From positions 310,001 through 374,000 of the forward strand of contig NZ_LLWE01000024.1 of the NCBI RefSeq assembly GCF_001562055.1: a DNA stretch of 64,000 nucleotides, in the 5' to 3' direction. A program made the position numbers and the translations under genes. The stretch is from Polycladidibacter stylochi (GTDB lineage: Bacteria > Pseudomonadota > Alphaproteobacteria > Rhizobiales > Stappiaceae). The first letter of the stretch is position 1. Each line of letters begins with the position of its first letter. Shown here piece after piece: positions 1 to 64,000 of this stretch. Below the pieces are notes generated by a model that was given only the letters and a program-made list of their open reading frames with translations, was not told the DNA's origin and did no database searches.

Positions 1-287
1 TATGAAAGGTCAAAAGGTGGGTCCTGGCGCATCAGAACAACATCCATATCGGCCAAATCAACACGAATTTGATCGCCAAACTCGTAGTGATTGCCAACCT
101 CATCTCTTACAGTGACAGGGTCCACACTCACCATGACTTGCTCGCCCCATAAAGCCAACCGCTCCGGTGTATAATGGTAAAGCTCATGCCCGCGCGCTTG
201 CGCTTCCAACATCAGTGCAAATGCACTATCTCCTGCAATATTGATGGAAGAAATATGGTCCATCTGCACAGCAATTTTTAAAGGCAT
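1..287 (-). CDS. gshB: Glutathione synthetase, N-terminal part (runs off the window)
   Basis: The reverse strand from 287 gives an open frame of 95 codons that begins MPLKIAVQMDHISSINIAGD and is still open at base 1. This is the N-terminal pre-ATP-grasp domain of GshB, which joins gamma-glutamylcysteine to glycine using ATP in the cytoplasm. The closing stretch MRQDPPFD matches the family's conserved MRxDPPFD loop, and the spaced MDHI..IN..GDS..A motif is also typical. The ATP-binding half lies outside the window. It is the last member of a minus-strand set with rsmI and yraN, and the 160 bases between it and yraN show no other gene. Confidence 0.9.
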   Translation of the reverse strand, partial: MPLKIAVQMDHISSINIAGDSAFALMLEAQARGHELYHYTPERLALWGEQVMVSVDPVTVRDEVGNHYEFGDQIRVDLADMDVVLMRQDPPFDLS

Positions 288-447
288 GAACAGCTCCGTC
301 ATATACACAATTGGCGGTTTCGATTTATGAGATGAACTCATATTGATCGTAGAAAGTCGATCAATAATCCTATGGCGTCAGATGTCAAAGAAATTTTTCT
401 ACTTCTTTCAAGTTGACGATGAAATGGCGGCTGCCTGAAAGCGAAAA

Positions 448-855
448 TCAGAAAAAATCAGCATCGTCTTGGAAGTAGTTTTCATATAAATAACAGCGAT
501 TTCCGCAAACAACAGCCAAATCGAACCGAATGGTTTTCATAGAAATATCATTATACTGTGACAGCCAAACTCTTGCCGCAGCGATAATCCTTTTTTGGCT
601 GCGCTTTGTTAAAGAAATCAAACCCTCATTCACTTTTTTGCGGGCTTTGACTTCTATAAAGGAAACTGTGTCCAAATTCTCTGCAATAAGGTCAACCTCG
701 CCAAACTTGGTTTTGTAACGCGTACCTTTTATCTGCCATCCCATATCCTGTAGTTTTTGGGCTACAAGGCTTTCAGCATTCAGTCCTTTTGTGTACGCGG
801 CCCTCTTGGTCAGCATTCGGTAGTCTTTGTCATTTAGGGGAGCATGGTCAGCCAT
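448..855 (-). CDS. YraN / UPF0102 family nuclease-fold protein
   Basis: A 135-residue protein of the UPF0102 (YraN) family, which has a restriction-endonuclease-like fold and no firmly established role. The core motif is visible as FGEVDLIAENLDTVSFIEVK at about residues 51-70, giving the E-V-D...E-V-K arrangement of the PD-(D/E)xK type. The family is usually about 120 residues, so this one is full length with a slightly long N-terminus. Its start overlaps the end of rsmI by 8 bases, so the two are probably translated together. rsmI-yraN-gshB adjacency is common in proteobacteria. Confidence 0.88.
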   Translation of the reverse strand: MADHAPLNDKDYRMLTKRAAYTKGLNAESLVAQKLQDMGWQIKGTRYKTKFGEVDLIAENLDTVSFIEVKARKKVNEGLISLTKRSQKRIIAAARVWLSQYNDISMKTIRFDLAVVCGNRCYLYENYFQDDADFF

Positions 856-1756
856 CTTCTCCTGTCTCTTTCATAGCAAGTGCTTTTGCATAAAGCGTTT
901 TACGGTCAATTCCCGTTGCTTTTGCAACCTGCTTTGCAGCCGCACTAATTGGCAGTGTCTTTAAAGCCTCTTGCAACAGCATTGTCGAATCGGCTGTTGT
1001 ATCTTCCTGCGCTGTGTAGGGCTCAAGCAGTATAACAATTTCTCCTCTTACCCGATCTCCCTCATACTGACCAACCAGTTCCTGTAGAGTGCAGCGCGAA
1101 ATATCCTCGTATCGTTTTGTGAGCTCGCGGGTGACAGCAGCTTGGTGTTGGGGACCAAACACTTCGATCATGTCTTTTAAGGAGGCTACAAGCCGGTGGG
1201 GGCTTTCGTAAAGGACGATGGTCCCGCTAAGAGATTTCAACTCATTAAGCCGCTTTTTTCGGCCAGAACTTTTGTGCGGTAAAAACCCCCCGAAGATTAC
1301 GGTATCAGATGGCAAGCCAGAGGCAACCAGCCCACATAATAACGCCGAGGCACCAGGTATAGGAAATACTTTGAGCCCCTCCTCCTGAATTGCTTGCACA
1401 AGCTTGTACCCAGGGTCAGAAATTAAGGGGGTTCCAGCATCAGAAACCAGAGCAACAGCTTTACCGGCCTTTATGGCATCAAGAATAACAGGTCTTTGCT
1501 TTTCCCCGTTATGCTCATGGTAATTAATCATACGAGAACGAATGCCATATCTTTGTAGCAACACACCAGTAATACGTGTGTCTTCGCAAGCAATAATATC
1601 GCAAGATGCGAGTGTTTCGAGTGCTCGTATTGTTATATCGCCAAGATTACCTATAGGGGTAGCTACAATATACAGACCACTTTGTTGTCTGGGTGCTGAA
1701 AACTGATGATCTTTAATAAAATAATGGTTGTCATCCTGTGAGCTTTCGATAGGCAT
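848..1756 (-). CDS. rsmI: 16S rRNA (cytidine-2'-O)-methyltransferase RsmI
   Basis: Tetrapyrrole-methylase-fold SAM-dependent enzyme that 2'-O-methylates C1402 of 16S rRNA. The diagnostic stretch LYIVATPIGNLGDITIRALE is followed by ACEDTRITGVLLQRYGI, YHEHNGEKQ, VSDAGTPLISDPGY and the FPIPGASALL loop, all in family order. A longer reading frame starts at 1804 (two ATGs), but there is no ribosome-binding site there. The ATG at 1756 (MPIESS...) has a weak AGAGATAAAG upstream and gives a length nearer the family norm, so I chose it. The 3' end overlaps yraN by 8 bases. The divergent neighbour across about 230 bases is the LpoA-like lipoprotein gene. Confidence 0.92.
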   Translation of the reverse strand: MPIESSQDDNHYFIKDHQFSAPRQQSGLYIVATPIGNLGDITIRALETLASCDIIACEDTRITGVLLQRYGIRSRMINYHEHNGEKQRPVILDAIKAGKAVALVSDAGTPLISDPGYKLVQAIQEEGLKVFPIPGASALLCGLVASGLPSDTVIFGGFLPHKSSGRKKRLNELKSLSGTIVLYESPHRLVASLKDMIEVFGPQHQAAVTRELTKRYEDISRCTLQELVGQYEGDRVRGEIVILLEPYTAQEDTTADSTMLLQEALKTLPISAAAKQVAKATGIDRKTLYAKALAMKETGEDG

Positions 1757-2035
1757 TTCTTTATCTCTAGTCTTAAGTTTTGCACAAGCATGAGGGCGCA
1801 TCACTTGTGAAATGGGTCTACCTTAGGCCCTTGATGGGTGATTTTTGACATAAAATGAGCAAAATTCCAGCCCTAGGGTGGTTTCAGGCTGTATTAACTG
1901 TTCTGTATCTGTAAAAACAGTATTGAAACGGGAAATGCCAGTACAAAACAGTACTCTATGTTCCAGTGAGTACGCAACTGCACCCGATAGTGTAAAAAGA
2001 CCCTGCTATTTATACCAAGAGCAGGCACTGCCGGA

Positions 2036-3334
2036 ATGGATGGGGTAGATATGAGCGGAATTCGCTTCGCGCTTAACAAACGAATATTTCGACAGCTGCT
2101 ATCAGCTGCAATGCTTTTAATGGTTGGCTTGGTCTCTGGGTGTATGAACCCCGCTGTTTATGATGGGCCTAACTATGCACAGCAAACCATAAACCCTGTA
2201 GTCCATGGCCGTACGATTGGCGAAGGTTCAGTTCGTGTTGGCTTACTGCTGCCTCTTTCCAAGTTGGAAGCCTCGCAACAGCAAGCGCCTGTTGCTGTAG
2301 CTCAAAATGTATCAGCTTACCCCCAGCAAACAACAGGAACTCAAGCAAACGAAGTTGCTAATCTGTTTGAAAATGCTGCGAAAATGGCTCTTACGGATTT
2401 CCAGGGAGCAGATATTCAGTTTCTTGTAAAAGATACCCAAGGGACACAAGATGGCGCTGAGGCAGCAGCCAGAGCAGCTATATCTGAAGGCGCAGAACTG
2501 TTGATTGGCCCAATTTATGGCCCGGCAGTGAAAGGGGCTTCGCGCATTGCACGCAGAGCTGGTGTACCTGTGATCGGCTTTTCTTCAGATACCAATGCAG
2601 CAAGCCAAGGCACATATTTGCTAAGTTTCTTGCCTGAATCAGATGTCACACGCATCATCTCGTTTGCCCATGAGCAAGAGCGCGTTTCCTACGCAGCCAT
2701 GTTGCCGAATAATTCTTATGGTGCCGTCGTTGAGGCCTCCTTCCGGCAGGCTGTTGGTAGTTTTGGTGGGCGCATAGTCACTATTGAACGGTATACACCA
2801 GGTGATGTGGATGATATCCGGGCAAAGGCAAGCAAAATTGGCAAGCTGGCCTCTCAGGTTGATGCGCTATTTATACCTGAAGGTGGTGGCGTACCGCCAT
2901 TTGTAATGCAGGTACTGACAGAAAACGGTGCTTCAACAGGATCAATTAAAATCCTTGGTAGTGGTCTGTGGAATACACCAGATCTGTTAAAATCGCCTGT
3001 CATGGCTGGTAGCTGGTTCCCTGCTCCTGACGATCAAAACTTTAAACGCTTTGCGGAACGTTATCAGCAAGCCTATGGTCAGGTGCCACCGCGCAATGCT
3101 TCGCTTGCTTATGATGCAGCCATTCTTGCCGCTGGCTTGGTACGTTCGGCTGGTGCTGATCGCTTCACACCTCGTGTACTCACCAACCAAGACGGTTTTC
3201 TTGGAATTGATGGCATCTTCCGCTTCAGGCAAGATGGCATTATCCAGCGGGGCTTAGCAGTTTATGCAGTTTCCAGCAAAGGTGCTGCAAAAGTTGTATC
3301 ACCGGCACCGAGAACGTTCTCAAACCACTTCTAA
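2036..3334 (+). CDS. LpoA-like penicillin-binding protein activator, lipoprotein
   Basis: A 432-residue lipoprotein of the periplasmic-binding-protein (Leu/Ile/Val-binding) fold, the class annotated in Alphaproteobacteria as penicillin-binding protein activator (LpoA C-terminal type). A hydrophobic signal ends in the lipobox LVSGC with the acylated Cys at residue 36. After it comes a low-complexity Gln/Ala linker, then VGLLLPLS, AEAAARAAISEGAELLIGPI and the second lobe ending near LVRSAGADRFTPRVL. It is expected to be anchored to a membrane and to assist peptidoglycan synthesis by inference from family and from divergence with rsmI. An alternative ATG at 2051 has GGGGTAG upstream and would also retain the signal. 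A perfect hairpin follows the gene at 3356-3385. Confidence 0.82.
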   Translation: MDGVDMSGIRFALNKRIFRQLLSAAMLLMVGLVSGCMNPAVYDGPNYAQQTINPVVHGRTIGEGSVRVGLLLPLSKLEASQQQAPVAVAQNVSAYPQQTTGTQANEVANLFENAAKMALTDFQGADIQFLVKDTQGTQDGAEAAARAAISEGAELLIGPIYGPAVKGASRIARRAGVPVIGFSSDTNAASQGTYLLSFLPESDVTRIISFAHEQERVSYAAMLPNNSYGAVVEASFRQAVGSFGGRIVTIERYTPGDVDDIRAKASKIGKLASQVDALFIPEGGGVPPFVMQVLTENGASTGSIKILGSGLWNTPDLLKSPVMAGSWFPAPDDQNFKRFAERYQQAYGQVPPRNASLAYDAAILAAGLVRSAGADRFTPRVLTNQDGFLGIDGIFRFRQDGIIQRGLAVYAVSSKGAAKVVSPAPRTFSNHF

Positions 3335-3355
3335 GCGCTCTATACCTATCTAACA

Positions 3356-3385
3356 AATCCCCCTAATATTAGAGTTAGGGGGATT
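3356..3385. terminator. 11-bp perfect hairpin after the LpoA-like gene
   Basis: AATCCCCCTAA (3356-3366) and TTAGGGGGATT (3375-3385) are perfect reverse complements around an 8-base loop. It sits between the LpoA-like gene and coaBC. There is no long T-run after it, so termination is probable rather than certain. Confidence 0.6.
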
Positions 3386-3470
3386 ATGCTCTCTGGAAAA
3401 CAACCGAATTATCCGATAATACCTTGTTGCTAGTGGCTAATAGCTACCACCTCAACAGGGAGCAAATCAT

Positions 3471-4700
3471 ATGCTGCAGGGTAAACGTATTCTTCTTGTT
3501 ATCACAGGAGGGATTGCCGCCTATAAATCGCTGGATCTGATAAGGCGTTTGAAAGAACGTGGAGCCACGATCAGAACTGTCATGACAAAAAGCGCATGCC
3601 AGTTTATCACCCCCCTGGCAGTTGAGGCCCTAAGCGCAGATAAAGTATTTATTGAGCTGTTTGACCGTGATGCGGAGCATGATGTTGGGCATATTCGCCT
3701 CTCAAGAGAAGCAGATATTGTCGTCATCGCCCCAGCAACAGCCAATATGATGGCCAAGATGGCAAATGGCATAGCTGATGATTTAGCTTCATGTATGTTA
3801 CTTGCCTGCGACAAGCCAGTTTTACTTGCCCCAGCAATGAACTCGAAAATGTGGTCGCATCCGGCCACAAAACGTAATTATTTGCAATTACAAAAAGATG
3901 GGCATCACTTCATCGGGCCCAATAGCGGAGAGATGGCCGAAAAAAATGAAGCTGGTGTGGGCCGCATGGCAGAGCCGCTAGAAATAGTGGCTGCTATTGA
4001 ATCTTTTTTTGTACCCAAAAAACAACCGCTAGCAGGCAAGCATGTGCTTATAACTGCGGGGCCAACACACGAGCCAATTGACCCTGTTCGCTATATCGCC
4101 AATCGCTCTTCAGGCAAGCAAGGGTATGCACTTGCTAAAGCCGCCAGAGAAGCGGGTGCTAAGGTGACACTTGTTTCCGGTCCAGTTAATTTGAAAGCAC
4201 CAGAAGGCGTCACTTGTGTTTCAGTGGAAACTGCTAGCGAAATGCTCACTGCATCTGAAGCTGCTTTGCCGGTAAATATTGCTATTATGGCAGCAGCGGT
4301 GGCGGATTGGCGTACTGAAGAAAGTGGTCAGAACAAGTTAAAAAAGGATGGTACGGGTACTCTGCCATCATTTGCACTTGTTGAAAATCCCGACATCTTG
4401 CGCAATATCGCCAGCTCAACAACAAATCGACCCGAATATGTTGTTGGTTTTGCAGCAGAAACAAACGACCTCATAGCGAATGCCCAGTCAAAGCTGGTCA
4501 GAAAACAAGCGGATATGATAGTTGCGAATGATGTACGCCATGAGAACAATGTGATGGGGGGAGACGAGAACACTGTACACGTAATTACCCGTGATGAGGT
4601 GACCAGTCTGCCAAAAATGAATAAAAACGATGTAGCAGGTAATTTGATTGAAATAATTGCCAAAGCCTATGAAAAACAGTTCGGCTCCTGCTCCAACTAA
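3471..4700 (+). CDS. coaBC: Bifunctional phosphopantothenoylcysteine decarboxylase / phosphopantothenate-cysteine ligase
   Basis: A 409-residue fusion of the two coenzyme A pathway steps after pantothenate kinase. Residues 1 to about 180 are the FMN-dependent decarboxylase (CoaC): GGIAAYKSLDLIRRL, the catalytic His region SHPATKRNYLQL and the substrate clamp PAMNSKMW are visible. Residues from about 190 are the ligase (CoaB): LITAGPTHEPIDPVRYIANR and SSGKQGYALAKAA. The C-terminal KLKKDG...LVENPDIL and GFAAET motifs are in place, so both halves look active. An ATG start at 3471 is preceded by AGGGAGCAAATCAT. A long hairpin ends the unit at 4704-4754. Confidence 0.96.
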   Translation: MLQGKRILLVITGGIAAYKSLDLIRRLKERGATIRTVMTKSACQFITPLAVEALSADKVFIELFDRDAEHDVGHIRLSREADIVVIAPATANMMAKMANGIADDLASCMLLACDKPVLLAPAMNSKMWSHPATKRNYLQLQKDGHHFIGPNSGEMAEKNEAGVGRMAEPLEIVAAIESFFVPKKQPLAGKHVLITAGPTHEPIDPVRYIANRSSGKQGYALAKAAREAGAKVTLVSGPVNLKAPEGVTCVSVETASEMLTASEAALPVNIAIMAAAVADWRTEESGQNKLKKDGTGTLPSFALVENPDILRNIASSTTNRPEYVVGFAAETNDLIANAQSKLVRKQADMIVANDVRHENNVMGGDENTVHVITRDEVTSLPKMNKNDVAGNLIEIIAKAYEKQFGSCSN

Positions 4701-4703
4701 AAC

Positions 4704-4754
4704 AATTGCCGGTAAATGATGGCTAACGTCATTCAAAATCATTTACCAGCAATT
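4704..4754. terminator. Bidirectional terminator between coaBC and the barrel gene
   Basis: Left arm 4704-4720 and right arm 4738-4754 pair over 17 positions with a single mismatch (C/A at the sixth pair). The convergent arrangement of coaBC and the outer-membrane protein gene suggests that it serves both strands. Confidence 0.7.
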
Positions 4755-4770
4755 ATAGTTTGTGAAGAGC

Positions 4771-7700
4771 TTACATCTTCACAATCATATTGGCGAAGAT
4801 GCCCTGACTGCGATAGTCCAGCTCGGTCATGTCTTCCGAGACATGGCCCCATTCGTAACCAATGCCGATTTTCAGATTCTTAGTAATATGCCGATAAACG
4901 CCAAGCACCGCGCCGAAGGACAAAGTTTCATCCTCTTCCGAGTACATGAGGCGGCCATCACTCATCACATCCCAGTTGTTCACCACGTGCCAGTTTAGGC
5001 GCGCGATGCCCAGATGCGCCGTGTTGCTCTTGTAATCTTGTGTGCCCCGCTGCGCCACGAGAGACTGGCGATAACCATACTTGCCGCCCAATGTGAAGTG
5101 GCTATTCAAATCATAATCCGCATCAATGGAAAACACATGACTTTTCTGTGAAGGGCCGTCTTTGTCACCGCTTGCATTCACCTGATCTTTGCTTGGTAGA
5201 TCATGCAGATACGTGTATTTGAACAACACATTCAACCGCTCGTCTTCAATCGGGCGGAACGCATAACCAAGGCTCGCTTTGGCATAGTCGCCATCAGCAA
5301 TCGTGCTTTGATTGTTATTGGAAAAAAGCGCATCAACACTACCGATAAAACGGCTGGCCTCTGACTGCTTGTATTCGAACCCGCTGATCAGCGCCCATGT
5401 GTCAACTGTTCCGCTGGTCCCATCCTCATACCGGTATTCCCCCTTCACGTGGGCGCTCAAAGCCTCTTCATCGGAGAAAGCGACACCAAGCGAAATCGCA
5501 TCGCGGTCAAAATCACCGTTGTTACGATCGCGTACCCGGCCACTCTCTATTGCGCCGGAATAGCTCCAACGCTGTGAAGGTGTATAGGTAAGTCCGGCGG
5601 CTCTGGTTTGCGATTGCCTCTTTCCAAATAGATCAAAGGTGTTTTCAGCAAAGGCATTTGCTGCCTCCGAATAGCGATAGTTACTACCCAGAACCAGCTT
5701 ACCCATATCTGTTCCAACCAGTTTGTAACTGTCCAGCGTGCGCGTCGGATCGAGTGTGTAGCCCATATAGAACTCGCGGTCTTGCGCTTGCTGGTAGTTT
5801 AGCAGCGCCGATGCGCCCAAGCCGCTGCTGCCACCCGAGACATCCCCCGAAACAAGCAGTTTTTCGCTCAAGCGCGTCTGTGCGCCAACACCAAGGCGAT
5901 CAGCGCGCTCCAACCCGCCGCGGCGAAAAACTGTCGCCTGCCCAAACAGCCACAGCTTACTATCCTCATCATAAAGGCGGGTCGCACGGGCGCTTACATC
6001 CTGCCGCTCACCGGATTTGCTTGCATCTTTCAGCTTATCTGCTTTCAAATAGTTTGCAGCGCCTTCCAGATTCCACTTTTGGTTCAAGGCGTATGCAAAA
6101 TCAGCGGCCACACTCTGCTTGCGCTCTCCCCCCTTTTGCCGATAGCTTTCGGCTTCAACACCCGCACTTAGGCGCTCGCTTAGCTTTGTCTGCAGCCGCC
6201 CACCAATCAGGACTTCATCTTTTTCGATGTTGCGGCTAAGCGTAGAAAAGCCAGCCTCTGCGCTTTCCATGTAGAGATTGACCAGACCACTTTGCGAGAT
6301 GCCCAGCTCTTGCAAATCCAATTGGCTATCCAGCTTATAGGCCATCGCTGTACCTCGCGATTTGCTAAGCTGTTCGGTGATGCTAAGCCCGCCATCCGTA
6401 GACTGGGCAAGGCCAAATCCCGGCCCATGGCTGCCTGCCACCTCTGCGGTAATGTGGCTGACTTCACCCAGTTTGACAGTCAGGTCAGCGCCGCCCATTT
6501 TCTGGTCTGCTGCCCCGGTTGTCTCCACCATGCCAGTTGCACCAATGCGAACATTATCGCTCAGCCAGCCTTCAGCACGGGCGCCATAAGAATACCCTTC
6601 CACATCACTAAAACTGGGTGTGTACTCATAGCGTACGACCAAATTAACATCGTAGGCACCGGCGGCACCGCTGACCAACGACCCATCAGAACTGCTAGAG
6701 TTCAGCGGTTTTGCAAGCTTGATGATTCCTTGCGTATAGTTGATTTCATAGTCCGTTGAGGCGGTAAGCGGTTGTGTTGCCACTTTGCGCCCCGTATCTG
6801 GATCAACGGTTTCTATATAGACTGTTTCCGAGCCCACATTGATATCTTGATGCGAAAGGAACAGAACCGATCCCCCGGTTCCGCGCAGCACATCGGTTTG
6901 TGGTAGAGTATCGGGCTTGGCACCATAGGCGGAAATAGTGGCGCGAGGTTTTCCGCCCGCTGTTCGATCCGCGCTCTCACTGCGAAACTCCGCTCCGTAG
7001 AGGCTGCGGCTGCTATCCAGTAGCTGAGTGTTGTTGCCCGCGGTTTTGAAATCTCCCCACAGCGCTGAAGTGCCACCGCGCTCGGCCTTGACATAAACAC
7101 GGCCAGAACTGGGGGTGTCGTCATAGCTGGTGCTGTCATCGCCATAGGTCGGGTAAAGGTCGTCAGATTTTAAGCGATCCAGATAGGCATCCGGGTTCTT
7201 TTCATCCAGACGCCTGAAAATCGTTTCCAGGTCTCCTTCTCCAGTGTCTGCTGAAGAAGTAATCGTCCAACCACCCTTTGTTTTGCCTTTTATGTAATAG
7301 GCAACCCGTCCTTCTGTTTTTGTTTTTTCAAAAAGTGGGTCAGCTTCGCTCGCGGTGTTTTGCAGGCTATGGGATGCTGTTACGTCGATAATACCGACGC
7401 CATGCCATTCAGACCTGGGAATTTCGACTGGTAAGGTCTTATAGCGCTGCTGGCCAGAAGAGACGTACTTTATCTCTACCTCGTAGTTGCCTGCAGGCAA
7501 ATTACGACTGTAAAGGAAGTCTCCGGAAGGCTCTACAAGAACTGTTTCACCCATGATGTTGAGAGGACTATCAGGGTCTACCTGGCCGCTTACAACCAGC
7601 ATTCCGCCTATAAGTGGGATGCCACGACGCCACGTCTGATCAGTTGTTGACTGTTGGTTTACTGTGTTTTCAGTGTTATTATTCGTTTTCGTTCGTGCAA

Positions 7701-8247
7701 CTTCGTCTGATATTGAAATGGTCTGCGGTGCGGTTTCATCGTACCGACCCTCGGCATCGTACACACGTACGCTATAGCTGTACTGTGCGGAGTTGGAAGT
7801 CGGTATTTTCCACGAAGCTTCATAGTTAGCCGTAAGGGGCAATACCGCGTGTTCGCGTGTAAAAACACCATTGGGTTCTCGAATGATTACTTCGGCCCGA
7901 TTAATAAATTTGGAATAATTCAGCTTTGCAGAAAAGGTAATGGTTTCACCATTGGCATAGTGAATTCGCTCATCTTCCACCGTAATTGCAAGGTACCGGT
8001 TTACTTCTGTTCCTTTGAGTTGTGTCTCAAAATGAGCGGTATCAGCCCTCGAATGCTCCTCAACATCTTGGGGAGCATTTAGGGTTTCAGTAGTTTCGAA
8101 GATAATCGAGAAATCTTGCCCACGAAGCGAAGCATGCGCCTCAAATCCGCTATAGCAAAAACTAGAGGTAATTACTGTGGTAAATATCAACTGTACTTTC
8201 GCAGTTGAGCCAAGTAAGCGATTACAAAACTTATTATTCTTATTCAT
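4771..8247 (-). CDS. Outer-membrane beta-barrel protein paired with the DUF11 surface protein
   Basis: A 1,158-residue exported protein. A signal-type N-terminus (FCNRLLGSTAKVQLIFTTVI, then FCYSGFEAHA) is followed by Ig-like segments (about 65-290), among them SYSVRVYDAEGRYDETAPQT and LPAGNYEVEIKY. A highly characteristic block near residues 350-420 contains the motif SDDLYPTYGDDST followed by GRVYVKAERGGTSALWGDFK. From about residue 500 the protein becomes alternating polar/aromatic strands of outer-membrane barrel type (for example VRIGATGMVETTGAADQKMG, SRFIGSVDALFSNNN, HFTLGGKYGYRQSL). It ends NMIVKM rather than in the usual terminal Phe or Trp. It starts 8 bases after the stop of the DUF11 gene, with no clear ribosome-binding site, so translational coupling is likely. 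I infer that it holds or presents the DUF11 protein at the surface. No named family function is claimed. Confidence 0.75.
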   Translation of the reverse strand: MNKNNKFCNRLLGSTAKVQLIFTTVITSSFCYSGFEAHASLRGQDFSIIFETTETLNAPQDVEEHSRADTAHFETQLKGTEVNRYLAITVEDERIHYANGETITFSAKLNYSKFINRAEVIIREPNGVFTREHAVLPLTANYEASWKIPTSNSAQYSYSVRVYDAEGRYDETAPQTISISDEVARTKTNNNTENTVNQQSTTDQTWRRGIPLIGGMLVVSGQVDPDSPLNIMGETVLVEPSGDFLYSRNLPAGNYEVEIKYVSSGQQRYKTLPVEIPRSEWHGVGIIDVTASHSLQNTASEADPLFEKTKTEGRVAYYIKGKTKGGWTITSSADTGEGDLETIFRRLDEKNPDAYLDRLKSDDLYPTYGDDSTSYDDTPSSGRVYVKAERGGTSALWGDFKTAGNNTQLLDSSRSLYGAEFRSESADRTAGGKPRATISAYGAKPDTLPQTDVLRGTGGSVLFLSHQDINVGSETVYIETVDPDTGRKVATQPLTASTDYEINYTQGIIKLAKPLNSSSSDGSLVSGAAGAYDVNLVVRYEYTPSFSDVEGYSYGARAEGWLSDNVRIGATGMVETTGAADQKMGGADLTVKLGEVSHITAEVAGSHGPGFGLAQSTDGGLSITEQLSKSRGTAMAYKLDSQLDLQELGISQSGLVNLYMESAEAGFSTLSRNIEKDEVLIGGRLQTKLSERLSAGVEAESYRQKGGERKQSVAADFAYALNQKWNLEGAANYLKADKLKDASKSGERQDVSARATRLYDEDSKLWLFGQATVFRRGGLERADRLGVGAQTRLSEKLLVSGDVSGGSSGLGASALLNYQQAQDREFYMGYTLDPTRTLDSYKLVGTDMGKLVLGSNYRYSEAANAFAENTFDLFGKRQSQTRAAGLTYTPSQRWSYSGAIESGRVRDRNNGDFDRDAISLGVAFSDEEALSAHVKGEYRYEDGTSGTVDTWALISGFEYKQSEASRFIGSVDALFSNNNQSTIADGDYAKASLGYAFRPIEDERLNVLFKYTYLHDLPSKDQVNASGDKDGPSQKSHVFSIDADYDLNSHFTLGGKYGYRQSLVAQRGTQDYKSNTAHLGIARLNWHVVNNWDVMSDGRLMYSEEDETLSFGAVLGVYRHITKNLKIGIGYEWGHVSEDMTELDYRSQGIFANMIVKM

Positions 8248-8255
8248 TTTTACAA

Positions 8256-11200
8256 CTACATAGTACTGGAGAGGGACTTTTCAAAGGTGAGGCGCGCAGT
8301 GTTGCCGGTTCGAGATCGCAAATAAGTCTCCACATCAGCCAGCATCTTATAAGCACGTTCTTTTTGTGAGGCAGTTTGCTCACCACGTGGCAACATAAAC
8401 TCAAGCTTGATAAGAGCTGTCTTGGCCTCAAGTTGCTGCGATAGCCGATCTAGGGCTTTTCGTAGGGGGCGGCTAAGGCGATTACCTCGTACTGCGTCAC
8501 CACCAACGCGTATGACTACGCGCTTTGATTGAGCAACACCGAAGTTTAATTCGCTCATTTTACCTGGAGTGAGGCGTACAACCCTTGGGTTCTCGGTAGT
8601 TACATAGAACCCTTTCGGCAACGAGCGTGTATCCAGCTTCAAGATGAAGTTAGAGCCACGGCCTTTAGGAAGCATGGCGCAAGGTACATGGTAGCGCCCA
8701 AAAGAATCGCTGGTAATAATAGTGCCATCAACGCCCATCAAGCGGGCAGCTGGCATCCCTTTTTCGACAACGCCTTTTCTTGGTGGATTTTGATAGCCAT
8801 CCTCATTCACATCATGAAAGACTTTTCCGTAAACATCGCCGCAATCAAACACATGCTCGGGCAGTAAGCGTACTGTTGCCTTAGCTTTAGGCGCGAGCAG
8901 CTCTTTCGTAACGCTATGTTTCAACACGGCTTGGTTGGTGTGTTCTCCTGCATGTGCTGAGATAAGAACCCGCCCATTAAGCGTAATTGTCATGGTCGCA
9001 TTAGGCGAGATGTACAGATTATCCAGAGTGGTTACACGCCCATTGACTGTTACGGGCCATTTGGCCCCATCGACCATTGCTGTTTCTTTCACAAAAGCAA
9101 AATCAGCGGGCATGATATCAAGCAGGGTCATCGGTCCGGTGGTACGCGCCAGTTTACTGCGAATGGTGATGGTGTACGGCACCACTGCACCGCGCTCTAC
9201 CGTTTGAACACGCGTGGTTTTTGTTAGCTCCAGATAGCTATCAAGAACAACAGGTGCCAAAGGATAATCTGTTGGATCATCGGTTGTGTTACCATCAAGG
9301 TCATCACCATCATCTGATGCGTCCGTAATCAGTGTAGGGTTACGAGGAATAACTAAAACGTAGATTGGCAACGCTGTTGCAGTTGACTGCAAATGTGTGC
9401 CTGTGCCGTCCACTGCTGCTGCGGTTAGAGTAAATGATGCTGTATACGTTGCTGTTTCGGCGATTTTGAGCCGACCAGCGGAAGAGCCGAGTGACGCACT
9501 GACAAATGCTGGCATGCGGTCTAACTTTAGCTCTGTTTTGCCATCAAGTGTTGTAAACACCTCTGAAAGAGCGAGCCCTTGCAGCGGCGTATTGCCTGTG
9601 TTTTCAACTGTGATTGTGTAGGTAATAACGTCTGCGACCCCATCGATACCGTCACCATTGTCGCGAAGCACCTGCGTTGTCGTCACCTCAAGGCTATCAA
9701 TTGCCGCCTGTACAACAGTCTCGGTCGCGCTTGCGCAGATTGCCGGATTGTCTTTGCGGCAAATCTGATAGGAGAGCTTGTAGTCGCCAGCAGGCTTACC
9801 GGGTGCCAAAGTAATCAGCCCCGTTGCAACATCAAGTGTAAGCCCGTCATCCGCGTTAACTTGTGCCAGCGTTACATTGGCCAAGGTTGCAGGTGTGCCG
9901 CCCAAGCGATCTGACGCTAAAACCGTAGTTGTTGTCCCCCCATTGCTGAAAATAGGCGGATAGGTTTCAGGATGCGCCTCGATAAACACAAGACCTGTTT
10001 CAACCGTATCGCTATCTATCACCTCTAGCGGATCGCCGGTTGACGAGCTTCCGTAAGTCCCAGTGACGGTGGCTGTATTGCTAAGACTATCCAATGCGGC
10101 AGTGCTAGCATCGACAAGGAGTTTACCGGTATAACTGGTGCTATCTGTTGCACCCGGCGCAAGGCCATCGATCGGTGCGCCGCTTAACCCCGCGCCGAGC
10201 AGCGGGTCGCTGAGGCGCACGTTGTTGAGTGTGACACTGCCGGTATTTGTAATTTCAAAGGTGTAGAAAATCTCGTCGCCAGCCTCGACCTGACCTTTAT
10301 GGTGCAAGTGAGAGGTATCCGCCCTTTTTACCAGCTTAATCGCTGGCTGGATCCCAACTGTAGTTTTTGTTGGTTCATCATTATCTATCGCTGTTCCCGA
10401 GATATCTGTGTAGGGCGTGGAACTGCTATCATACGCTGTAACAACGGCGCTGTTGGTAACACTTGCAGTATCAAGGTCAGCCTGTGTAAGGGCATATGTC
10501 GCTGTGATGCTGGTGCTATCACGCCCCTCCGGTGCCAAAGTCGCAATCGGGCCACCACTTACAACAACACCGCTAAGCGTATCGGCAACCGAGATATTGT
10601 AAAGCTCCACATTGCCCGTATTGGTGATCTCGAAAGTAAAGCGGATCTGCTCACCAACCTTTGCGGGGTTACTCAAGGCACTGGTATCGGCTGTTTTGAC
10701 TAGCGCCACTGACGGGGCACGCCCGAGCACGGTCACAGTTGGCGTATCATTGCCTGCGTTGGTTCCCGAAACATCTTTGGTTTTTCCGCCGAAAGGATCG
10801 ATCCCTTCCACGGTGGCACGGTTGGTCAGTGTGCCTCGGTCCACATCAGTTTGCTTGAGGGTGTAACTGGCACTGTAGCTACTATTATCGGTGCTGCCCG
10901 GCGCCAATGAGGCGATCGGAGCACCGGTCAGCACAAGATCTGCCATCGGATCTTGTAGAACAAGGTTTTTCAGCGTAACACTACCACTATTGGTGATGGC
11001 GTAGGCGTAGGTGACAACCTCTCCGGCTTTCGCATCAAGCGACACAGCTGAAGTATCTGCGGTTTTAACCAGTGTCACAGCCGCAGTATGCGCTGCGCTG
11101 ATCGGTGTTGGATCATCTTCGCCGCTATCATCCGGGCGACCATTGCTGTTTGGGTCCGGGTTCGTGCCATTATCACTTAAATCAGTCAGCAAGAAATAAT

Positions 11201-14200
11201 CGGAATCCACTTGGCCAGTGAGCGCACCCAGCGCTTCCACATAGGATTGGGTGTTGTAACTAAAGCTGGAAGCTGTACTTCCTGCGCTTTTGGTTGCCGG
11301 CATAACCCGCATCTCAACGGTGAACGTACAGCTGCTCGCAGCTGCCAACGTTCCCCCCGATACCAAGGTTTTATCGCTGCTCCCGTTAAAGCCACCATGT
11401 AGGCCAACGCAACTGCCCGTAGGCGCACTCAACACTGCATAACTGCCGTTTGCCATTGGCGCGGTGCGTGGGTCTTCCCCGCCGCTGAAACTGTGATAAC
11501 TCCCCAACGCATCACTGGCCGCAGTTAGATCAGATGTGATCGCAACGCTTTTGAGCGGATCAACGGAGAAGTTCTCCAACACATAGCTGGTGGTAAATGT
11601 AAACGAGCCATCCACCGCGATGGTAGGCCCTGCACTGACATATTGCGCAAGGCCAACACGCGCCTGCGGAATGACAGTAAAATCATAGCCTGTCGCATCT
11701 GTCTTTTGTGCAAGCGTAATGGCGCTCACTTTATCTGCAATTGTATTGATACCACCTGAAGAGCCTGCCCGGCTCAGCCCGTCGACCAGGAAGCCTTCAG
11801 CTGTTGAGCCTCGCGTAACCTTGTAGGTACCCTCTGGAATATCTTTGAACAGATAGGTGCCATTTGCATTCGTAGTGGTTGAAAGATTAACCGCTGCGCC
11901 TTCCAAAGAGGTGCCGCTAAGGCTGACAGCTATGCCGCTCGCACCATAATCTTCCGCTTCTAAAGTGCCATCATTATCAAAATCATAGGAGACAGTCCCC
12001 GCAATGGATGAAGCGACCACAGTCACACTGCCCGTTGCAGTATTATTGCCATGGTCATTATCGAATGACTTTTTCGATTTGATAGAGGCAGTATTACTCG
12101 ATGTTTTCCAGAGCTGAGTTTTACTGTTTATTTTTACAGGAATGAGAACTTCTACAGTACCTCCGCTTTCAAAGGTACCAAGGTTACACTTAAAAGATGC
12201 CCAATCACTTGTATTTGTACATTTGGTTGAGGTTACAAAGCTGGTACCTGAGATAATAGATGGTAAGCCAGTGAGCACCATTCCGGCTGGCAGCTTATCT
12301 GAGACAATTACCCCATCTGCTTCACGAAGGCCGGGACCCGTTTTATTATGCAATGTGAGTTTGTAAGTGAATGGCTCATTCAAATCCACCTCAGCTTTAG
12401 AGGGGACTTTGCTAATTACTTCCACATCTGCGCGCGTTAGCATGGTAGTGGTTTCACTAGCACTGTCATTGGCAGTATTGGTATCAGAGCCAGCAGTCAT
12501 AGCTGCAGAGCTTAATGCAGCGGTTGTTGTAATCGTGCCCTTGTCTTCGCCTTGTGCTTTGACAATCAGGCTATACACTTTTCCGCTATCAAATCTTGCA
12601 AATCGACAGGTTAATACGCCTCCGTAACTGCCAACGGCTGGTAGCGGATCACATATAATATCGCCTGAATCAATACCTGTACTGGTAAGAGACTGAAATG
12701 ACAAAAGATTTGGCGGTAAGCTATAGGTTAGTAGTACATTTTCGGCAAATGATGGTCCTACATTTTGCACTTTAATTGTGTAATGAGTACTTGTGTTAAC
12801 TTCCAAAGGGTCAACATCATCGGAGTTATTCACGATGAGGTTAAATCTAGGTGCTGTAACTTGAACGCTTTTGCTAGCCGTATTGCTCAAATATGGCAGT
12901 TCAGCTGTGCTGGTGGTAGCCACGGCACTCGCCACTATCGCAATACCCTGCATCGCCTCCGGTGGCTCAACGGTGATAACAGTTTTCTTGGACCCTCCAG
13001 TACTGATAGTCCCTAGATCACAGATCACTGTTTTGTTCGCTGATGTAATCAGCTCGCCATTTGATAATGACGTACTGCAGGTGCCGGCCGAAGTAAGTGA
13101 GTTGAAATAAACACCCTCTGGTAGGGTAATACTAACATTACTGTTATCAGCATAACTAAGATAGCGATCCGATGTCGGGTTGCTAACTGTAGTTGTAAAA
13201 CTGACTTTTTGGCCAGCTGGTGAAGAGGCCTTGGCTGTTAATTGCGTTAAAATGTCTGTAACAGGCGACACACTATAGGAAATACTTGCTTCGTTATTGG
13301 TTAAATCAGGATCGGCAATTCCGTAGGAAAGAACCGTGACGCTGTTAGAAAGGATTTTGCCGTTGTTTAGTCCTGATGCAGGCCGCACATCCACTAGAAC
13401 TTTAGGGCAATCAACACCAGTGGAGCACTTGGGTACTGAGGCGATAGTACAGTCAAGCTCAACGCGTCGATCCCCGGATTTTTCAGTACAACTACCTCCT
13501 CCTGCTAAGGCTGAATTGAGTTGCATTTGGTATTTTAGATAGCCAGTATCTGCTGTATCGCCAGTTCTGCTGTTTAGCAAATCTGTCAAGTGATCAGTAA
13601 TGCGCACATTGGTAGACGTTCCAGGGCCATTGTTGACCACTTCAATGCCAAAGGTCTGCACACCACCAACTGCCAATGGATCGTGTGCGGCTGTCTTCAA
13701 TACAGTAATATCGGCATAGTTTACAGCATCATGGACTTTATAATCATAGTGGCCACCTGTATGGCCATCTGGCCACGAAGGAGTACTAGCTGTAGCCGTG
13801 TTGCTGGCATCACCAGCAGCGGTGGCGGTTACTGTAAGTGTAAGCGGTGTGGAAGAGGTCCCCACAGCTAGTGGGTTGGTGGCGTCATAGGCTTTTGAAC
13901 AAGTAATATCTGAAGGCCCTGCAATTGGTCCTGCCGGGCACGTCCAGCCATTGCCTGCAAACCCTGTATATTCTAGGCCTGCTGGTAAATGGTCGGTAAG
14001 GCTCAATTTTTCTTTTAATGAAGTGTTGCGATTGTTTTTTACCTGCAACTTAAATTTATAGCTTTCACCAACCGCTAATAGCGCTGGCGAAGGTCCTGAT
14101 TTTGATACAGAAAGTTGGACAACCGGATCTTCTAGTTTGTGTTTGATATCGTAGGCATCGTTGTCGGTTAAATCCGGATCATCGGGAGTAAAACCACCCA

Positions 14201-15443
14201 TAACAACGTAGTTTTGTATGTCTGTTGCCGTCTTGGTGATTAAGGCAGAAATTTCGACACTACCTAGCGGCATATTTTCGCCGCCTATAAGTGCATCAGA
14301 AGGTCGGGAGCATTCGACAATTTGACCGCTGTAGCTACAACTCCACCCACCAGAAGAGGAGCTTACACCTTTAATTTTATAGGCATCTGCAAGCGTTGTT
14401 TGAAACTGTAAGCCTTGGGGGGCACTACCTGTGTAGGTCCCACTAACAGTAAGAGTAGCAGTTTCGCCTACCAACCCCAATGTTCCAACAGAGTTGGACA
14501 GAACCACGTGTACATCTGTCCCATCAGTTACGCTTACGCTATGGGATGCCGAGTTATTAGCATTATTGTTATCAGTTGTACCCTTTGCAGATACTGTGCC
14601 ATTTAAAGTGTACTCTGCACCAAGGCTGAACAGCTTGGTTACCCGCCCAGAAATATGCAAGCTTTTACTTGCACCATTTGCAAGGGCGCTCGAAATATTA
14701 CAGGAATAAGAACCATCACCATTGGCAAGGCAGCCAACAGGGACATTGCTGTAGGAAAAACCGTCGATTACTGGCAGTTGCAACTCCATTTGCCTTGAAT
14801 CTTTCGGGCCATTATTGGTGATTTTATAAGTGTAATCGACGATAGCACCGCTAGCTGCGATTACTGGACCAGAGATAGCCAAAGAAAGATCTGTCTGATC
14901 TGGGTCCGGAGGAATACCGGGCCCTGCAATAATGGTCGTTCCTTCCGTCCAGCTATTATTGCGATCAAAGCTGTCGGCATCGTTTGGCAAAGTCACCTTA
15001 AGATTAATGGACCCCTCAGCCCGAGCACGCATGATAATTTTAAAGCTAATAACTTCGTCAATGGCCAGCGCGGGAATATCGCAGCTATTAAGAATTGGCC
15101 CGTCCAGTGGTAGCGCATTTTTACAACTCAAACCGGTTATCTCAGTTAGCCGCGCTCCATCGGGGACCGCAACCTCGAGAGTTGTTGCGCTAGAAGGAGT
15201 TGAGCCCACGCCAAAAGGAGAGTTGGTAATTGTTACATCGTAGTTAATGTAATCGCCTGCAGGAGATGGGTCATATGCCCCGTCAGTCACGTCTAAAACA
15301 AGATCGTAATTCCCTGCCATTGCAGGAGAGCCAAAGCAAAGAACAATACTGAGTAGGCTAAAAAAAAGGAAAGATTTTATTTTAATTTGAAGTCTGGAGC
15401 TAGCAGTCTTGACTAATGTAGACAGCGATAACACACCGTGCAT
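8256..15443 (-). CDS. Giant DUF11 / Ig-like repeat surface protein
   Basis: About 2,395 residues. An N-terminal signal (SFLFFSLLSIVLCFGSPAMA) is followed by roughly eight DUF11-type beta-sandwich modules (to about residue 1170), recognised by the recurring [YF]-T-x-T-[VI]-x-N-x-G-P core, for example IVDYTYKITNNGPKDS. Next come an SdrD B-like domain (YDFDNDGTLEAEDYGASGIA, about 1175-1265), three tandem copies starting LVK[TR]ADTS, more DUF11 modules, a second SdrD-like domain (GKVFHDVNEDGYQNP, about 2200-2270), and a C-terminal segment resembling a degenerate OmpA-like domain (RPLRKALDRLSQQLEAK). There is no LPXTG, no autotransporter barrel and no obvious type I secretion repeat. A GTG at 15455 is possible, but the ATG at 15443 has GTGGAAT upstream. 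Composition changes along the gene suggest domain shuffling. The likely role is an adhesin or surface-layer stalk, by inference only. Confidence 0.8.
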   Translation of the reverse strand: MHGVLSLSTLVKTASSRLQIKIKSFLFFSLLSIVLCFGSPAMAGNYDLVLDVTDGAYDPSPAGDYINYDVTITNSPFGVGSTPSSATTLEVAVPDGARLTEITGLSCKNALPLDGPILNSCDIPALAIDEVISFKIIMRARAEGSINLKVTLPNDADSFDRNNSWTEGTTIIAGPGIPPDPDQTDLSLAISGPVIAASGAIVDYTYKITNNGPKDSRQMELQLPVIDGFSYSNVPVGCLANGDGSYSCNISSALANGASKSLHISGRVTKLFSLGAEYTLNGTVSAKGTTDNNNANNSASHSVSVTDGTDVHVVLSNSVGTLGLVGETATLTVSGTYTGSAPQGLQFQTTLADAYKIKGVSSSSGGWSCSYSGQIVECSRPSDALIGGENMPLGSVEISALITKTATDIQNYVVMGGFTPDDPDLTDNDAYDIKHKLEDPVVQLSVSKSGPSPALLAVGESYKFKLQVKNNRNTSLKEKLSLTDHLPAGLEYTGFAGNGWTCPAGPIAGPSDITCSKAYDATNPLAVGTSSTPLTLTVTATAAGDASNTATASTPSWPDGHTGGHYDYKVHDAVNYADITVLKTAAHDPLAVGGVQTFGIEVVNNGPGTSTNVRITDHLTDLLNSRTGDTADTGYLKYQMQLNSALAGGGSCTEKSGDRRVELDCTIASVPKCSTGVDCPKVLVDVRPASGLNNGKILSNSVTVLSYGIADPDLTNNEASISYSVSPVTDILTQLTAKASSPAGQKVSFTTTVSNPTSDRYLSYADNSNVSITLPEGVYFNSLTSAGTCSTSLSNGELITSANKTVICDLGTISTGGSKKTVITVEPPEAMQGIAIVASAVATTSTAELPYLSNTASKSVQVTAPRFNLIVNNSDDVDPLEVNTSTHYTIKVQNVGPSFAENVLLTYSLPPNLLSFQSLTSTGIDSGDIICDPLPAVGSYGGVLTCRFARFDSGKVYSLIVKAQGEDKGTITTTAALSSAAMTAGSDTNTANDSASETTTMLTRADVEVISKVPSKAEVDLNEPFTYKLTLHNKTGPGLREADGVIVSDKLPAGMVLTGLPSIISGTSFVTSTKCTNTSDWASFKCNLGTFESGGTVEVLIPVKINSKTQLWKTSSNTASIKSKKSFDNDHGNNTATGSVTVVASSIAGTVSYDFDNDGTLEAEDYGASGIAVSLSGTSLEGAAVNLSTTTNANGTYLFKDIPEGTYKVTRGSTAEGFLVDGLSRAGSSGGINTIADKVSAITLAQKTDATGYDFTVIPQARVGLAQYVSAGPTIAVDGSFTFTTSYVLENFSVDPLKSVAITSDLTAASDALGSYHSFSGGEDPRTAPMANGSYAVLSAPTGSCVGLHGGFNGSSDKTLVSGGTLAAASSCTFTVEMRVMPATKSAGSTASSFSYNTQSYVEALGALTGQVDSDYFLLTDLSDNGTNPDPNSNGRPDDSGEDDPTPISAAHTAAVTLVKTADTSAVSLDAKAGEVVTYAYAITNSGSVTLKNLVLQDPMADLVLTGAPIASLAPGSTDNSSYSASYTLKQTDVDRGTLTNRATVEGIDPFGGKTKDVSGTNAGNDTPTVTVLGRAPSVALVKTADTSALSNPAKVGEQIRFTFEITNTGNVELYNISVADTLSGVVVSGGPIATLAPEGRDSTSITATYALTQADLDTASVTNSAVVTAYDSSSTPYTDISGTAIDNDEPTKTTVGIQPAIKLVKRADTSHLHHKGQVEAGDEIFYTFEITNTGSVTLNNVRLSDPLLGAGLSGAPIDGLAPGATDSTSYTGKLLVDASTAALDSLSNTATVTGTYGSSSTGDPLEVIDSDTVETGLVFIEAHPETYPPIFSNGGTTTTVLASDRLGGTPATLANVTLAQVNADDGLTLDVATGLITLAPGKPAGDYKLSYQICRKDNPAICASATETVVQAAIDSLEVTTTQVLRDNGDGIDGVADVITYTITVENTGNTPLQGLALSEVFTTLDGKTELKLDRMPAFVSASLGSSAGRLKIAETATYTASFTLTAAAVDGTGTHLQSTATALPIYVLVIPRNPTLITDASDDGDDLDGNTTDDPTDYPLAPVVLDSYLELTKTTRVQTVERGAVVPYTITIRSKLARTTGPMTLLDIMPADFAFVKETAMVDGAKWPVTVNGRVTTLDNLYISPNATMTITLNGRVLISAHAGEHTNQAVLKHSVTKELLAPKAKATVRLLPEHVFDCGDVYGKVFHDVNEDGYQNPPRKGVVEKGMPAARLMGVDGTIITSDSFGRYHVPCAMLPKGRGSNFILKLDTRSLPKGFYVTTENPRVVRLTPGKMSELNFGVAQSKRVVIRVGGDAVRGNRLSRPLRKALDRLSQQLEAKTALIKLEFMLPRGEQTASQKERAYKMLADVETYLRSRTGNTARLTFEKSLSSTM
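9990..11085 (-). repeat. Three tandem ~370-bp repeats inside the DUF11 gene
   Basis: Three consecutive modules of about 123 residues begin near 11,070, 10,700 and 10,330 (minus strand) with TLVKTADTS, ALVKTADTS and KLVKRADTS. Each continues with a [FY]-x-[FY]-x-I-T-N-[ST]-G-[SN]-V core and a G[AG]PI..LAPG..DS.S motif. They are diverged at the nucleotide level, so duplication is not very recent. Confidence 0.75.
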
Positions 15444-15644
15444 GTTGTATTCCACTTAATCGATAAAGCAGCCCCTCGAGTGATACTCCTTAAGTAAGTT
15501 TCAGGAGAAACTCTTTGATATGTACTCGAAATACCAGGATTGCTTAATGTTCTTTGTAAAAGAACTTATTGTTCTTATGTTTGGTGATTTGCAATTTTCT
15601 AACTCAAGATATTATTAAATCTAAAAATATATATATCAAACATT

Positions 15645-15681
15645 ATTTGACCTAAAGTCAGTGGATAAAGTTAGGTCAAAT
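15645..15681. promoter_or_regulatory. Inverted repeat upstream of the surface locus
   Basis: ATTTGACCTAA (15645-15655) and TTAGGTCAAAT (15671-15681) are perfect reverse complements separated by 15 bases. It lies about 200 bases upstream of the DUF11 start with no T-run on either side, so an operator is likelier than a terminator. The binding protein is unknown. Confidence 0.5.
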
Positions 15682-15845
15682 CTCAAGGTTAGTGATGTGC
15701 GTCATTATTTTTAAAGACAATGTGGACTGTAGGTATGAATGCATTAGATTGAATAGTGGTAATTATATAAAATAAATCAAAGTATTAAGGGAATTGATGC
15801 AGGGGGGTAGCTGTTTCGCACCTACGTTATTTAAGTAGGGCAGCT

Positions 15846-15938
15846 ATGAAAACAAGAGCGGGCAAGATTAAGTATAGGAGTATTGCAAGGCAAGTATACC
15901 TATTGAGTAAGGCGCACTGCGGCTATTGCAGACCCTAA
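15846..15938 (+). CDS. Possible 30-aa basic peptide (low confidence)
   Basis: ATG at 15846 opens 30 codons: MKTRAGKIKYRSIARQVYLL followed by SKAHCGYCRP and a TAA stop. It is strongly basic and has a Cys-x-x-Cys near its end. The start codon lies immediately after a nested hairpin (TAGCTG...CAGCTA with CCTAC...GTAGG inside it). The upstream AGTAGGG is a weak ribosome-binding site that would be folded into the hairpin. I recognise no family and it may be chance. Confidence 0.2.
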   Translation: MKTRAGKIKYRSIARQVYLLSKAHCGYCRP

Positions 15939-16016
15939 ATGAATCCAAAATACATGCCGACTTGGTGAGCGCCTTGGGGGATACTCAAAACGATCACATT
16001 TTCAATCAAGCAACGG

Positions 16017-17381
16017 TTAAGTTGTTTTTTTACGCCTTAAATAACCATTCGCATTTGGTGAACTCGGTGTAGTTGCAGGCGCATTAGTCGCTTTTGTCGA
16101 CTTTGCAATCATAGCTTTTTTATTTGCGTTCTTATTCCCCTTCGCAGGCTTCTTTGATGGACCACTATTATCCGTTCTAGTTTTCTTAACCTGAGGCCTT
16201 TTTGAAAAGCTACCGGTTTTGCGAAGCGATTTGGGCTCTTGTGCCGATTTAAAGTAGGCATAGTCTGGGTGCTCAGCAATTTTCTTGCGTATCAAGCTTT
16301 GAATTTGCTGCAGCATACCGCGCTCTTCAGGTAAGCAGAACGAAATAGCTTGTCCACTCATCCCGGCACGAGCCGTACGCCCGATGCGATGGACATAATT
16401 CTCGGCTACATTGGGCATATCATAGTTTATTACATGGCTAATATCTTGAACATCAATGCCGCGTGCAGCCACGTCAGTCGCAACGAGATAGGCCAAATGC
16501 CCACGACGAAATTGCTCCAGTGTTTTGTTGCGTTCAACTTGACTCATATCACCATGAATCACAGCGGCCGCGATAGAATCAGCTTGCAATTTACGGCATA
16601 AAATGGCCGCCCCTCGTTTGGTGAGGGTAAAAATCAATGCTTTTGTAACGTGATCGCGATTCAATAGGTCTTTCAAAAGGGGAAATTTTTGCTCTGCTCT
16701 AACATGAGCTATTAACTGGTCGGCTTTCTCAACGGTTGTAGCAGGTGGATTTGCCGCAACGCGTTTAGGCTTAGTTAAAAAGCGCTTAGCCAGCTGCTCA
16801 ATTTCTTTTGGCATTGTGGCTGAGAAAAACAAGCTTTGTCTTTCTACAGGCAACTGGTAGGCAATTTCTTCAAGCTCCGCCAAGAAACCCAGATCAAGCA
16901 TTTGATCCGCTTCATCAATAACGAAAATTTCAAGCTCTTCAAAATTAACAGCATTGCGCGTGCAAAGGTCCAATAGTCTGCCTGGTGTCGCAACAAGAAC
17001 ATCCAGTCCACGCTGCAATGCTCGAATTTGGGGGCCAATAGGTACCCCACCAACCGAGCTGGCAACATGCATATTGAGTCGCTTGCTATATTCTTTCAAG
17101 TTTTTGGTTATTTGCTCGGCAAGCTCTCTTGTCGGCGCTAAAACGAGGCTGCGTATGCTTCGTGGGGCTGGCCGGACATTACTTTCGTGTAATCGCTGCA
17201 ATAATGGCAGCCCGAAGGCAGCTGTTTTCCCGGTACCGGTTTGAGCAAGCCCAACAAGGTCATTACCTTCAAGTATTATTGGTATTGCTTGCGTTTGGAT
17301 GGGTGTTGGCAAAGAGTAATTTTTTGCTTCAAGTGCCAGAATTAGCGGACGAGATATTCCAAGACTGGTGAAATTTGTCAA
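16017..17381 (-). CDS. DEAD-box ATP-dependent RNA helicase (RhlE-like)
   Basis: A 454-residue helicase that unwinds RNA duplexes, probably in ribosome assembly or mRNA turnover. All DEAD-box motifs are present in order: the Q motif (NYSLPTPIQTQAIP), motif I AQTGTGKTA, Ia PTRELAEQ, Ib TPGRLLD, motif II DEAD, motif III SAT, motif V ATDVAARGID and motif VI HRIGRTARAG. After about residue 375 follows a Lys/Ser/Thr-rich basic tail of about 80 residues, typical of RhlE-like proteins for nonspecific RNA contacts. The start codon is TTG at 17381, preceded by AAAGAGAAC. It is transcribed away from the ArsR gene. Confidence 0.93.
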   Translation of the reverse strand: MTNFTSLGISRPLILALEAKNYSLPTPIQTQAIPIILEGNDLVGLAQTGTGKTAAFGLPLLQRLHESNVRPAPRSIRSLVLAPTRELAEQITKNLKEYSKRLNMHVASSVGGVPIGPQIRALQRGLDVLVATPGRLLDLCTRNAVNFEELEIFVIDEADQMLDLGFLAELEEIAYQLPVERQSLFFSATMPKEIEQLAKRFLTKPKRVAANPPATTVEKADQLIAHVRAEQKFPLLKDLLNRDHVTKALIFTLTKRGAAILCRKLQADSIAAAVIHGDMSQVERNKTLEQFRRGHLAYLVATDVAARGIDVQDISHVINYDMPNVAENYVHRIGRTARAGMSGQAISFCLPEERGMLQQIQSLIRKKIAEHPDYAYFKSAQEPKSLRKTGSFSKRPQVKKTRTDNSGPSKKPAKGNKNANKKAMIAKSTKATNAPATTPSSPNANGYLRRKKTT

Positions 17382-17719
17382 TTTTGTTCTCTTTCAGCAA
17401 CAGCCATTTTAGGCTACAATACGTGATTAAACCTAAGTACGCAAAGGGAATATGACAGGATTCAAGTTAGGTCAGTTGAAGCTGTTGGGAATACAAAAAA
17501 CTTGTATTAAAACTGCACACAACTTCGCCACGTTATACTGTTAGGATGGAACCTGGCATTTAAAGCCTGTCATGACGGAATTAATGTGGCAAAGTCAAGT
17601 GGTATGTGGAAAGTGTTCTCATTTAGATTGCCATTACAGGTCGTTTCCTTCAGGTGATTTCTTTCAAGAGTTATTGTCGGGCTTGCGACCTACAGAACAG
17701 GATAAGAAAATTGGAAACT
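17382..17719. other. 338-bp divergent intergenic region, helicase / ArsR
   Basis: Contains the promoters of the divergent helicase and ArsR genes. The one clear element is the palindrome at 17490-17508. An open frame begins at 17572 and another in-frame ATG at 17654 precedes the chosen ArsR start, but neither extension resembles the family. Confidence 0.5.
17490..17508. promoter_or_regulatory. Palindrome AATACAA-N5-TTGTATT, candidate ArsR operator
   Basis: A perfect 7-5-7 inverted repeat lies about 210 bases upstream of the ArsR-type gene. Its size and symmetry fit a dimeric winged-helix regulator. Autoregulation is an inference from position. Confidence 0.45.
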
Positions 17720-18043
17720 ATGGATATAGCGCAATTGGAGCAAAACGCAGAAGAAGCAGCAAAACTACTTTCTTCAATGGCGCATCCAAAACGTTTGATG
17801 GTGCTTTGTAAACTATTGCAAGGTGAATGTGCTGTAGGAGACTTGGCACAGAGTGTTAATTTAAGCCAGTCAGCATTAAGCCAACATCTTGCAAAAATGC
17901 GAGCCAATAATCTGGTGAATACGCGACGCGAAGCACAAACGATCTATTACTCTCTTGCCAGTAGTGAAATTGAAGCTGTCTTAAATACCTTGTATGGCCT
18001 CTATTGTGCACCAGAAAGCAACGAATTAACGGGTATTTGCTAG
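17720..18043 (+). CDS. ArsR-family regulator resembling SqrR/BigR sulfide sensors
   Basis: A 107-residue winged-helix repressor. The DNA-binding core is LSQSALSQHLAKMRANNLVN followed by TRREAQTIYYSLAS. Two cysteines lie where the persulfide-sensing pair sits in SqrR and BigR: Cys30 in LMVLCKLLQGE and Cys96 in LYGLYC. Two further Cys (37 and the final residue 107) are extra. The ATG at 17720 follows GGAAACT and begins MDIAQLEQN; an upstream in-frame ATG at 17654 adds a Cys-rich tail unlike the family and has no ribosome-binding site. No sulfide oxidation gene adjoins it, so its targets are probably elsewhere. Metal sensing cannot be excluded. Confidence 0.85.
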   Translation: MDIAQLEQNAEEAAKLLSSMAHPKRLMVLCKLLQGECAVGDLAQSVNLSQSALSQHLAKMRANNLVNTRREAQTIYYSLASSEIEAVLNTLYGLYCAPESNELTGIC

Positions 18044-18089
18044 CAGAACCTTATCGGGTAAGCGCACCAACACGTGATAGAGTTGGCAC

Positions 18090-20108
18090 TCAGCGGTGTA
18101 TCGGCTTGTCACCAGCTAGAATAACGTCGACCCCGTTTGTGCGTTGATGTAGAAGAGCGCCGGGGAAAAACTTTAACAAAGCTGCAACATTTGGCTTTGT
18201 TTTTTCCTGTGTTAATGCGCTTAGCTCTCCAAAGGGGCGTAGGGTTTTCTCCTGCTGTAGTGCCCCAACGTACAAGGGCGCTGCTTTGTCATCTTCACTT
18301 TGTATCTTGAATTGCGTTGTCCAAATCCAGAGAACTTGGCGATGCTCTTTATCGATTTGGCGCACCATAACGAGTGCGGGCAAATAACCCATATGCGTGT
18401 GAGGTACGGGGGGTAGAGCAGTTATTGGTGTTTGCCCTTCCAAGTATCCGCTAAAGGAAGGTATATTCCAGCTGGCCGCGGCCTGCCAACCTTGTTGACT
18501 GAGCGAATCCTGCAAGGAAGATAACTTTCCAAACCACTGGAGAATAAGGTCTTCTTCTAACTCACCAGATAAGCTAACCCTTTGCATGGGTAGCTTTTCC
18601 CAGCCTTCATTTAGCCAATTGGCAAGCCTTAATGCTTTAACTTTATGATGTGGTTGGTAGAGGTGAGCTGTATTTTCAAAATGTTTTGGCACATACCAAA
18701 AGCCGGCAATAGTGCATGCACCGATTGTTATTGCTGCAAGAGCATTTCGTCCAATTTTCTCATTGTGTATATGGCCGAATATAAATGCAAAAACACTAAC
18801 TAAAGCGGCACCGAAAATAAGCCCGGCCAAAACATCGGATGTCCAATGTACACCAAGGTATATACGGGCAAAGCCCACTAAAATTGCATAGGATGCAGCC
18901 AATGAAAACACCAATGCCCGGATTTTTCGGCTGCGCTCATGAGCAATTAAAACGGCAATAGTACCAACAAGGACAGTGGTTATTGTTGCATGGCCAGAAC
19001 TTAGCGAAATGTAGTCAGGCCCTTTGCTCAAATCAATGTTATGGCCACGGCTAAATAAGCTCTTCATGACCATAACAAAAACGGCTGAACTGCCTATGGT
19101 AATCAGTAGCCCGATGCCACGTCGCCAAGCTTTTCTTAGAATGAGGTAAATACCCGCGCTTAAAGAGACACAAAGAACGACAAAGCCACTACCGAGTAAA
19201 TAGACCGGAATCATAATGGCATCGAGCTTGGGTGAACGAACAAGTTCAAAAAAGTTATTAATAGCCAGATCAGCGCGTACCATGGTCATGCCAGGCGTCA
19301 CATTACCAATGAACCAGAAAAACAAAGGCAGTAATACCAAAAGGACAACTGCAGAAACCAACATACCTACGGAACGAGGATTATCCGTATCATAAGTTTT
19401 GGCTATCCATTGAGAGGGGCGGTCAGGACGCGAAGCAAACCAGTTTACTAATGCTTGGTGAGTGCCCCCGAAAATTGGAAGAATAAAGAGAACAAACCAA
19501 CGAACAAGAACCACAGCGATAAAAATTGCAACACATAAACCGCCGAGTGCAATTGCGAGCCTTGTATTAATCTCGCCTACCGCAAACAAGGCTGAACCGG
19601 CCATAACGCCAGGCACAAGGTGAAGTGCAGACCAAGCGAATGCTGAGCTCACGTTAAAAACTGAAAACCTGATAAAATTCATATCAGCCATTCCAGCAAT
19701 TCCGGGTACGACTGATTTTACACCAGGAACAAAGCGGCCAATAAAGATGCTCTTGCCACCATGCTGGGCAAAGTAATCCTCACCTTTTTGCAACCACTCT
19801 GGATACTTGTTGAGCGGCCAGATATTTCGAAGCCTACCTTTAAATGTATAACCAACCCAATAAGAAATAGCGTCACCCGTAACGGCACCTGCTGTTGTCC
19901 AAATGAATAAGGGCCAAAAGTCCAGTTCGCCTAAGCCAATTAGCGTACCGGCCCCCACCAGCACGACAGTGCTTGGGAAAAACAGCCCAATGAGAAAGAG
20001 AGCTTCTCCCATTGCGACGAAAAAACATATAAACCCCGCAAACGCTGGGTTGGCAGCAATGAAATCTACGATGCCACTTAAAAAGTTACTTATAAAATCA
20101 ATAGGCAA
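18090..20108 (-). CDS. DedA - PAP2 phosphatase - LssY C-terminal fusion membrane protein
   Basis: A 672-residue inner-membrane protein with three parts. Residues 1 to about 205 are a DedA/SNARE-associated domain (MGEALFLIGLFFPSTVVLVG; GRFVPGVKSVVPGIAGM), a class of lipid-flippase-like proteins. Residues about 265-455 are a PAP2 lipid-phosphatase domain with SLSSGHAT and ARIYLGVHWTSDVLAG, which keep the catalytic His residues and Asp. Motif 1, usually K-x6-R-P, reads K-SLFSRG-HN and lacks its Arg-Pro. The rest (about 480-672) is an LssY C-terminal domain (LRLANWLNEGWEKLPMQRVS). The start is TTG at 20108. A role in envelope lipid dephosphorylation or turnover is likely from the family. It converges on the ArsR gene. 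Confidence 0.86.
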   Translation of the reverse strand: MPIDFISNFLSGIVDFIAANPAFAGFICFFVAMGEALFLIGLFFPSTVVLVGAGTLIGLGELDFWPLFIWTTAGAVTGDAISYWVGYTFKGRLRNIWPLNKYPEWLQKGEDYFAQHGGKSIFIGRFVPGVKSVVPGIAGMADMNFIRFSVFNVSSAFAWSALHLVPGVMAGSALFAVGEINTRLAIALGGLCVAIFIAVVLVRWFVLFILPIFGGTHQALVNWFASRPDRPSQWIAKTYDTDNPRSVGMLVSAVVLLVLLPLFFWFIGNVTPGMTMVRADLAINNFFELVRSPKLDAIMIPVYLLGSGFVVLCVSLSAGIYLILRKAWRRGIGLLITIGSSAVFVMVMKSLFSRGHNIDLSKGPDYISLSSGHATITTVLVGTIAVLIAHERSRKIRALVFSLAASYAILVGFARIYLGVHWTSDVLAGLIFGAALVSVFAFIFGHIHNEKIGRNALAAITIGACTIAGFWYVPKHFENTAHLYQPHHKVKALRLANWLNEGWEKLPMQRVSLSGELEEDLILQWFGKLSSLQDSLSQQGWQAAASWNIPSFSGYLEGQTPITALPPVPHTHMGYLPALVMVRQIDKEHRQVLWIWTTQFKIQSEDDKAAPLYVGALQQEKTLRPFGELSALTQEKTKPNVAALLKFFPGALLHQRTNGVDVILAGDKPIHR

Positions 20109-20467
20109 GGCGGCACCCTGTGTTAAAGCGTTGTGAGTTAATTTTTATGCGGTAAAGGCTATAGTCAATACACGCGTATTCTAACCTCTGTCTTTCCATT
20201 GATAAAACACCGCAGTTGTTGTTTTGCTTGGCTTATGCTTGCCAATCTACCCTTTATAATTACCTAGCGTTTTTAGTTAATAAAAAGCTTAGGGAAATGA
20301 TCGTAGGATCAATATGTAGCTATCTATAAATCACAATTCTAGCTAGAGAGCCATGTTGATTTAACAAAGCTTCTATCCTTTAGTTGTATATGTATATTGA
20401 TAATACTCATAGTGGTTTTAAGCTATTAAGTGTTTCCTGAGTTGAGCCGCTCGAGAAGGATTCTGTC
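20109..20467. other. 359-bp divergent intergenic region
   Basis: Lies between the divergent DedA-PAP2-LssY gene and the polyphosphate kinase gene. It is AT-rich, with Shine-Dalgarno GAAGGATT just before the ATG at 20468. I see no strong repeat or further gene. Confidence 0.5.
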
Positions 20468-21961
20468 ATGTTTCAATCTGCATATCTACCGCAAAAAATA
20501 AGCAAAAAAGAATACCATGACCGATTGCCCGATCTTAGAGAGAAGCTTTTAAAAGTGCAGCATCTTTTGCAAACTGATAAAAGCTTTGCAACAATAATTT
20601 TATTGGCCGGTTTAGATGGTGCAGGAAAAGGCTCTGCTATTGCAAGACTATATGAGTGGATGGACTCACGATACCTAGCCTGTAATGCCTATCAAGAACC
20701 CCCAACAGAAGAAGAAAGACTAAGGCCGGAAATGTGGCGCTATTGGCGTGATTTACCCGCCCGCGGTGAAACTGCAATAGTGTTTGGGTCTTGGTATCAA
20801 CCAGCGCTTCGCGCTTCGGTGATGGGCAAGTTAAGCGATGATGGCCTTGAACACAAATTAGCTTCGATAAATCGCTTTGAAGAAATGCTCGCCCATGAAA
20901 ATGTGTTGCTATTAAAGTTCTGGTTTACTTTGCCACTTGAAAAGCAGCAGGTGCGCTTAACACAATTAAAAGAAAACAAGCGTAACGAACGCCACTATTT
21001 GCAAGAGTGGAGTAGCTTGAAAAATCACCGCAAAGCCGAGATTGCAGGCGAAAAAGCTGCATTACATACCAGTACGGGCTATGCACCTTGGTTTGTCATT
21101 CCATCCCATAATTCAAATTACCGGGATTTGGCCCTTGCTGAAACGATAGCTGAATCAATGTCGCGCAAGCTGGATCAAAAAAGTGCAAGGCCAGTAGCAG
21201 CCCCGGCTATTATTGCTAATCTTGGTAGTGTAAATGCAGTGGAAGCCATAGACTTATCGCCAGTAAAGCCCAAGGAAGAATACAAGGTCGAACTAGCTGA
21301 TTGGCAAGATAAACTAGCAAATCTCATCGATTCTAAGGCTTTCAAGAAACGTTCTCTACTTTGTGTTTTTCAGGGAAATGATGCAGCGGGTAAAGGCGGT
21401 TCAATCCGTAGGTTAACCGCACCTCTTGATCCAAGATTTTACAAGGTCCACCCCATTTCAGCGCCAACCGAAGAAGAAAAATTACACCCTTACTTGTGGC
21501 GGTTTTGGCGCCGGATCCCAAAACGGGGCCACACAACAATTTTTGACCGCTCTTACTATGAAAGGGTTCTGGTTGAACGTGTGGAAGGCTTTTGCTCGGA
21601 AGCCGATTGGATGCGCGCGTATAATGAAATCAACTCTTTTGAGCGTGAACTAGCTGATAGTGGCATAATTATATGCAAGTTTTGGTTGGCGATTTCTGAA
21701 GGTGAACAGCTTAAGCGTTTTAAAGAGCGGGAAGAAGTTGCCTATAAAAACTATAAAATCACCGAGGAGGATTGGCGAAATCGCTTAAGGTGGGCAGACT
21801 ATGCCATTGCTGCCGGCGATATGGTCGATAGGACGTCAACGCGGTACGCCCCTTGGACCTTGGTTTCTTCAGAAGATAAACGCCATGCCCGCATAGAAGT
21901 GCTCAAGGCAACCTGTATTGCTTTAGAAAACGCAATGAGTAATGTCGACGGGCTAGAATAA
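20468..21961 (+). CDS. pap: Polyphosphate:AMP phosphotransferase (tandem PPK2 domains)
   Basis: A 497-residue class II PPK2 protein with two fused kinase domains, which phosphorylates AMP to ADP with polyphosphate. Each half has its own Walker A loop: GLDGAGKGSAIARL near residue 48 and GNDAAGKGGSIRRL near residue 305. The C-terminal half keeps the full lid and Walker B set (HPYLWRFWRRIPKRGHTTIF then DRSYYERVLVERVEGF). In the N-terminal half the equivalent stretch reads VFGSWYQPAL, without the Asp-Arg of DRSYYE, so only the second half is likely to be catalytic, as known for this fused class. The gene stands alone, with a hairpin just after the stop. Confidence 0.93.
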   Translation: MFQSAYLPQKISKKEYHDRLPDLREKLLKVQHLLQTDKSFATIILLAGLDGAGKGSAIARLYEWMDSRYLACNAYQEPPTEEERLRPEMWRYWRDLPARGETAIVFGSWYQPALRASVMGKLSDDGLEHKLASINRFEEMLAHENVLLLKFWFTLPLEKQQVRLTQLKENKRNERHYLQEWSSLKNHRKAEIAGEKAALHTSTGYAPWFVIPSHNSNYRDLALAETIAESMSRKLDQKSARPVAAPAIIANLGSVNAVEAIDLSPVKPKEEYKVELADWQDKLANLIDSKAFKKRSLLCVFQGNDAAGKGGSIRRLTAPLDPRFYKVHPISAPTEEEKLHPYLWRFWRRIPKRGHTTIFDRSYYERVLVERVEGFCSEADWMRAYNEINSFERELADSGIIICKFWLAISEGEQLKRFKEREEVAYKNYKITEEDWRNRLRWADYAIAAGDMVDRTSTRYAPWTLVSSEDKRHARIEVLKATCIALENAMSNVDGLE

Positions 21962-21976
21962 TCAGGTTGATTATAT

Positions 21977-22002
21977 GCAGTGAGTGGTTTCCTGCTCACT
22001 GC
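21977..22002. terminator. Hairpin between convergent pap and lacI-type genes
   Basis: GCAGTGAG (21977-21984) pairs perfectly with CTCACTGC (21995-22002) around a 10-base loop in the 82-bp convergent gap. T-runs are short, so it is a moderate terminator candidate for both strands. Confidence 0.5.
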
Positions 22003-22043
22003 GAGCAGCTTGATATTACTTACTGCTCCGGACTTCAAGCAAT

Positions 22044-23078
22044 CTAGGTCGATTCCCTTGGTAAAATGTGTATTGGTTGTTTGATGATTTTATTCGAAAA
22101 CTCACTCTCACTATGTGATTGAATTTGTTGGCAAATGATTTGTGCGGCTTGCGATCCAATACCAAAACAATCAACATTAATCGTTGTGATTTCAGGGTAG
22201 CAGTTTCGTGAAAGCTCATAGTCACCAAAGCCTGCAATCGCTATGTCGCGTGGCACATTCCAGCCACTGCGTTGGCATTCAACCAGTGCCCCAAAAGCCA
22301 TTAAGTCTGACACACAAACAATAACGTCGGTTTGAGGCCATTTTTCAAGCGCAATTTTTATGCCGCGGGAGCCATCCTCGTAGGATAGAGGTGTTTGCCC
22401 AATTTCTACAACTCTTTCGTGGTTTAATCCGTACTTTTTTAGCTGATTTTGATAGCCATGCAATCTGTCCTGCCCTCGCGTATCATCAGCATCGTCACCG
22501 CCCAAATAGCAAAAACTCCGATACCCTTCCTTGTATAGATGTTCAACAAGCTTTTCGATGGCCCGCGAGTTAGAAAAACCCACAACGTGTTGAATTGGCT
22601 GTTTCGGCAAATCCCACATTTCTACAACAGGAATGGCAGCGGCATGTAACATCCGTCTGGTTTTGTCTGTATGATATCCCCCAGTAACAATAATACCTTC
22701 TGGGCGGCGTCTAAGCAGGCTTTCAACAAGCTCTTCTTCCCGCTCCTGCATATAGTCTGTATAACCAAGTAAGAGCTGCAAGCCGTTTTTTTCTAACTCT
22801 TTGGTAATGCCATGCGCGGTCTCCGAAAAGTTGGAGTTGTTAATTGAAGGGATAATTGCAGCAACAAAGCCAGTTTTTCGAGACGATAAGCTACCAGCTG
22901 ACTGATCCAGCACATAACCTAAATCATCGACAGCTTTTTGTATTTTTGAGAGTGTAGCTGCTGAGACAACATTTGCCTTATTCAATGCGCGTGAGACAGT
23001 CATCGTCGAAACGCCTGCTTCACGGGCAACATCAGCCATGGTTATTTTCTTTAGATTATCAGTTGACATAAATGCCAT
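22044..23078 (-). CDS. LacI-family repressor of the gluconate (GntR) type
   Basis: A 344-residue LacI-family regulator. The HTH reads ITMADVAREAGVSTMTVSRA, then the hinge DDLGYVLDQSAGSLSSRKTG and the periplasmic-binding-like effector core (FVAAIIPSINNSNFSETAHG, IIVTGG, FCYLGGDDADDTRGQDRLHG). Such full-length features resemble the LacI-type GntR repressors of gluconate utilisation rather than LacI or PurR. No sugar genes adjoin it here; gntK lies 19 kb away behind a matching CG-centred operator (41483-41496), which I infer as a target. GGAGCCCT precedes the ATG. The effector (gluconate or 6-phosphogluconate) is inferred, not seen. Confidence 0.88.
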   Translation of the reverse strand: MAFMSTDNLKKITMADVAREAGVSTMTVSRALNKANVVSAATLSKIQKAVDDLGYVLDQSAGSLSSRKTGFVAAIIPSINNSNFSETAHGITKELEKNGLQLLLGYTDYMQEREEELVESLLRRRPEGIIVTGGYHTDKTRRMLHAAAIPVVEMWDLPKQPIQHVVGFSNSRAIEKLVEHLYKEGYRSFCYLGGDDADDTRGQDRLHGYQNQLKKYGLNHERVVEIGQTPLSYEDGSRGIKIALEKWPQTDVIVCVSDLMAFGALVECQRSGWNVPRDIAIAGFGDYELSRNCYPEITTINVDCFGIGSQAAQIICQQIQSHSESEFSNKIIKQPIHILPREST

Positions 23079-23380
23079 AGGGCTCCGCTGTAATTTAACC
23101 TCTTAGAAATAACAGCATTAACACGGTGAACAAAGCATTAGTTAAAATGTTTTATAGGGTTTGCGCTGGCAGTCCCAGAGAAGTAGCAGCGTTTAATTAT
23201 TGGAAGAATGAATTTACGAAAATTAGCAGTATAATATATCTCACTTACCTAGAGTATTGTTTGTAATAGGAAATTTACTTTGCGTATCTGTCTTTAAGTA
23301 ATATAACTTACTACCAGCTGTTTGCATTAATACAACTAAAGGAATACTAATACAGATAAAACTAAACTCAGGATTTAATT
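23079..23380. other. 302-bp divergent intergenic region
   Basis: Separates the LacI-type gene and the chemoreceptor gene. It is AT-rich, with an AGGA ribosome-binding site before 23381. I see no CG-centred LacI-type palindrome, so autoregulation of the repressor is not evident. Confidence 0.5.
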
Positions 23381-25534
23381 ATGTTAAAATACTTCTCTAC
23401 CCATCGCTTGAAGTTTAGGCTACCAGCATTAACATTGACTTTAGCCTCACTTAGTGTGATCACGATAGCTATTTCAAGCTATTATGCGGCTTATCAAAAT
23501 GCTGAAAAGACTTCATCAGAACATTTGAACTCTGTCGCGCTGTCTAGGAAGGCACAGTTAGAATTTTATTTAGAAAGTATTCGTTCAGACATACAATTAA
23601 TGGCACATAATGAGGTCATTCACGATGCTATGAGAGGGTTTGCCGATGGGTGGGCAGCTTTGGAACAGCAAGGCATAGATGTCCCAAACTATTTAAAGTT
23701 AAAATACTCCCACGCATCTAAATCAGATAAAGAAGTCCGTGCTAACGAATTACGTTCGGGGCAATCGCCATATGTTGTGGCTCATAACCGCTACAATAGC
23801 TGGTTTGTCAACTTGGACAAATATAGAGGCTATTATGATGTCTTTCTTTTTGATGCGAAAGGCACAATGAACTATTCGGTTGCTAAAGAAAGTGATTATG
23901 CAACAAATATTTACACTGGAAAATGGCAGAACACTTCCTTATCTAGACTGATCAAAAAAACGCTTACGTCAAAAGATGGGCAAGCCTTTTTTGCGGACTT
24001 TGAAGCTTATGCCCCAAGCAATGGTACAGCAGCAGCCTTTATTGCATCGCCAGTATACGAGAAAGGCGAGCTTCTGGGCGCAATTGCCTATCAAATGCCT
24101 CTCGATAAAATATCGCATATTCTCTCTGAAAAAAGTGGCCTAGGCAATACTGGGGATACGGTTCTTTATGGAACAGATGGGTTATTGCGAAATGATAGTA
24201 GGCTTACAGAAGGAGATGATATCCTTAAAGTAAAAGTCTCGAGTAAACTTATAAGAGCGTCAACAAATAGCGATCAGCTTGTTCATGTTTATTCACCTGA
24301 GTTGGATAAAAATTTAATGGCAGCAGTTAAGCACTTAAATTTTTTAGGTGTTGATTTGCATGTAACTGCATTTCAGCAGGAAAGCGAAATTCTTGCTCCT
24401 GTAAGAATGCTGCGATTGAAAATGATTGCTTTGGGTCTTGGCTCGTTTTTTGTCGTTGCTATCGCTGCAATTCTATTCACGCGCCGTGTAACGGTGCCAC
24501 TTTCACTTTTAACGAATGCAATGAATAGCCTGGCAGCTGGTGAAACCGATGTTGAAATAACAATGGCCGAGCGGAAAGATGAGCTGGGCGATATGGACCG
24601 TGCAGTCAAGACTTTTAAAGAAAATGCAATTGAGCGTATTAAGCTCGAAAATGAAAAGTCGCAGACTGACGCTGCCCGTGAAAAACGCCAAAAGCATATG
24701 GAAGAGCTTGTTGTTGTTTTTGAGCAAAAAGTTGGCAAAGCAATTGAGAATGTAAGTGCTGGGATGGAAAGGCTCGATACAACAGGAATTGAGCTCCAAA
24801 ACTCTACGCAAAACGCCAACATGCAGGCAAGCGAAGCGGCTGCTACATCTGAGCAGACAAGCGCGGGCGTTCAATCCATTGCAACAGCAACGGAAGAGCT
24901 CTCTATGTCTATTCAAGAAATTTCACGCCAGGTTTCTGAGGCATCTAAGGTCTCTAAGGAAGCTGACATTCATGCAACAGAGGCCAATGAAAAAGTCAGT
25001 GGGCTTGCCACAACAGCAAATAATGTTGGTTCGATTGTAACTCTTATTCAAGAAATCGCCGAGCAGACGAACCTGCTTGCTTTAAATGCAACGATTGAGG
25101 CGGCCAGAGCTGGAGATGCAGGGCGCGGCTTTGCTGTTGTTGCCAGTGAAGTGAAAGAGCTTGCGACACAAACCGGTAAAGCTACGGAAGATATTGCACG
25201 CCAAATTGCTTCAATCCAAGGGGCAACAAGAGAGACTGTAGAAGTGATTACCAGCATCTCTGAGGCTGTAAAAGATGTGAACGCTTTCACCATGGGAATT
25301 GCAAGTGCAATGGAGCAACAAGGCGTTGCCACTAGCGAAATATCCAACAACGTGAATGAAGCTGCCTCAGGCACACAACGTGTTTCGGAAAATATCACTG
25401 GCTTAAGCGAGATTGCAGGAGCTGTGAACGAGCACGCCGAAACTGTGGGGACAGTTGCTGGTAATGTAAGGGTTCAAACCAATGAACTCAACGCAGTCAT
25501 TACTGAGTTTGTGCAGGACGCGGCAAATATTTAG
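23381..25534 (+). CDS. Methyl-accepting chemotaxis protein with dCache-like sensor
   Basis: A 717-residue transmembrane chemoreceptor. TM1 is near residues 14-34 (LTLTLASLSVITIAISSYYA). A periplasmic sensor of about 310 residues has a double-Cache look (YYDVFLFDAKGTMNYSVAKE; PVYEKGELLGAIAYQMPLDK). TM2 is near 347-367, then HAMP (RVTVPLSLLTNAMNSLAAGE). The coiled-coil signalling domain carries the hairpin tip EQTNLLALNATIEAARAGD followed by GRGFAVVASEVKELA, which contacts CheW and CheA. No C-terminal pentapeptide for CheR/CheB tethering is seen. The ligand is unknown. The gene is monocistronic and ends in a shared terminator with gyrB. Confidence 0.94.
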   Translation: MLKYFSTHRLKFRLPALTLTLASLSVITIAISSYYAAYQNAEKTSSEHLNSVALSRKAQLEFYLESIRSDIQLMAHNEVIHDAMRGFADGWAALEQQGIDVPNYLKLKYSHASKSDKEVRANELRSGQSPYVVAHNRYNSWFVNLDKYRGYYDVFLFDAKGTMNYSVAKESDYATNIYTGKWQNTSLSRLIKKTLTSKDGQAFFADFEAYAPSNGTAAAFIASPVYEKGELLGAIAYQMPLDKISHILSEKSGLGNTGDTVLYGTDGLLRNDSRLTEGDDILKVKVSSKLIRASTNSDQLVHVYSPELDKNLMAAVKHLNFLGVDLHVTAFQQESEILAPVRMLRLKMIALGLGSFFVVAIAAILFTRRVTVPLSLLTNAMNSLAAGETDVEITMAERKDELGDMDRAVKTFKENAIERIKLENEKSQTDAAREKRQKHMEELVVVFEQKVGKAIENVSAGMERLDTTGIELQNSTQNANMQASEAAATSEQTSAGVQSIATATEELSMSIQEISRQVSEASKVSKEADIHATEANEKVSGLATTANNVGSIVTLIQEIAEQTNLLALNATIEAARAGDAGRGFAVVASEVKELATQTGKATEDIARQIASIQGATRETVEVITSISEAVKDVNAFTMGIASAMEQQGVATSEISNNVNEAASGTQRVSENITGLSEIAGAVNEHAETVGTVAGNVRVQTNELNAVITEFVQDAANI

Positions 25535-25560
25535 TACTAAACGAATACAGCCAAATAAAA

Positions 25561-25587
25561 AATAGGGCCTCAAATGAAGGCCCTATT
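25561..25587. terminator. Bidirectional terminator between the chemoreceptor gene and gyrB
   Basis: AATAGGGCCT (25561-25570) and AGGCCCTATT (25578-25587) are perfect arms with a 7-base loop. An A-run precedes and T-residues follow, so it can act on both strands in this convergent gap. Confidence 0.85.
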
Positions 25588-25598
25588 TTAAGAAGATA

Positions 25599-28100
<2,502 letters not shown>

Positions 28101-28205
28101 TTAGCTGTTATAGGTTCTTGGGGTAAAGAGGCAACTAGTCTCCACTTTATCACCTTAGTAAACCCACGAAATCAGCTAGGTTTTTCTATATTTGGGGATA
28201 ATACC

Positions 28206-28823
28206 CTAACGGGAGACAATTGCGACAGCTGCACTTGCAATCATCATACTTGCTCCTTTGTTTAAGCGGTTCATTGCTTGTGCACTTGTCATCAAGCTTC
28301 GGGCTTTTGTCGCAAGCGCCACGTAAACCGAGCAGACGAAAATTAATACAACAATTATAGTTGCCAAAATTTCGCCATAGGCCAAAAAACTGACCTGATC
28401 TATTGATATCACTGTTGGCATTAACGCCATATAAAAACTTATTGGTTTGGGGTTACCTAAGGTCAACGATAGCCCCGATACCCAAGCTTTCCCTAGGCCA
28501 ATCTCATTGGGTTTTATGCTCGTTATGGTTTGCTCATGTGCATCCGAACGCCATAGGCTATAGGCTATATACAACAAATAAATACAGCCTGCTATTTTAA
28601 GAAGGAAAAAAGCGAAAGCAAACGTCTTCGCAATCGTGGCGACACCCAATACGGCAAGGGTAAATAAAACACAGTCGCCAGCAATCATACCAAGCCCAAA
28701 AGCCGATCCTGTGCGAGAGCCGTAACCAATTGCATGAGTTACTAGCGCCGTAATACCCGGTCCAGGTATAAGTGCTGCAACGAGTAAAGTTGTCGCGAAG
28801 AGACTTAAACTCATGTAATCCAT
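28206..28823 (-). CDS. LysE/RhtB-family exporter
   Basis: A 205-residue inner-membrane protein with about six hydrophobic segments. The family signature is present at the N-terminus: the IPGPG loop (residues 19-23), then HAIGYGSRTGSAFGLGMIAG, and later the GNPKPISFYMALMP motif. Such proteins export amino acids or related small molecules; the substrate cannot be told from sequence. The ATG at 28823 is used; a second Met lies at residue 4. It sits between recF and gyrB on the same strand, splitting the usual recF-gyrB adjacency. Confidence 0.87.
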   Translation of the reverse strand: MDYMSLSLFATTLLVAALIPGPGITALVTHAIGYGSRTGSAFGLGMIAGDCVLFTLAVLGVATIAKTFAFAFFLLKIAGCIYLLYIAYSLWRSDAHEQTITSIKPNEIGLGKAWVSGLSLTLGNPKPISFYMALMPTVISIDQVSFLAYGEILATIIVVLIFVCSVYVALATKARSLMTSAQAMNRLNKGASMMIASAAVAIVSR

Positions 28824-28938
28824 TAATGCCTCTCGGGGGAGTTTACAGGTATCTTAAAACAAGGACTTAACATAGTGAATTATAAGTGCTTCGTATAGCC
28901 TCGCAGATAGGCAAATGAAGCACTATTATTAGAAATAC

Positions 28939-30069
28939 TCACTGTATTATGCGAGCATTCTCCACTTGAATGATTTCCGAACAACTAGGTAGATCCACAA
29001 ATAGGCTCGCATCAGTACCACTCATAAAAACTTGCCCGCCAAGAGCTTGCAAGCGCTCAAATAAAGCAATGCGTCTGATCGGGTCTAAATGTGCAGCAAC
29101 TTCATCCAGTAAAAGGGTTGGTGTCATGCCAGAAATGGCACTTGTCAGTTCCGCATGAGCCAAAACAAGTGATATGAGCAAGGCTTTTTGCTCACCAGTG
29201 GAAGCAAGTGCGGCGGGGAGTTCTTTTTCAAGGTGTAAGACTATTAAATCTGATCGGTGTGGGCCAACAAGAGTTCTACCTGCAGCTCTGTCTTTTAAAC
29301 GCCCCTCTCGCAAGCTTTCTTTGAATGCATTCTCCACCTCTATGGCATTTAGCCCTGCGGTTTCATCTTCAAATTCCCCGCTAAGTGAAACCAGGGCACT
29401 TGGAAAAGGTTGCCCTGCCCTTTGGCATTGCTGGTGCAATTTTTCACTCAGCAACATAACAGTTTCTCTACGTGCTAAAGCCAGGGCACTACCAAGCTCG
29501 GCGACCTGAGCTTCAATAGCATCCAGGTAACCGCCACCGCCGGCTTCAAATAACAGACGATTTCGTTGTCTTAATGCACGCTCATAGTTTGAAACCACGC
29601 GCCCGTGGCCGGGGTGAAGTGCAAGAACCAAACGATCCAGAAATTTTCTGCGCTCAGAAGCAGCCCCTGTAAACAGGCCGTCCATACTAGGGACAAGCCA
29701 CAATACACGTAGATACTCAAGCAGAACTTCAGAGCTTCGGACCTCGTCGCCATCAATGCGCAATTTTCGGCTTGTTTCGCCCAAAGTAAGCCCGGTTCCA
29801 ATACGAGTTTCTTCAAAAGCGCCAGTCATTTGACAGTTGACTGCCCACCCGCCGGCACCATTGGCTCTCGATGCATCAGAAAGGACACAGCGTCGTAGAC
29901 CGCGTCCTGGTGAAAAAAATGATATAGCCTCAAGTAAATTTGTTTTCCCAGAGCCATTAGGGCCACAAAATGCAACCATTGAACTTGAGAAATGGAGTGT
30001 TGCATGCGTGTAATTACGAAAATCGGTAAGGGATAGGCGCTTTAGCGCTACGGGCACCAACGCAGCCAT
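28939..30069 (-). CDS. recF: DNA replication and repair protein RecF
   Basis: About 376 residues. SMC-like ATPase that loads RecA at gaps. Walker A is FCGPNGSGKTNLLEAISFF, the signature region is GPHRSDLIV...STGEQKALLISLVLAHA, and Walker B is PTLLLDEVAAHLD. I set the start at the ATG at 30069 (MAALVPVALKRLSLTDFRNY), preceded by GGAGATTGT; the longer frame to 30108 has no ribosome-binding site. It follows dnaN by about 58 bases (start of recF to end of dnaN), so co-transcription is likely. Confidence 0.96.
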   Translation of the reverse strand: MAALVPVALKRLSLTDFRNYTHATLHFSSSMVAFCGPNGSGKTNLLEAISFFSPGRGLRRCVLSDASRANGAGGWAVNCQMTGAFEETRIGTGLTLGETSRKLRIDGDEVRSSEVLLEYLRVLWLVPSMDGLFTGAASERRKFLDRLVLALHPGHGRVVSNYERALRQRNRLLFEAGGGGYLDAIEAQVAELGSALALARRETVMLLSEKLHQQCQRAGQPFPSALVSLSGEFEDETAGLNAIEVENAFKESLREGRLKDRAAGRTLVGPHRSDLIVLHLEKELPAALASTGEQKALLISLVLAHAELTSAISGMTPTLLLDEVAAHLDPIRRIALFERLQALGGQVFMSGTDASLFVDLPSCSEIIQVENARIIQ

Positions 30070-30127
30070 ACAATCTCCATTTGTAAAAGCCAACGACCAA
30101 TTGGTCATTGGCTATTTAGATAATGGC

Positions 30128-31246
30128 TTATACGCGCATTGGCATCAAAACGTAAAGTACATCTGCATCACCATCGTCTCGGATCAAGGTTGGCGAGCCA
30201 GAATCAGCTAAACAAAATAGTGCTGTGTCTTTGTTAAGCTGACCGGCAATATCAAGAAGATACTTGGAGTTAAAACCGATTTCCATTTCTTCGGCACCAT
30301 ATTCAACCAGGACCTCTTCAGTCGCACTACCTGATTCAGGATTCGTGACGGTTAACACCATCTTACCTTCGCTGATAGCTAACTTAACAGCACGTCCACG
30401 CTCGGAAGAGATAGTTGAAACACGGTCTACCGCTTCTTTGAAGACATCACGATCAACGCGTAAATCCTTGTCATTATTCTGCGGGATAACGCGGGTGTAA
30501 TCAGGGAAAGTGCCGTCGATCAGCTTGGAGGTCAGGACAATCGGTCCCATGCTGAAACGGATTTTCGCCTCTGAAATCTCTACCTGGACTTCCGCTTCCG
30601 GGTCATCGAGCAGCTTTTGAATTTCGCCAACTGTTTTGCGCGGAATAATTATGCCCGGCATACCCAAAGAGCCTTCAGGCGCTTCAAGTTCGGCTTGTGC
30701 TAAACGGTGCCCATCGGTTGCCACTGCGCGAAAACGCATCCCGGCATCGGTCTCAACTGTGTGTACATAGATACCATTGAGGTAATAACGGGTTTCTTCA
30801 GTTGATATAGCAAACTGGGTACTGTCAATGAGTTTGCGAATAGCGCCTGCGGATATGGTAAAGCTATGAGAAAACTCGCCAGCTGTAAGATCAGGGAAGT
30901 CGGAGATCGGGAGCATTTGCAGAGCAAAGCGCGAACGGCCTGCCCGAATTTCTAATGTGGTGTCATCGGCTGACGTTTCTAAAACGACTTGCGAGCCATC
31001 GGGTAGCTTGCGCACAATCTCGTAAATCATGTGTGCCGGAACTGTGGTAGCACCTGGTTGTTCGACCATGGCAGCAATTGTTTCCACCACCTCTAGATCA
31101 AGATCTGTTGCCTTAAGGCGCATATTGCCGCCTTCTGCCTGCAACATAACATTCGACAGGATCGGTATAGTGTTGCGTCGCTCTACAACCCGGTGAACAT
31201 GGGTAAGTGACTTTAAAAGCTCGGTCCGCTCGAGTGTCGCCTTCAT
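30128..31246 (-). CDS. dnaN: DNA polymerase III beta sliding clamp
   Basis: The sliding clamp, 372 residues from the ATG at 31246 (MKATLERTELLKSLTHVHRV). The frame is open 31 codons further upstream, but that extension is unlike the family. Three similar clamp domains follow, with TIPILSNVMLQAEGG in the first and the C-terminal YVLMPMRV that closes the clamp and binds partner peptides. It lies downstream of dnaA with a probable intrinsic terminator in the 193-bp gap, so dnaN likely has its own promoter as well. Confidence 0.97.
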   Translation of the reverse strand: MKATLERTELLKSLTHVHRVVERRNTIPILSNVMLQAEGGNMRLKATDLDLEVVETIAAMVEQPGATTVPAHMIYEIVRKLPDGSQVVLETSADDTTLEIRAGRSRFALQMLPISDFPDLTAGEFSHSFTISAGAIRKLIDSTQFAISTEETRYYLNGIYVHTVETDAGMRFRAVATDGHRLAQAELEAPEGSLGMPGIIIPRKTVGEIQKLLDDPEAEVQVEISEAKIRFSMGPIVLTSKLIDGTFPDYTRVIPQNNDKDLRVDRDVFKEAVDRVSTISSERGRAVKLAISEGKMVLTVTNPESGSATEEVLVEYGAEEMEIGFNSKYLLDIAGQLNKDTALFCLADSGSPTLIRDDGDADVLYVLMPMRV

Positions 31247-31330
31247 CGCAAAGGTCCATTGTTGCTGGGCACAAGGCCACAATTGATAAACTACATAAAT
31301 TGGGTCGTACAAACTGCATCTTGACCGCAT

Positions 31331-31365
31331 AAAAATCAAGGGGGCGCTACGGAAAACACCCCCTT
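31331..31365 (-). terminator. Intrinsic terminator after dnaA
   Basis: Read on the minus strand, AAGGGGG (31365-31359) pairs with CCCCCTT (31344-31338) and is followed by GATTTTT. It stands between dnaA and dnaN and may limit read-through. Confidence 0.7.
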
Positions 31366-31439
31366 AACCACGGTAATCACAGGGCAATTGCTTTTACATG
31401 CTGTAAAGCAACGACATAAAGCAATTTCCTGGATTAATT

Positions 31440-32912
31440 CTATGCGTCAAGCATACGCTTTAAAAGCTCCAGCTCCTGCGCTAACCCGTTATCTGCTTTT
31501 GATAATTCTTCAATTTTACGAACAGCATGCAATACTGTTGTGTGGTCTCGGTTACCAAAGCGACGGCCAATCTCCGGCAAGGAGCGTGGTGTCATCATTT
31601 TAGCCAAGTACATAGCAATCTGGCGTGGGCGCACAATGGTTCTGGTACGACGAGCAGAAAGCAAATCAGCACGGCTAACATTGTAGTGTTTGGAAACAAC
31701 GCGTTGAATGTCTTCAATTTTCACACGGCGTGGCTCGGCAGCACGAATAAGATCGCGCAGTGTAACCTCTGCCATTTCGAGTGTTACAGGTGAGTTGGTA
31801 AGTTGGTTATGTGCAACCAAGCGGTTCAGAGCGCCTTCTAAATCACGCCCGGATGAAGTGACATTGCGGGCAACATAATCAAGAACAGCATCAGGAACGG
31901 TAAAGTTCGGGTATGAGCGCTGCTGTGCGCGCATGCGATCATCCAGTATAGCACGGCGCAAGTTAAAGTCTGGTTCTGAAATATTGACAACCAAACCACC
32001 AGCTAGGCGTGAGCGCACCCTATCATCAAGGCTTTCAAGGTCAGCAGGTGCGCGATCAGCAGCAACAACCACTTGGCGCGCACCGTCAATAAGCGCATTC
32101 AGTGTGTGGCAGAACTCTTGCTGTACCTGCTTACCGTGCAGGAACTGCATGTCATCAATCAACAATACGTCGATTGAGCGAAGTGTTTCTTTAAATGACA
32201 TGGCAGACTGGGCCTGCAATGCAGCCACAAAACGGTACATGAAGTGCTCTGCTGTCAGATATAGTACTCGGCGACCAGCATTACGTGCCTGGTTGGCAAC
32301 AGCTTGCATCAAGTGGGTTTTACCAAGTCCAACTGAAGCATGAAGGTAAAGTGGGTTGAATGTGACCACCCCGCCGCCGGCAACCTGCTTTGCTGCCGCT
32401 AGCGCAAGTACGTTGGACTCACCTTCCACAAATGTATCAAAAGTGTATTTCGGATCGAGAGCGGCACCTTCGAGTACATCTTTTGTTGAGCCGATGTCAG
32501 CACGACTTGCTGGGCGGTTGCCCATTTGCATGGCCGGTGCACCACTACGCAATCCAACTGGATCATTGACATGGATAGGGCGCATATCGCCTGCTTTACC
32601 ATGCATGGGCTGGGGTGCTACTGCTTTTGGTGCAGCAGGGCGAGGGCGAACGGCGCCACGAACAGTTAATTCGATTTTATGAATGTCATCGCATTCGTTT
32701 TTCCAAAGACCCATTAAGCGGTCATTATAGTGCGACTGGATCCACTGTTTCAAAAAACGTGTTGGTACAGACAGACGAATGGTGCCGTTGCTGTGTTCTT
32801 CCAGATCAACGCGCGCAAACCAACTGGTGAATACATCTTCACCCAATTCTGCGCGTAGTCGCTTCTTAACGCGATCCCATTGTTCGGTACCCGAAGCTTC
32901 TTGAACGTGCAT
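31440..32912 (-). CDS. dnaA: Chromosomal replication initiator protein DnaA
   Basis: About 490 residues. The ATG at 32912 ([19 protein letters not shown]) has a strong GGAGGCGATA ribosome-binding site; the frame also opens 10 codons upstream. Domain I is residues 1-85, and domain II is a Pro/Ala/Met-rich linker of about 80 residues. Domain III is AAA+, with the Walker A loop [16 protein letters not shown] and Walker [14 protein letters not shown]. Domain IV ends with the DnaA-box-binding signature [18 protein letters not shown]. It initiates replication by melting the origin. The short palindrome CCGATTAAATCGG (32964-32976) lies in its leader. Confidence 0.97.
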
Positions 32913-33183
32913 TATCGCCTCCTTGTATGGGCATTCCGCCACAGATGCCCAAAACTGTTTTGACCGATTAAATCGGCTTTTTCCTAGTGTAACCTGCAGC
33001 TAGCACTAAGGGTGTTGTTATTGTGATAGGGTCTGCAAGCTACGCAAGCAAACCAACTCTGCTTTAGCGTTTTATTGTTGAAGGTCCCAACCTCTTACAA
33101 CAATCATAGGCAAAACGCTTAAGCAGCGATATTTCTTAAGATTAGGGTGACAAAAGCCCCCGTCTGGGAGCCTTGCCCCCTGA

Positions 33184-33209
33184 AAAACTAGTAAAGAGGG
33201 GCTAGTTTT
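33184..33209 (-). terminator. Terminator after the rhodanese gene
   Basis: AAAACTAG and CTAGTTTT (arms 33185-33192 and 33202-33209) are perfect complements. The right-hand arm overlaps the TAG stop codon of the rhodanese gene. On the minus strand the stem ends in a short T-run. Confidence 0.6.
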
Positions 33210-33648
33210 GTTTCCATGGAAGACCTGATGCCTTCCAGCCACTACTCATTCCCCGGTGTTCATGTTGATCTAGCGGGCCTTCAAAGCCTTCGGTAATATT
33301 GAAGCATTTCGAAAAGCCTTGCTGTGTCATAGCAGCTGCTGCCGCTGCACTACGAGCACCCGAGCGGCACAAAAAATATATTGAAGCGCTTTGGTCAAGT
33401 TCTTTTTGCGCGATTTGCTGAGAAAGTTGCTGAACAAAATTTATATTGAGCTCGCCGCTTGGGAAGCTTTGCCACTCAACAAAAAGCGTTTCTTGATTGA
33501 TCAAAGATAGATCAGGGAAACCTACGAAAGACCATTCAGCCTGTGTGCGTACATCAACGAGGATGGCGTTATCTTGATTACTCAACGCATTAAATGCATC
33601 AACAACATTTATTTCTCCTGCATAATCAAGACTTGTCGAAGTGACCAT
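33202..33648 (-). CDS. Single-domain rhodanese-like sulfurtransferase
   Basis: A 148-residue cytoplasmic rhodanese. It has the N-terminal signature NAILVDVRTQAEWSFVGFPD and the active-site loop with catalytic Cys, YFLCRSGARSAAAAAAM, at about residues 107-123. The loop CRSGARS matches the sulfur-carrying form rather than the phosphatase-like form (7-residue loop). The C-terminal NITEGFEGPLDQHEHRG is also typical. It lies between rpsT and dnaA, a site usually free of it. A functional link to the persulfide-sensor-like ArsR at 17.7 kb is conceivable but unsupported by proximity. Confidence 0.9.
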   Translation of the reverse strand: MVTSTSLDYAGEINVVDAFNALSNQDNAILVDVRTQAEWSFVGFPDLSLINQETLFVEWQSFPSGELNINFVQQLSQQIAQKELDQSASIYFLCRSGARSAAAAAAMTQQGFSKCFNITEGFEGPLDQHEHRGMSSGWKASGLPWKQN

Positions 33649-34238
33649 TTTTTTTCCGTTTTAGTCCATGCTCAGTTAATGCATCAATTGAAAATCGGTT
33701 TCATTGAACACAAACCCGCTTTCAATAATAAATCCCGAACAAATTCAGCAAGAGTCTACAGGAAACCATAGGCGCCATTTATTATGCCACCTAAATTCCA
33801 GTAAAATCGAATTTTACCTATTGTTCTCATAGAGATATACTTCAAAGGTATTTGTAATTATTTCCCGTTTGAAGCCTGTTGAAAACATACACAGCAGCCA
33901 TTTCAGCTGCAACAGTCTTTAACATCCAATCTCGCTCTCATTCAATATCAGCAAATGAATTATAGTTAATTCGATGCCGCCTACATAATGCCAACTAACT
34001 ATGAAAAAAAGACTTTTTGTCTAACTGAATGGTTAACGCAAGCAAAAAAACCGAAAAAAAAAATAATTTTAGCCGATTATCTTGACTCGCAGGGAATCCG
34101 TTTCAGGTGAAGAGTTTTTCCTGACCTGATGATAACCTTTTGAATTTTATGAATATTTTATGTCACGAATTACGATTCATCCACAGGCAGTAACTAACAA
34201 CTATGATACTGGGGGGTAAGGTGTCTATTAGTCGGCAA
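33649..34238. other. Large A/T-rich intergenic region between the rhodanese gene and rpsT terminator
   Basis: About 590 bases with no supported gene. It contains oligo-A tracts (34043-34067, for example GCAAAAAAACCGAAAAAAAA), one near-consensus DnaA box (TCATCCACA, 34172-34180) and a single TTAACCAT element on the minus strand near 34031. It is the largest empty, AT-rich stretch near dnaA and could include origin elements, but I do not find the cluster of perfect DnaA boxes needed to call oriC. Confidence 0.3.
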
Positions 34239-34270
34239 AAAAAAGCCCGGCTCGAAAGCCGGGCTTTTTT
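34239..34270. terminator. Strong terminator after rpsT
   Basis: Arms 34239-34252 and 34257-34270 pair over 14 positions (A-run, GCCCGGCT, CGAA loop, AGCCGGGC, T-run). GC stem plus oligo-T on either strand makes this a textbook intrinsic terminator for rpsT on the minus strand. Confidence 0.93.
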
Positions 34271-34287
34271 AAAACCAAAAAGGGCTC

Positions 34288-34551
34288 TTATGCGATTGCT
34301 TTAACGCGAGCGCTTAGACGGGAGACCTTACGGGAAGCAGTGTTGGAGTGCATAACACCTTTACCTGCTGCGCGCATAATCTCAGGCATAGCTGCTTTAA
34401 AAGCCGCTGCTGCTTTATCTTTGTCGCCAGAAGCAATTGCTTCTTCTACAGCGCGAACGAAAGTGCGAACGCGGCTACGGCGAGCCTTGTTGATGGCCGT
34501 CCGGCTAGCAATTTTGCGTGCTGCCTTCTTGGCCGATGGTGTATTGGCCAT
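34288..34551 (-). CDS. rpsT: 30S ribosomal protein S20
   Basis: An 87-residue basic helical protein that binds the 5' domain of 16S rRNA. The start [20 protein letters not shown] and the C-terminal part [20 protein letters not shown] match S20. Length is normal. It lies upstream of dnaA on the same strand, a familiar alphaproteobacterial neighbourhood, and is followed by a strong terminator. Confidence 0.97.
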
Positions 34552-34770
34552 GGGCTCTGTCCTGATCTGTCAGTTATCACTGGTAAATCGCGAACGAGGC
34601 CGCCCAAAGCCGCCCCGGTCAAACGAATGCAATAGCGAGACGAGTCCCGCTATCGGTTGTGGACGGCTTATAGTGTCGCAAGACAGCCACGTCAATAAAA
34701 AAGCTGAAATCACTAAAGAAAAAGACCGATTCCAGCAATTTCAAAGCATTGATACTGTAATAACCTGTGA

Positions 34771-35544
34771 TTAGTTGTTTGTAAAATTGGGTTTACGTTT
34801 CTCGATAAAGGCCTGCATTCCTTCCTTTTGATCATGGCTGGCAAAAGTAGATTGGAATAATCGCCGCTCAAAGCGGACCCCCTCTGTTAACGTCATCTCA
34901 TAGGATTTATTGACGCACTCTTTAGTCATGAGAACGCTAGGTAACGAGAAATTGGCAATCTTCTCGCCTGCTTCAAGCGCTTCATCCAGCAGTTTATCAG
35001 CTGGTACAATACGAGATATCAAACCGCTTCGCTCAGCTTCCTTAGCATCCATCATGCGTCCGGTTAAGCAAAGGTCCATTGCTTTCGATTTGCCAACAAA
35101 GCGGGTAAGTCGCTGACTACCGCCAGCGCCTGGAATAACACCCAATGTGATCTCCGGCTGACCAAACTTGGCATTATCAGCTGCAATAATGAAATCGCAC
35201 ATCATGGCAACCTCGCAGCCTCCGCCCAGCGCATAACCGGCAACGGCAGCAATAATCGGTTTACGGTTCGCAGCTACACGATCCCAGTTATTCATGAAGT
35301 CTTCAAGGTAAGTTGCCACATAGTTTTTCTCGGCCATCGCCTTAATATCTGCACCAGCTGCAAAGGCTTTTTCCGAACCGGTAAGAATAATGCAGCCGAT
35401 ATCAGGCTCTGCTTCAAAAGCATCAAGCGCGTGCCCAAGCTCGTTTATGAGTTGGTCATTAAGCGCATTTAATGCTTTTGGTCTATTGAGGCGAATAAGC
35501 CCAACTTTATTTATGTGCTCTACAATCAGGCATTCGTAAGTCAA
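34771..35544 (-). CDS. Enoyl-CoA hydratase (crotonase family)
   Basis: A 257-residue crotonase-fold enzyme that hydrates trans-2-enoyl-CoA in beta-oxidation. The oxyanion-hole loops [17 protein letters not shown] and [20 protein letters not shown] are present, as are both catalytic Glu regions in [19 protein letters not shown]. The start codon is TTG at 35544 after a good GGAGGGAAGCAA site. Enoyl-CoA hydratase next to rpsT is a conserved alphaproteobacterial arrangement. It could also process crotonyl-CoA made by the nearby glutaryl-CoA dehydrogenase, an inference from substrate only. Confidence 0.94.
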
Positions 35545-35680
35545 TTGCTTCCCTCCTAAGCATTCTTCTCAAGTCGAATGTAAGCAAGAAGCGAAAAGGG
35601 AAACAGCTAGCCTTTAGCCAAACAGCAAGTAGGAAAGCCTAAGACTTATGTAAGGTCATAGGCCATTAGCCAGTAAGAGC

Positions 35681-36577
35681 TCATAGTTTTTTGCCGGCCT
35701 CGACCATGAGCCAGTCTTTAAATGCTTGAACCACAGGACGAATAACGCGGTGTTCTGGATAGACAAAATAATAGGCCGATCTGGTTTGTAAGGCACGTTC
35801 AAACAAGCAAATCAGCGTTCCTGTTTCCAGTTCAGGTTCGATGAAAAATCTAGGTATCAGACCAACCCCAAGCCCTGATGATGCCGCTTGCGATATCATT
35901 GTAAACTGTTCAAAGCGCGGTCCTTGAAAAGCATTGGGCGCTTCAACGTCCATCATGGTAAACCATTCCTGCCAGGCATCAGGACGGGTACTTTGGTGCA
36001 AACGCATAACGCCCGCGAGATCTAACGGATCTTGAATTTTGTGTTTTTGCAAGAAACTAGGTGCGCATACAGCAACCACTTCTTCTCGAAAAAGCGGTTC
36101 GGCAATGGCACCAGCCCAAGTGGGTGAGCCATAGTGAATGGCACCATCAAACGGCTCTTCCTCAAAGTCGAAGGGGCGTAATTTGACGGAAAAATTAAAA
36201 CTCGAGCTGGGGTGTTGCTGGTGGAACCCTGCCAGCCTAGGGGCGAGCCAGCGGCTGCCAAATGTTGGTAAAACCGCCAAGTTTAACACGTCTTCACTGC
36301 CACCAAACGACATCACCCGCCGTGTGGCACCAGTCATTTTTTCTAGTGTCCCGCGAATGTCGTGTAAATATAGCCGTCCTGCATCGGTAAGCACAATACG
36401 TTGACGCACACGTTTGAACAGCTCGACTTCCAACCGCGTTTCCAGCAAACGAACCTGTTTGCTAATGGCACCTTGTGTCAAGCAAAGCTCTTCAGCTGCT
36501 CTGGTAAAAGAGCCATGGCGCGCAGCACACTCAAAAGCTAGTAGGCAATCAATTGGTGGAATAAAGCCTCTTTTCAT
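35681..36577 (-). CDS. LysR-family regulator, GcvA/GcdR-like
   Basis: A 298-residue LysR regulator. The HTH is LLAFECAARHGSFTRAAEEL with LTQGAISKQVRLLE, the GcvA-like subgroup. The effector domain follows (LNLAVLPTFGSRWLAPRLAG). The ATG at 36577 has GAGGGGACAC upstream; the frame is open 11 codons further without a site. It is transcribed divergently from an amaB-type dehydrogenase and gcdH, the arrangement known for glutarate/lysine catabolism activators (GcdR), so it probably controls them. The intervening 196 bases contain a 7-5-7 palindrome at 36685-36703. Confidence 0.87.
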   Translation of the reverse strand: MKRGFIPPIDCLLAFECAARHGSFTRAAEELCLTQGAISKQVRLLETRLEVELFKRVRQRIVLTDAGRLYLHDIRGTLEKMTGATRRVMSFGGSEDVLNLAVLPTFGSRWLAPRLAGFHQQHPSSSFNFSVKLRPFDFEEEPFDGAIHYGSPTWAGAIAEPLFREEVVAVCAPSFLQKHKIQDPLDLAGVMRLHQSTRPDAWQEWFTMMDVEAPNAFQGPRFEQFTMISQAASSGLGVGLIPRFFIEPELETGTLICLFERALQTRSAYYFVYPEHRVIRPVVQAFKDWLMVEAGKKL

Positions 36578-36684
36578 GTGTCCCCTCAAATACGCGTCTC
36601 CTGAAGTCAAACCTAGCGTGATTATCCAGAGAACCCAAGGGGGATATTATTCTCAAATGGAATGAATTGGTGAAAATCAATTGA

Positions 36685-36703
36685 GCCTATGGGCCTCATA
36701 GGC
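36685..36703. promoter_or_regulatory. Palindrome GCCTATG-N5-CATAGGC in the LysR / amaB intergenic region
   Basis: A perfect 7-5-7 inverted repeat, about 70 bases upstream of the amaB start and 108 upstream of the LysR start. It is a plausible binding site of the divergent LysR regulator. A T-N11-A core can be laid over it, but that is a permissive motif. Confidence 0.45.
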
Positions 36704-36724
36704 AATGGACAGATAGGCAAGATT

Positions 36725-36768
36725 GCTTAGATTCTCCCTTAGACAAATCTAAGCTGGTTCGGGAGAAT
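36725..36768 (+). promoter_or_regulatory. Two overlapping inverted repeats over the amaB Shine-Dalgarno
   Basis: Helix A pairs GCTTAGATT (36725-36733) with AATCTAAGC (36746-36754). Helix B pairs ATTCTCCC (36731-36738) with GGGAGAAT (36761-36768). Both are perfect and share bases 36731-36733, so they compete in part. The right arm of helix B contains GGGAG, the Shine-Dalgarno eight bases before the ATG at 36774. This geometry fits a translational on/off switch. Whether the region is transcribed as leader is not shown by sequence. Confidence 0.45.
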
Positions 36769-36773
36769 ACTGG

Positions 36774-38312
36774 ATGACAATGACGCTGGATGTTTCGCGG
36801 CTTGCAAACGAAACCACCTCACTGATGGAAACTATGGGCGTGGATCGTGCTGCATTAAGTCAGGGACCATTATCGTGCTATTCCCCTATTAGCGGTGAGA
36901 AGTTGGCCTCTGTTCAAATCCATTCGATGCAACAGGTTGAAAAATCTGTTGTCAGTGCGCGTGAGGCTTTTTTGCAATGGCGCAGTGTTCCTGCCCCCCA
37001 GCGCGGGGAGCTGGTGCGCCTGTTGGGCGAACAGTTACGCCAGCATAAAGACGAATTGGGCCTGCTGGTTTCCATTGAAGCGGGTAAAATCCTCTCCGAA
37101 GGGCTGGGCGAAGTACAGGAGATGATTGATATCTGCGACTTTGCTGTTGGCCTGTCGCGCCAGTTATACGGTCTGACAATAGCAACCGAACGCCCCGGAC
37201 ACAGAATGATGGAAATATGGCACCCCAGCGGCGTTGTCGGCGTTATCTCGGCCTTCAATTTCCCGGTTGCAGTGTGGTCATGGAATGCTGCTCTTGCGCT
37301 TGTTTGCGGCAACAGCGTTCTCTGGAAACCATCGGAAAAAACCCCGCTAACCGCGATGGCCGTTGAGGCGCTCTTCAATAAAGCGCTCATCAAGTACGGC
37401 GAACAAGCGCCAGCGGGTTTGCTGCATGTCGTGCAAGGTACAGCAGAGGTTGGCCAAGCATTGGTTGAAGATAAGCGGATTCCAGTTATTTCGGCCACCG
37501 GCTCCACACGTATGGGCCGTATTGTCGGCCCCAAAGTTGCCGAACGATTTGGCCGTGCAATATTAGAGCTTGGTGGCAATAATGCAGCTATTGTGGCCCC
37601 TTCTGCCGATTTGGAGTTGACATTGCGGGCGGTTGCCTTTGCAGCCATGGGAACGGCAGGACAGCGCTGTACCACTTTGCGTCGGCTTATTGTGCATTCC
37701 AGCGTTTATGATGCGCTGATTCCAAAGCTCAAAGCTGCCTACAGCTCTGTTAACATCGGCGTGCCCACCGCCAGTGCAACGTTAATTGGCCCCCTTATCG
37801 ACCAAGACGCCTTTGATAATATGCAAACAGCACTGCAAGCTGCGCAAGCTGAGGGTGGTCAAGTACATGGCGGAGCTCGTGTATTGCAAGATCAATACCC
37901 TGACGCCTTTTATGTGTCCCCTGCCCTTGTCGAGATGCCAGAGCAAACTGGACCTGTTTTACAAGAGACCTTTGCGCCGATCCTCTATGTTATGCGTTAT
38001 GAAAGCCTGGAGGAAGCGATAACCATGCAAAACGGTGTTGGGGCCGGGCTTTCCTCTTCAATTTTCACCAACGACTTAAGAGAGGCAGAGCTGTTCACTT
38101 CTGCTGTTGGCTCGGATTGCGGCATCGCCAATGTCAATATTGGCCCTTCAGGCGCGGAAATCGGTGGTGCTTTTGGCGGCGAAAAAGAAACCGGCGGGGG
38201 GCGTGAAGCGGGTTCGGATGCTTGGAAGGCCTATATGCGCCGCGCCACCAACACCATCAACTACTCTGGCGCTTTACCATTGGCACAAGGGGTGAAGTTC
38301 GATGTTGACTGA
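36774..38312 (+). CDS. amaB: Aldehyde dehydrogenase, ALDH7 type (alpha-aminoadipate semialdehyde / P6C dehydrogenase)
   Basis: A 512-residue NAD(P)-dependent aldehyde dehydrogenase. The ALDH7 hallmarks are [34 protein letters not shown], the general-base region [20 protein letters not shown] and the catalytic Cys in [17 protein letters not shown]7 enzymes oxidise alpha-aminoadipate semialdehyde in lysine degradation. The last 11 bases overlap gcdH, so translation is coupled. The divergent LysR gene and downstream gcdH support a lysine catabolic operon, although the steps between aminoadipate and glutaryl-CoA are not in this window. The Shine-Dalgarno is inside a potential hairpin. Confidence 0.9.
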
Positions 38313-39525
38313 AGCGCCACAGAAAATGAAAGCAGATCAAACAAAAATGGGAAAATTTGACTGGCAAGACCCGTTCTTGATGCGTGAGCAAATCAACGAG
38401 GATGAAACGTTGATTATGCAAACTGCCCAAAACTACGCTCAAGAGCAGCTACTACCACGCGTGCTAGAGGCTTATCGCAACGAGCATACAGACCCGAATA
38501 TTTTTAGGGAAATGGGTGCGCTTGGTCTGTTGGGCCTCACCTTACCGGCCGAGTATGGCTGTGCTGGCGCTTCATATATTGCCTATGGTTTGGTTGCCCG
38601 CGAAATCGAGCGGGTGGATAGTGGATATCGCTCTATGATGAGTGTGCAGTCATCATTGGTGATGCACCCGATTTATGCCTATGGCAGCGAGGAACAACGC
38701 CAGAAGTATCTGCCCAAGTTGGCTAGCGGCGAGTATATTGGCTGCTTTGGCCTTACTGAGCCAGATGCGGGTTCTGACCCCGCCGCCATGCGCAGTAAAG
38801 CGGTAAAAACTGCAAACGGCTATCGCCTGACGGGCACCAAAACATGGATTTCAAACTCCCCAATTGCGGATGTTTTCGTGGTCTGGGTAAAATCTGAAGC
38901 CCATGATAACCAGATTAAAGGCTTTGTTCTTGAAAAGAACATGAAAGGTCTTAGTGCCCCGAAAATTGAAGGCAAGCTATCGCTTCGAGCATCAATAACC
39001 GGTGAAATCGTTATGGATGGCGTCGAGGTGGGAGAAGAGGCTCTACTGCCGAACACCGCTGGTTTAAAAGGTCCGTTTGGCTGTTTGAACCGTGCCCGCT
39101 ATGGCATTTCATGGGGTGTACTGGGCGCTGCTGAAGATTGCTGGCACCGTGCCCGCCAATACGGATTGGATAGAAAGCAGTTTGATAGGCCCTTGGCACA
39201 AACCCAGCTCTTCCAAAAAAAGCTGGCCGATATGCAAAGCGAGATTGCGCTGGGCCTACAGGCCTCGCTGCGGGTTGGCGAGTTATTTGATGCGGGCAAA
39301 ATGGCACCGGAAATGATATCCATCGTCAAGCGTAATAATTGTGGTAAAGCGCTGGATATCGCCCGTATGGCGCGGGATATGCACGGGGGCAATGGCATAT
39401 CGGAAGAGTATATGGTGATGCGCCATGCTCAGAACCTAGAGACCGTAAATACCTATGAAGGCACCCATGATGTGCACGCGTTAATTCTTGGCCGGGCACA
39501 AACTGGTTTACAAGCATTTTTTTAA
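38302..39525 (+). CDS. gcdH: Glutaryl-CoA dehydrogenase
   Basis: A 407-residue FAD-dependent acyl-CoA dehydrogenase that oxidises and decarboxylates glutaryl-CoA to crotonyl-CoA. GcdH-type features are [40 protein letters not shown] and the catalytic Glu in [20 protein letters not shown]. The substrate-loop [10 protein letters not shown] distinguishes it from straight-chain acyl-CoA dehydrogenases. Its ATG lies inside amaB (11-base overlap). The product crotonyl-CoA would feed the enoyl-CoA hydratase 3 kb away or a paralogue. An inverted repeat ends the unit at 39537-39571. Confidence 0.95.
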
Positions 39526-39536
39526 AGCTTTTGCAG

Positions 39537-39571
39537 TGGCAGGCTACCAAAAACATTCTGATAGCCTGCCA
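39537..39571. terminator. Convergent-gene hairpin after gcdH
   Basis: TGGCAGGCTA (39537-39546) pairs perfectly with TAGCCTGCCA (39562-39571), with further partial pairing outside. It lies in the 59-bp gap between convergent gcdH and the DUF411 gene. No long T-run follows. Confidence 0.6.
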
Positions 39572-39584
39572 GCGAAGCTAGTTC

Positions 39585-40043
39585 TTATTCCCCAACAACA
39601 TAAAAGCTATCGGCTAAGGCTTTGCCATTTTTAAATGCAACAACGTGATAGCTTGCATCTGGGTCATTACCCATGCCGAGTGATCCCTGTGGCATGCCGG
39701 GCGTGGAAATGCCCGCAATAGCAGGTTTTTCTGCTAATAGCTTATCAATGGCTGCAAGCGGAACATGTCCCTCTAGAACATATTCACCCATAATTGCCGT
39801 ATGACAGCCTTGCAGTTCATCTGGCACTTGTGCCTGTTGCTTCACTGCGTCAAGATCTTCCAGATCGATTGTTTTGACCGAGTATCCAGCCTGCTTTAGG
39901 GCTTCGCTCCATGCCTCGCAACAACCACACCATGGTGTTTTGTATACAGTTACGTTTTCACCTTCGGCATGCACAGTTTGCGCACTCAAGGAAAGCATAA
40001 GGGCGACAAGCCCGCCAACAACAGAGTTAATTTGGAGTTTCAT
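39585..40043 (-). CDS. DUF411 metal-binding protein (putative copper handling)
   Basis: A 152-residue exported protein with a cleavable signal (VVGGLVALMLSLSAQTVHA). The mature part begins VTVYKTPWCGCCEAWSEALK, with the thioredoxin-like CxxC-type cluster of DUF411, then QGCHTAIMGEYVLEGHVP and PGMPQGSLGMG, which together give the conserved Cys, Met and His residues. DUF411 proteins are found with copper-resistance genes and are thought to bind copper in the periplasm. An AGGATAATACT site precedes the ATG. The gene next upstream (40083-40466) encodes another small secreted Cys/His-rich protein. Confidence 0.88.
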   Translation of the reverse strand: MKLQINSVVGGLVALMLSLSAQTVHAEGENVTVYKTPWCGCCEAWSEALKQAGYSVKTIDLEDLDAVKQQAQVPDELQGCHTAIMGEYVLEGHVPLAAIDKLLAEKPAIAGISTPGMPQGSLGMGNDPDASYHVVAFKNGKALADSFYVVGE

Positions 40044-40082
40044 AGTATTATCCTGATTGAGTTGAATTAAAAGTACACTCGA

Positions 40083-40466
40083 TCAGGTTAGTGGTGGACG
40101 CCAATGGGGCCATATAATACCCAGATTTGGCGATTGTATATTGGGAGCAATGTATTTGAATGTGGCAGCAGACAAGGCAAGTACTTTCTCAGGCGCAATT
40201 GCAAGGCCACAATGAAAAGCGCAACCGGCCTCCCCAGTACAATCAACGGTCTTTGGGCAGCATGAAACATCATCGGTGAGTTTGGCCTGATGCTGCTTTC
40301 TAATTGGTTTATTTATATTTTTGTTGTTTGCGTGATGTAATTCATGCTTCACGTTATAACTGGCAGAAGCCGCAGGTTGTATGTGTGCAGCTGCTTTTTC
40401 AAACTGTGCAAAGAGCAGCAGACTGGATATAAGCAGAAAAATTAAAGCAGCAAGTCGCAAACGCAT
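40083..40466 (-). CDS. Small secreted Cys/His-rich protein, putative copper-associated
   Basis: A 127-residue protein with an N-terminal signal (LAALIFLLISSLLLFAQFEK) and then a His-rich stretch (KHELHHANN) and the cysteine cluster SCCPKTVDCTGEAGCAFHCG. It ends WPHWRPPLT, resembling the proline-rich ends of small periplasmic proteins next to copper efflux genes. I do not recognise a named family with certainty. It lies 39 bases upstream of the DUF411 gene on the same strand, so a shared role in metal binding is a reasonable inference. Confidence 0.65.
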   Translation of the reverse strand: MRLRLAALIFLLISSLLLFAQFEKAAAHIQPAASASYNVKHELHHANNKNINKPIRKQHQAKLTDDVSCCPKTVDCTGEAGCAFHCGLAIAPEKVLALSAATFKYIAPNIQSPNLGIIWPHWRPPLT

Positions 40467-40544
40467 ACCTTAGGCATTAAGTTACTATGAGGTCTGCATA
40501 GCTTAGCCTGCAATTACCTTTGATGCAACAAATTGCGGGCCAAA

Positions 40545-41456
40545 CTAGGCTGCATTAACAAGCCGAGTGGGCTGAGCAGAACATTGTAATGCGGTAAATA
40601 AAGACATTTCCAACAGCCGCAGTGTTTCTTCTGAACCAACATTTGAAAATGGCATATCAAAACAAGAGCGCTCTGTTTTGTAGTCATTCGTCCCAGTGCT
40701 TGTTGTGAAATAAGCAACCTTGCCTGAATTTTGTGAGCGTTTGTCTGCACTTTCAATTGCTAACAAGTGCGATACAACGGAACCGTCTTGAGATAGGTCG
40801 AGTATGACGTCGGGATAATGGCTGTAATGGCACTGCAAGTGCGTAGCGTAACTATCATCTATGAGAGAGCTGCTGTCAGATACGATCAAAATCTCAACGT
40901 CTTCTATCAGGCGATCGAAATTACTTTCAAAAGTGTAGGGAAGATCGTCACGCACACTACTATGAGTATAGATTATTTCGCAGTTAAAGCTGTCTAATAA
41001 ACGCGCGAGCGCCTCACTAGTGGCACCCATACTCGCAAAACCAACACGTTTGCGCCGTAAGCGGGAAAGCACACGCGAGTTATAAGAGCCACGATGATAA
41101 CACTCCAATAGCAATAGCAAAGCACTTTCAGCAAAATCGGCAAGCGTATCGCGGCGCAAATCAATAACTTGTATGCCCTGCAAGGTTTCAGGTGCAATTA
41201 TTTGCCTATCATTAGGACAAGCAACAACAATTAATTTTAATTTCTTTAGCCCTTCAACCAGCTCACCTACAATCGGGTAACCGCATAGATTAATAATGAT
41301 TTCAGCGCTATGCTTGTATTTCTCGAGTGTATTACTTAGTTCAGAAATAGAGTTTATGAAGACGCAGTCAAAGTTACTTTGCAGCGTGCGGCAGACAGTT
41401 TCCGGCTGATAAAGGCAACCACTTGTCGCAAAGATCAAAGCCGTAGGTCTGTCCAT
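40545..41456 (-). CDS. Catalytically degenerate D-2-hydroxyacid dehydrogenase homologue
   Basis: A 303-residue protein that follows the D-isomer 2-hydroxyacid dehydrogenase fold while lacking its key residues. The nucleotide-binding GxGxxG motif reads GFASMGATS (residues 139-147). The segment RLIEDVEILIVSDSSSLI matches the L..sDi...H.P strand without the His. The INxxRG motif reads LDLSQDG (catalytic Arg lost), and the catalytic-His PHxG reads PFSNVG. It therefore probably no longer catalyses the usual reaction. It is transcribed divergently from gntK across a LacI-type palindrome, so it may be a regulatory or structural relic of a 2-ketogluconate reductase. GGGAACAAG precedes the ATG. Homology is by pattern, not search. 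Confidence 0.6.
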   Translation of the reverse strand: MDRPTALIFATSGCLYQPETVCRTLQSNFDCVFINSISELSNTLEKYKHSAEIIINLCGYPIVGELVEGLKKLKLIVVACPNDRQIIAPETLQGIQVIDLRRDTLADFAESALLLLLECYHRGSYNSRVLSRLRRKRVGFASMGATSEALARLLDSFNCEIIYTHSSVRDDLPYTFESNFDRLIEDVEILIVSDSSSLIDDSYATHLQCHYSHYPDVILDLSQDGSVVSHLLAIESADKRSQNSGKVAYFTTSTGTNDYKTERSCFDMPFSNVGSEETLRLLEMSLFTALQCSAQPTRLVNAA

Positions 41457-41482
41457 CTTGTTCCCTTTCCTGTAATCTGTTA

Positions 41483-41496
41483 TGGTATCGATAACA
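41483..41496. promoter_or_regulatory. LacI-type operator TGGTATCGATAACA between the divergent genes
   Basis: Left half TGGTATC and right half GATAACA give a 14-bp CG-centred palindrome with one mismatch, the hallmark of LacI-family operators and close to gluconate-repressor sites. It lies 27 bases upstream of the degenerate dehydrogenase start and 124 upstream of gntK. The LacI-type protein at 22044-23078 is the likely binder, by inference. Confidence 0.55.
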
Positions 41497-41619
41497 TAAA
41501 GCCAACATACTATCTATTTCACAGCTGTCAATAAGCACTAATGCAATAGGAGATTACAAATAAGTAAGTTACAAATCATATGACTAAATAAAAATACTAT
41601 GCAATTATAGGATGCGAAG

Positions 41620-42132
41620 GTGCTTCCACAAAAAACACTATTTATAATAATGGGTGTCAGTGGTTCTGGTAAAACAACTCTGGCGAAAAAACTAGAAGAA
41701 ATAATGAACCTTCGGTTTATCGAAGGTGATGACTTGCACCCGGAAAGTAATGTTAAAAAAATGTCTCAAGGTTATGCCTTGAGTGATGAAGACAGATACC
41801 CTTGGCTTAAAAATATAATTAAGAGAGCCAATGAGGAAGAGCAATGTATCGTTACATGCTCAGCACTGAAAGAAAAATACCGCTTATATCTGAGGGATAA
41901 TATTGAGCATTCTGTGTTGTTTATATGCCTTGAGGGAGAGCGTGACCTGATTTCTAAGCGCTTGCAAAACCGAGAGGGGCATTTCATGCCGGGCAGTCTA
42001 CTAACAAGCCAATATGAGGCTTATGAGCCCCCGTTAAACGAACCAGATACGATTTTGCTAAATGCGCATAGCCCAGTTGAAGATAATGTCCAACAAGCAA
42101 TTGCTTGGATAAGAGCCAATAAAGAAGAATAG
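41620..42132 (+). CDS. gntK: Gluconokinase
   Basis: A 170-residue P-loop kinase that makes 6-phosphogluconate from gluconate and ATP. Walker A is MGVSGSGKTTLAKKLEE. The gluconate-site region is IEGDDLHPESNVKKMSQGYA then LSDEDRYPWLKNI, and CSALKEKYR and GHFMPGSLLTSQYEAYEP follow as in GntK. The start codon is GTG at 41620 within GAAGGTG; the ATG at 41650 would remove the first strand of the fold, so it is rejected. It begins a likely operon with the downstream dehydrogenase (12-base gap). The product would feed gnd at 55.3 kb. Confidence 0.94.
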   Translation: MLPQKTLFIIMGVSGSGKTTLAKKLEEIMNLRFIEGDDLHPESNVKKMSQGYALSDEDRYPWLKNIIKRANEEEQCIVTCSALKEKYRLYLRDNIEHSVLFICLEGERDLISKRLQNREGHFMPGSLLTSQYEAYEPPLNEPDTILLNAHSPVEDNVQQAIAWIRANKEE

Positions 42133-42144
42133 AAGGAAGATAAA

Positions 42145-43029
42145 ATGAGCACTAAACAAAATGTAGCCGTTATCGGTGCGGGTATCATGGGCACGGCAAT
42201 AAGCACGCGTTTGTTGGAAATGGGTCATGCTGTGATGGTTTTTGACCTCGACACTGCGAAAGTAGAAAGTCTGGTTTCCAAAGGAGCTAAAGCTGCAAGC
42301 TCTGTTGCGAAAGCTGTGCAAGACAATGACTATGTAATTCTCAGTCTTAATCATGCCAATATTGTGCGGGCCGTTGTGCTTGGTGAAGATGGTGTGGCAG
42401 CAAATGGCAGCGCAGAAAAATTGCTGATTGATATGTCTTCAATTGATCCAGTTGACACTGTAGACATTGCGACAAAACTGAATGATGCCTGCCAGATGAA
42501 ATGGGTAGATTGCCCACTCTCAGGCGGTGCACCTGGTGCTCTTTCGGGTAAACTAACAGTCATGGCTGGTGGCGATCAGGAAGATTTCGCACGCGCAAAA
42601 GCGGTGATGGATGATCTATGCGCAAACTTCACCCTCATGGGCCCGAATGGCGCAGGGCAAACGACTAAGCTTATAAACCAACTCTTTTGCGCGGTTATTT
42701 TCCAAAGCTTGGCAGAAGCTGTGAAGGTGGCAGAAGCAGGAGGCGTTGACCCTAAGCTCATTCCGCAAGCATTGGCGGGTGGACGTGCTGATTCAAATCT
42801 CCTTCAAGAGTTTATGGTAAAATTCGCGGAGCGCGATTATACCCCGACAGGCCGTATTGGTAACATGCTGAAAGACCTTGATGCCCTACAAGCATTTACG
42901 ATGAAAACCAAAACGCCAACGCCAATGACAGGGCAGGTAGTTGAGATCCACCGCTTGCTCGTGGCGGCAGGTCTTGGCGATAAAGATACTGTCGAAATGA
43001 TAAAACTGCTTGATGGCCAAGCAAGCTAA
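42145..43029 (+). CDS. NAD(P)-dependent beta-hydroxyacid dehydrogenase (GarR/3-HIBDH family)
   Basis: A 294-residue member of the 3-hydroxyisobutyrate / tartronate-semialdehyde reductase / short 6-phosphogluconate dehydrogenase superfamily. The N-terminal dinucleotide site is AVIGAGIMGTAISTRLLEMG, the substrate motif is WVDCPLSGGAPGALSGKLTV and the catalytic Lys lies in GAGQTTKLINQLF. The acidic residue after the third strand (VFDLD) favours NAD. The substrate is not determined by sequence. Its position directly after gntK suggests a sugar-acid or aldonate intermediate. AAGGAAGATAAA precedes the ATG. Confidence 0.85.
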   Translation: MSTKQNVAVIGAGIMGTAISTRLLEMGHAVMVFDLDTAKVESLVSKGAKAASSVAKAVQDNDYVILSLNHANIVRAVVLGEDGVAANGSAEKLLIDMSSIDPVDTVDIATKLNDACQMKWVDCPLSGGAPGALSGKLTVMAGGDQEDFARAKAVMDDLCANFTLMGPNGAGQTTKLINQLFCAVIFQSLAEAVKVAEAGGVDPKLIPQALAGGRADSNLLQEFMVKFAERDYTPTGRIGNMLKDLDALQAFTMKTKTPTPMTGQVVEIHRLLVAAGLGDKDTVEMIKLLDGQAS

Positions 43030-43036
43030 CCAATAA

Positions 43037-43068
43037 AAGGCAGCGCGCAGGTAAATCGCAGCTGCCTT
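43037..43068 (+). terminator. Hairpin between the dehydrogenase and the EthD-like gene
   Basis: AAGGCAGC (43037-43044) pairs perfectly with GCTGCCTT (43061-43068) with a 16-base loop. The following bases are only weakly T-rich, so it may be partial or a processing site. Confidence 0.4.
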
Positions 43069-43095
43069 CTATCATGAAATGAGTGGAATAATAAT

Positions 43096-43416
43096 ATGAT
43101 CACGCGGCGAGCTTTTTTTGAAGGCAAGATAAAACAAGGGTGCGAAGAACTGTTTTATCAAGAGGTAAAAGAGAATTTGCTACCTGTCTGGCAGTCGATG
43201 CCCAACGTGCTTGATGTGCGCATTCACCGTATAGAAGCGGTTGATGACGGTGCTCCGCAAATATTCTTCATGCAAGAAATTGATTATCCATCTCATGAAG
43301 CAATGCAAGAAGCCATGCAATCGCCCAAGCGCGAACTTGCAAAGGCAGCTCATGAAAAAATCATGCGCCTATATGATGGTCGCCATTTTCATATAATTGC
43401 ACACTGCTATAATTAA
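43096..43416 (+). CDS. EthD-like dimeric alpha/beta-barrel protein
   Basis: A 106-residue protein with the short ferredoxin-like pattern of the dimeric alpha/beta-barrel superfamily. It begins RRAFFEGKIKQGCEELFYQE, then LPVWQSMPNVLDVRIHRIE and a C-terminal HFHIIAHCYN strand. This resembles EthD-like proteins, whose reactions vary widely. It follows the gntK operon on the same strand after a hairpin, so co-expression is possible. The function is unknown and no catalytic residue is assigned. Confidence 0.6.
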   Translation: MITRRAFFEGKIKQGCEELFYQEVKENLLPVWQSMPNVLDVRIHRIEAVDDGAPQIFFMQEIDYPSHEAMQEAMQSPKRELAKAAHEKIMRLYDGRHFHIIAHCYN

Positions 43417-43425
43417 CAGATAAAT

Positions 43426-43454
43426 TGCCGCGTCCGAACATCAAGGACACGGCA
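43426..43454. terminator. Hairpin between convergent EthD-like and heme monooxygenase genes
   Basis: TGCCGCGTCC (43426-43435) pairs with GGACACGGCA (43445-43454) with one C/A mismatch around a 9-base loop in the convergent gap. Confidence 0.55.
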
Positions 43455-43483
43455 TGGTGTGCTAATCTAGCTGTGGTATTGGC

Positions 43484-43798
43484 CTACTTAGGCTCGTGCA
43501 TAAATACTTCAAAGCCCTCGAAATGTGGGCCTTCTAAGTACATATGCGGGCGCTTGTCAGCGTTTTTATGTGCCTCAGCGAATTGTTGGGACTTAGTCCA
43601 ACCAACAAATGCCTCATAAGATTCAAATAATGTTTGCGAAGCGTATAGGCTGCATTCTTCTGTTTTGGGACCGCGTAGCATCTTGAATTCAATAAAACCA
43701 GGTACGGTGCTAAGGCGACGCTCCCTGTTTTGCCAAACATTCTCAAACTCTTCTTCATTGCCAGGCACAACACGAAAACGGTTCATGGCGATATACAT
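43484..43798 (-). CDS. Antibiotic-biosynthesis-monooxygenase-fold heme-degrading enzyme (IsdG/HmoA-like)
   Basis: A 104-residue ABM-fold protein. It begins MYIAMNRFRVVPGNEEEFEN followed by VWQNRERRLSTVPGFIEFKM, the pattern of the small heme monooxygenases. Asn6, the Trp in VWQNRE and the later His in AEAHKNADKR are in positions seen in IsdG/HmoA enzymes that open the heme ring and free iron. It is divergent from hmuTUV across 185-307 bases, depending on the start of hmuT, which supports heme use rather than antibiotic oxidation. A hairpin separates it from the convergent EthD-like gene. Confidence 0.78.
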   Translation of the reverse strand: MYIAMNRFRVVPGNEEEFENVWQNRERRLSTVPGFIEFKMLRGPKTEECSLYASQTLFESYEAFVGWTKSQQFAEAHKNADKRPHMYLEGPHFEGFEVFMHEPK

Positions 43799-44105
43799 AC
43801 AAACAATCCTATTGACTTACTGAGCGATGCCAAGGCGATTTTTAAATTTTGCCAGACTTTGTTTCCACTAGGATAAACATCAACTCATTTGGGCTTGTTA
43901 GCTGGCTGACCGAAAAGGGCTTGCTGGCTGCGATTGACAACCTTGCATTTGAGGATGAAAGGTGTTGACGTTCTAAATAAATATGAATATGAAAGTCAAC
44001 ATATATATGCAATTATGTATGTATTATCTCCTACAGCACACCAGAGAAGCCGAAAGCCACTCTGATGCGCTTGATTGTCAAGCGTTTCATACAAAGAGGG
44101 CCATT

Positions 44106-44972
44106 GTGTTTTTAGCGGCTAAACCATCTAGAGCAATTAGTTTGTTAGTATTTATACTAAGTGTGATATTGTCAAGCTTTGCAATGGCAAATGAACAAAG
44201 TAAGCGGATTATAACTCTAGGCTCTTCAATAACTGAGATTGTTTTTGCGCTAGGAGCGCAGGAGAGGATTGCAGCCGTAGATTCTACGAGTAGATATCCC
44301 TCTAAGGCTACGAAATTGCCAAATGTCGGCTACTTTAGGGCTTTAAACGCCGAGGGCGTAATGGCACTTTCACCCGATTTAATCATCCTCCAAGAGGGAT
44401 CAGGTCCAGAACCTGTGCTGGATGTACTAAGGGCGTCAGGCATTAAAATGGTTGAGGTCAAGGACGAGTTCACAACAGAAGGTGTGATTGCCAAAATAAA
44501 ACAGATAGGAGCCGCGCTACAGCTATCGCAAGAAGCCACTCGTTTAGCTGCAAAGGTAGAGAACGATTTTGCCGCCACTAAAAGTGCGATAGAGCTTAAC
44601 AATCAAGAAGAGAAGCCGACAGTTCTCTACATCATTTCTACAATGAACGGAAATATTGTTGCTGCAGGCAATAATACATCTGCTAATGCCATGATTAAAA
44701 TGGCAGGTGGTACGAATGTATTTGGCGGTATAGACGGCTATAAACCTGTCAATGCAGAAGCTATTATTGAGGCCGCACCACAAATTATTGTCGCTATGGG
44801 TCGTCATGGCAAAGTAAGCGTTGAAACGCTTATGGCAACGCCACAGCTAAAGCGCACACCGGCTGTCATGAACAAAAAAGTTTATGTGATGGGTGGTGCT
44901 TACCTATTAGGTTTTGGCCCGCGTGCACCACAAGCTCTAGAAGATTTACATAGGCTTATTTATGCAAAGTAA
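44106..44972 (+). CDS. hmuT: Heme ABC transporter, periplasmic binding protein
   Basis: A class III periplasmic binding protein of the heme/cobalamin type, 289 residues. I chose the GTG at 44106, which has AGAGGGCCATT upstream and gives a clean signal peptide (ISLLVFILSVILSSFAMA, then NEQ). The frame is open to an ATG at 43983, but that adds 41 residues before the signal. Mature motifs are IITLGSSITEIVFALGAQER and ALNAEGVMALSPDLIILQEG. The following gene (permease) starts within its last 11 bases. It delivers heme from an outer-membrane receptor that is not in this window. Confidence 0.93.
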   Translation: MFLAAKPSRAISLLVFILSVILSSFAMANEQSKRIITLGSSITEIVFALGAQERIAAVDSTSRYPSKATKLPNVGYFRALNAEGVMALSPDLIILQEGSGPEPVLDVLRASGIKMVEVKDEFTTEGVIAKIKQIGAALQLSQEATRLAAKVENDFAATKSAIELNNQEEKPTVLYIISTMNGNIVAAGNNTSANAMIKMAGGTNVFGGIDGYKPVNAEAIIEAAPQIIVAMGRHGKVSVETLMATPQLKRTPAVMNKKVYVMGGAYLLGFGPRAPQALEDLHRLIYAK

Positions 44973-46020
44973 ATTAGCTGTATGCGTGCTTATCTGTGTT
45001 CTGGGTGGCGCCATCGTCACCTCTATCGCGATAGGTCCGGGGCAAGTTAATATCCTGCAAGCTCTCGACATTATTTTAAATGCTACCAAGCAAAAAATCG
45101 GTTTACTCGCACCTAGTGAAAGCGCAGCTATCTCGACAGCTCACATCATTATTATGGAAATCAGATTACCGCGTATTCTGCTCGCAGGCGTAGTGGGGTC
45201 AATGCTTGCGGTTGCCGGTGCAATGATGCAAGGGTTATTTAGAAACCCGTTGGCGGACCCAGGCTTGATTGGCGTATCTTCAGGTTCAGCTATGTTTGCT
45301 GTATTGGCAATAGTGTTGGGTCCTATGCTGACAGCCCATTGGCCTGCTGATTTGCAAATACTGGTCTTACCGCTTTCGGCTTTTGTGGGCGGTCTTGCAA
45401 CAACGTTTCTTCTTTACAAAATTGCCACCCGTCAGGGCCAAACTTCTATTGCCACCATGTTGTTGGCTGGCATAGCTTTGGCTGCGCTCACATCCGCTGT
45501 AACGGGCACAATGCTGTTTTATAGCACTGATGAACAAATGCGTGACATAACCTATTGGACCATGGGGAGTTTGTCTGGTGCCACGTGGTTGAAACTGGCG
45601 ATTGTTACCCCAGTTTTGCTCGTTATGGTTTTAAGCCTCCATAAGCTTGCATTTGGGTTAAACGCCTTTGTTTTGGGTGAGGCCGAAGCCTACTACTTGG
45701 GTGTGAATACCCAACGCTTGAAGTACTCGATTATGATACTTGTATCCGTCTCAGTTGGCGTGGCTGTTTCAGTTTCCGGCATTATTGGCTTTGTCGGTAT
45801 CGTTGTGCCTCATGTCCTGCGTCTTGCTGTGGGGGCTGACCATCGTACATTGCTGCCCTTCTCGGCGCTTTTAGGTGCTATAGTCCTCATGAGCGCAGAT
45901 ACCCTAGCAAGAACGCTGGTTGCTCCTGCCGAGCTTCCTATAGGCATTATTACAGCCCTAATTGGTGCACCTGTCTTCCTATCAATCCTTTTAAATCGTC
46001 GAACCCTATTGGATCTGTAA
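44962..46020 (+). CDS. hmuU: Heme ABC transporter, permease
   Basis: A 352-residue inner-membrane permease of the FecCD/BtuC type, with about ten membrane segments. The signature VAGAMMQGLFRNPLADPGLI and GVSSGSAMFAV is present, as is the C-terminal GIIGFVGIVVPHVLRL, which contacts the ATPase. It overlaps hmuT by 11 bases and is followed after 9 bases by hmuV, so the three are one operon. It moves heme into the cytoplasm, where the divergent ABM-fold enzyme may degrade it. Confidence 0.94.
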   Translation: MQSKLAVCVLICVLGGAIVTSIAIGPGQVNILQALDIILNATKQKIGLLAPSESAAISTAHIIIMEIRLPRILLAGVVGSMLAVAGAMMQGLFRNPLADPGLIGVSSGSAMFAVLAIVLGPMLTAHWPADLQILVLPLSAFVGGLATTFLLYKIATRQGQTSIATMLLAGIALAALTSAVTGTMLFYSTDEQMRDITYWTMGSLSGATWLKLAIVTPVLLVMVLSLHKLAFGLNAFVLGEAEAYYLGVNTQRLKYSIMILVSVSVGVAVSVSGIIGFVGIVVPHVLRLAVGADHRTLLPFSALLGAIVLMSADTLARTLVAPAELPIGIITALIGAPVFLSILLNRRTLLDL

Positions 46021-46029
46021 GGAGGCACG

Positions 46030-46815
46030 ATGCTAGAAGCAAGAAACCTGTCATTTTCAGTGGGGCCTACCCAGCTCATCAATTCAATCAGCTTTCGAGC
46101 AGCTGCGGGCGAATTTACGGTTATCGTAGGGCCAAACGGCGCAGGAAAATCAACATTGCTGCGTTGCCTAAGTGGTGAGTTGACGCCAACAGGTGGCAAT
46201 ATTGTTATGCACGGCAAAGACCTAAAGCATTACCAGCCACAAGAGTTGGCCGTGCACCGTGCGGTGTTATCGCAATCCTCACAATTATCTTTCCCTTTCA
46301 AAGTGCATGAAATTGCAATGCTTGGCGTTAAAGCAAGTCAACTTGCTTTATCCAAGGAAGAAGCGAACCAGCGCATAGCAAAAGCACTTTCTCAAGTTGG
46401 CTTGCAAGGTTATGAGCACCGATACTACCAAAGCCTTTCAGGGGGGGAGCAACAGCGCACCCACATGGCGCGTGTGCTCTGCCAAATTTGGCAACCTGTT
46501 ACGCAACATGGCCCTGCTTGTTTACTTCTGGACGAACCCACAGCAAGTTTGGATTTGCGCTATCAAATATCCCTATTAGACCTTGCAAAAAGCTATGCGA
46601 GGAAAGGAGGATGCGTGGTGGCGGTTCTCCATGAACTGGATTTAGTCAAAGCCTATGCCGATCAAGTGTATATGCTAAAACAAGGGGAGCTTTTTAAGGC
46701 GGGCGATCCCCATGCGGCTTTGCACCAGGATGTGTTGATGGATGGTTTTGAGCTGGATCAGCGCATGCTCAATTTGAAGTGGGGCACACAAATGCTGGAG
46801 CCGCGTGCGCATTAA
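46030..46815 (+). CDS. hmuV: Heme ABC transporter, ATP-binding protein
   Basis: A 261-residue ABC ATPase. Walker A is VGPNGAGKSTLLRCLSGE, the Q-loop is VLSQSSQLSFPFKVHEI, the ABC signature is LSGGEQQRTHMARVLCQI, Walker B is CLLLDEPTASLDLRYQ and the switch His is VLHELDL. A strong GGAGGCACG site precedes the ATG. The segment after the signature has a short insertion (WQPVTQHGPA) typical of HmuV. It converges with the LysR gene, whose end is 12 bases away. Confidence 0.94.
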   Translation: MLEARNLSFSVGPTQLINSISFRAAAGEFTVIVGPNGAGKSTLLRCLSGELTPTGGNIVMHGKDLKHYQPQELAVHRAVLSQSSQLSFPFKVHEIAMLGVKASQLALSKEEANQRIAKALSQVGLQGYEHRYYQSLSGGEQQRTHMARVLCQIWQPVTQHGPACLLLDEPTASLDLRYQISLLDLAKSYARKGGCVVAVLHELDLVKAYADQVYMLKQGELFKAGDPHAALHQDVLMDGFELDQRMLNLKWGTQMLEPRAH

Positions 46816-46827
46816 AGCTACTTAGCT

Positions 46828-47739
46828 TTATCTGCGATCAAGGCTTTGATTGGTTTGCGCGATACGCTTGCGAAACAACTCTGCCACTTTGTTTTTCAAA
46901 ATACGATATTCGCTAATTCCCTGGAGTTCGGGAGTATAAGAAAGCCATATTTCTCGGGTAGCTACTGGCAAAGAGCTGATACGCTGTAAAGGCTCAAACT
47001 CGGCGATCCATGAAGGCAATACAGCAATAGCGCGACCAGAGTTGGCATAGTGCAACACGCCAAAACCGCGATTTGCCACATAACGTTCGTTCACTCCCGC
47101 TAGAGTTTTCGAGGTCACATGTCCCCCTTGTTGCTCGGGCCGTGTATCCCCAAACCCAGCCCAGTCTAATTTGCACCAGTTTTTAGAGCTGTGTGCTTCA
47201 GGGTGCTTTTCTAAAAAAGCAGGGCTGGCATATACATGCATTGGCGCAGTCCCCAGTTTGACGACAATCATATTCTCTTCTTGGGGTGGGTGGCTGTGAA
47301 CCATCATATCGGCTTCTTTACGCGATAATCGATAGTTTTCGAAAGACGCTAACAACTCAATTTGCAAGGGGCTATTTTCCGCAATCATCAAAGGTAACTG
47401 TTGGGAAAGAAAATAGAGCCCCAGCTCACCACAGTTAATGCGTAACGGCCGTAAGCTTTGGGCTGGTTGCGTATTTTCTGCAATGCGTTCAAATTCACTG
47501 GCACAGGTAAGCATACTTTGCGCGACACGTGCCAATTCTTTGCCTTCTGCTGTTAGGCGGTAGCCATTTTGATGACGGGTGAACAGCCGTAGTTGCAAAT
47601 CATCTTCAAGGCGAGAAATTTGCCGTCCAATAGTTGGTTGTGAGCTACCTAAGCTTAGTGCCGCCGCACTCAAACTGCCGGTTTCGGATACTGCTAGAAA
47701 AACTCGGATCAACTGCCAGTCGGAAAGCCCTTTATTCAT
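46828..47739 (-). CDS. LysR-family transcriptional regulator
   Basis: A 303-residue LysR regulator starting at the ATG at 47739 (MNKGLSDWQLIRVFLAVSET). The frame continues 22 codons upstream without a site, so I left that out. The HTH is SLSAAALSLGSSQPTIGRQI with SRLEDDLQLRLFTRHQNGYR, and the effector-binding half is about residues 95-300. It lies between hmuV and a possible small gene and is divergent from the latter. Its effector is unknown; a link to the iron genes around it is by position only. Confidence 0.87.
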   Translation of the reverse strand: MNKGLSDWQLIRVFLAVSETGSLSAAALSLGSSQPTIGRQISRLEDDLQLRLFTRHQNGYRLTAEGKELARVAQSMLTCASEFERIAENTQPAQSLRPLRINCGELGLYFLSQQLPLMIAENSPLQIELLASFENYRLSRKEADMMVHSHPPQEENMIVVKLGTAPMHVYASPAFLEKHPEAHSSKNWCKLDWAGFGDTRPEQQGGHVTSKTLAGVNERYVANRGFGVLHYANSGRAIAVLPSWIAEFEPLQRISSLPVATREIWLSYTPELQGISEYRILKNKVAELFRKRIAQTNQSLDRR

Positions 47740-47845
47740 AAATGAATAATAGCAGTCACAATCATTCATTCCAATACAAACTATTGCAGCATAATCATTG
47801 GCCATTCTTAAAACAGCAATTAAATGCTTTTAGGGGGGGAGACCC

Positions 47846-48097
47846 ATGCTCACATTTTTAATGACTAAAGTTTTTTCATTCTCAAAGAACCAGCGTAAAA
47901 AAGAGCCTACGAAAAACAAGCGGATGCGCCTTGCCGGGAATAAGCAAGAATGGCCCACTTGGCTGAATGATGATATTACTCTGGACCAGCCAAACCAAGT
48001 GGACGAGCGGGTAAAAAATAAAAAAGCTGCGACAAATCAAGAGCCAATACTAGAGCAAAGCTCGCATGTGGTTATCCCAGCGCGAACCCGCACTTAA
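47846..48097 (+). CDS. Small basic 83-aa protein of unknown function (tentative)
   Basis: An 83-residue frame with a strong GGGGGGAGACCC site before the ATG. It is Lys/Arg-rich at first (SKNQRKKEPTKNKRMRLAGN), then EWPTWLNDDITLDQPNQVDE, with no signal or membrane segment. I recognise no family; it lacks the pattern of HemP. The last 48 bases overlap the 3' end of the convergent DUF1513 gene. A divergent LysR gene shares the 106-base gap, which has an imperfect repeat (TGAATAAT...ATCATTCA). Confidence 0.4.
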   Translation: MLTFLMTKVFSFSKNQRKKEPTKNKRMRLAGNKQEWPTWLNDDITLDQPNQVDERVKNKKAATNQEPILEQSSHVVIPARTRT

Positions 48098-49192
48098 ACT
48101 AAGTAGCTCTGGCGCGTTTGATGGGTTGTCACTATAGCGTATTGCGCCGCGCCCATTGGAAATGAGAAAAACGTTTTCATCTATGGGCGCAATCCCGCAG
48201 CCATCAGAAATCGATTGAGCACCTAAATATGTTTTTTTGAGCACATCAAAATACAGGACCTTTCCCCCTCGTGGACAAGAAAAGGCAACGCAACTACTTT
48301 CGTTGTTAACTGTGACACTGCCAACGTAATTCTGCAAACTGTTGCTCACAGAACTAGGCAAATCAAATAGCTGCGCTTCTTCGTGTATGCCAAAACGGGC
48401 AATCAAAGGTGGGCGCTCTTCGGGTGCGCCTTGATATTGTGCACCCACCCAAAGGCCTCCGCTATTATCTTCGTCCATATGGCGCAAGCTGAGTTGGTGT
48501 AGGTCTGCGCTTAGCTGGTGTTTTACTTGTAAATCTCCGTTTTGCGGATCGATATAGGCTATTGAAGGCTGCATATGCGCCAGGTTGAGTTTGTCGCGGC
48601 CATGTTCAGGGTGGGTTTCAATGCCTCCATTGGCGACAATTAGGCTGCGGCCATTTTTCGAAAACAGGATCTCGTGCGGTCCAACGCCATAACTATCAAA
48701 CTCACCAATGCGCTGAGGAGCAGCACCGCTAATATCATAAACTCCGATAACACCGCGTGCTTGGGTGAAATCATTTTCTGCTGCGTATAATAAGCGTCCA
48801 TCAGGAGAAAAGCACCCATGCCCGTAGAAATGACGGTTGGAAGCACTGTGAAAAGTGAATGGCAGATCAGGTTGGTTCAAATCAATAACAACGGCAAATG
48901 TGTCCGGACGCCTTGCAAAAGCGACCAACTTACGTGTGTTCGGATCATACGCCACCCCATGACCGCGTGAGGGTAATGGATAAGAGGCTACCTCACTACC
49001 GTAATCGGTTAATATGGCTATGCTATAGCTGCCATTTTCTTGTTTACGGGCACTGGCAAACAAAAGAGCATCAGGCTCGTCCAGAAGTAATTGCGCGAGC
49101 GTCTCGGCCCGCACACTGGAAGCACCAATCAATAAACTTGCGCTACTACCAGCAAGGCCAGCTAAGAATTCGCGGCGTGAAATTGCAAGCAA
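48050..49192 (-). CDS. DUF1513 Tat-exported beta-propeller protein
   Basis: A 380-residue protein of the DUF1513 family, whose members appear at the end of imelysin iron operons. A twin-arginine signal, ISRREFLAGLAGSSASLLIG, shows export in folded form. The mature part has repeated propeller-like strands (HFYGHGCFSPDGRLLYAAEN, GVGPHEILFSKNGRSLIVAN, GGLWVGAQYQG). The start is probably TTG at 49192, just after the stop of the preceding imelysin gene and behind GGGGATTAAG. Its molecular role is unknown. It is the last gene of the Fur-boxed operon. Confidence 0.86.
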   Translation of the reverse strand: MLAISRREFLAGLAGSSASLLIGASSVRAETLAQLLLDEPDALLFASARKQENGSYSIAILTDYGSEVASYPLPSRGHGVAYDPNTRKLVAFARRPDTFAVVIDLNQPDLPFTFHSASNRHFYGHGCFSPDGRLLYAAENDFTQARGVIGVYDISGAAPQRIGEFDSYGVGPHEILFSKNGRSLIVANGGIETHPEHGRDKLNLAHMQPSIAYIDPQNGDLQVKHQLSADLHQLSLRHMDEDNSGGLWVGAQYQGAPEERPPLIARFGIHEEAQLFDLPSSVSNSLQNYVGSVTVNNESSCVAFSCPRGGKVLYFDVLKKTYLGAQSISDGCGIAPIDENVFLISNGRGAIRYSDNPSNAPELLSLSAGSRWDNHMRALL

Positions 49193-49195
49193 GGC

Positions 49196-50287
49196 TTAAT
49201 CCCCATCTAGCGAGTTAAAGCCACCGGCAAGCCCTAGATAACCGGCAAGAGTTGTGGCCATAGTTTCGCGTAGGCTACCAATAACAATATTTAGATAAAC
49301 GAGCTGTTTGCGTTCGTTCGCATCCTTTGCAGCCATTTTAAAAGAGCTTTTGAGCTTTGCCAGTGTCTTCACACCATTTTGAGTTTCAAAACGTAGAGAA
49401 TCGGCAACCCACGCCTGCTCATCAGTCAACTGGTTGAGAAAACCACTTGTGGTTAAGGCGCTCTGTATGGCTTCAAGGCTGGTGCTTAAATACAAAACTG
49501 AGTTGTGGCTGCGGGCAAAGGGAGCTTTATATGCTGTGTTTTTACGCGCCGACTTGCCAATAGCGGGAAGGACAATTTGATCCTTGTTCACTATCAGTGC
49601 TGTTATCAGTGCATTAAAAATCGCTTCAGCTGCTTCTTGATGGCTTTTCAAGTTTGGTTTTTGTGCATCAGGCTCAAGTAGTTGTAGCCGGTATCCTTTC
49701 GGATTTTGCCACTCTTTTTCGAGCTCTGTTGCACTGACGACTAAGCGCGTGCCGATAGCTTGGGCAAAGGAGCATCGAAACGGAGCATCCGTTGCCGTTT
49801 TGCCCAGTATCAACGCTCCATCCTTGTCGAATGCGATTTTCTCTAATGTCCCCATTCCTTGCAGGGCAACACTTTTGCGTGCAAGTCTTTCGGCTGTGGT
49901 GACAGAGCTGTCTTGCTTGGCGAAAACTTTGTTCAACTGCCGCTGTGTAACGCCGCGCTTGTCTGGAAAGAAGTTAATCCGCTGGGCAAGACTGTTATTG
50001 TTAAGCGGCCCAAGGCGCAAAAAGTCCACACGCGCCAATGCAGCAACTGTCGAGGAAAACTGCGTTCGAAATGCCTGCTGATGTGCGCTCGAATTTTGTT
50101 GGCAAAGTTGGGCGATGGTATCGTCCAGCTTTATGGCTGATTGGCTAAATGCCGCCACTTGCGGGTCTACATAGTTTTCTATGAACTGGTGGCCATAAGC
50201 ATTAAAATGATTTTCAGCATGGCTTTGCTGCGTCCAAAGTGAAGTTATGATGGCAAGAAAAGCGGTAATATGACGGCATTTAATCAT
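49196..50287 (-). CDS. Imelysin-family periplasmic iron-uptake protein (second copy)
   Basis: A 363-residue member of the imelysin / ICMP family with a signal peptide (ITAFLAIITSLWTQQSHA). It has the family's two-helix-bundle plan. The GxHxxE motif of canonical imelysins is not evident here, unlike in the gene at 51890. RVDFLRLGPL and the C-terminal LAGYLGLAGGFNSLDGD are characteristic of the operon's second imelysin. Its ATG follows the stop of the di-heme gene with no gap, so coupling is tight. It likely works with the other imelysin in periplasmic iron acquisition, an inference from neighbours. Confidence 0.82.
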   Translation of the reverse strand: MIKCRHITAFLAIITSLWTQQSHAENHFNAYGHQFIENYVDPQVAAFSQSAIKLDDTIAQLCQQNSSAHQQAFRTQFSSTVAALARVDFLRLGPLNNNSLAQRINFFPDKRGVTQRQLNKVFAKQDSSVTTAERLARKSVALQGMGTLEKIAFDKDGALILGKTATDAPFRCSFAQAIGTRLVVSATELEKEWQNPKGYRLQLLEPDAQKPNLKSHQEAAEAIFNALITALIVNKDQIVLPAIGKSARKNTAYKAPFARSHNSVLYLSTSLEAIQSALTTSGFLNQLTDEQAWVADSLRFETQNGVKTLAKLKSSFKMAAKDANERKQLVYLNIVIGSLRETMATTLAGYLGLAGGFNSLDGD

Positions 50288-51832
50288 TTATAAAGACTCC
50301 AAAAAAGCTATGAGTTTTTTGCGCTCATCTGGGCTCATCTCGATAACTTTCTGCTTGGCTTGTTCTGCCTCGCCCCCATGCCACAAAACGGCTTCAAGAA
50401 GGTTACGTGCCCGTCCATCATGTAAGAAAAAGCTATGTTTATTGACGGTTTTTGTGAGGCCAATGCCCCAAAGTGGTGGTGTTTTCCACTCATAACCATC
50501 AGCCGTGCCTACAGGGCGGTGGTCAGCAAGCCCCTCGCCCATGTTATGCAAGAGCAAATCCGTATAAGGCCAAATAAGCTGAAACTGTTTGCTTTTGTCC
50601 GCCGCAGACCGGCTGGTGACAAACTTGGGGCGATGGCAAGAAATGCACCCGGTTTCATAAAACAACTTCTTACCCGCAAGAACATTTGGCTGGTTCACAT
50701 CACGCCTTGCTGGCACCGCAAGGTTTTCAGAGTAAAAAGTCACAAGCTCCATTACAGGGTCAGGTGCCTCGGTATCACCCAATCGTGGCTGTACACCTGT
50801 TGGCATTTGCAAACAGGCAGCTTGTTTTTCTGTACAATCGCCATAATGGTTCGGTACATCTGGGCTGGAAATGCCAATATCGCCGGCAAAGGCACCGGCA
50901 GACTGAGCGCGAACAGTTGGATTACTTGCTTTCCAACCATAACGGCCAATTAATGTATACCCACTCTTATGGTCTTTGATTAACGATAAGCGGCCGGAAA
51001 TACCATCGCCATCTTCATCATCAGGGTCCGCTTGAGCCCGTAAATCCTCATCCGCAATAGCTTCAAGCAGACCAAGACCAATCATCGGCGGGGCAACGCG
51101 GGGCGAAATTTGTGTGTCTTTGTGCAAAGGGCCATAAGCGAGTTTGTCGATGCTGTAACTGGGCTTTCTCAGATAAACAGTCTCACCGCCATTCAGCTTT
51201 ACAGGCACTTCCTCGTAGGAAATGACCATTGAGCCTTCCCCGTCAACACCTGGTACGCCAAAGTTTTGTAACTGCCCACCATATGTTGGCTCAGGCAAAC
51301 TCATCAACTCACCACGAGCCATTTTCTCAAGCTGTTCGTCAGTTTGTGGTGCTATCGATAAACGCAAGAACATTGATACGGCACGTTCACCTTGTGCAGG
51401 CGGGTGACCGCGGCCATCTTTTAAATGGCAGCCTTGACAAGAACGAGCGTTATAAAGCGGGCCTAAGCCATCGGATGCTTGTGTTGAGGAGGGTGAGGAA
51501 ACCCAAAGCTTCCTGAAAATTCCATTGCCAACACGAAAACGCTGCTGGTCTTCAAAACCAATGTTTGCGCTTGGGTGGGAAAAAGCATCGCGATTAACTT
51601 TTTTAAGCGAGGTAGCAGCTCCACCTTGCATGCGTTCAAAGGCTTCGGGTTTAGAAAAGTCTTCAGTGTATTGGAGTACACGTTCCACTTTCACCTTATC
51701 CTCAGCGCTAAGGTCTGTGCGATGAGTTACACTCACACCAGAAGCAGCAAAACCCGCTGCTGTACTAGCAAACAGGCCTAAGGTGGTTGTGGCGATAGCG
51801 ACTGTGCGCTTGGCTCTACCAAATATCATCAT
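50288..51832 (-). CDS. Di-heme c-type oxidoreductase (DUF1111 family)
   Basis: A 514-residue exported cytochrome of the DUF1111 (di-heme oxidoreductase / thiol oxidoreductase) family. A signal peptide (ATTTLGLFASTAAGFAASG) is followed by a first heme-binding CxxCH in NARSCQGCHLKDGRGH near residue 137 and a second in FYETGCISCHRPKFV near 401. The C-terminal FFLHDGRARNLLEAVLWHGG contains the family His. It presumably handles electrons during iron oxidation or reduction outside the cytoplasm. It is the second gene of the imelysin operon, separated from the first by a terminator-like hairpin, and ends directly on the next start. Confidence 0.9.
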   Translation of the reverse strand: MMIFGRAKRTVAIATTTLGLFASTAAGFAASGVSVTHRTDLSAEDKVKVERVLQYTEDFSKPEAFERMQGGAATSLKKVNRDAFSHPSANIGFEDQQRFRVGNGIFRKLWVSSPSSTQASDGLGPLYNARSCQGCHLKDGRGHPPAQGERAVSMFLRLSIAPQTDEQLEKMARGELMSLPEPTYGGQLQNFGVPGVDGEGSMVISYEEVPVKLNGGETVYLRKPSYSIDKLAYGPLHKDTQISPRVAPPMIGLGLLEAIADEDLRAQADPDDEDGDGISGRLSLIKDHKSGYTLIGRYGWKASNPTVRAQSAGAFAGDIGISSPDVPNHYGDCTEKQAACLQMPTGVQPRLGDTEAPDPVMELVTFYSENLAVPARRDVNQPNVLAGKKLFYETGCISCHRPKFVTSRSAADKSKQFQLIWPYTDLLLHNMGEGLADHRPVGTADGYEWKTPPLWGIGLTKTVNKHSFFLHDGRARNLLEAVLWHGGEAEQAKQKVIEMSPDERKKLIAFLESL

Positions 51833-51860
51833 TTTATAAACACATAGTCTAGAGGAGATA

Positions 51861-51884
51861 AAAGCCCCTGCGTGCAGGGGCTTT
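51861..51884 (-). terminator. Intrinsic terminator/attenuator inside the imelysin operon
   Basis: AAAGCCCCTG (51861-51870) pairs perfectly with CAGGGGCTTT (51875-51884) around a 4-base loop and is followed on the minus strand by TTTTATC. It lies between the first imelysin gene and the di-heme gene, so it would reduce expression of the later genes. Confidence 0.85.
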
Positions 51885-51889
51885 CTTGC

Positions 51890-53155
51890 TTATTCAAATA
51901 CGGCTGAAGGGTTGTCCAAGCTGTCAGAGCCTTCAAAGGCGATTTTTTCCAGTTTCAGAGTTTTCACAGCGCGTTGAATAGACGCTGTTTGATCAACCAG
52001 TGCATCAATCGCATCTTGAACAACTTTATTGCCCTCAGTATTACCCTCGCCAATCATTTGGTCGTAGGCTTCCACATTGGCAGCGCGCTCGTTCATCACT
52101 TCGAATTTTGCAACTGTCAAATCAAGCTTGGCGGCGAGTTCGTCAGCAATTGCTGGGTCCTGTGCTTTAACGAGATCATAGAGTGAAGACCCCTTCACTT
52201 CACTGCCATCAATACGGGTGTAACCGCCCTTGTAAACATTACGTATACCCAGTGCATCGTTGTAATGAGACAGGTGTGTATTGTCAGAAAAACAATCATG
52301 CTCTTCTTCTGGGTCATGCAGCATTAGGCCAAGCTTCATGCGTTCCCCGGCAAGTTCACCGTAAGAGAGCGACCCCATACCGGTTAGGATTGTAGCAAGT
52401 GCGCCATTTTCACCTTTAGCGGCCAACTCTTGGCGTGCTGCGCCATTTGGCTGCCAAGCTGCAACCATGTCTTTAAGATCTTTTAAAAGAAGCTCGGTAG
52501 CTGCTTTTAAGTATGCTGCCCGGCGCTCACAGTTTCCGCCACTGCAGTTTTTACCGTCAAAGTCGCTAGCAGGGCGGTTACCCGCTCCTTTGCCAGTACC
52601 GTTCAAATCCTGCCCCCACAGCATGAATTCGATTGCATGGTAACCAGTTGCCACGTTGGCTTCAATTTCACCTGCTTCCTGCAGGCTTTCTAATAATTCG
52701 GCGGTAATTTGTGTTGCGTCAATTTCCTCACCAGCCACAGATAGCTTCTTGTTGGCGACAACATTGGCAACAAAATAAGGATTTTCTTCAGACTCTGTGC
52801 CATAGGAAGCATCGACGTAATCAATCAGGCCCTCATCCAGCGGCCATGCGTTCACTTTGCCTTCCCAATCATCAACAATGGCGTTACCGAAGCGGTACAC
52901 TTCTGTTTGCTGGTAAGGGTTACGTGCTGCGACCCATGCCTCACGTGCAGCCTTTAAGTTGGCTTCAGTTGGTTGAGCGAGGAATTGATCAATAACTGAC
53001 GATAGTTTTTGTGCTGAAACCAATGAATCTTCATAGCCAGCCTGAGCAATATCGCCATATGTGGCAATAACTTCCGTAGGTGTAGCGGCAAAAGCGGCCT
53101 GTGATAAGCAACAAGCAGCGGCTGCTACCATGAGACTGTTTTTAATGCGAGACAT
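51890..53155 (-). CDS. Imelysin-family iron-regulated protein (IrpA-like)
   Basis: A 421-residue periplasmic imelysin. The signal peptide is LMVAAAACCLSQAAFA. Family features include VIATYGDIAQAGYEDSL at the mature start, the GYHAIEFMLWGQDLNGTGKG region with its GxHxxE motif (H and E in GYHAIEF), and a second repeat-like half (YGELAGERMKLGLMLHDPEE then HDCFSDNTHL). IrpA/ICMP proteins are iron-repressed and bind iron at or near the outer membrane. It is the first gene of the operon; a Fur-like box stands about 120 bases upstream. Confidence 0.92.
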   Translation of the reverse strand: MSRIKNSLMVAAAACCLSQAAFAATPTEVIATYGDIAQAGYEDSLVSAQKLSSVIDQFLAQPTEANLKAAREAWVAARNPYQQTEVYRFGNAIVDDWEGKVNAWPLDEGLIDYVDASYGTESEENPYFVANVVANKKLSVAGEEIDATQITAELLESLQEAGEIEANVATGYHAIEFMLWGQDLNGTGKGAGNRPASDFDGKNCSGGNCERRAAYLKAATELLLKDLKDMVAAWQPNGAARQELAAKGENGALATILTGMGSLSYGELAGERMKLGLMLHDPEEEHDCFSDNTHLSHYNDALGIRNVYKGGYTRIDGSEVKGSSLYDLVKAQDPAIADELAAKLDLTVAKFEVMNERAANVEAYDQMIGEGNTEGNKVVQDAIDALVDQTASIQRAVKTLKLEKIAFEGSDSLDNPSAVFE

Positions 53156-53275
53156 GCTGGCTCCAATGATTGACCAAACTAAATAAAAATCCCAATAGGA
53201 ATTTCCCTGTTTTGGTCGTAATTGCAGCGTTAAGTCAATTGCTTAGCGATTATTAGAAAGTCAACACTAGCATAT

Positions 53276-53294
53276 AATAATGACAATCATTCGC
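53276..53294. promoter_or_regulatory. Fur box upstream of the imelysin operon
   Basis: The 19-mer AATAATGACAATCATTCGC matches the Fur consensus GATAATGATAATCATTATC at 15 of 19 positions. It lies about 120 bases upstream of the first imelysin gene and explains expected iron repression. Confidence 0.7.
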
Positions 53295-53344
53295 AATACT
53301 TTGAAATAACATGACTAATTAGCTCAAGATAATATGGCAAATTA

Positions 53345-53353
53345 TGTGGATAA
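53345..53353. promoter_or_regulatory. Single consensus DnaA box
   Basis: TGTGGATAA is the exact complement of TTATCCACA. It is isolated, so it is not evidence of an origin. Confidence 0.4.
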
Positions 53354-53382
53354 CTTGAGCTATCAGGTCAGGTTATTTCGAA

Positions 53383-53580
53383 TCAATCATCGTCAGTTTC
53401 GTCATCGTCGCTCGTTACAGCGTCTACAGCACCGCCTACGACGGCACCACCAACCTTAGCTGTCGTACTAACAGCCGTTGCTGCTACAGAAACAGTTGCA
53501 TCGGCAACGGAAAGAACAGCGCACGAGGTTAGAAGCAAATTGCTTACTAAAAAAAGTATGGTGACAGTTATTTTACGCAT
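53383..53580 (-). CDS. Small lipoprotein of unknown function
   Basis: A 65-residue protein. The N-terminus is a lipoprotein signal with lipobox LLTSC (acylated Cys at residue 20). The mature part is Ala/Val/Gly-rich (VSVAATAVSTTAKVGGAVVG) with a glycine-zipper-like GGAVVGGAV, and ends in an acidic tail DDDETDDD. Small lipoproteins of this plan are common in proteobacteria but have no assigned role. The gene lies between the imelysin operon and the GlpR-like gene and has no clear partner. Confidence 0.75.
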   Translation of the reverse strand: MRKITVTILFLVSNLLLTSCAVLSVADATVSVAATAVSTTAKVGGAVVGGAVDAVTSDDDETDDD

Positions 53581-53682
53581 TCATAGCCCCAAGAATAATC
53601 GGGAATACGAATAAATTAATTATCTGGCCCAAAACAAGCTAAAATTATTGTTGCAATAGTTATGCACACTTATCAGCTTTGC

Positions 53683-54453
53683 TTAGGAGCAATAAATAAC
53701 CTGGTTGCTTAATTCGTTAAGTAATTTCCCAAAACGGCCATTGGGCTTGCAGTCACAAACTATTGTAGTAACTTCATTTAGATAGCCACCACGTACATGT
53801 GCTTGGCGGCCAAATTTACTCTGATCTACAACGAGGATTGATTGACGGCAATTCTTTACAATGGCTTGGCGCGCAGCAACCTCATCCTCATGGAAGTCGA
53901 GAAGAGTTCCATCGCTATCGATGCCAGCAACACCAATAATGCCTATGTCAAATTTATAGCCATTAAAAAAATCTTCTGCCTTAGTGCCCAGAATATCTGC
54001 ATCGCCATGCCTTAAACGACCACCAGCTATTGTAACCTCAGAAAGAGGGTTTCGTAGCGCTGCCATTGCAACATTCATATTATTTGTAAAAAAGCGAAGG
54101 TTTCTATGATTGATAAGTGCTTTTGCAACAATTTCAGGTGTGGTGCCAATTGAAAAGGCAAGGCTGGCACCTTCAGGAGTTAAATGAGCCACTTTTTGCG
54201 CAATAAGATGTTTGGCCTGCGGATTTAAAATTCGCCTTGCAGCATAGCTAATATTATTTTGTAAAACGGCTTCCTCGGCCCCACCATGAACGCGGCGTAA
54301 TAATCCCAATTGGCATAATACATTGATATCACGGCGAATTGTCTGCGTGGTCAGCTCATAAGCTTTTGCAAGCTCGTCTACGCCGACAAAACCTGTTGAA
54401 CGAACCTTGTTTAAAATACTGGTTTGCCGTTCGCTTAATTGAGTGTCCACCAT
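53683..54453 (-). CDS. DeoR/GlpR-family transcriptional regulator
   Basis: A 256-residue repressor. The HTH is VGVDELAKAYELTTQTIRRD with INVLCQLGLLRRVHGGA, and the ribose-phosphate-isomerase-like sensor domain follows (LAFSIGTTPEIVAKALINHR; DIGIIGVAGIDSDGTLLDFH). The C-terminal VVDQSKFGRQAHVRGGYLNE is the GlpR-like ligand motif, suggesting glycerol-3-phosphate or a related sugar phosphate. No glycerol genes adjoin it here. An AGGATT site precedes the ATG. Confidence 0.87.
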   Translation of the reverse strand: MVDTQLSERQTSILNKVRSTGFVGVDELAKAYELTTQTIRRDINVLCQLGLLRRVHGGAEEAVLQNNISYAARRILNPQAKHLIAQKVAHLTPEGASLAFSIGTTPEIVAKALINHRNLRFFTNNMNVAMAALRNPLSEVTIAGGRLRHGDADILGTKAEDFFNGYKFDIGIIGVAGIDSDGTLLDFHEDEVAARQAIVKNCRQSILVVDQSKFGRQAHVRGGYLNEVTTIVCDCKPNGRFGKLLNELSNQVIYCS

Positions 54454-54548
54454 AATCCTGCAACTTTACGCAATGATTTTAAAGTGAACACCTATCCAGT
54501 TCATATGAAACTAATGTGATATGTTTTTGCTGAGCACGTCTAAGGCTG

Positions 54549-55184
54549 TTAAATGTAAAACTTTAAGCGCGCTTTATGCGCCTCTGCAATGTGGTGTCTA
54601 GCAGCTTTATCCGCACGCTCGCAGTCGCGTTTGACAATGGCTTCGACTATTTCTTCATGCTCGTCAATGGCAATTTTGCGGCGATCGTCATCGTTTAGTG
54701 TTGTACCTGCCAACAACAAAAGCGAAAGCCGCATATGGTCGATTTGCTCAACCAGATAGCGGTTATGGGAGGCTAAGTACAAACGGCGATGGAATTCACG
54801 GTTGGTACGTATCAAAAGCTGCGCATCCGCTAAATTTTTCTGGTCGTTTTCTAGCAGTTCTTGCAAAATCTCTATTTCAGCTTCAGAGGCGTGCTGGGCC
54901 GCCAGCCGCCCGGCTGTTCCTTCAAGAACTTCACGCAGGAAATATAGTTCGCTAATTTGATTATGATCCAAACTGGGAATGACCATACCCCTGTTTGGCT
55001 CATGTACAGCCAGGCCTTGGGCCTCTAGCCGCTTCAACCCCTCACGGATTGGCGTACGACTAACACCAAACCTCTCGGCTAATTCCGCCTCACGCAGTCG
55101 GTTACCCGGTTTTAATTCCCGTGTCTCGATTGCTTTTATAAGCATTTTATAAATTTCTGCACCATTAGGAGAATTAACAGACAC
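54549..55184 (-). CDS. GntR-family regulator with FCD ligand domain
   Basis: A 211-residue regulator. The winged HTH is LREAELAERFGVSRTPIREG with LKRLEAQGLAVHEPNRGMV. The FCD-type helical effector domain follows (LYFLREVLEGTAGRLAAQHA; NREFHRRLYLASHN; HEEIVEAIVKRDCERADKAA), with the Asp/His residues that hold a metal and a carboxylic acid ligand. The start is GTG at 55184. FCD-type members often control sugar-acid or organic-acid genes. gnd lies just upstream on the same strand, an attractive but unproved target. Confidence 0.87.
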   Translation of the reverse strand: MSVNSPNGAEIYKMLIKAIETRELKPGNRLREAELAERFGVSRTPIREGLKRLEAQGLAVHEPNRGMVIPSLDHNQISELYFLREVLEGTAGRLAAQHASEAEIEILQELLENDQKNLADAQLLIRTNREFHRRLYLASHNRYLVEQIDHMRLSLLLLAGTTLNDDDRRKIAIDEHEEIVEAIVKRDCERADKAARHHIAEAHKARLKFYI

Positions 55185-55294
55185 GGCGCTTAAGACCTCG
55201 ATTTAATATATGACAAGCGAAAATACTTAGAGGGAGTTTTAAAAAAATTCAAGTAGGAAGAGGACAGTAGCCCTCCTCCATAACTGTTTATGGC

Positions 55295-56722
55295 TTATGC
55301 GCCACCAGCAGGCCATGGGCCATGGAAGCCGGAACCTTCTTTATCTGTACGCTCAAAGCCGTGCTGACCAAAGAAATCGCGCTGACCTTGCACCACATAT
55401 GCCGCAGTACGAGCCTGGCGGATCATGTCAAAAGAGCCCATTGCAGCCGAAAGACCTGGTGTTGGAATTTCGCTCATAATCGCTTTGCATAAAACGTCAC
55501 GAAGACCAGGAACCGCATCTTTCATACGCTCGGCAATGGTTGGAGCCAGATAGAGCGAAGAAAGTTCAGGGTTCTGGTCGTACGCACTGGCGATTTCATC
55601 TAGGAAACGCGAACGGATGATACAACCGGCACGCCATACGCGGGCGATGTCACCCATTGGCAACTTCCAGCCATACTCTTTCGAGCCGGCGGCCAAAACA
55701 TCAAAACCTTCAGCATATGCTGCAATTTTACCGGCAATCATGGCCTTTTCGCAGGCGTCAATGCCAACTTGCTTATCGGCAAAGCTCAGCTTGTCAGTTC
55801 CCTGAGGGTAAACCTTGGCAATTTCCTGACGCAAAGCACGCCCCGCAGAAATACAACGTGCAGCCACTGCAGCATCAATACCGGTTGCAGGAACGCCCAG
55901 CATATGCGCTTCAACAGCTGACCAGCGGCCAGTGCCTTTTTGACCGGCAGTATCCAGAATAACTTCCAGAATTGGCTTACCGCTTTCCTCGTCAATAACA
56001 TCCATGACATTGGCAGTAATTTCAATCAAGTAAGAAGAGAGCGGGCCTTCGTTCCACTTCTTGAATACACCAGCCTGCTCGGGGATACTCAAGCCGAGGC
56101 ACTTGCTCATCACCTCGTGAATTTCTGCAATCATCTGCATATCAGCATATTCAATACCGTTATGCAGGGTTTTTACAAAGTGGCCTGCGCCTTCTGGGCC
56201 CATCAAACCACAGCAAGGCTCGTCGTTATGCTTTGCAGAGATTGCGGTTAAAATAGGCTCGATACGGGCATAGGCTGTTGGCGAAGCACCGACCATAATT
56301 GAAGGTCCGTGACGTGCACCTTCAGCGCCACCGGAAACGCCCATACCAACGAATGTAAACGGCGTATCGGCCAGCTCACGATAACGTCGGTTACTATCGT
56401 GAAATGCGCTGTTACCTGCGTCAATCAAGATATCGCCATCGGAAAGGAAAGGTTTTAGCGCAGCAATTTGCTGGTCAACCGGATCACCTGCCATCACCAT
56501 CATGATAATGGGGCGCGGTGCTTTAATGTTGGCCACCAGTTCTTCAAGCGAGTAACACGCGATAAACTGGTCTTTCAAATGCGCGGCGTTTTCCATGAAC
56601 GCTTTTGTCTTTTCAGCCGTGCGGTTGAAAACAGCAACTTTGTAGCCGTTTTCAGCAATATTGAGTGCCAAGTTTGCACCCATTACGCCCAGCCCAATAA
56701 GGCCAATGTCTGCCTGTGTCAT
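55295..56722 (-). CDS. gnd: 6-phosphogluconate dehydrogenase, decarboxylating
   Basis: A 475-residue long-form (dimeric, NADP-type) 6-phosphogluconate dehydrogenase that makes ribulose 5-phosphate, CO2 and NADPH. The Rossmann start is IGLIGLGVMGANLALNIAEN, with VFNRT after the second strand (NADP-type). The substrate loop VSGGAEGARHGPSIM, the catalytic Lys in GAGHFVKTLHNGIEYADMQM and the C-terminal RDFFGQHGFERTD are in place. I used the ATG at 56722 with GGAGTACGATTG upstream, 7 codons inside the longest frame. It completes the gluconate route started by gntK, 13 kb away. Confidence 0.96.
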   Translation of the reverse strand: MTQADIGLIGLGVMGANLALNIAENGYKVAVFNRTAEKTKAFMENAAHLKDQFIACYSLEELVANIKAPRPIIMMVMAGDPVDQQIAALKPFLSDGDILIDAGNSAFHDSNRRYRELADTPFTFVGMGVSGGAEGARHGPSIMVGASPTAYARIEPILTAISAKHNDEPCCGLMGPEGAGHFVKTLHNGIEYADMQMIAEIHEVMSKCLGLSIPEQAGVFKKWNEGPLSSYLIEITANVMDVIDEESGKPILEVILDTAGQKGTGRWSAVEAHMLGVPATGIDAAVAARCISAGRALRQEIAKVYPQGTDKLSFADKQVGIDACEKAMIAGKIAAYAEGFDVLAAGSKEYGWKLPMGDIARVWRAGCIIRSRFLDEIASAYDQNPELSSLYLAPTIAERMKDAVPGLRDVLCKAIMSEIPTPGLSAAMGSFDMIRQARTAAYVVQGQRDFFGQHGFERTDKEGSGFHGPWPAGGA

Positions 56723-56809
56723 CAATCGTACTCCGCGCTTCACACCTTGCTGGATACGGCTTTGCTGCCGCTATGCCACATCTGCGGCTTTTTAATGAAA
56801 ATCACCCCG

Positions 56810-56823
56810 TTGCCATATGGCAA
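56810..56823. promoter_or_regulatory. Perfect palindrome TTGCCATATGGCAA upstream of gnd
   Basis: A 14-bp perfect palindrome about 90 bases upstream of the gnd start. CCCG and CGGG flank it, allowing a longer bulged hairpin. It may be an operator or a leader structure. Confidence 0.4.
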
Positions 56824-56927
56824 AAACGGGTAAAAGCCAAGCCTTCGCATAACGCTTTTGTAAACGTAGAGACATTTTGCGCATACCAACGCACAAATAA
56901 ACACTGATAAACGAAGGGCCAAAACAG

Positions 56928-56956
56928 CAAGCTGGCAATAGGAGCTCGCCAGCTTG
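56928..56956 (-). terminator. Terminator after ldh
   Basis: CAAGCTGGC (56928-56936) pairs perfectly with GCCAGCTTG (56948-56956). On the minus strand it is followed by CTGTTTT, as expected for termination of ldh transcription 15 bases after its stop. Confidence 0.8.
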
Positions 56957-56970
56957 TTTTAAAAGTGGTG

Positions 56971-57915
56971 TTAGTTTTGTGTGGCGGATAAAACTTCACT
57001 AGCGGCTTTATCAAGAGCCACTGCACTGGCCCGCAGTTGGTCTGCTTCATCAGGCGCAAGTGTGGGGAATAAGGTAGCTTCAATACCATTAGCACCAACA
57101 ACACGCGGTACCGAAAGCGCGACATTTTTAACGCCAAGAATTTCACGGCTCACAGTGCTGATACTAATAACGGCATGTTCGTTATTGATTACAGCCTGCA
57201 CAATACGCGAAAGCCCGCTGCCAATACCAAAGTTTGTAGAGCCTTTACCCTCAATTATTGAATAGGCCGCTCGCCGCACACCGGTGTCAATTCGTGCACG
57301 TACTTCATCGGTGATTGGTTTGCCGGTTTGTTCGGCAAATTCAATTAGTGGTGTGTTACCGGCGCGGGCACCAGACCAGACCAAGACTTCACTATCGCCG
57401 TGTTCACCAAGCACATCAGCATGTACTGAGCTTGCAGAAATGCCCAGATGAGTTCCCAAAAGGGTTCTAAACCTTGCTGTGTCTAGGATAGTTCCAGAAC
57501 CAATAACGCGTGATTGTGGTAAGCCGGCAATTTCAGCGGCCACCTTTGTCATAATATCTACCGGATTGGTCGCAACTAATAAAATTGCATTGGGCGCATA
57601 CCGCAATACCTCGGGAATGATTGAGGCATAAACACCAGCATTTCGCGCCAGCAAATCAATTCGGGTTTCACCAGTTTTTTGGCCAACGCCTGCTGCAATG
57701 ACCACCACGCGAGCATCTTTCAAATCACTATAGTCACCCGCGCGAACAGTAGTTGGGTTCGAAAACGGTGTTGCGTGGCGAATATCCTCGGCCTGTGCCA
57801 TCGCCAGCTTCGGGTTATAATCGGTTAGTACAATTTCATGACCAACGCCATTCAGCACCATAGCATAGGCGGCTGTGCTGCCTACTGCACCAACACCAAC
57901 GACACCAATTTTCAT
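56971..57915 (-). CDS. ldh: L-lactate dehydrogenase
   Basis: A 314-residue NAD-dependent enzyme of the LDH/MDH family. The Rossmann start is KIGVVGVGAVGSTAAYAMVL. The substrate-specificity loop reads VGQKTGETRIDLLARN, with Gln at the position that gives lactate (Arg would indicate malate). The catalytic His is in VLGEHGDSE and NPVDIMTKVAAE is also typical. The C-terminal FPTLAPDEADQLRASA is intact. AGGAGG lies 9 bases before the ATG. It interconverts pyruvate and L-lactate. It lies between gnd and mutM; a strong terminator separates it from gnd. Confidence 0.93.
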   Translation of the reverse strand: MKIGVVGVGAVGSTAAYAMVLNGVGHEIVLTDYNPKLAMAQAEDIRHATPFSNPTTVRAGDYSDLKDARVVVIAAGVGQKTGETRIDLLARNAGVYASIIPEVLRYAPNAILLVATNPVDIMTKVAAEIAGLPQSRVIGSGTILDTARFRTLLGTHLGISASSVHADVLGEHGDSEVLVWSGARAGNTPLIEFAEQTGKPITDEVRARIDTGVRRAAYSIIEGKGSTNFGIGSGLSRIVQAVINNEHAVISISTVSREILGVKNVALSVPRVVGANGIEATLFPTLAPDEADQLRASAVALDKAASEVLSATQN

Positions 57916-58219
57916 CGGTTAATCCTCCTGGGATTTATAAAGGCTATAACACTTCTTCGAAATGCAAAGATGAGTTTCAAAGAAACGCAATACAAACGCT
58001 AAAGCTGCATCTACCAAGATGCCTAGATCGGATAAGGCACCCTACGCAAATATGTTCGATGAGACAAATGCGCACTAACGCGATGATAACAACATGGTTA
58101 GGTGAGACGTTTTATTATGCCTTGATATTAAAAACATATATTAACCAATGCCTTTCAAGATATGCATTTATGCGCAGGGACCATGCAAAACCACCTTGGG
58201 ATAACCTTTACAAACGTTA
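57916..58219. other. 304-bp intergenic region between ldh and mutM
   Basis: I see no gene and no clear repeat. Both neighbours are on the minus strand. The bases just upstream of ldh contain its AGGAGG site and presumably its promoter. Confidence 0.4.
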
Positions 58220-59116
58220 CTAGAGCCGTGATTTTTGACAGATTGGGCAATAAAAAGTGGAACGGCCGCTTTGTTGCTGACGCATTATTTCGCCATCACA
58301 TCCGGGTTTACTGCAAGGCTGCCCCTCTCTGTCATACACGGCAAAGCGATGTTGGAAGTAGCCAAGTGTGCCATCTGCCTGACTATGATCTTTCAATGAA
58401 GAGCCACCCGCTTCGATTGCCTCACTCAAAACCTCGCGAATATGACGGCATAAATCTTGCCTTAGATTTTGTGCTTGAGGATCTTCGCCACAAATAACAT
58501 TCACCGGATCCATTGGGTTAAGGCCGGTCCGCCAAAGTGCTTCGCAGACATAAATATTGCCCAAACCCGCGATATTCTTTTGATTGAGTAAAGCGGCTTT
58601 TAAATTTGTTTTTTTACCCGCAAACAATGTTTGTAAATAATCTGCATTAAGCTCGTTCCCAAGCGGCTCGATGCCAAGGCCTTTGAAAAACTTAGATTCG
58701 TAAATCCGCCGTCGGGAAACCAGGTCCATAAAACCGAAACGGCGCGGGTCATTGTAAATAACTTCTGCAACCGTGCCGTCGGTTTGTTGAAGTTCAAAAA
58801 TCACGTGGTCATGCTGAGGTAATTTGTCGGGGCAGTGAACTGCAGTTGCCACATGTTGTGCTGCCCCATTAATGCGAAAAGAGCCGGACATACCAAGATG
58901 CATGACCAAAGCCTCTGAATTGCTCAAGTCCGCCAGCAAGTATTTGGCGCGGCGGGAGAGAGCATTGACATATTGTCCTTTAAGGCGCTGCGCAAAGTCA
59001 TCAGGAAAGGGGAAACGCAAGTCCGGTCTATTGACCACCACATTAACAATTTGTGCATTTTCAAAAACCGGTGCCAGTCCCCGGCGCACCGTTTCAACTT
59101 CGGGTAACTCTGGCAT
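58220..59116 (-). CDS. mutM: Formamidopyrimidine-DNA glycosylase
   Basis: A 298-residue base-excision enzyme that removes 8-oxoguanine. The start MPELPEVETVRRGLAP provides the catalytic Pro2 (exposed after Met removal) and Glu3. LSRRAKYLL holds the conserved Lys, and GLGNIYVCEALWRTGLNP is the helix-two-turn-helix. The C-terminal zinc finger is present with four Cys in CSKPGCDG and FYCPICQ, and RSTFYCP carries the family Arg. Length is slightly longer than usual. It is divergent from ubiE, a common alphaproteobacterial arrangement. Confidence 0.96.
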   Translation of the reverse strand: MPELPEVETVRRGLAPVFENAQIVNVVVNRPDLRFPFPDDFAQRLKGQYVNALSRRAKYLLADLSNSEALVMHLGMSGSFRINGAAQHVATAVHCPDKLPQHDHVIFELQQTDGTVAEVIYNDPRRFGFMDLVSRRRIYESKFFKGLGIEPLGNELNADYLQTLFAGKKTNLKAALLNQKNIAGLGNIYVCEALWRTGLNPMDPVNVICGEDPQAQNLRQDLCRHIREVLSEAIEAGGSSLKDHSQADGTLGYFQHRFAVYDREGQPCSKPGCDGEIMRQQQSGRSTFYCPICQKSRL

Positions 59117-59229
59117 CTTTTATGCTCCCTTAATATCTTTCCCGTGAAATCGTGAAGTTACGAACAACAGACATAGCGCTTTTAATAAACCTGTACTATG
59201 TTCGCCTCACAACTGGAGTGTATTGATAA

Positions 59230-60033
59230 ATGGCGCGTGAAACCAACAGTTCATCCCGCAATTCCGTCACTGATGCAGCAGAAATGGCCACCAGTTTTGG
59301 CTTCACAACCGTTGCAAAAGGTGAAAAACAGGACTTGGTGGATGATGTTTTCCACAAAGTAGCGGACCGCTATGATTTAATGAACGACTTGATGTCTGGC
59401 GGTATGCACCGTGTTTGGAAAAACGCCATGGTATCTTCGCTCAATCCCCCTAAATTGGGAGCAGCAGACTGGGTACACCTGGATGTAGCTGGTGGTACGG
59501 GCGATATTGCCACCCGCGTTGTCGAAAAATCCGGCCGCACAATCAATTCGGTTGTCTGCGATATTAATGGTTCCATGCTGGGTGTTGGTAAGGAACGGGC
59601 CCAAAAGGCGGGTCTTTCCGAGAATATTGAATTCGTTCAAGGCAATGCCGAGGAACTCCCGTTTCCAGATAAGCATTTCGATGCCTACACAATTGCTTTT
59701 GGCATTCGCAATGTACCGCAAATACAAAAAGCATTGGAAGAAGCGCACCGTGTCTTAAAACGTGGTGGCCGATTTATGTGTCTTGAGTTCTCTCAGGTAG
59801 ATATGCCTGCGCTGGATAAGGTCTACGATCTGTTTTCCTTCCATGCTATTCCTCATATTGGTAAAGTCGTTACCGGCGATGGTGCGCCCTACAGTTATTT
59901 GGTGGAATCAATTCGCAAGTTTCCAAATCAAGAGCGCTTTGCGCAGATGATCCGCACCGCTGGTTTCGAACGGGTGACATACCGCAATTACACCGGTGGC
60001 ATTGCTGCTCTCCACTCTGGCTGGAAAATATAA
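59230..60033 (+). CDS. ubiE: Ubiquinone/menaquinone C-methyltransferase
   Basis: A 267-residue SAM methyltransferase that methylates the benzoquinol ring in ubiquinone synthesis. Motif I is [20 protein letters not shown], and the family signature [19 protein letters not shown] and [20 protein letters not shown] at the C-terminus are intact. An N-terminal Ser/Thr/Asn-rich tail of about 25 residues precedes the family domain. GGAGTGTATTGATAA precedes the ATG. It is followed after 6 bases by ubiB. Confidence 0.96.
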
Positions 60034-60039
60034 TCTGAT

Positions 60040-61623
60040 ATGCTTGCTTCCATCGTGCCATTCTTTCGTTTGATTTATGCAGGCTTTGTGCTTGCGCGTG
60101 AAGGTGTGTTTGGGCTCGTTTTCTTGCCTGATTTGCCCGCAGGACCGCGCTTTGCCATTCGAATGGCACGTATGTTGGAGCGCCGCGGCGTTGCTAAAAA
60201 AGCCGCTGCTGCAAGGCTTACCGACGCGCTAAATAGGCTCGGTCCCTCCTACATCAAGCTAGGGCAGTTTCTTGCCACTCGGCCTGATGTTGTGGGCAAG
60301 GAAGCTGCTTTAGAACTGTCCTCTTTGCAAGATAATGTTCCGGCATTTCCAATGGTGCAATCGGTGAAAACCGTTGAGGAGCAACTGGGCGCAAGCATTG
60401 CCGAGCTGTATGTCGAATTTGGCGAACCGGTCGCTGCCGCATCTATTGCGCAAGTTCACCCAGCAGTGATTAAGGATAAACACGGTAAGACACATAAAGT
60501 TGCGGTAAAAGTATTGCGCCCGGGCGTCGCCCGCAGATTTACCCGCGATCTACAGTGTTTCTATCTGGCAGCTAAAATTATCGAAAAAATCGATCCCGCT
60601 TCGCGCCGTCTGCGCCCTGTTGCGGTGGTGGATACCCTCGCAGCCTCCGTCAAGTTGGAAATGGACTTCCGAATGGAAGCGGCTGCTCTTTCGGAAATGG
60701 CGGAAAACACTAAGGACGATGATGATTTTCGTGTGCCAGAGGTCAAATGGCCCCACACGTCTAAATCTGTTCTCACCATGGAATGGATTGATGGTGTCAA
60801 GCTCTCTGATATCGAGGGCATAGAAGCAGCTGGCCACAACAAGGAAGAGCTGGGCAATCGCGTCATTCAAAGCTTTTTGCGCCATGCGGTCCGTGATGGC
60901 TTTTTCCATGCCGATATGCACCAAGGAAATTTGTTTGTGGAGGCCGATGGTACTCTGGTTGCCGTTGATTTGGGTATAACCGGCCGCTTGTCTTTGGCCG
61001 AAAGGCGTTTCCTTGCCGAAATCCTCTACGGTTTCATAACCCGCAATTATCGCCGTGTGGCTGAAGTGCATTTTGAAGCCGGCTACGTGCCTGCCCATCA
61101 AGATGTTGAGATTTTCGCACAGGCAATTCGCGCGATTGGTGAGCCGATACATGGGCATGATGCCAGTGAAATCTCAATGGCTCGTCTCTTGACTCAGCTC
61201 TTTGAAGTTACCGAGCTGTTTGATATGCACACACAAACACAATTGATCATGCTGCAAAAAAATATGGTCGTTGTGGAAGGGGTCGGTCGTTCTCTCAATC
61301 CTAACCTGGACATGTGGCATACCGCCGATACTGTGGTTCGAGGCTGGATCGAGAAAAACCTTGGTCCAATGGGGCGTATATCCGACCTTGCCATGGGCGT
61401 TGGTGTACTTGGGCGCATGGCAACCAGCCTGCCACTACTGGCTGAGCGGGCAAGTAAATTGACAGATGAAATGGAGTTAATGATTCAAAACGGGTTACGT
61501 TTTGATGAGCAAACAACACAAGCTATTGGTAGGGCAGAAGGGCGGCACACACGCTCTGGTCGTATTGCCCTTTGGCTCATTGCTCTTTCGCTCGGTTCAA
61601 TAGCATTGCAGTTATATATGTAA
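60040..61623 (+). CDS. ubiB: UbiB/ADCK ubiquinone biosynthesis protein kinase-like
   Basis: A 527-residue atypical kinase/ATPase needed for ubiquinone synthesis. The KxGQ motif is in SYIKLGQFLATRPDV and the Ala-rich loop in PVAAASIAQVHPA. Catalytic motifs are VAVKVLRPG (Lys), FFHADMHQGNLFV and VAVDLGITGRL. The C-terminus is hydrophobic (IALWLIALSLGSIALQLYM), a membrane anchor. It lies 6 bases after ubiE and ends at a hairpin terminator. Confidence 0.96.
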   Translation: MLASIVPFFRLIYAGFVLAREGVFGLVFLPDLPAGPRFAIRMARMLERRGVAKKAAAARLTDALNRLGPSYIKLGQFLATRPDVVGKEAALELSSLQDNVPAFPMVQSVKTVEEQLGASIAELYVEFGEPVAAASIAQVHPAVIKDKHGKTHKVAVKVLRPGVARRFTRDLQCFYLAAKIIEKIDPASRRLRPVAVVDTLAASVKLEMDFRMEAAALSEMAENTKDDDDFRVPEVKWPHTSKSVLTMEWIDGVKLSDIEGIEAAGHNKEELGNRVIQSFLRHAVRDGFFHADMHQGNLFVEADGTLVAVDLGITGRLSLAERRFLAEILYGFITRNYRRVAEVHFEAGYVPAHQDVEIFAQAIRAIGEPIHGHDASEISMARLLTQLFEVTELFDMHTQTQLIMLQKNMVVVEGVGRSLNPNLDMWHTADTVVRGWIEKNLGPMGRISDLAMGVGVLGRMATSLPLLAERASKLTDEMELMIQNGLRFDEQTTQAIGRAEGRHTRSGRIALWLIALSLGSIALQLYM

Positions 61624-61660
61624 AGCATAAGTATAATTCGCAGCTGTATTAAACGCTCAC

Positions 61661-61684
61661 CCACAGGAAATTTTATTCCTGTGG
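61661..61684 (+). terminator. Terminator after ubiB
   Basis: CCACAGGAA (61661-61669) pairs perfectly with TTCCTGTGG (61676-61684) around a 6-base loop, followed by TTT. It stands 40 bases after the ubiB stop. Confidence 0.8.
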
Positions 61685-61841
61685 TTTGCATACTTCAAAA
61701 GTAACAGGCTGAGAAATAGTTCTATTTGGCTCCTATGGATTTTACGAAATATCTCACGCTAGTAAAAAGCATCGCAAATATATTTACGAATTAATTAAAA
61801 ATGATCATAATGGTGGCGCAATTTAAATTAATGTTGTCACC

Positions 61842-61918
61842 GTACAGATGAATTTCTTATTTTATATAATAACTTGCTCTTATGTTTAAAATTTTAATTT
61901 AATTGAATTCATCTGTAC
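61842..61918. promoter_or_regulatory. 13-bp inverted repeat with 51-base spacer upstream of the TetR gene
   Basis: GTACAGATGAATT (61842-61854) and AATTCATCTGTAC (61906-61918) are perfect reverse complements. The spacer is almost wholly A/T. The right arm ends 73 bases before the TetR start. It may be two half-sites or operators for the regulator, or a cruciform. Confidence 0.5.
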
Positions 61919-61991
61919 TGTTTTTATTGGGTAGTCAGTTTATCCGGCTACCGTGTGGTGTTTAACACCCGAAACAAGCGGAGAGTATAAC

Positions 61992-62654
61992 GTGTCTGAA
62001 CGTTCGGAACCTGGAACACGTGAGCGATTGTTAGAAAGTGCCGAAAAACTACTTTCTCAATTTGGACTTTCCGGTACATCAGTTCGCATGATTACCGAAA
62101 AAGCTGGGGCTAATGTAGCTGCTGTTAATTACCATTTCGGCTCAAAAGAAGATTTGGTCCGTGCTGTTTTAATGGGGCATTTACGCGAATTAGACGACAT
62201 GCGTATGCAACGTATGGATGCCTTGGAAGCTGGTGGACGTAAGCCTGATGTAGAAGAAATTTGCAGGGCTTTTGTGGAACCTATGGTGGTGCATGGCATA
62301 TCAAGAGAGACGGGCGACCTTGTTCCTTTTGTGGTGCTAATAAGACAAATTTTTTCAGATCCTGAAATGGGGCAAAAGATCTTGGCAGGCTGGGAACCTT
62401 CTCCTGTTCTGGTGCGCCTTACAAATTCACTTGTTGAAGCGATGGGAGTCACCCCTTTATCTTCACAACAGTCACATTTACTCGTTATGCTTATGCACAG
62501 TGCTACGCTGGAAGCGATTTACGTTATGACCGGTGCAAAACTTATGCATCCGGCAGATAATGAAGAGCAAGAACAGCTTCTTGATAAAAGTATTGAATAT
62601 ATTGCAGGGGGAGTACGTTCTTTCCTATCAGGGCCACAGCTCAAAGTTGCTTAA
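61992..62654 (+). CDS. TetR/AcrR-family transcriptional regulator
   Basis: A 220-residue regulator. I place the start at the GTG at 61992, six bases after GGAGAG; the frame runs 13 codons further upstream without a site. The HTH region is TRERLLESAEKLLSQFGLSG followed by TSVRMITEKAGANVAAVNYH and FGSKEDLVRAVL, canonical for TetR. The C-terminal ligand domain is helical and I recognise no specific subgroup. Upstream lies a large inverted repeat. dnaK follows in the same direction after about 315 bases and is likely independent. Confidence 0.88.
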   Translation: MSERSEPGTRERLLESAEKLLSQFGLSGTSVRMITEKAGANVAAVNYHFGSKEDLVRAVLMGHLRELDDMRMQRMDALEAGGRKPDVEEICRAFVEPMVVHGISRETGDLVPFVVLIRQIFSDPEMGQKILAGWEPSPVLVRLTNSLVEAMGVTPLSSQQSHLLVMLMHSATLEAIYVMTGAKLMHPADNEEQEQLLDKSIEYIAGGVRSFLSGPQLKVA

Positions 62655-62819
62655 GTACGTAGGCTTGCAAATCACAGCAAATAGTAAGCGGGAAGGCTTT
62701 CTTCTCGCTTATGGCAAACCCTCTCTTCCTTTTTCCATTATTTTTCCAAAGAAAACCCTTTAAAGACCCATTGAAGGAAGTTATTGCTTAAATCTTATGG
62801 CGATATATTGCCTTCAGGT

Positions 62820-62850
62820 CTTGCAGGGTCGAAACCCCACACTTATATAG
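62820..62850 (+). promoter_or_regulatory. Heat-shock (sigma-32) promoter of dnaK, alphaproteobacterial type
   Basis: CTTG (62820-62823), 18 bases, then CTTATATAG (62842-62850) fits the published alphaproteobacterial sigma-32 consensus CTTG-N17/18-CYTATNT exactly. TTGCAG and TATATA with a 17-base spacer also give an overlapping sigma-70-like promoter. It lies about 120 bases upstream of the dnaK ATG. Confidence 0.75.
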
Positions 62851-62969
62851 CAATAAAACTGACGCTGCTTTTCAGTTAAAGCGGCGGATTCTCAGTGTAT
62901 ATGGGGACCGGTAATTCTATTCCGAATGCCTTATGGGTTCGGTCGGTCTGCCGAAAGGAGAAAGTAAAA

Positions 62970-64000
62970 ATGGCAAAAGTCATCGGTATCGATCTCGGTA
63001 CAACGAATTCCTGTGTGTCCGTCATGGACGGCAAAGACGCAAAAGTTATTGAAAACGCTGAAGGCGCGCGCACTACCCCTTCAATGGTTGCTTTTTCTGA
63101 CGACGGTGAAAAACTGGTTGGTCAACCTGCAAAACGCCAAGCAGTTACCAACCCAACAGATACTCTATTTGCAGTAAAGCGCCTTATTGGTCGCCGTTTT
63201 GACGACCCAACAGTTGCCAAAGACAAAAAGCTGGTTCCCTACGAAATCGTTAAGGCTGAAAACGGTGATGCATGGGTTGCGGCTGAAGGTGAAAAATACT
63301 CCCCTTCCCAAATCTCAGCTTTCATTTTGCAAAAAATGAAAGAAACAGCTGAGAGCTACCTTGGCGAAACAGTTTCTCAAGCTGTTATTACAGTTCCAGC
63401 TTACTTCAACGATGCTCAGCGTCAGGCAACAAAAGATGCCGGTAAAATCGCTGGTCTTGAAGTTCTGCGCATCATCAACGAACCTACCGCAGCTGCCCTT
63501 GCATACGGCATGGACAAAAACGACGGTAAAACAATTGCTGTTTACGACCTTGGTGGTGGTACATTCGACGTTTCCGTCCTTGAAATTGGTGATGGTGTAT
63601 TCGAAGTTAAGTCCACCAACGGTGACACCTTCTTGGGTGGTGAAGACTTCGATATGCGCTTGGTTGATTACTTGGCTGATGAATTCAAAAAAGACCAAGG
63701 CATTGATTTGAAAAACGACAAACTGGCACTTCAGCGCCTGAAAGAGGCAGCAGAAAAAGCCAAGATCGAATTGTCATCTGCATCGCAAACCGAAATCAAC
63801 CTGCCGTTTATCACAGCAGATGCTTCTGGTCCAAAACACCTGACCTTGAAGCTGACCCGCGCGAAATTCGAGCAGCTTGTGGATGATCTGGTACAGCGTA
63901 CCGTTGCACCAATGAAAGCAGCTTTGAAAGACGCTGGCCTTGCTGCTGGTGAAATCGACGAAGTTGTGCTGGTGGGTGGTATGACCCGCATGCCGAAAGT
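62970..64000 (+). CDS. dnaK: Chaperone protein DnaK, N-terminal part (runs off the window)
   Basis: The first 343 codons of Hsp70. The ATG at 62970 follows AAAGGAGAAAGTAAAA. The ATPase phosphate-1 motif is [18 protein letters not shown], the phosphate-2 motif is [17 protein letters not shown], and [12 protein letters not shown]-like sequence ([12 protein letters not shown]) ends the visible part. [18 protein letters not shown] and the regions between match DnaK. The substrate-binding half is beyond the window. It folds proteins in the cytoplasm with DnaJ and GrpE, and a heat-shock promoter precedes it. Confidence 0.97.

Follow-up and report, generated by a model that had tools for sequence, protein, structure and literature searches.

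The window, a stretch of 64,000 nucleotides from Polycladidibacter stylochi, carries two large genes that are read one after the other on the minus strand. The first encodes a giant protein counted from an ATG (the mechanical ORF begins at a GTG, position 15455). The second begins after a spacer of 8 nt and encodes a predicted outer-membrane barrel. A first-pass annotation had described this gene pair, and its sizes and spacing were recovered in the ORFs listed below. The barrel gene is directly followed by a terminator-like hairpin and a run of T, read from the sequence; it is absent from the terminator scan as its loop exceeds the length which that scan permits. The scan for promoters and terminators returned counts no higher than in shuffles, and no tRNAs were found. 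The neighbouring genes were named from the sequence by eye. With a DEAD-box helicase gene upstream and a convergent coaBC gene downstream, the pair appears to be transcribed as a unit of its own. Both proteins look Sec-exported, their signal peptides having been judged by eye. All 8 DUF11 matches reported for the genome lie inside the giant ORF, and a single barrel match was reported. The features are as follows.

8256..15443, minus strand: giant CLIPPER/DUF11 stalk protein, 2395 aa (ORF, Pfam, TIGR04226)
15315..15443, minus strand: Sec-type signal peptide of the giant, residues 1-43, cleavage at AMA/GNYD (by eye)
11733..12005, minus strand: first SdrD-like domain, residues 1147-1237 (PF17210 SdrD_B, E 1.6e-11)
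10044..11087, minus strand: CLIPPER_2-type (DUF7507) repeats with a Lys-Asp-Asn pattern, residues ~1453-1800 (Pfam)
8535..8894, minus strand: second SdrD-like domain, residues 2184-2303, with the invariant Cys pair C2201 and C2255 (alignment, PDB, AlphaFold2)
8259..8534, minus strand: degenerate OmpA-like C-terminal tail of the giant, residues 2304-2395 (AlphaFold2, hhalign, tail HMM)
4771..8247, minus strand: predicted outer-membrane barrel partner, 1158 aa (ORF, Pfam, AlphaFold2)
8134..8247, minus strand: signal peptide of the barrel protein, residues 1-38 (by eye)
7414..8043, minus strand: two N-terminal Ig-like domains of the barrel protein, residues 69-278 (model strands, relatives)
6919..7413, minus strand: first six predicted barrel strands and a long loop with a conserved motif, residues 279-443 (DSSP, strand list)
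7129..7155, minus strand: YPTYGDDST motif (SDDLYPTYGDDST in the first-pass annotation), residues 365-373 (invariant residues, low-confidence loop)
6655..6918, minus strand: small beta insert between predicted strands 6 and 7, a candidate plug, residues 444-531 (AlphaFold2)
4777..6654, minus strand: 34 further predicted transmembrane strands, residues 532-1157 (AlphaFold2, strand list, covariation)
4698..4753, minus strand: terminator-like hairpin with a 16-bp stem, then a T run

The giant had been described as a series of Ig-like modules with two SdrD-like domains, and this description holds. Pfam finds 11 DUF11 stretches (PF01345, E 7.7e-78) that overlap DUF7507, itself present in 5 stretches with the best at residues 1576-1680, and NCBIfam adds the isopeptide domain TIGR04226 in 2 stretches (E 5.4e-8). 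One SdrD-like domain is recognized by Pfam. The other is recognized by a profile that matches SdrD chains in the PDB, with E values down to 4.5e-8, as well as in the AlphaFold2 model; its two cysteines are invariant across 48 aligned sequences. The basal Ig domain of the giant is a structural match to 9IFR. The protein has tandem DUF11 domains as in a CLIPPER/DUF11 fibrillar-adhesin stalk, together with great length, a signal peptide by eye and a match of 9IFR to the AlphaFold2 model. Lys, Asp and Asn residues stand at fitting places in seven giant domains when inspected by eye (448/484/548, 583/617/700, 1012/1049/1117, 1460/1498/1541, 1583/1621/1664, 1706/1746/1789 and 2075/2109/2170), making these candidate isopeptide bonds. 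No adhesive or ligand-binding domain is among the Pfam and NCBIfam matches of the giant.

The first-pass annotation had reasoned that the giant needs another way to stay on the surface. This premise is undercut by the C-terminus of the protein itself, which carries an OmpA-like domain, a periplasmic-type anchor. In the AlphaFold2 model the tail folds as strand-helix-strand-helix-strand (DSSP, model residues 258-345) with a pLDDT of ~90. By sequence the likeness is weak: hhalign against OmpA gives E 0.0013-0.0017 over 61 columns, with Prob 15-18. The comparison set was drawn from 24 of 30 fetched OmpA loci, 9 of the 24 then being dropped as the frame held stops. The Pfam OmpA model (PF00691) has no match up to E 1 on the window giant. 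In relatives, the tail HMM overlaps a canonical OmpA match (L195, E 2e-3), and canonical OmpA domains occur at the giant C-terminus (e.g., L188, E 5.3e-12). In a structure search with the model of the giant's end, Ig and SdrD-like domains fill the list, and the tail (after model residue 257) is barely covered.

The barrel protein had been credited with a barrel-like C-terminal half, and AlphaFold2 does predict a barrel there. The model (pLDDT 80.8, pTM 0.76) shows a run of transmembrane-length strands, ~40 in total. In the mature model, the N-terminal Ig-like domains correspond to the beta strands at 34-141 and 167-238; they are also found in split relatives. The unusual SDDLYPTYGDDST motif is present, with Y365, P366, G369, D370 and S372 invariant in 13 aligned sequences, the window included; its loop is modelled with a pLDDT below 50 at mature residues 323-337. 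The long loop and the insert are among the better conserved parts of the protein, and mean column conservation is 2.96 at mature residues 421-480 versus 2.53 at 481-1120. Known families offer little: Pfam OMP_b-brl gives a marginal generic match (28.9 bits against a cut-off of 28.7), NCBIfam gives no match, and no PDB sequence matches the family profile up to E 0.1.

Covariation supports the pairing of neighbouring strands. Closure of the barrel is seen indirectly in the model, where porins align from ~residue 241 to 1120, and these alignments imply a single closed barrel of ~40 strands. As covariation does not single out the pair of first and last strands (rank 59 of 361 and 115 of 361 in two runs), there may instead be two smaller barrels. 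By our own estimate, a barrel of ~40 strands would be ~7 nm wide and could admit folded Ig domains. A Pseudovibrio barrel (L045, genome G004, 9312-12707) is ~32-36 residues shorter than that of the window, about one predicted beta-hairpin, as if two strands had been lost in frame. In two related genomes (L053 in G211, L054 in G079), the barrel sequence is broken and lies in two frames.

The genome scan confirmed at least 564 relatives. Among the best 80 of these, 66 are immediately preceded by the giant's C-terminal region in a frame of its own (counting broken copies), 7 lie at contig edges and 7 have no giant region within 4 kb; these loci are biased to the window's arrangement, as they were chosen as the closest. 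It had been suggested that barrels regularly found without a DUF11 partner would speak against a dedicated pair, and those last 7 are a minority. The other adverse outcome named in advance, a structure prediction showing no barrel, did not occur either. Two further samples were not so chosen. Among 337 genomes of the class, 12 hold the barrel and 15 the giant's C-terminal region (spanning more than 200 profile positions in 12 of the 15), and 11 have both. In 398 Pseudomonadota genomes, barrel and region are each found in 57, with both in 54, the barrel only in 3 and the region only in 3 (Fisher p 3e-59, kinship ignored). On plasmids, 20 of the 21 records with the barrel also hold the giant's C-terminal region. 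The giant and the barrel are partners. Correlations between giant and barrel distances are positive everywhere (r 0.46-0.74), are confounded by species history and do not favour a contact between tail and Ig domains. Of the original proposal that the co-encoded barrel anchors or exports the giant, the dedicated partnership is borne out by pairing and co-occurrence, and we infer the export.

The seven genomes with a lone barrel all hold the giant's C-terminal region elsewhere, in two pieces in one case (G401) and as partial matches only in another (G403). Six of the seven lone barrels form one Phyllobacteriaceae clade in the tree. The lone barrels of Nitratireductor and Chelativorans (L103, L111, L114, L115 and L137) are adjoined by the same biotin-carboxylase-like gene on the opposite strand, as seen by eye, so one old relocation is likely. 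A viral origin was considered and set aside: no relative was confirmed in viral contigs, where 15 pattern stretches were examined. The viral fold library gave nothing useful. One barrel (L074) nests among alphaproteobacterial barrels, on a contig that is recorded under an Ilumatobacter (Actinomycetota) MAG and is probably mis-binned.

The first-pass annotation had spoken of a split version of a larger arrangement, and the same parts do exist as one chain. The 398 Pseudomonadota genomes hold 64 barrel places, of which 34 are fused in frame to the end of the giant, 23 follow a giant encoded separately and 7 lack a giant nearby; the 34 are not independent, as a single family (f202) supplies 20 of them. 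Four of the seven places without a near giant are in frames that run off the contig end (L218, L223, L225, L229), and two are short fragments (G584, G604). These counts omit second pieces of genes already counted (G644, G436, G472, G205, G732, G743) and extra giant matches (G732, G436, G445, G559), with no genome lost. The fused chains run stalk, SdrD, sometimes OmpA, then barrel, with SdrD before the barrel in the fused frames listed. On a tree of the conserved barrel part (101 of 104 rows used, three identical ones merged), the six fused forms among the earlier, mostly alphaproteobacterial loci need two changes, and these six may share a single origin.

OmpA-type modules recur across the family, being present in 49 of 68 loci. 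They are located at the giant's end, as the degenerate tail or a canonical OmpA domain, or at the barrel N-terminus, in 1-3 copies. Other sites are between SdrD and barrel in fused chains, and a separate gene near the barrel. Split loci with the giant in view carry such a module in 25 of 26 cases, the exception being L049 with a weak tail (E 0.16). The 19 loci lacking one include 12 fused chains of ~1.7 kaa. The tail is found in 88 of 90 separate giants; 91 frames were so classed and 89 had the tail, one of them having been found by the tail alone. Early results limited the tail to split genes (0 of 5 fused frames), a rule that was dropped when the wider sample contradicted it. One relative (L192, genome G622), which fell under the cut of the 68-locus survey, is a one-frame fusion that keeps both the tail (E 7e-4) and the Ig domains. 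Many fused chains have a canonical OmpA domain where the tail would sit, and another (L175) has ~40 residues between SdrD and barrel, without the tail and without both Ig domains. At the Vibrio-type loci L190, L195, L214 and L216, the giant stops just past the SdrD domain, and right after the barrel comes a third gene of ~300 aa with two OmpA domains (11920-12825 in L190, with a lipoprotein-like N-terminus by eye).

The pair shares features with several known systems. Type Va autotransporters have an N-terminal passenger and a C-terminal barrel of 12 strands, and the fused relatives show the same order in one chain. The family differs from types Va and Ve (AIDA-type; intimin/invasin) in its ~40 predicted strands versus 12 and in the OmpA module that often lies between passenger and barrel. 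On the window barrel, the Pfam Autotransporter model is unlisted up to E 1 and YadA_anchor stays under its cut-off (E 0.18). The intimin barrel is N-terminal. The earlier label of an intimin-like system was rejected, as the barrel is C-terminal in the fused relatives and no IAT_beta match is listed in Pfam up to E 1. The label of a two-partner system fits in that a large exported partner and an outer-membrane barrel are encoded by adjacent genes. It was likewise abandoned: up to E 1, Pfam lists no POTRA, ShlB or Bac_surface_Ag match in the window barrel, the stalk is Ig-like in place of the beta-helix of TpsA, and the giant has its own OmpA-type periplasmic anchor domain.

The very large single-chain barrel recalls SprA/Sov of type IX secretion, and SprA complexes appear at Foldseek ranks 5 and 6, but with a TM of ~0.18. 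The SprA family model TIGR04189 has no match up to E 1 on the window barrel (NCBIfam), and in one fused relative (L056) the SprA match is far under the cut-off (E 0.35). The SprA barrel has 36 strands, a number that a single-chain barrel of ~40 strands would exceed. Ushers carry an insert after the sixth strand, and the window barrel has its insert after the sixth predicted strand; the chaperone-usher FimD (the comparison being with FimD/PapC) gave the highest VIA Z (15.2, rmsd 8.8, 350 aligned), and no Usher Pfam match was found in the barrel. The nearest counterpart of the stalk is B9T28_05395 of Acinetobacter silvestris (PDB 9IFR), a CLIPPER-stalked fibrillar adhesin with an OmpA-like anchor (PMC12617251). 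Both are Gram-negative surface proteins in this comparison, with a tandem DUF11/CLIPPER stalk and an OmpA-type C-terminus. They differ in the degenerate state of the window tail and in the dedicated barrel that is fused to the stalk or encoded with it; the passages of PMC12617251 consulted mention no barrel partner, and its main text uses the term "outer membrane" 0 times. Literature searches returned no paper describing the giant-barrel pair, a dedicated barrel family or its fusions. The stalk and the OmpA anchor are known ideas, and the barrel family, the pairing and the fusions were not found in print. The pair lacks the tested defining features of the type Va, type Ve, TpsB, usher and SprA families, and works like a split autotransporter.

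Given the conserved pairing, the fusions, the recurrent OmpA-type modules and the predicted folds, the locus probably encodes a two-gene fibre-display system, in which a stalk anchored in the periplasm is either shown on the surface through a dedicated giant barrel or held by this barrel. The giant would form a stalk in which Ig-like CLIPPER and SdrD-like domains follow one another in tandem, and Lys-Asn isopeptide bonds and disulfides likely lock many of these domains. The signal peptide of the giant suggests that Sec carries it across the inner membrane. Modules of OmpA type work in the periplasm, as established for OmpA, and the base of the giant should therefore lie there, its far end being kept in the periplasm as the OmpA-like domain. 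The second gene would supply an outer-membrane barrel of ~40 predicted strands that also carries a plug-like insert and, on the periplasmic side, two Ig-like domains. The giant base would dock on this barrel and the stalk project outward, most simply through or beside the wide lumen, as the fused chains place stalk and then barrel. In other lineages, the one-chain form would work like an autotransporter. Surface exposure, pore threading, the docking site, adhesin function and export by the barrel are what we infer. Since the stalk, a module of wall-binding type and a very large barrel stay together and also occur as one chain, a single envelope-spanning display unit is the best reading.

It is rather unlikely that the barrel and the OmpA-like tail only hold the giant base and that some other route brings the stalk to the surface. 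In favour of this reading, OmpA-type modules are found repeatedly next to the barrel, the conserved long loop and insert suit docking as well as transport, covariation leaves pore closure unproven, and at locus L042 a gene for a PrtD-type type I secretion ATPase lies ~5.4 kb downstream. However, the one-chain relatives place the stalk directly before the barrel, which is the autotransporter order, and no secretion gene recurs at a fixed place in the flanks that were compared. The OmpA-type wall-binding modules on the giant's end or on the barrel would also suit a periplasmic skeleton, with the giant staying inside and linking the cell wall to the outer membrane, as Deinococcus SlpA does (PMC9388160, in the part consulted). 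This appears improbable, as at least 12 tandem Ig-like domains in extended form would be far longer than the periplasm, and CLIPPER repeats with isopeptide locks typically belong to exposed stalks, according to the portion of PMC12617251 consulted. That the barrel works independently, as a TonB-type receptor or porin sharing the operon by chance, is very improbable. The label TonB-dependent receptor stands in 7 of 20 public plasmid records that hold most of the barrel, but pairing, fusion and co-occurrence argue against it, and the label was rejected as neither Pfam nor NCBIfam lists a TonB receptor or plug model up to E 1.

The display unit might go further and represent a new class of outer-membrane display machine found Pseudomonadota-wide. 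Such a ~40-strand, one-client barrel would let Ig domains that are already folded and locked by isopeptide bonds and disulfides pass or protrude, an OmpA-type module would tie the base to the cell wall, and the three parts would have been fused, split and reshuffled in evolution; this broader proposal is tentative, with the balance somewhat against it. To our knowledge, the means by which DUF11/CLIPPER proteins are displayed in Gram-negatives is unclear. If the display reading holds, a common route for giant-fibre display on Gram-negative cells has been overlooked, and some of the DUF11/CLIPPER proteins would have their membrane partner in this barrel. NCBIfam has no model of the barrel family and Pfam gives it a marginal generic match, yet the family occurs in 57 of the 398 sampled Pseudomonadota genomes; public records often name its members TonB-dependent receptor or hypothetical protein.

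No conserved third gene stands at a fixed place in the locus flanks. The widest flank family covers 15 loci at scattered distances and mixes ABC ATPases joined by single linkage; type I secretion was confirmed for that of L042 alone, the one member to which the family test was applied (17811-19532, type I secretion permease/ATPase, TIGR01842, E 3.9e-207). An AraC-type regulator gene of 338-349 aa, absent at this place in the window, lies ~170-280 bp downstream of the barrel in Pseudovibrio (L040, 12411-13427; L041; L045). It occurs at five Pseudovibrio loci, which represent three genomes, two of the loci repeating the same contigs.
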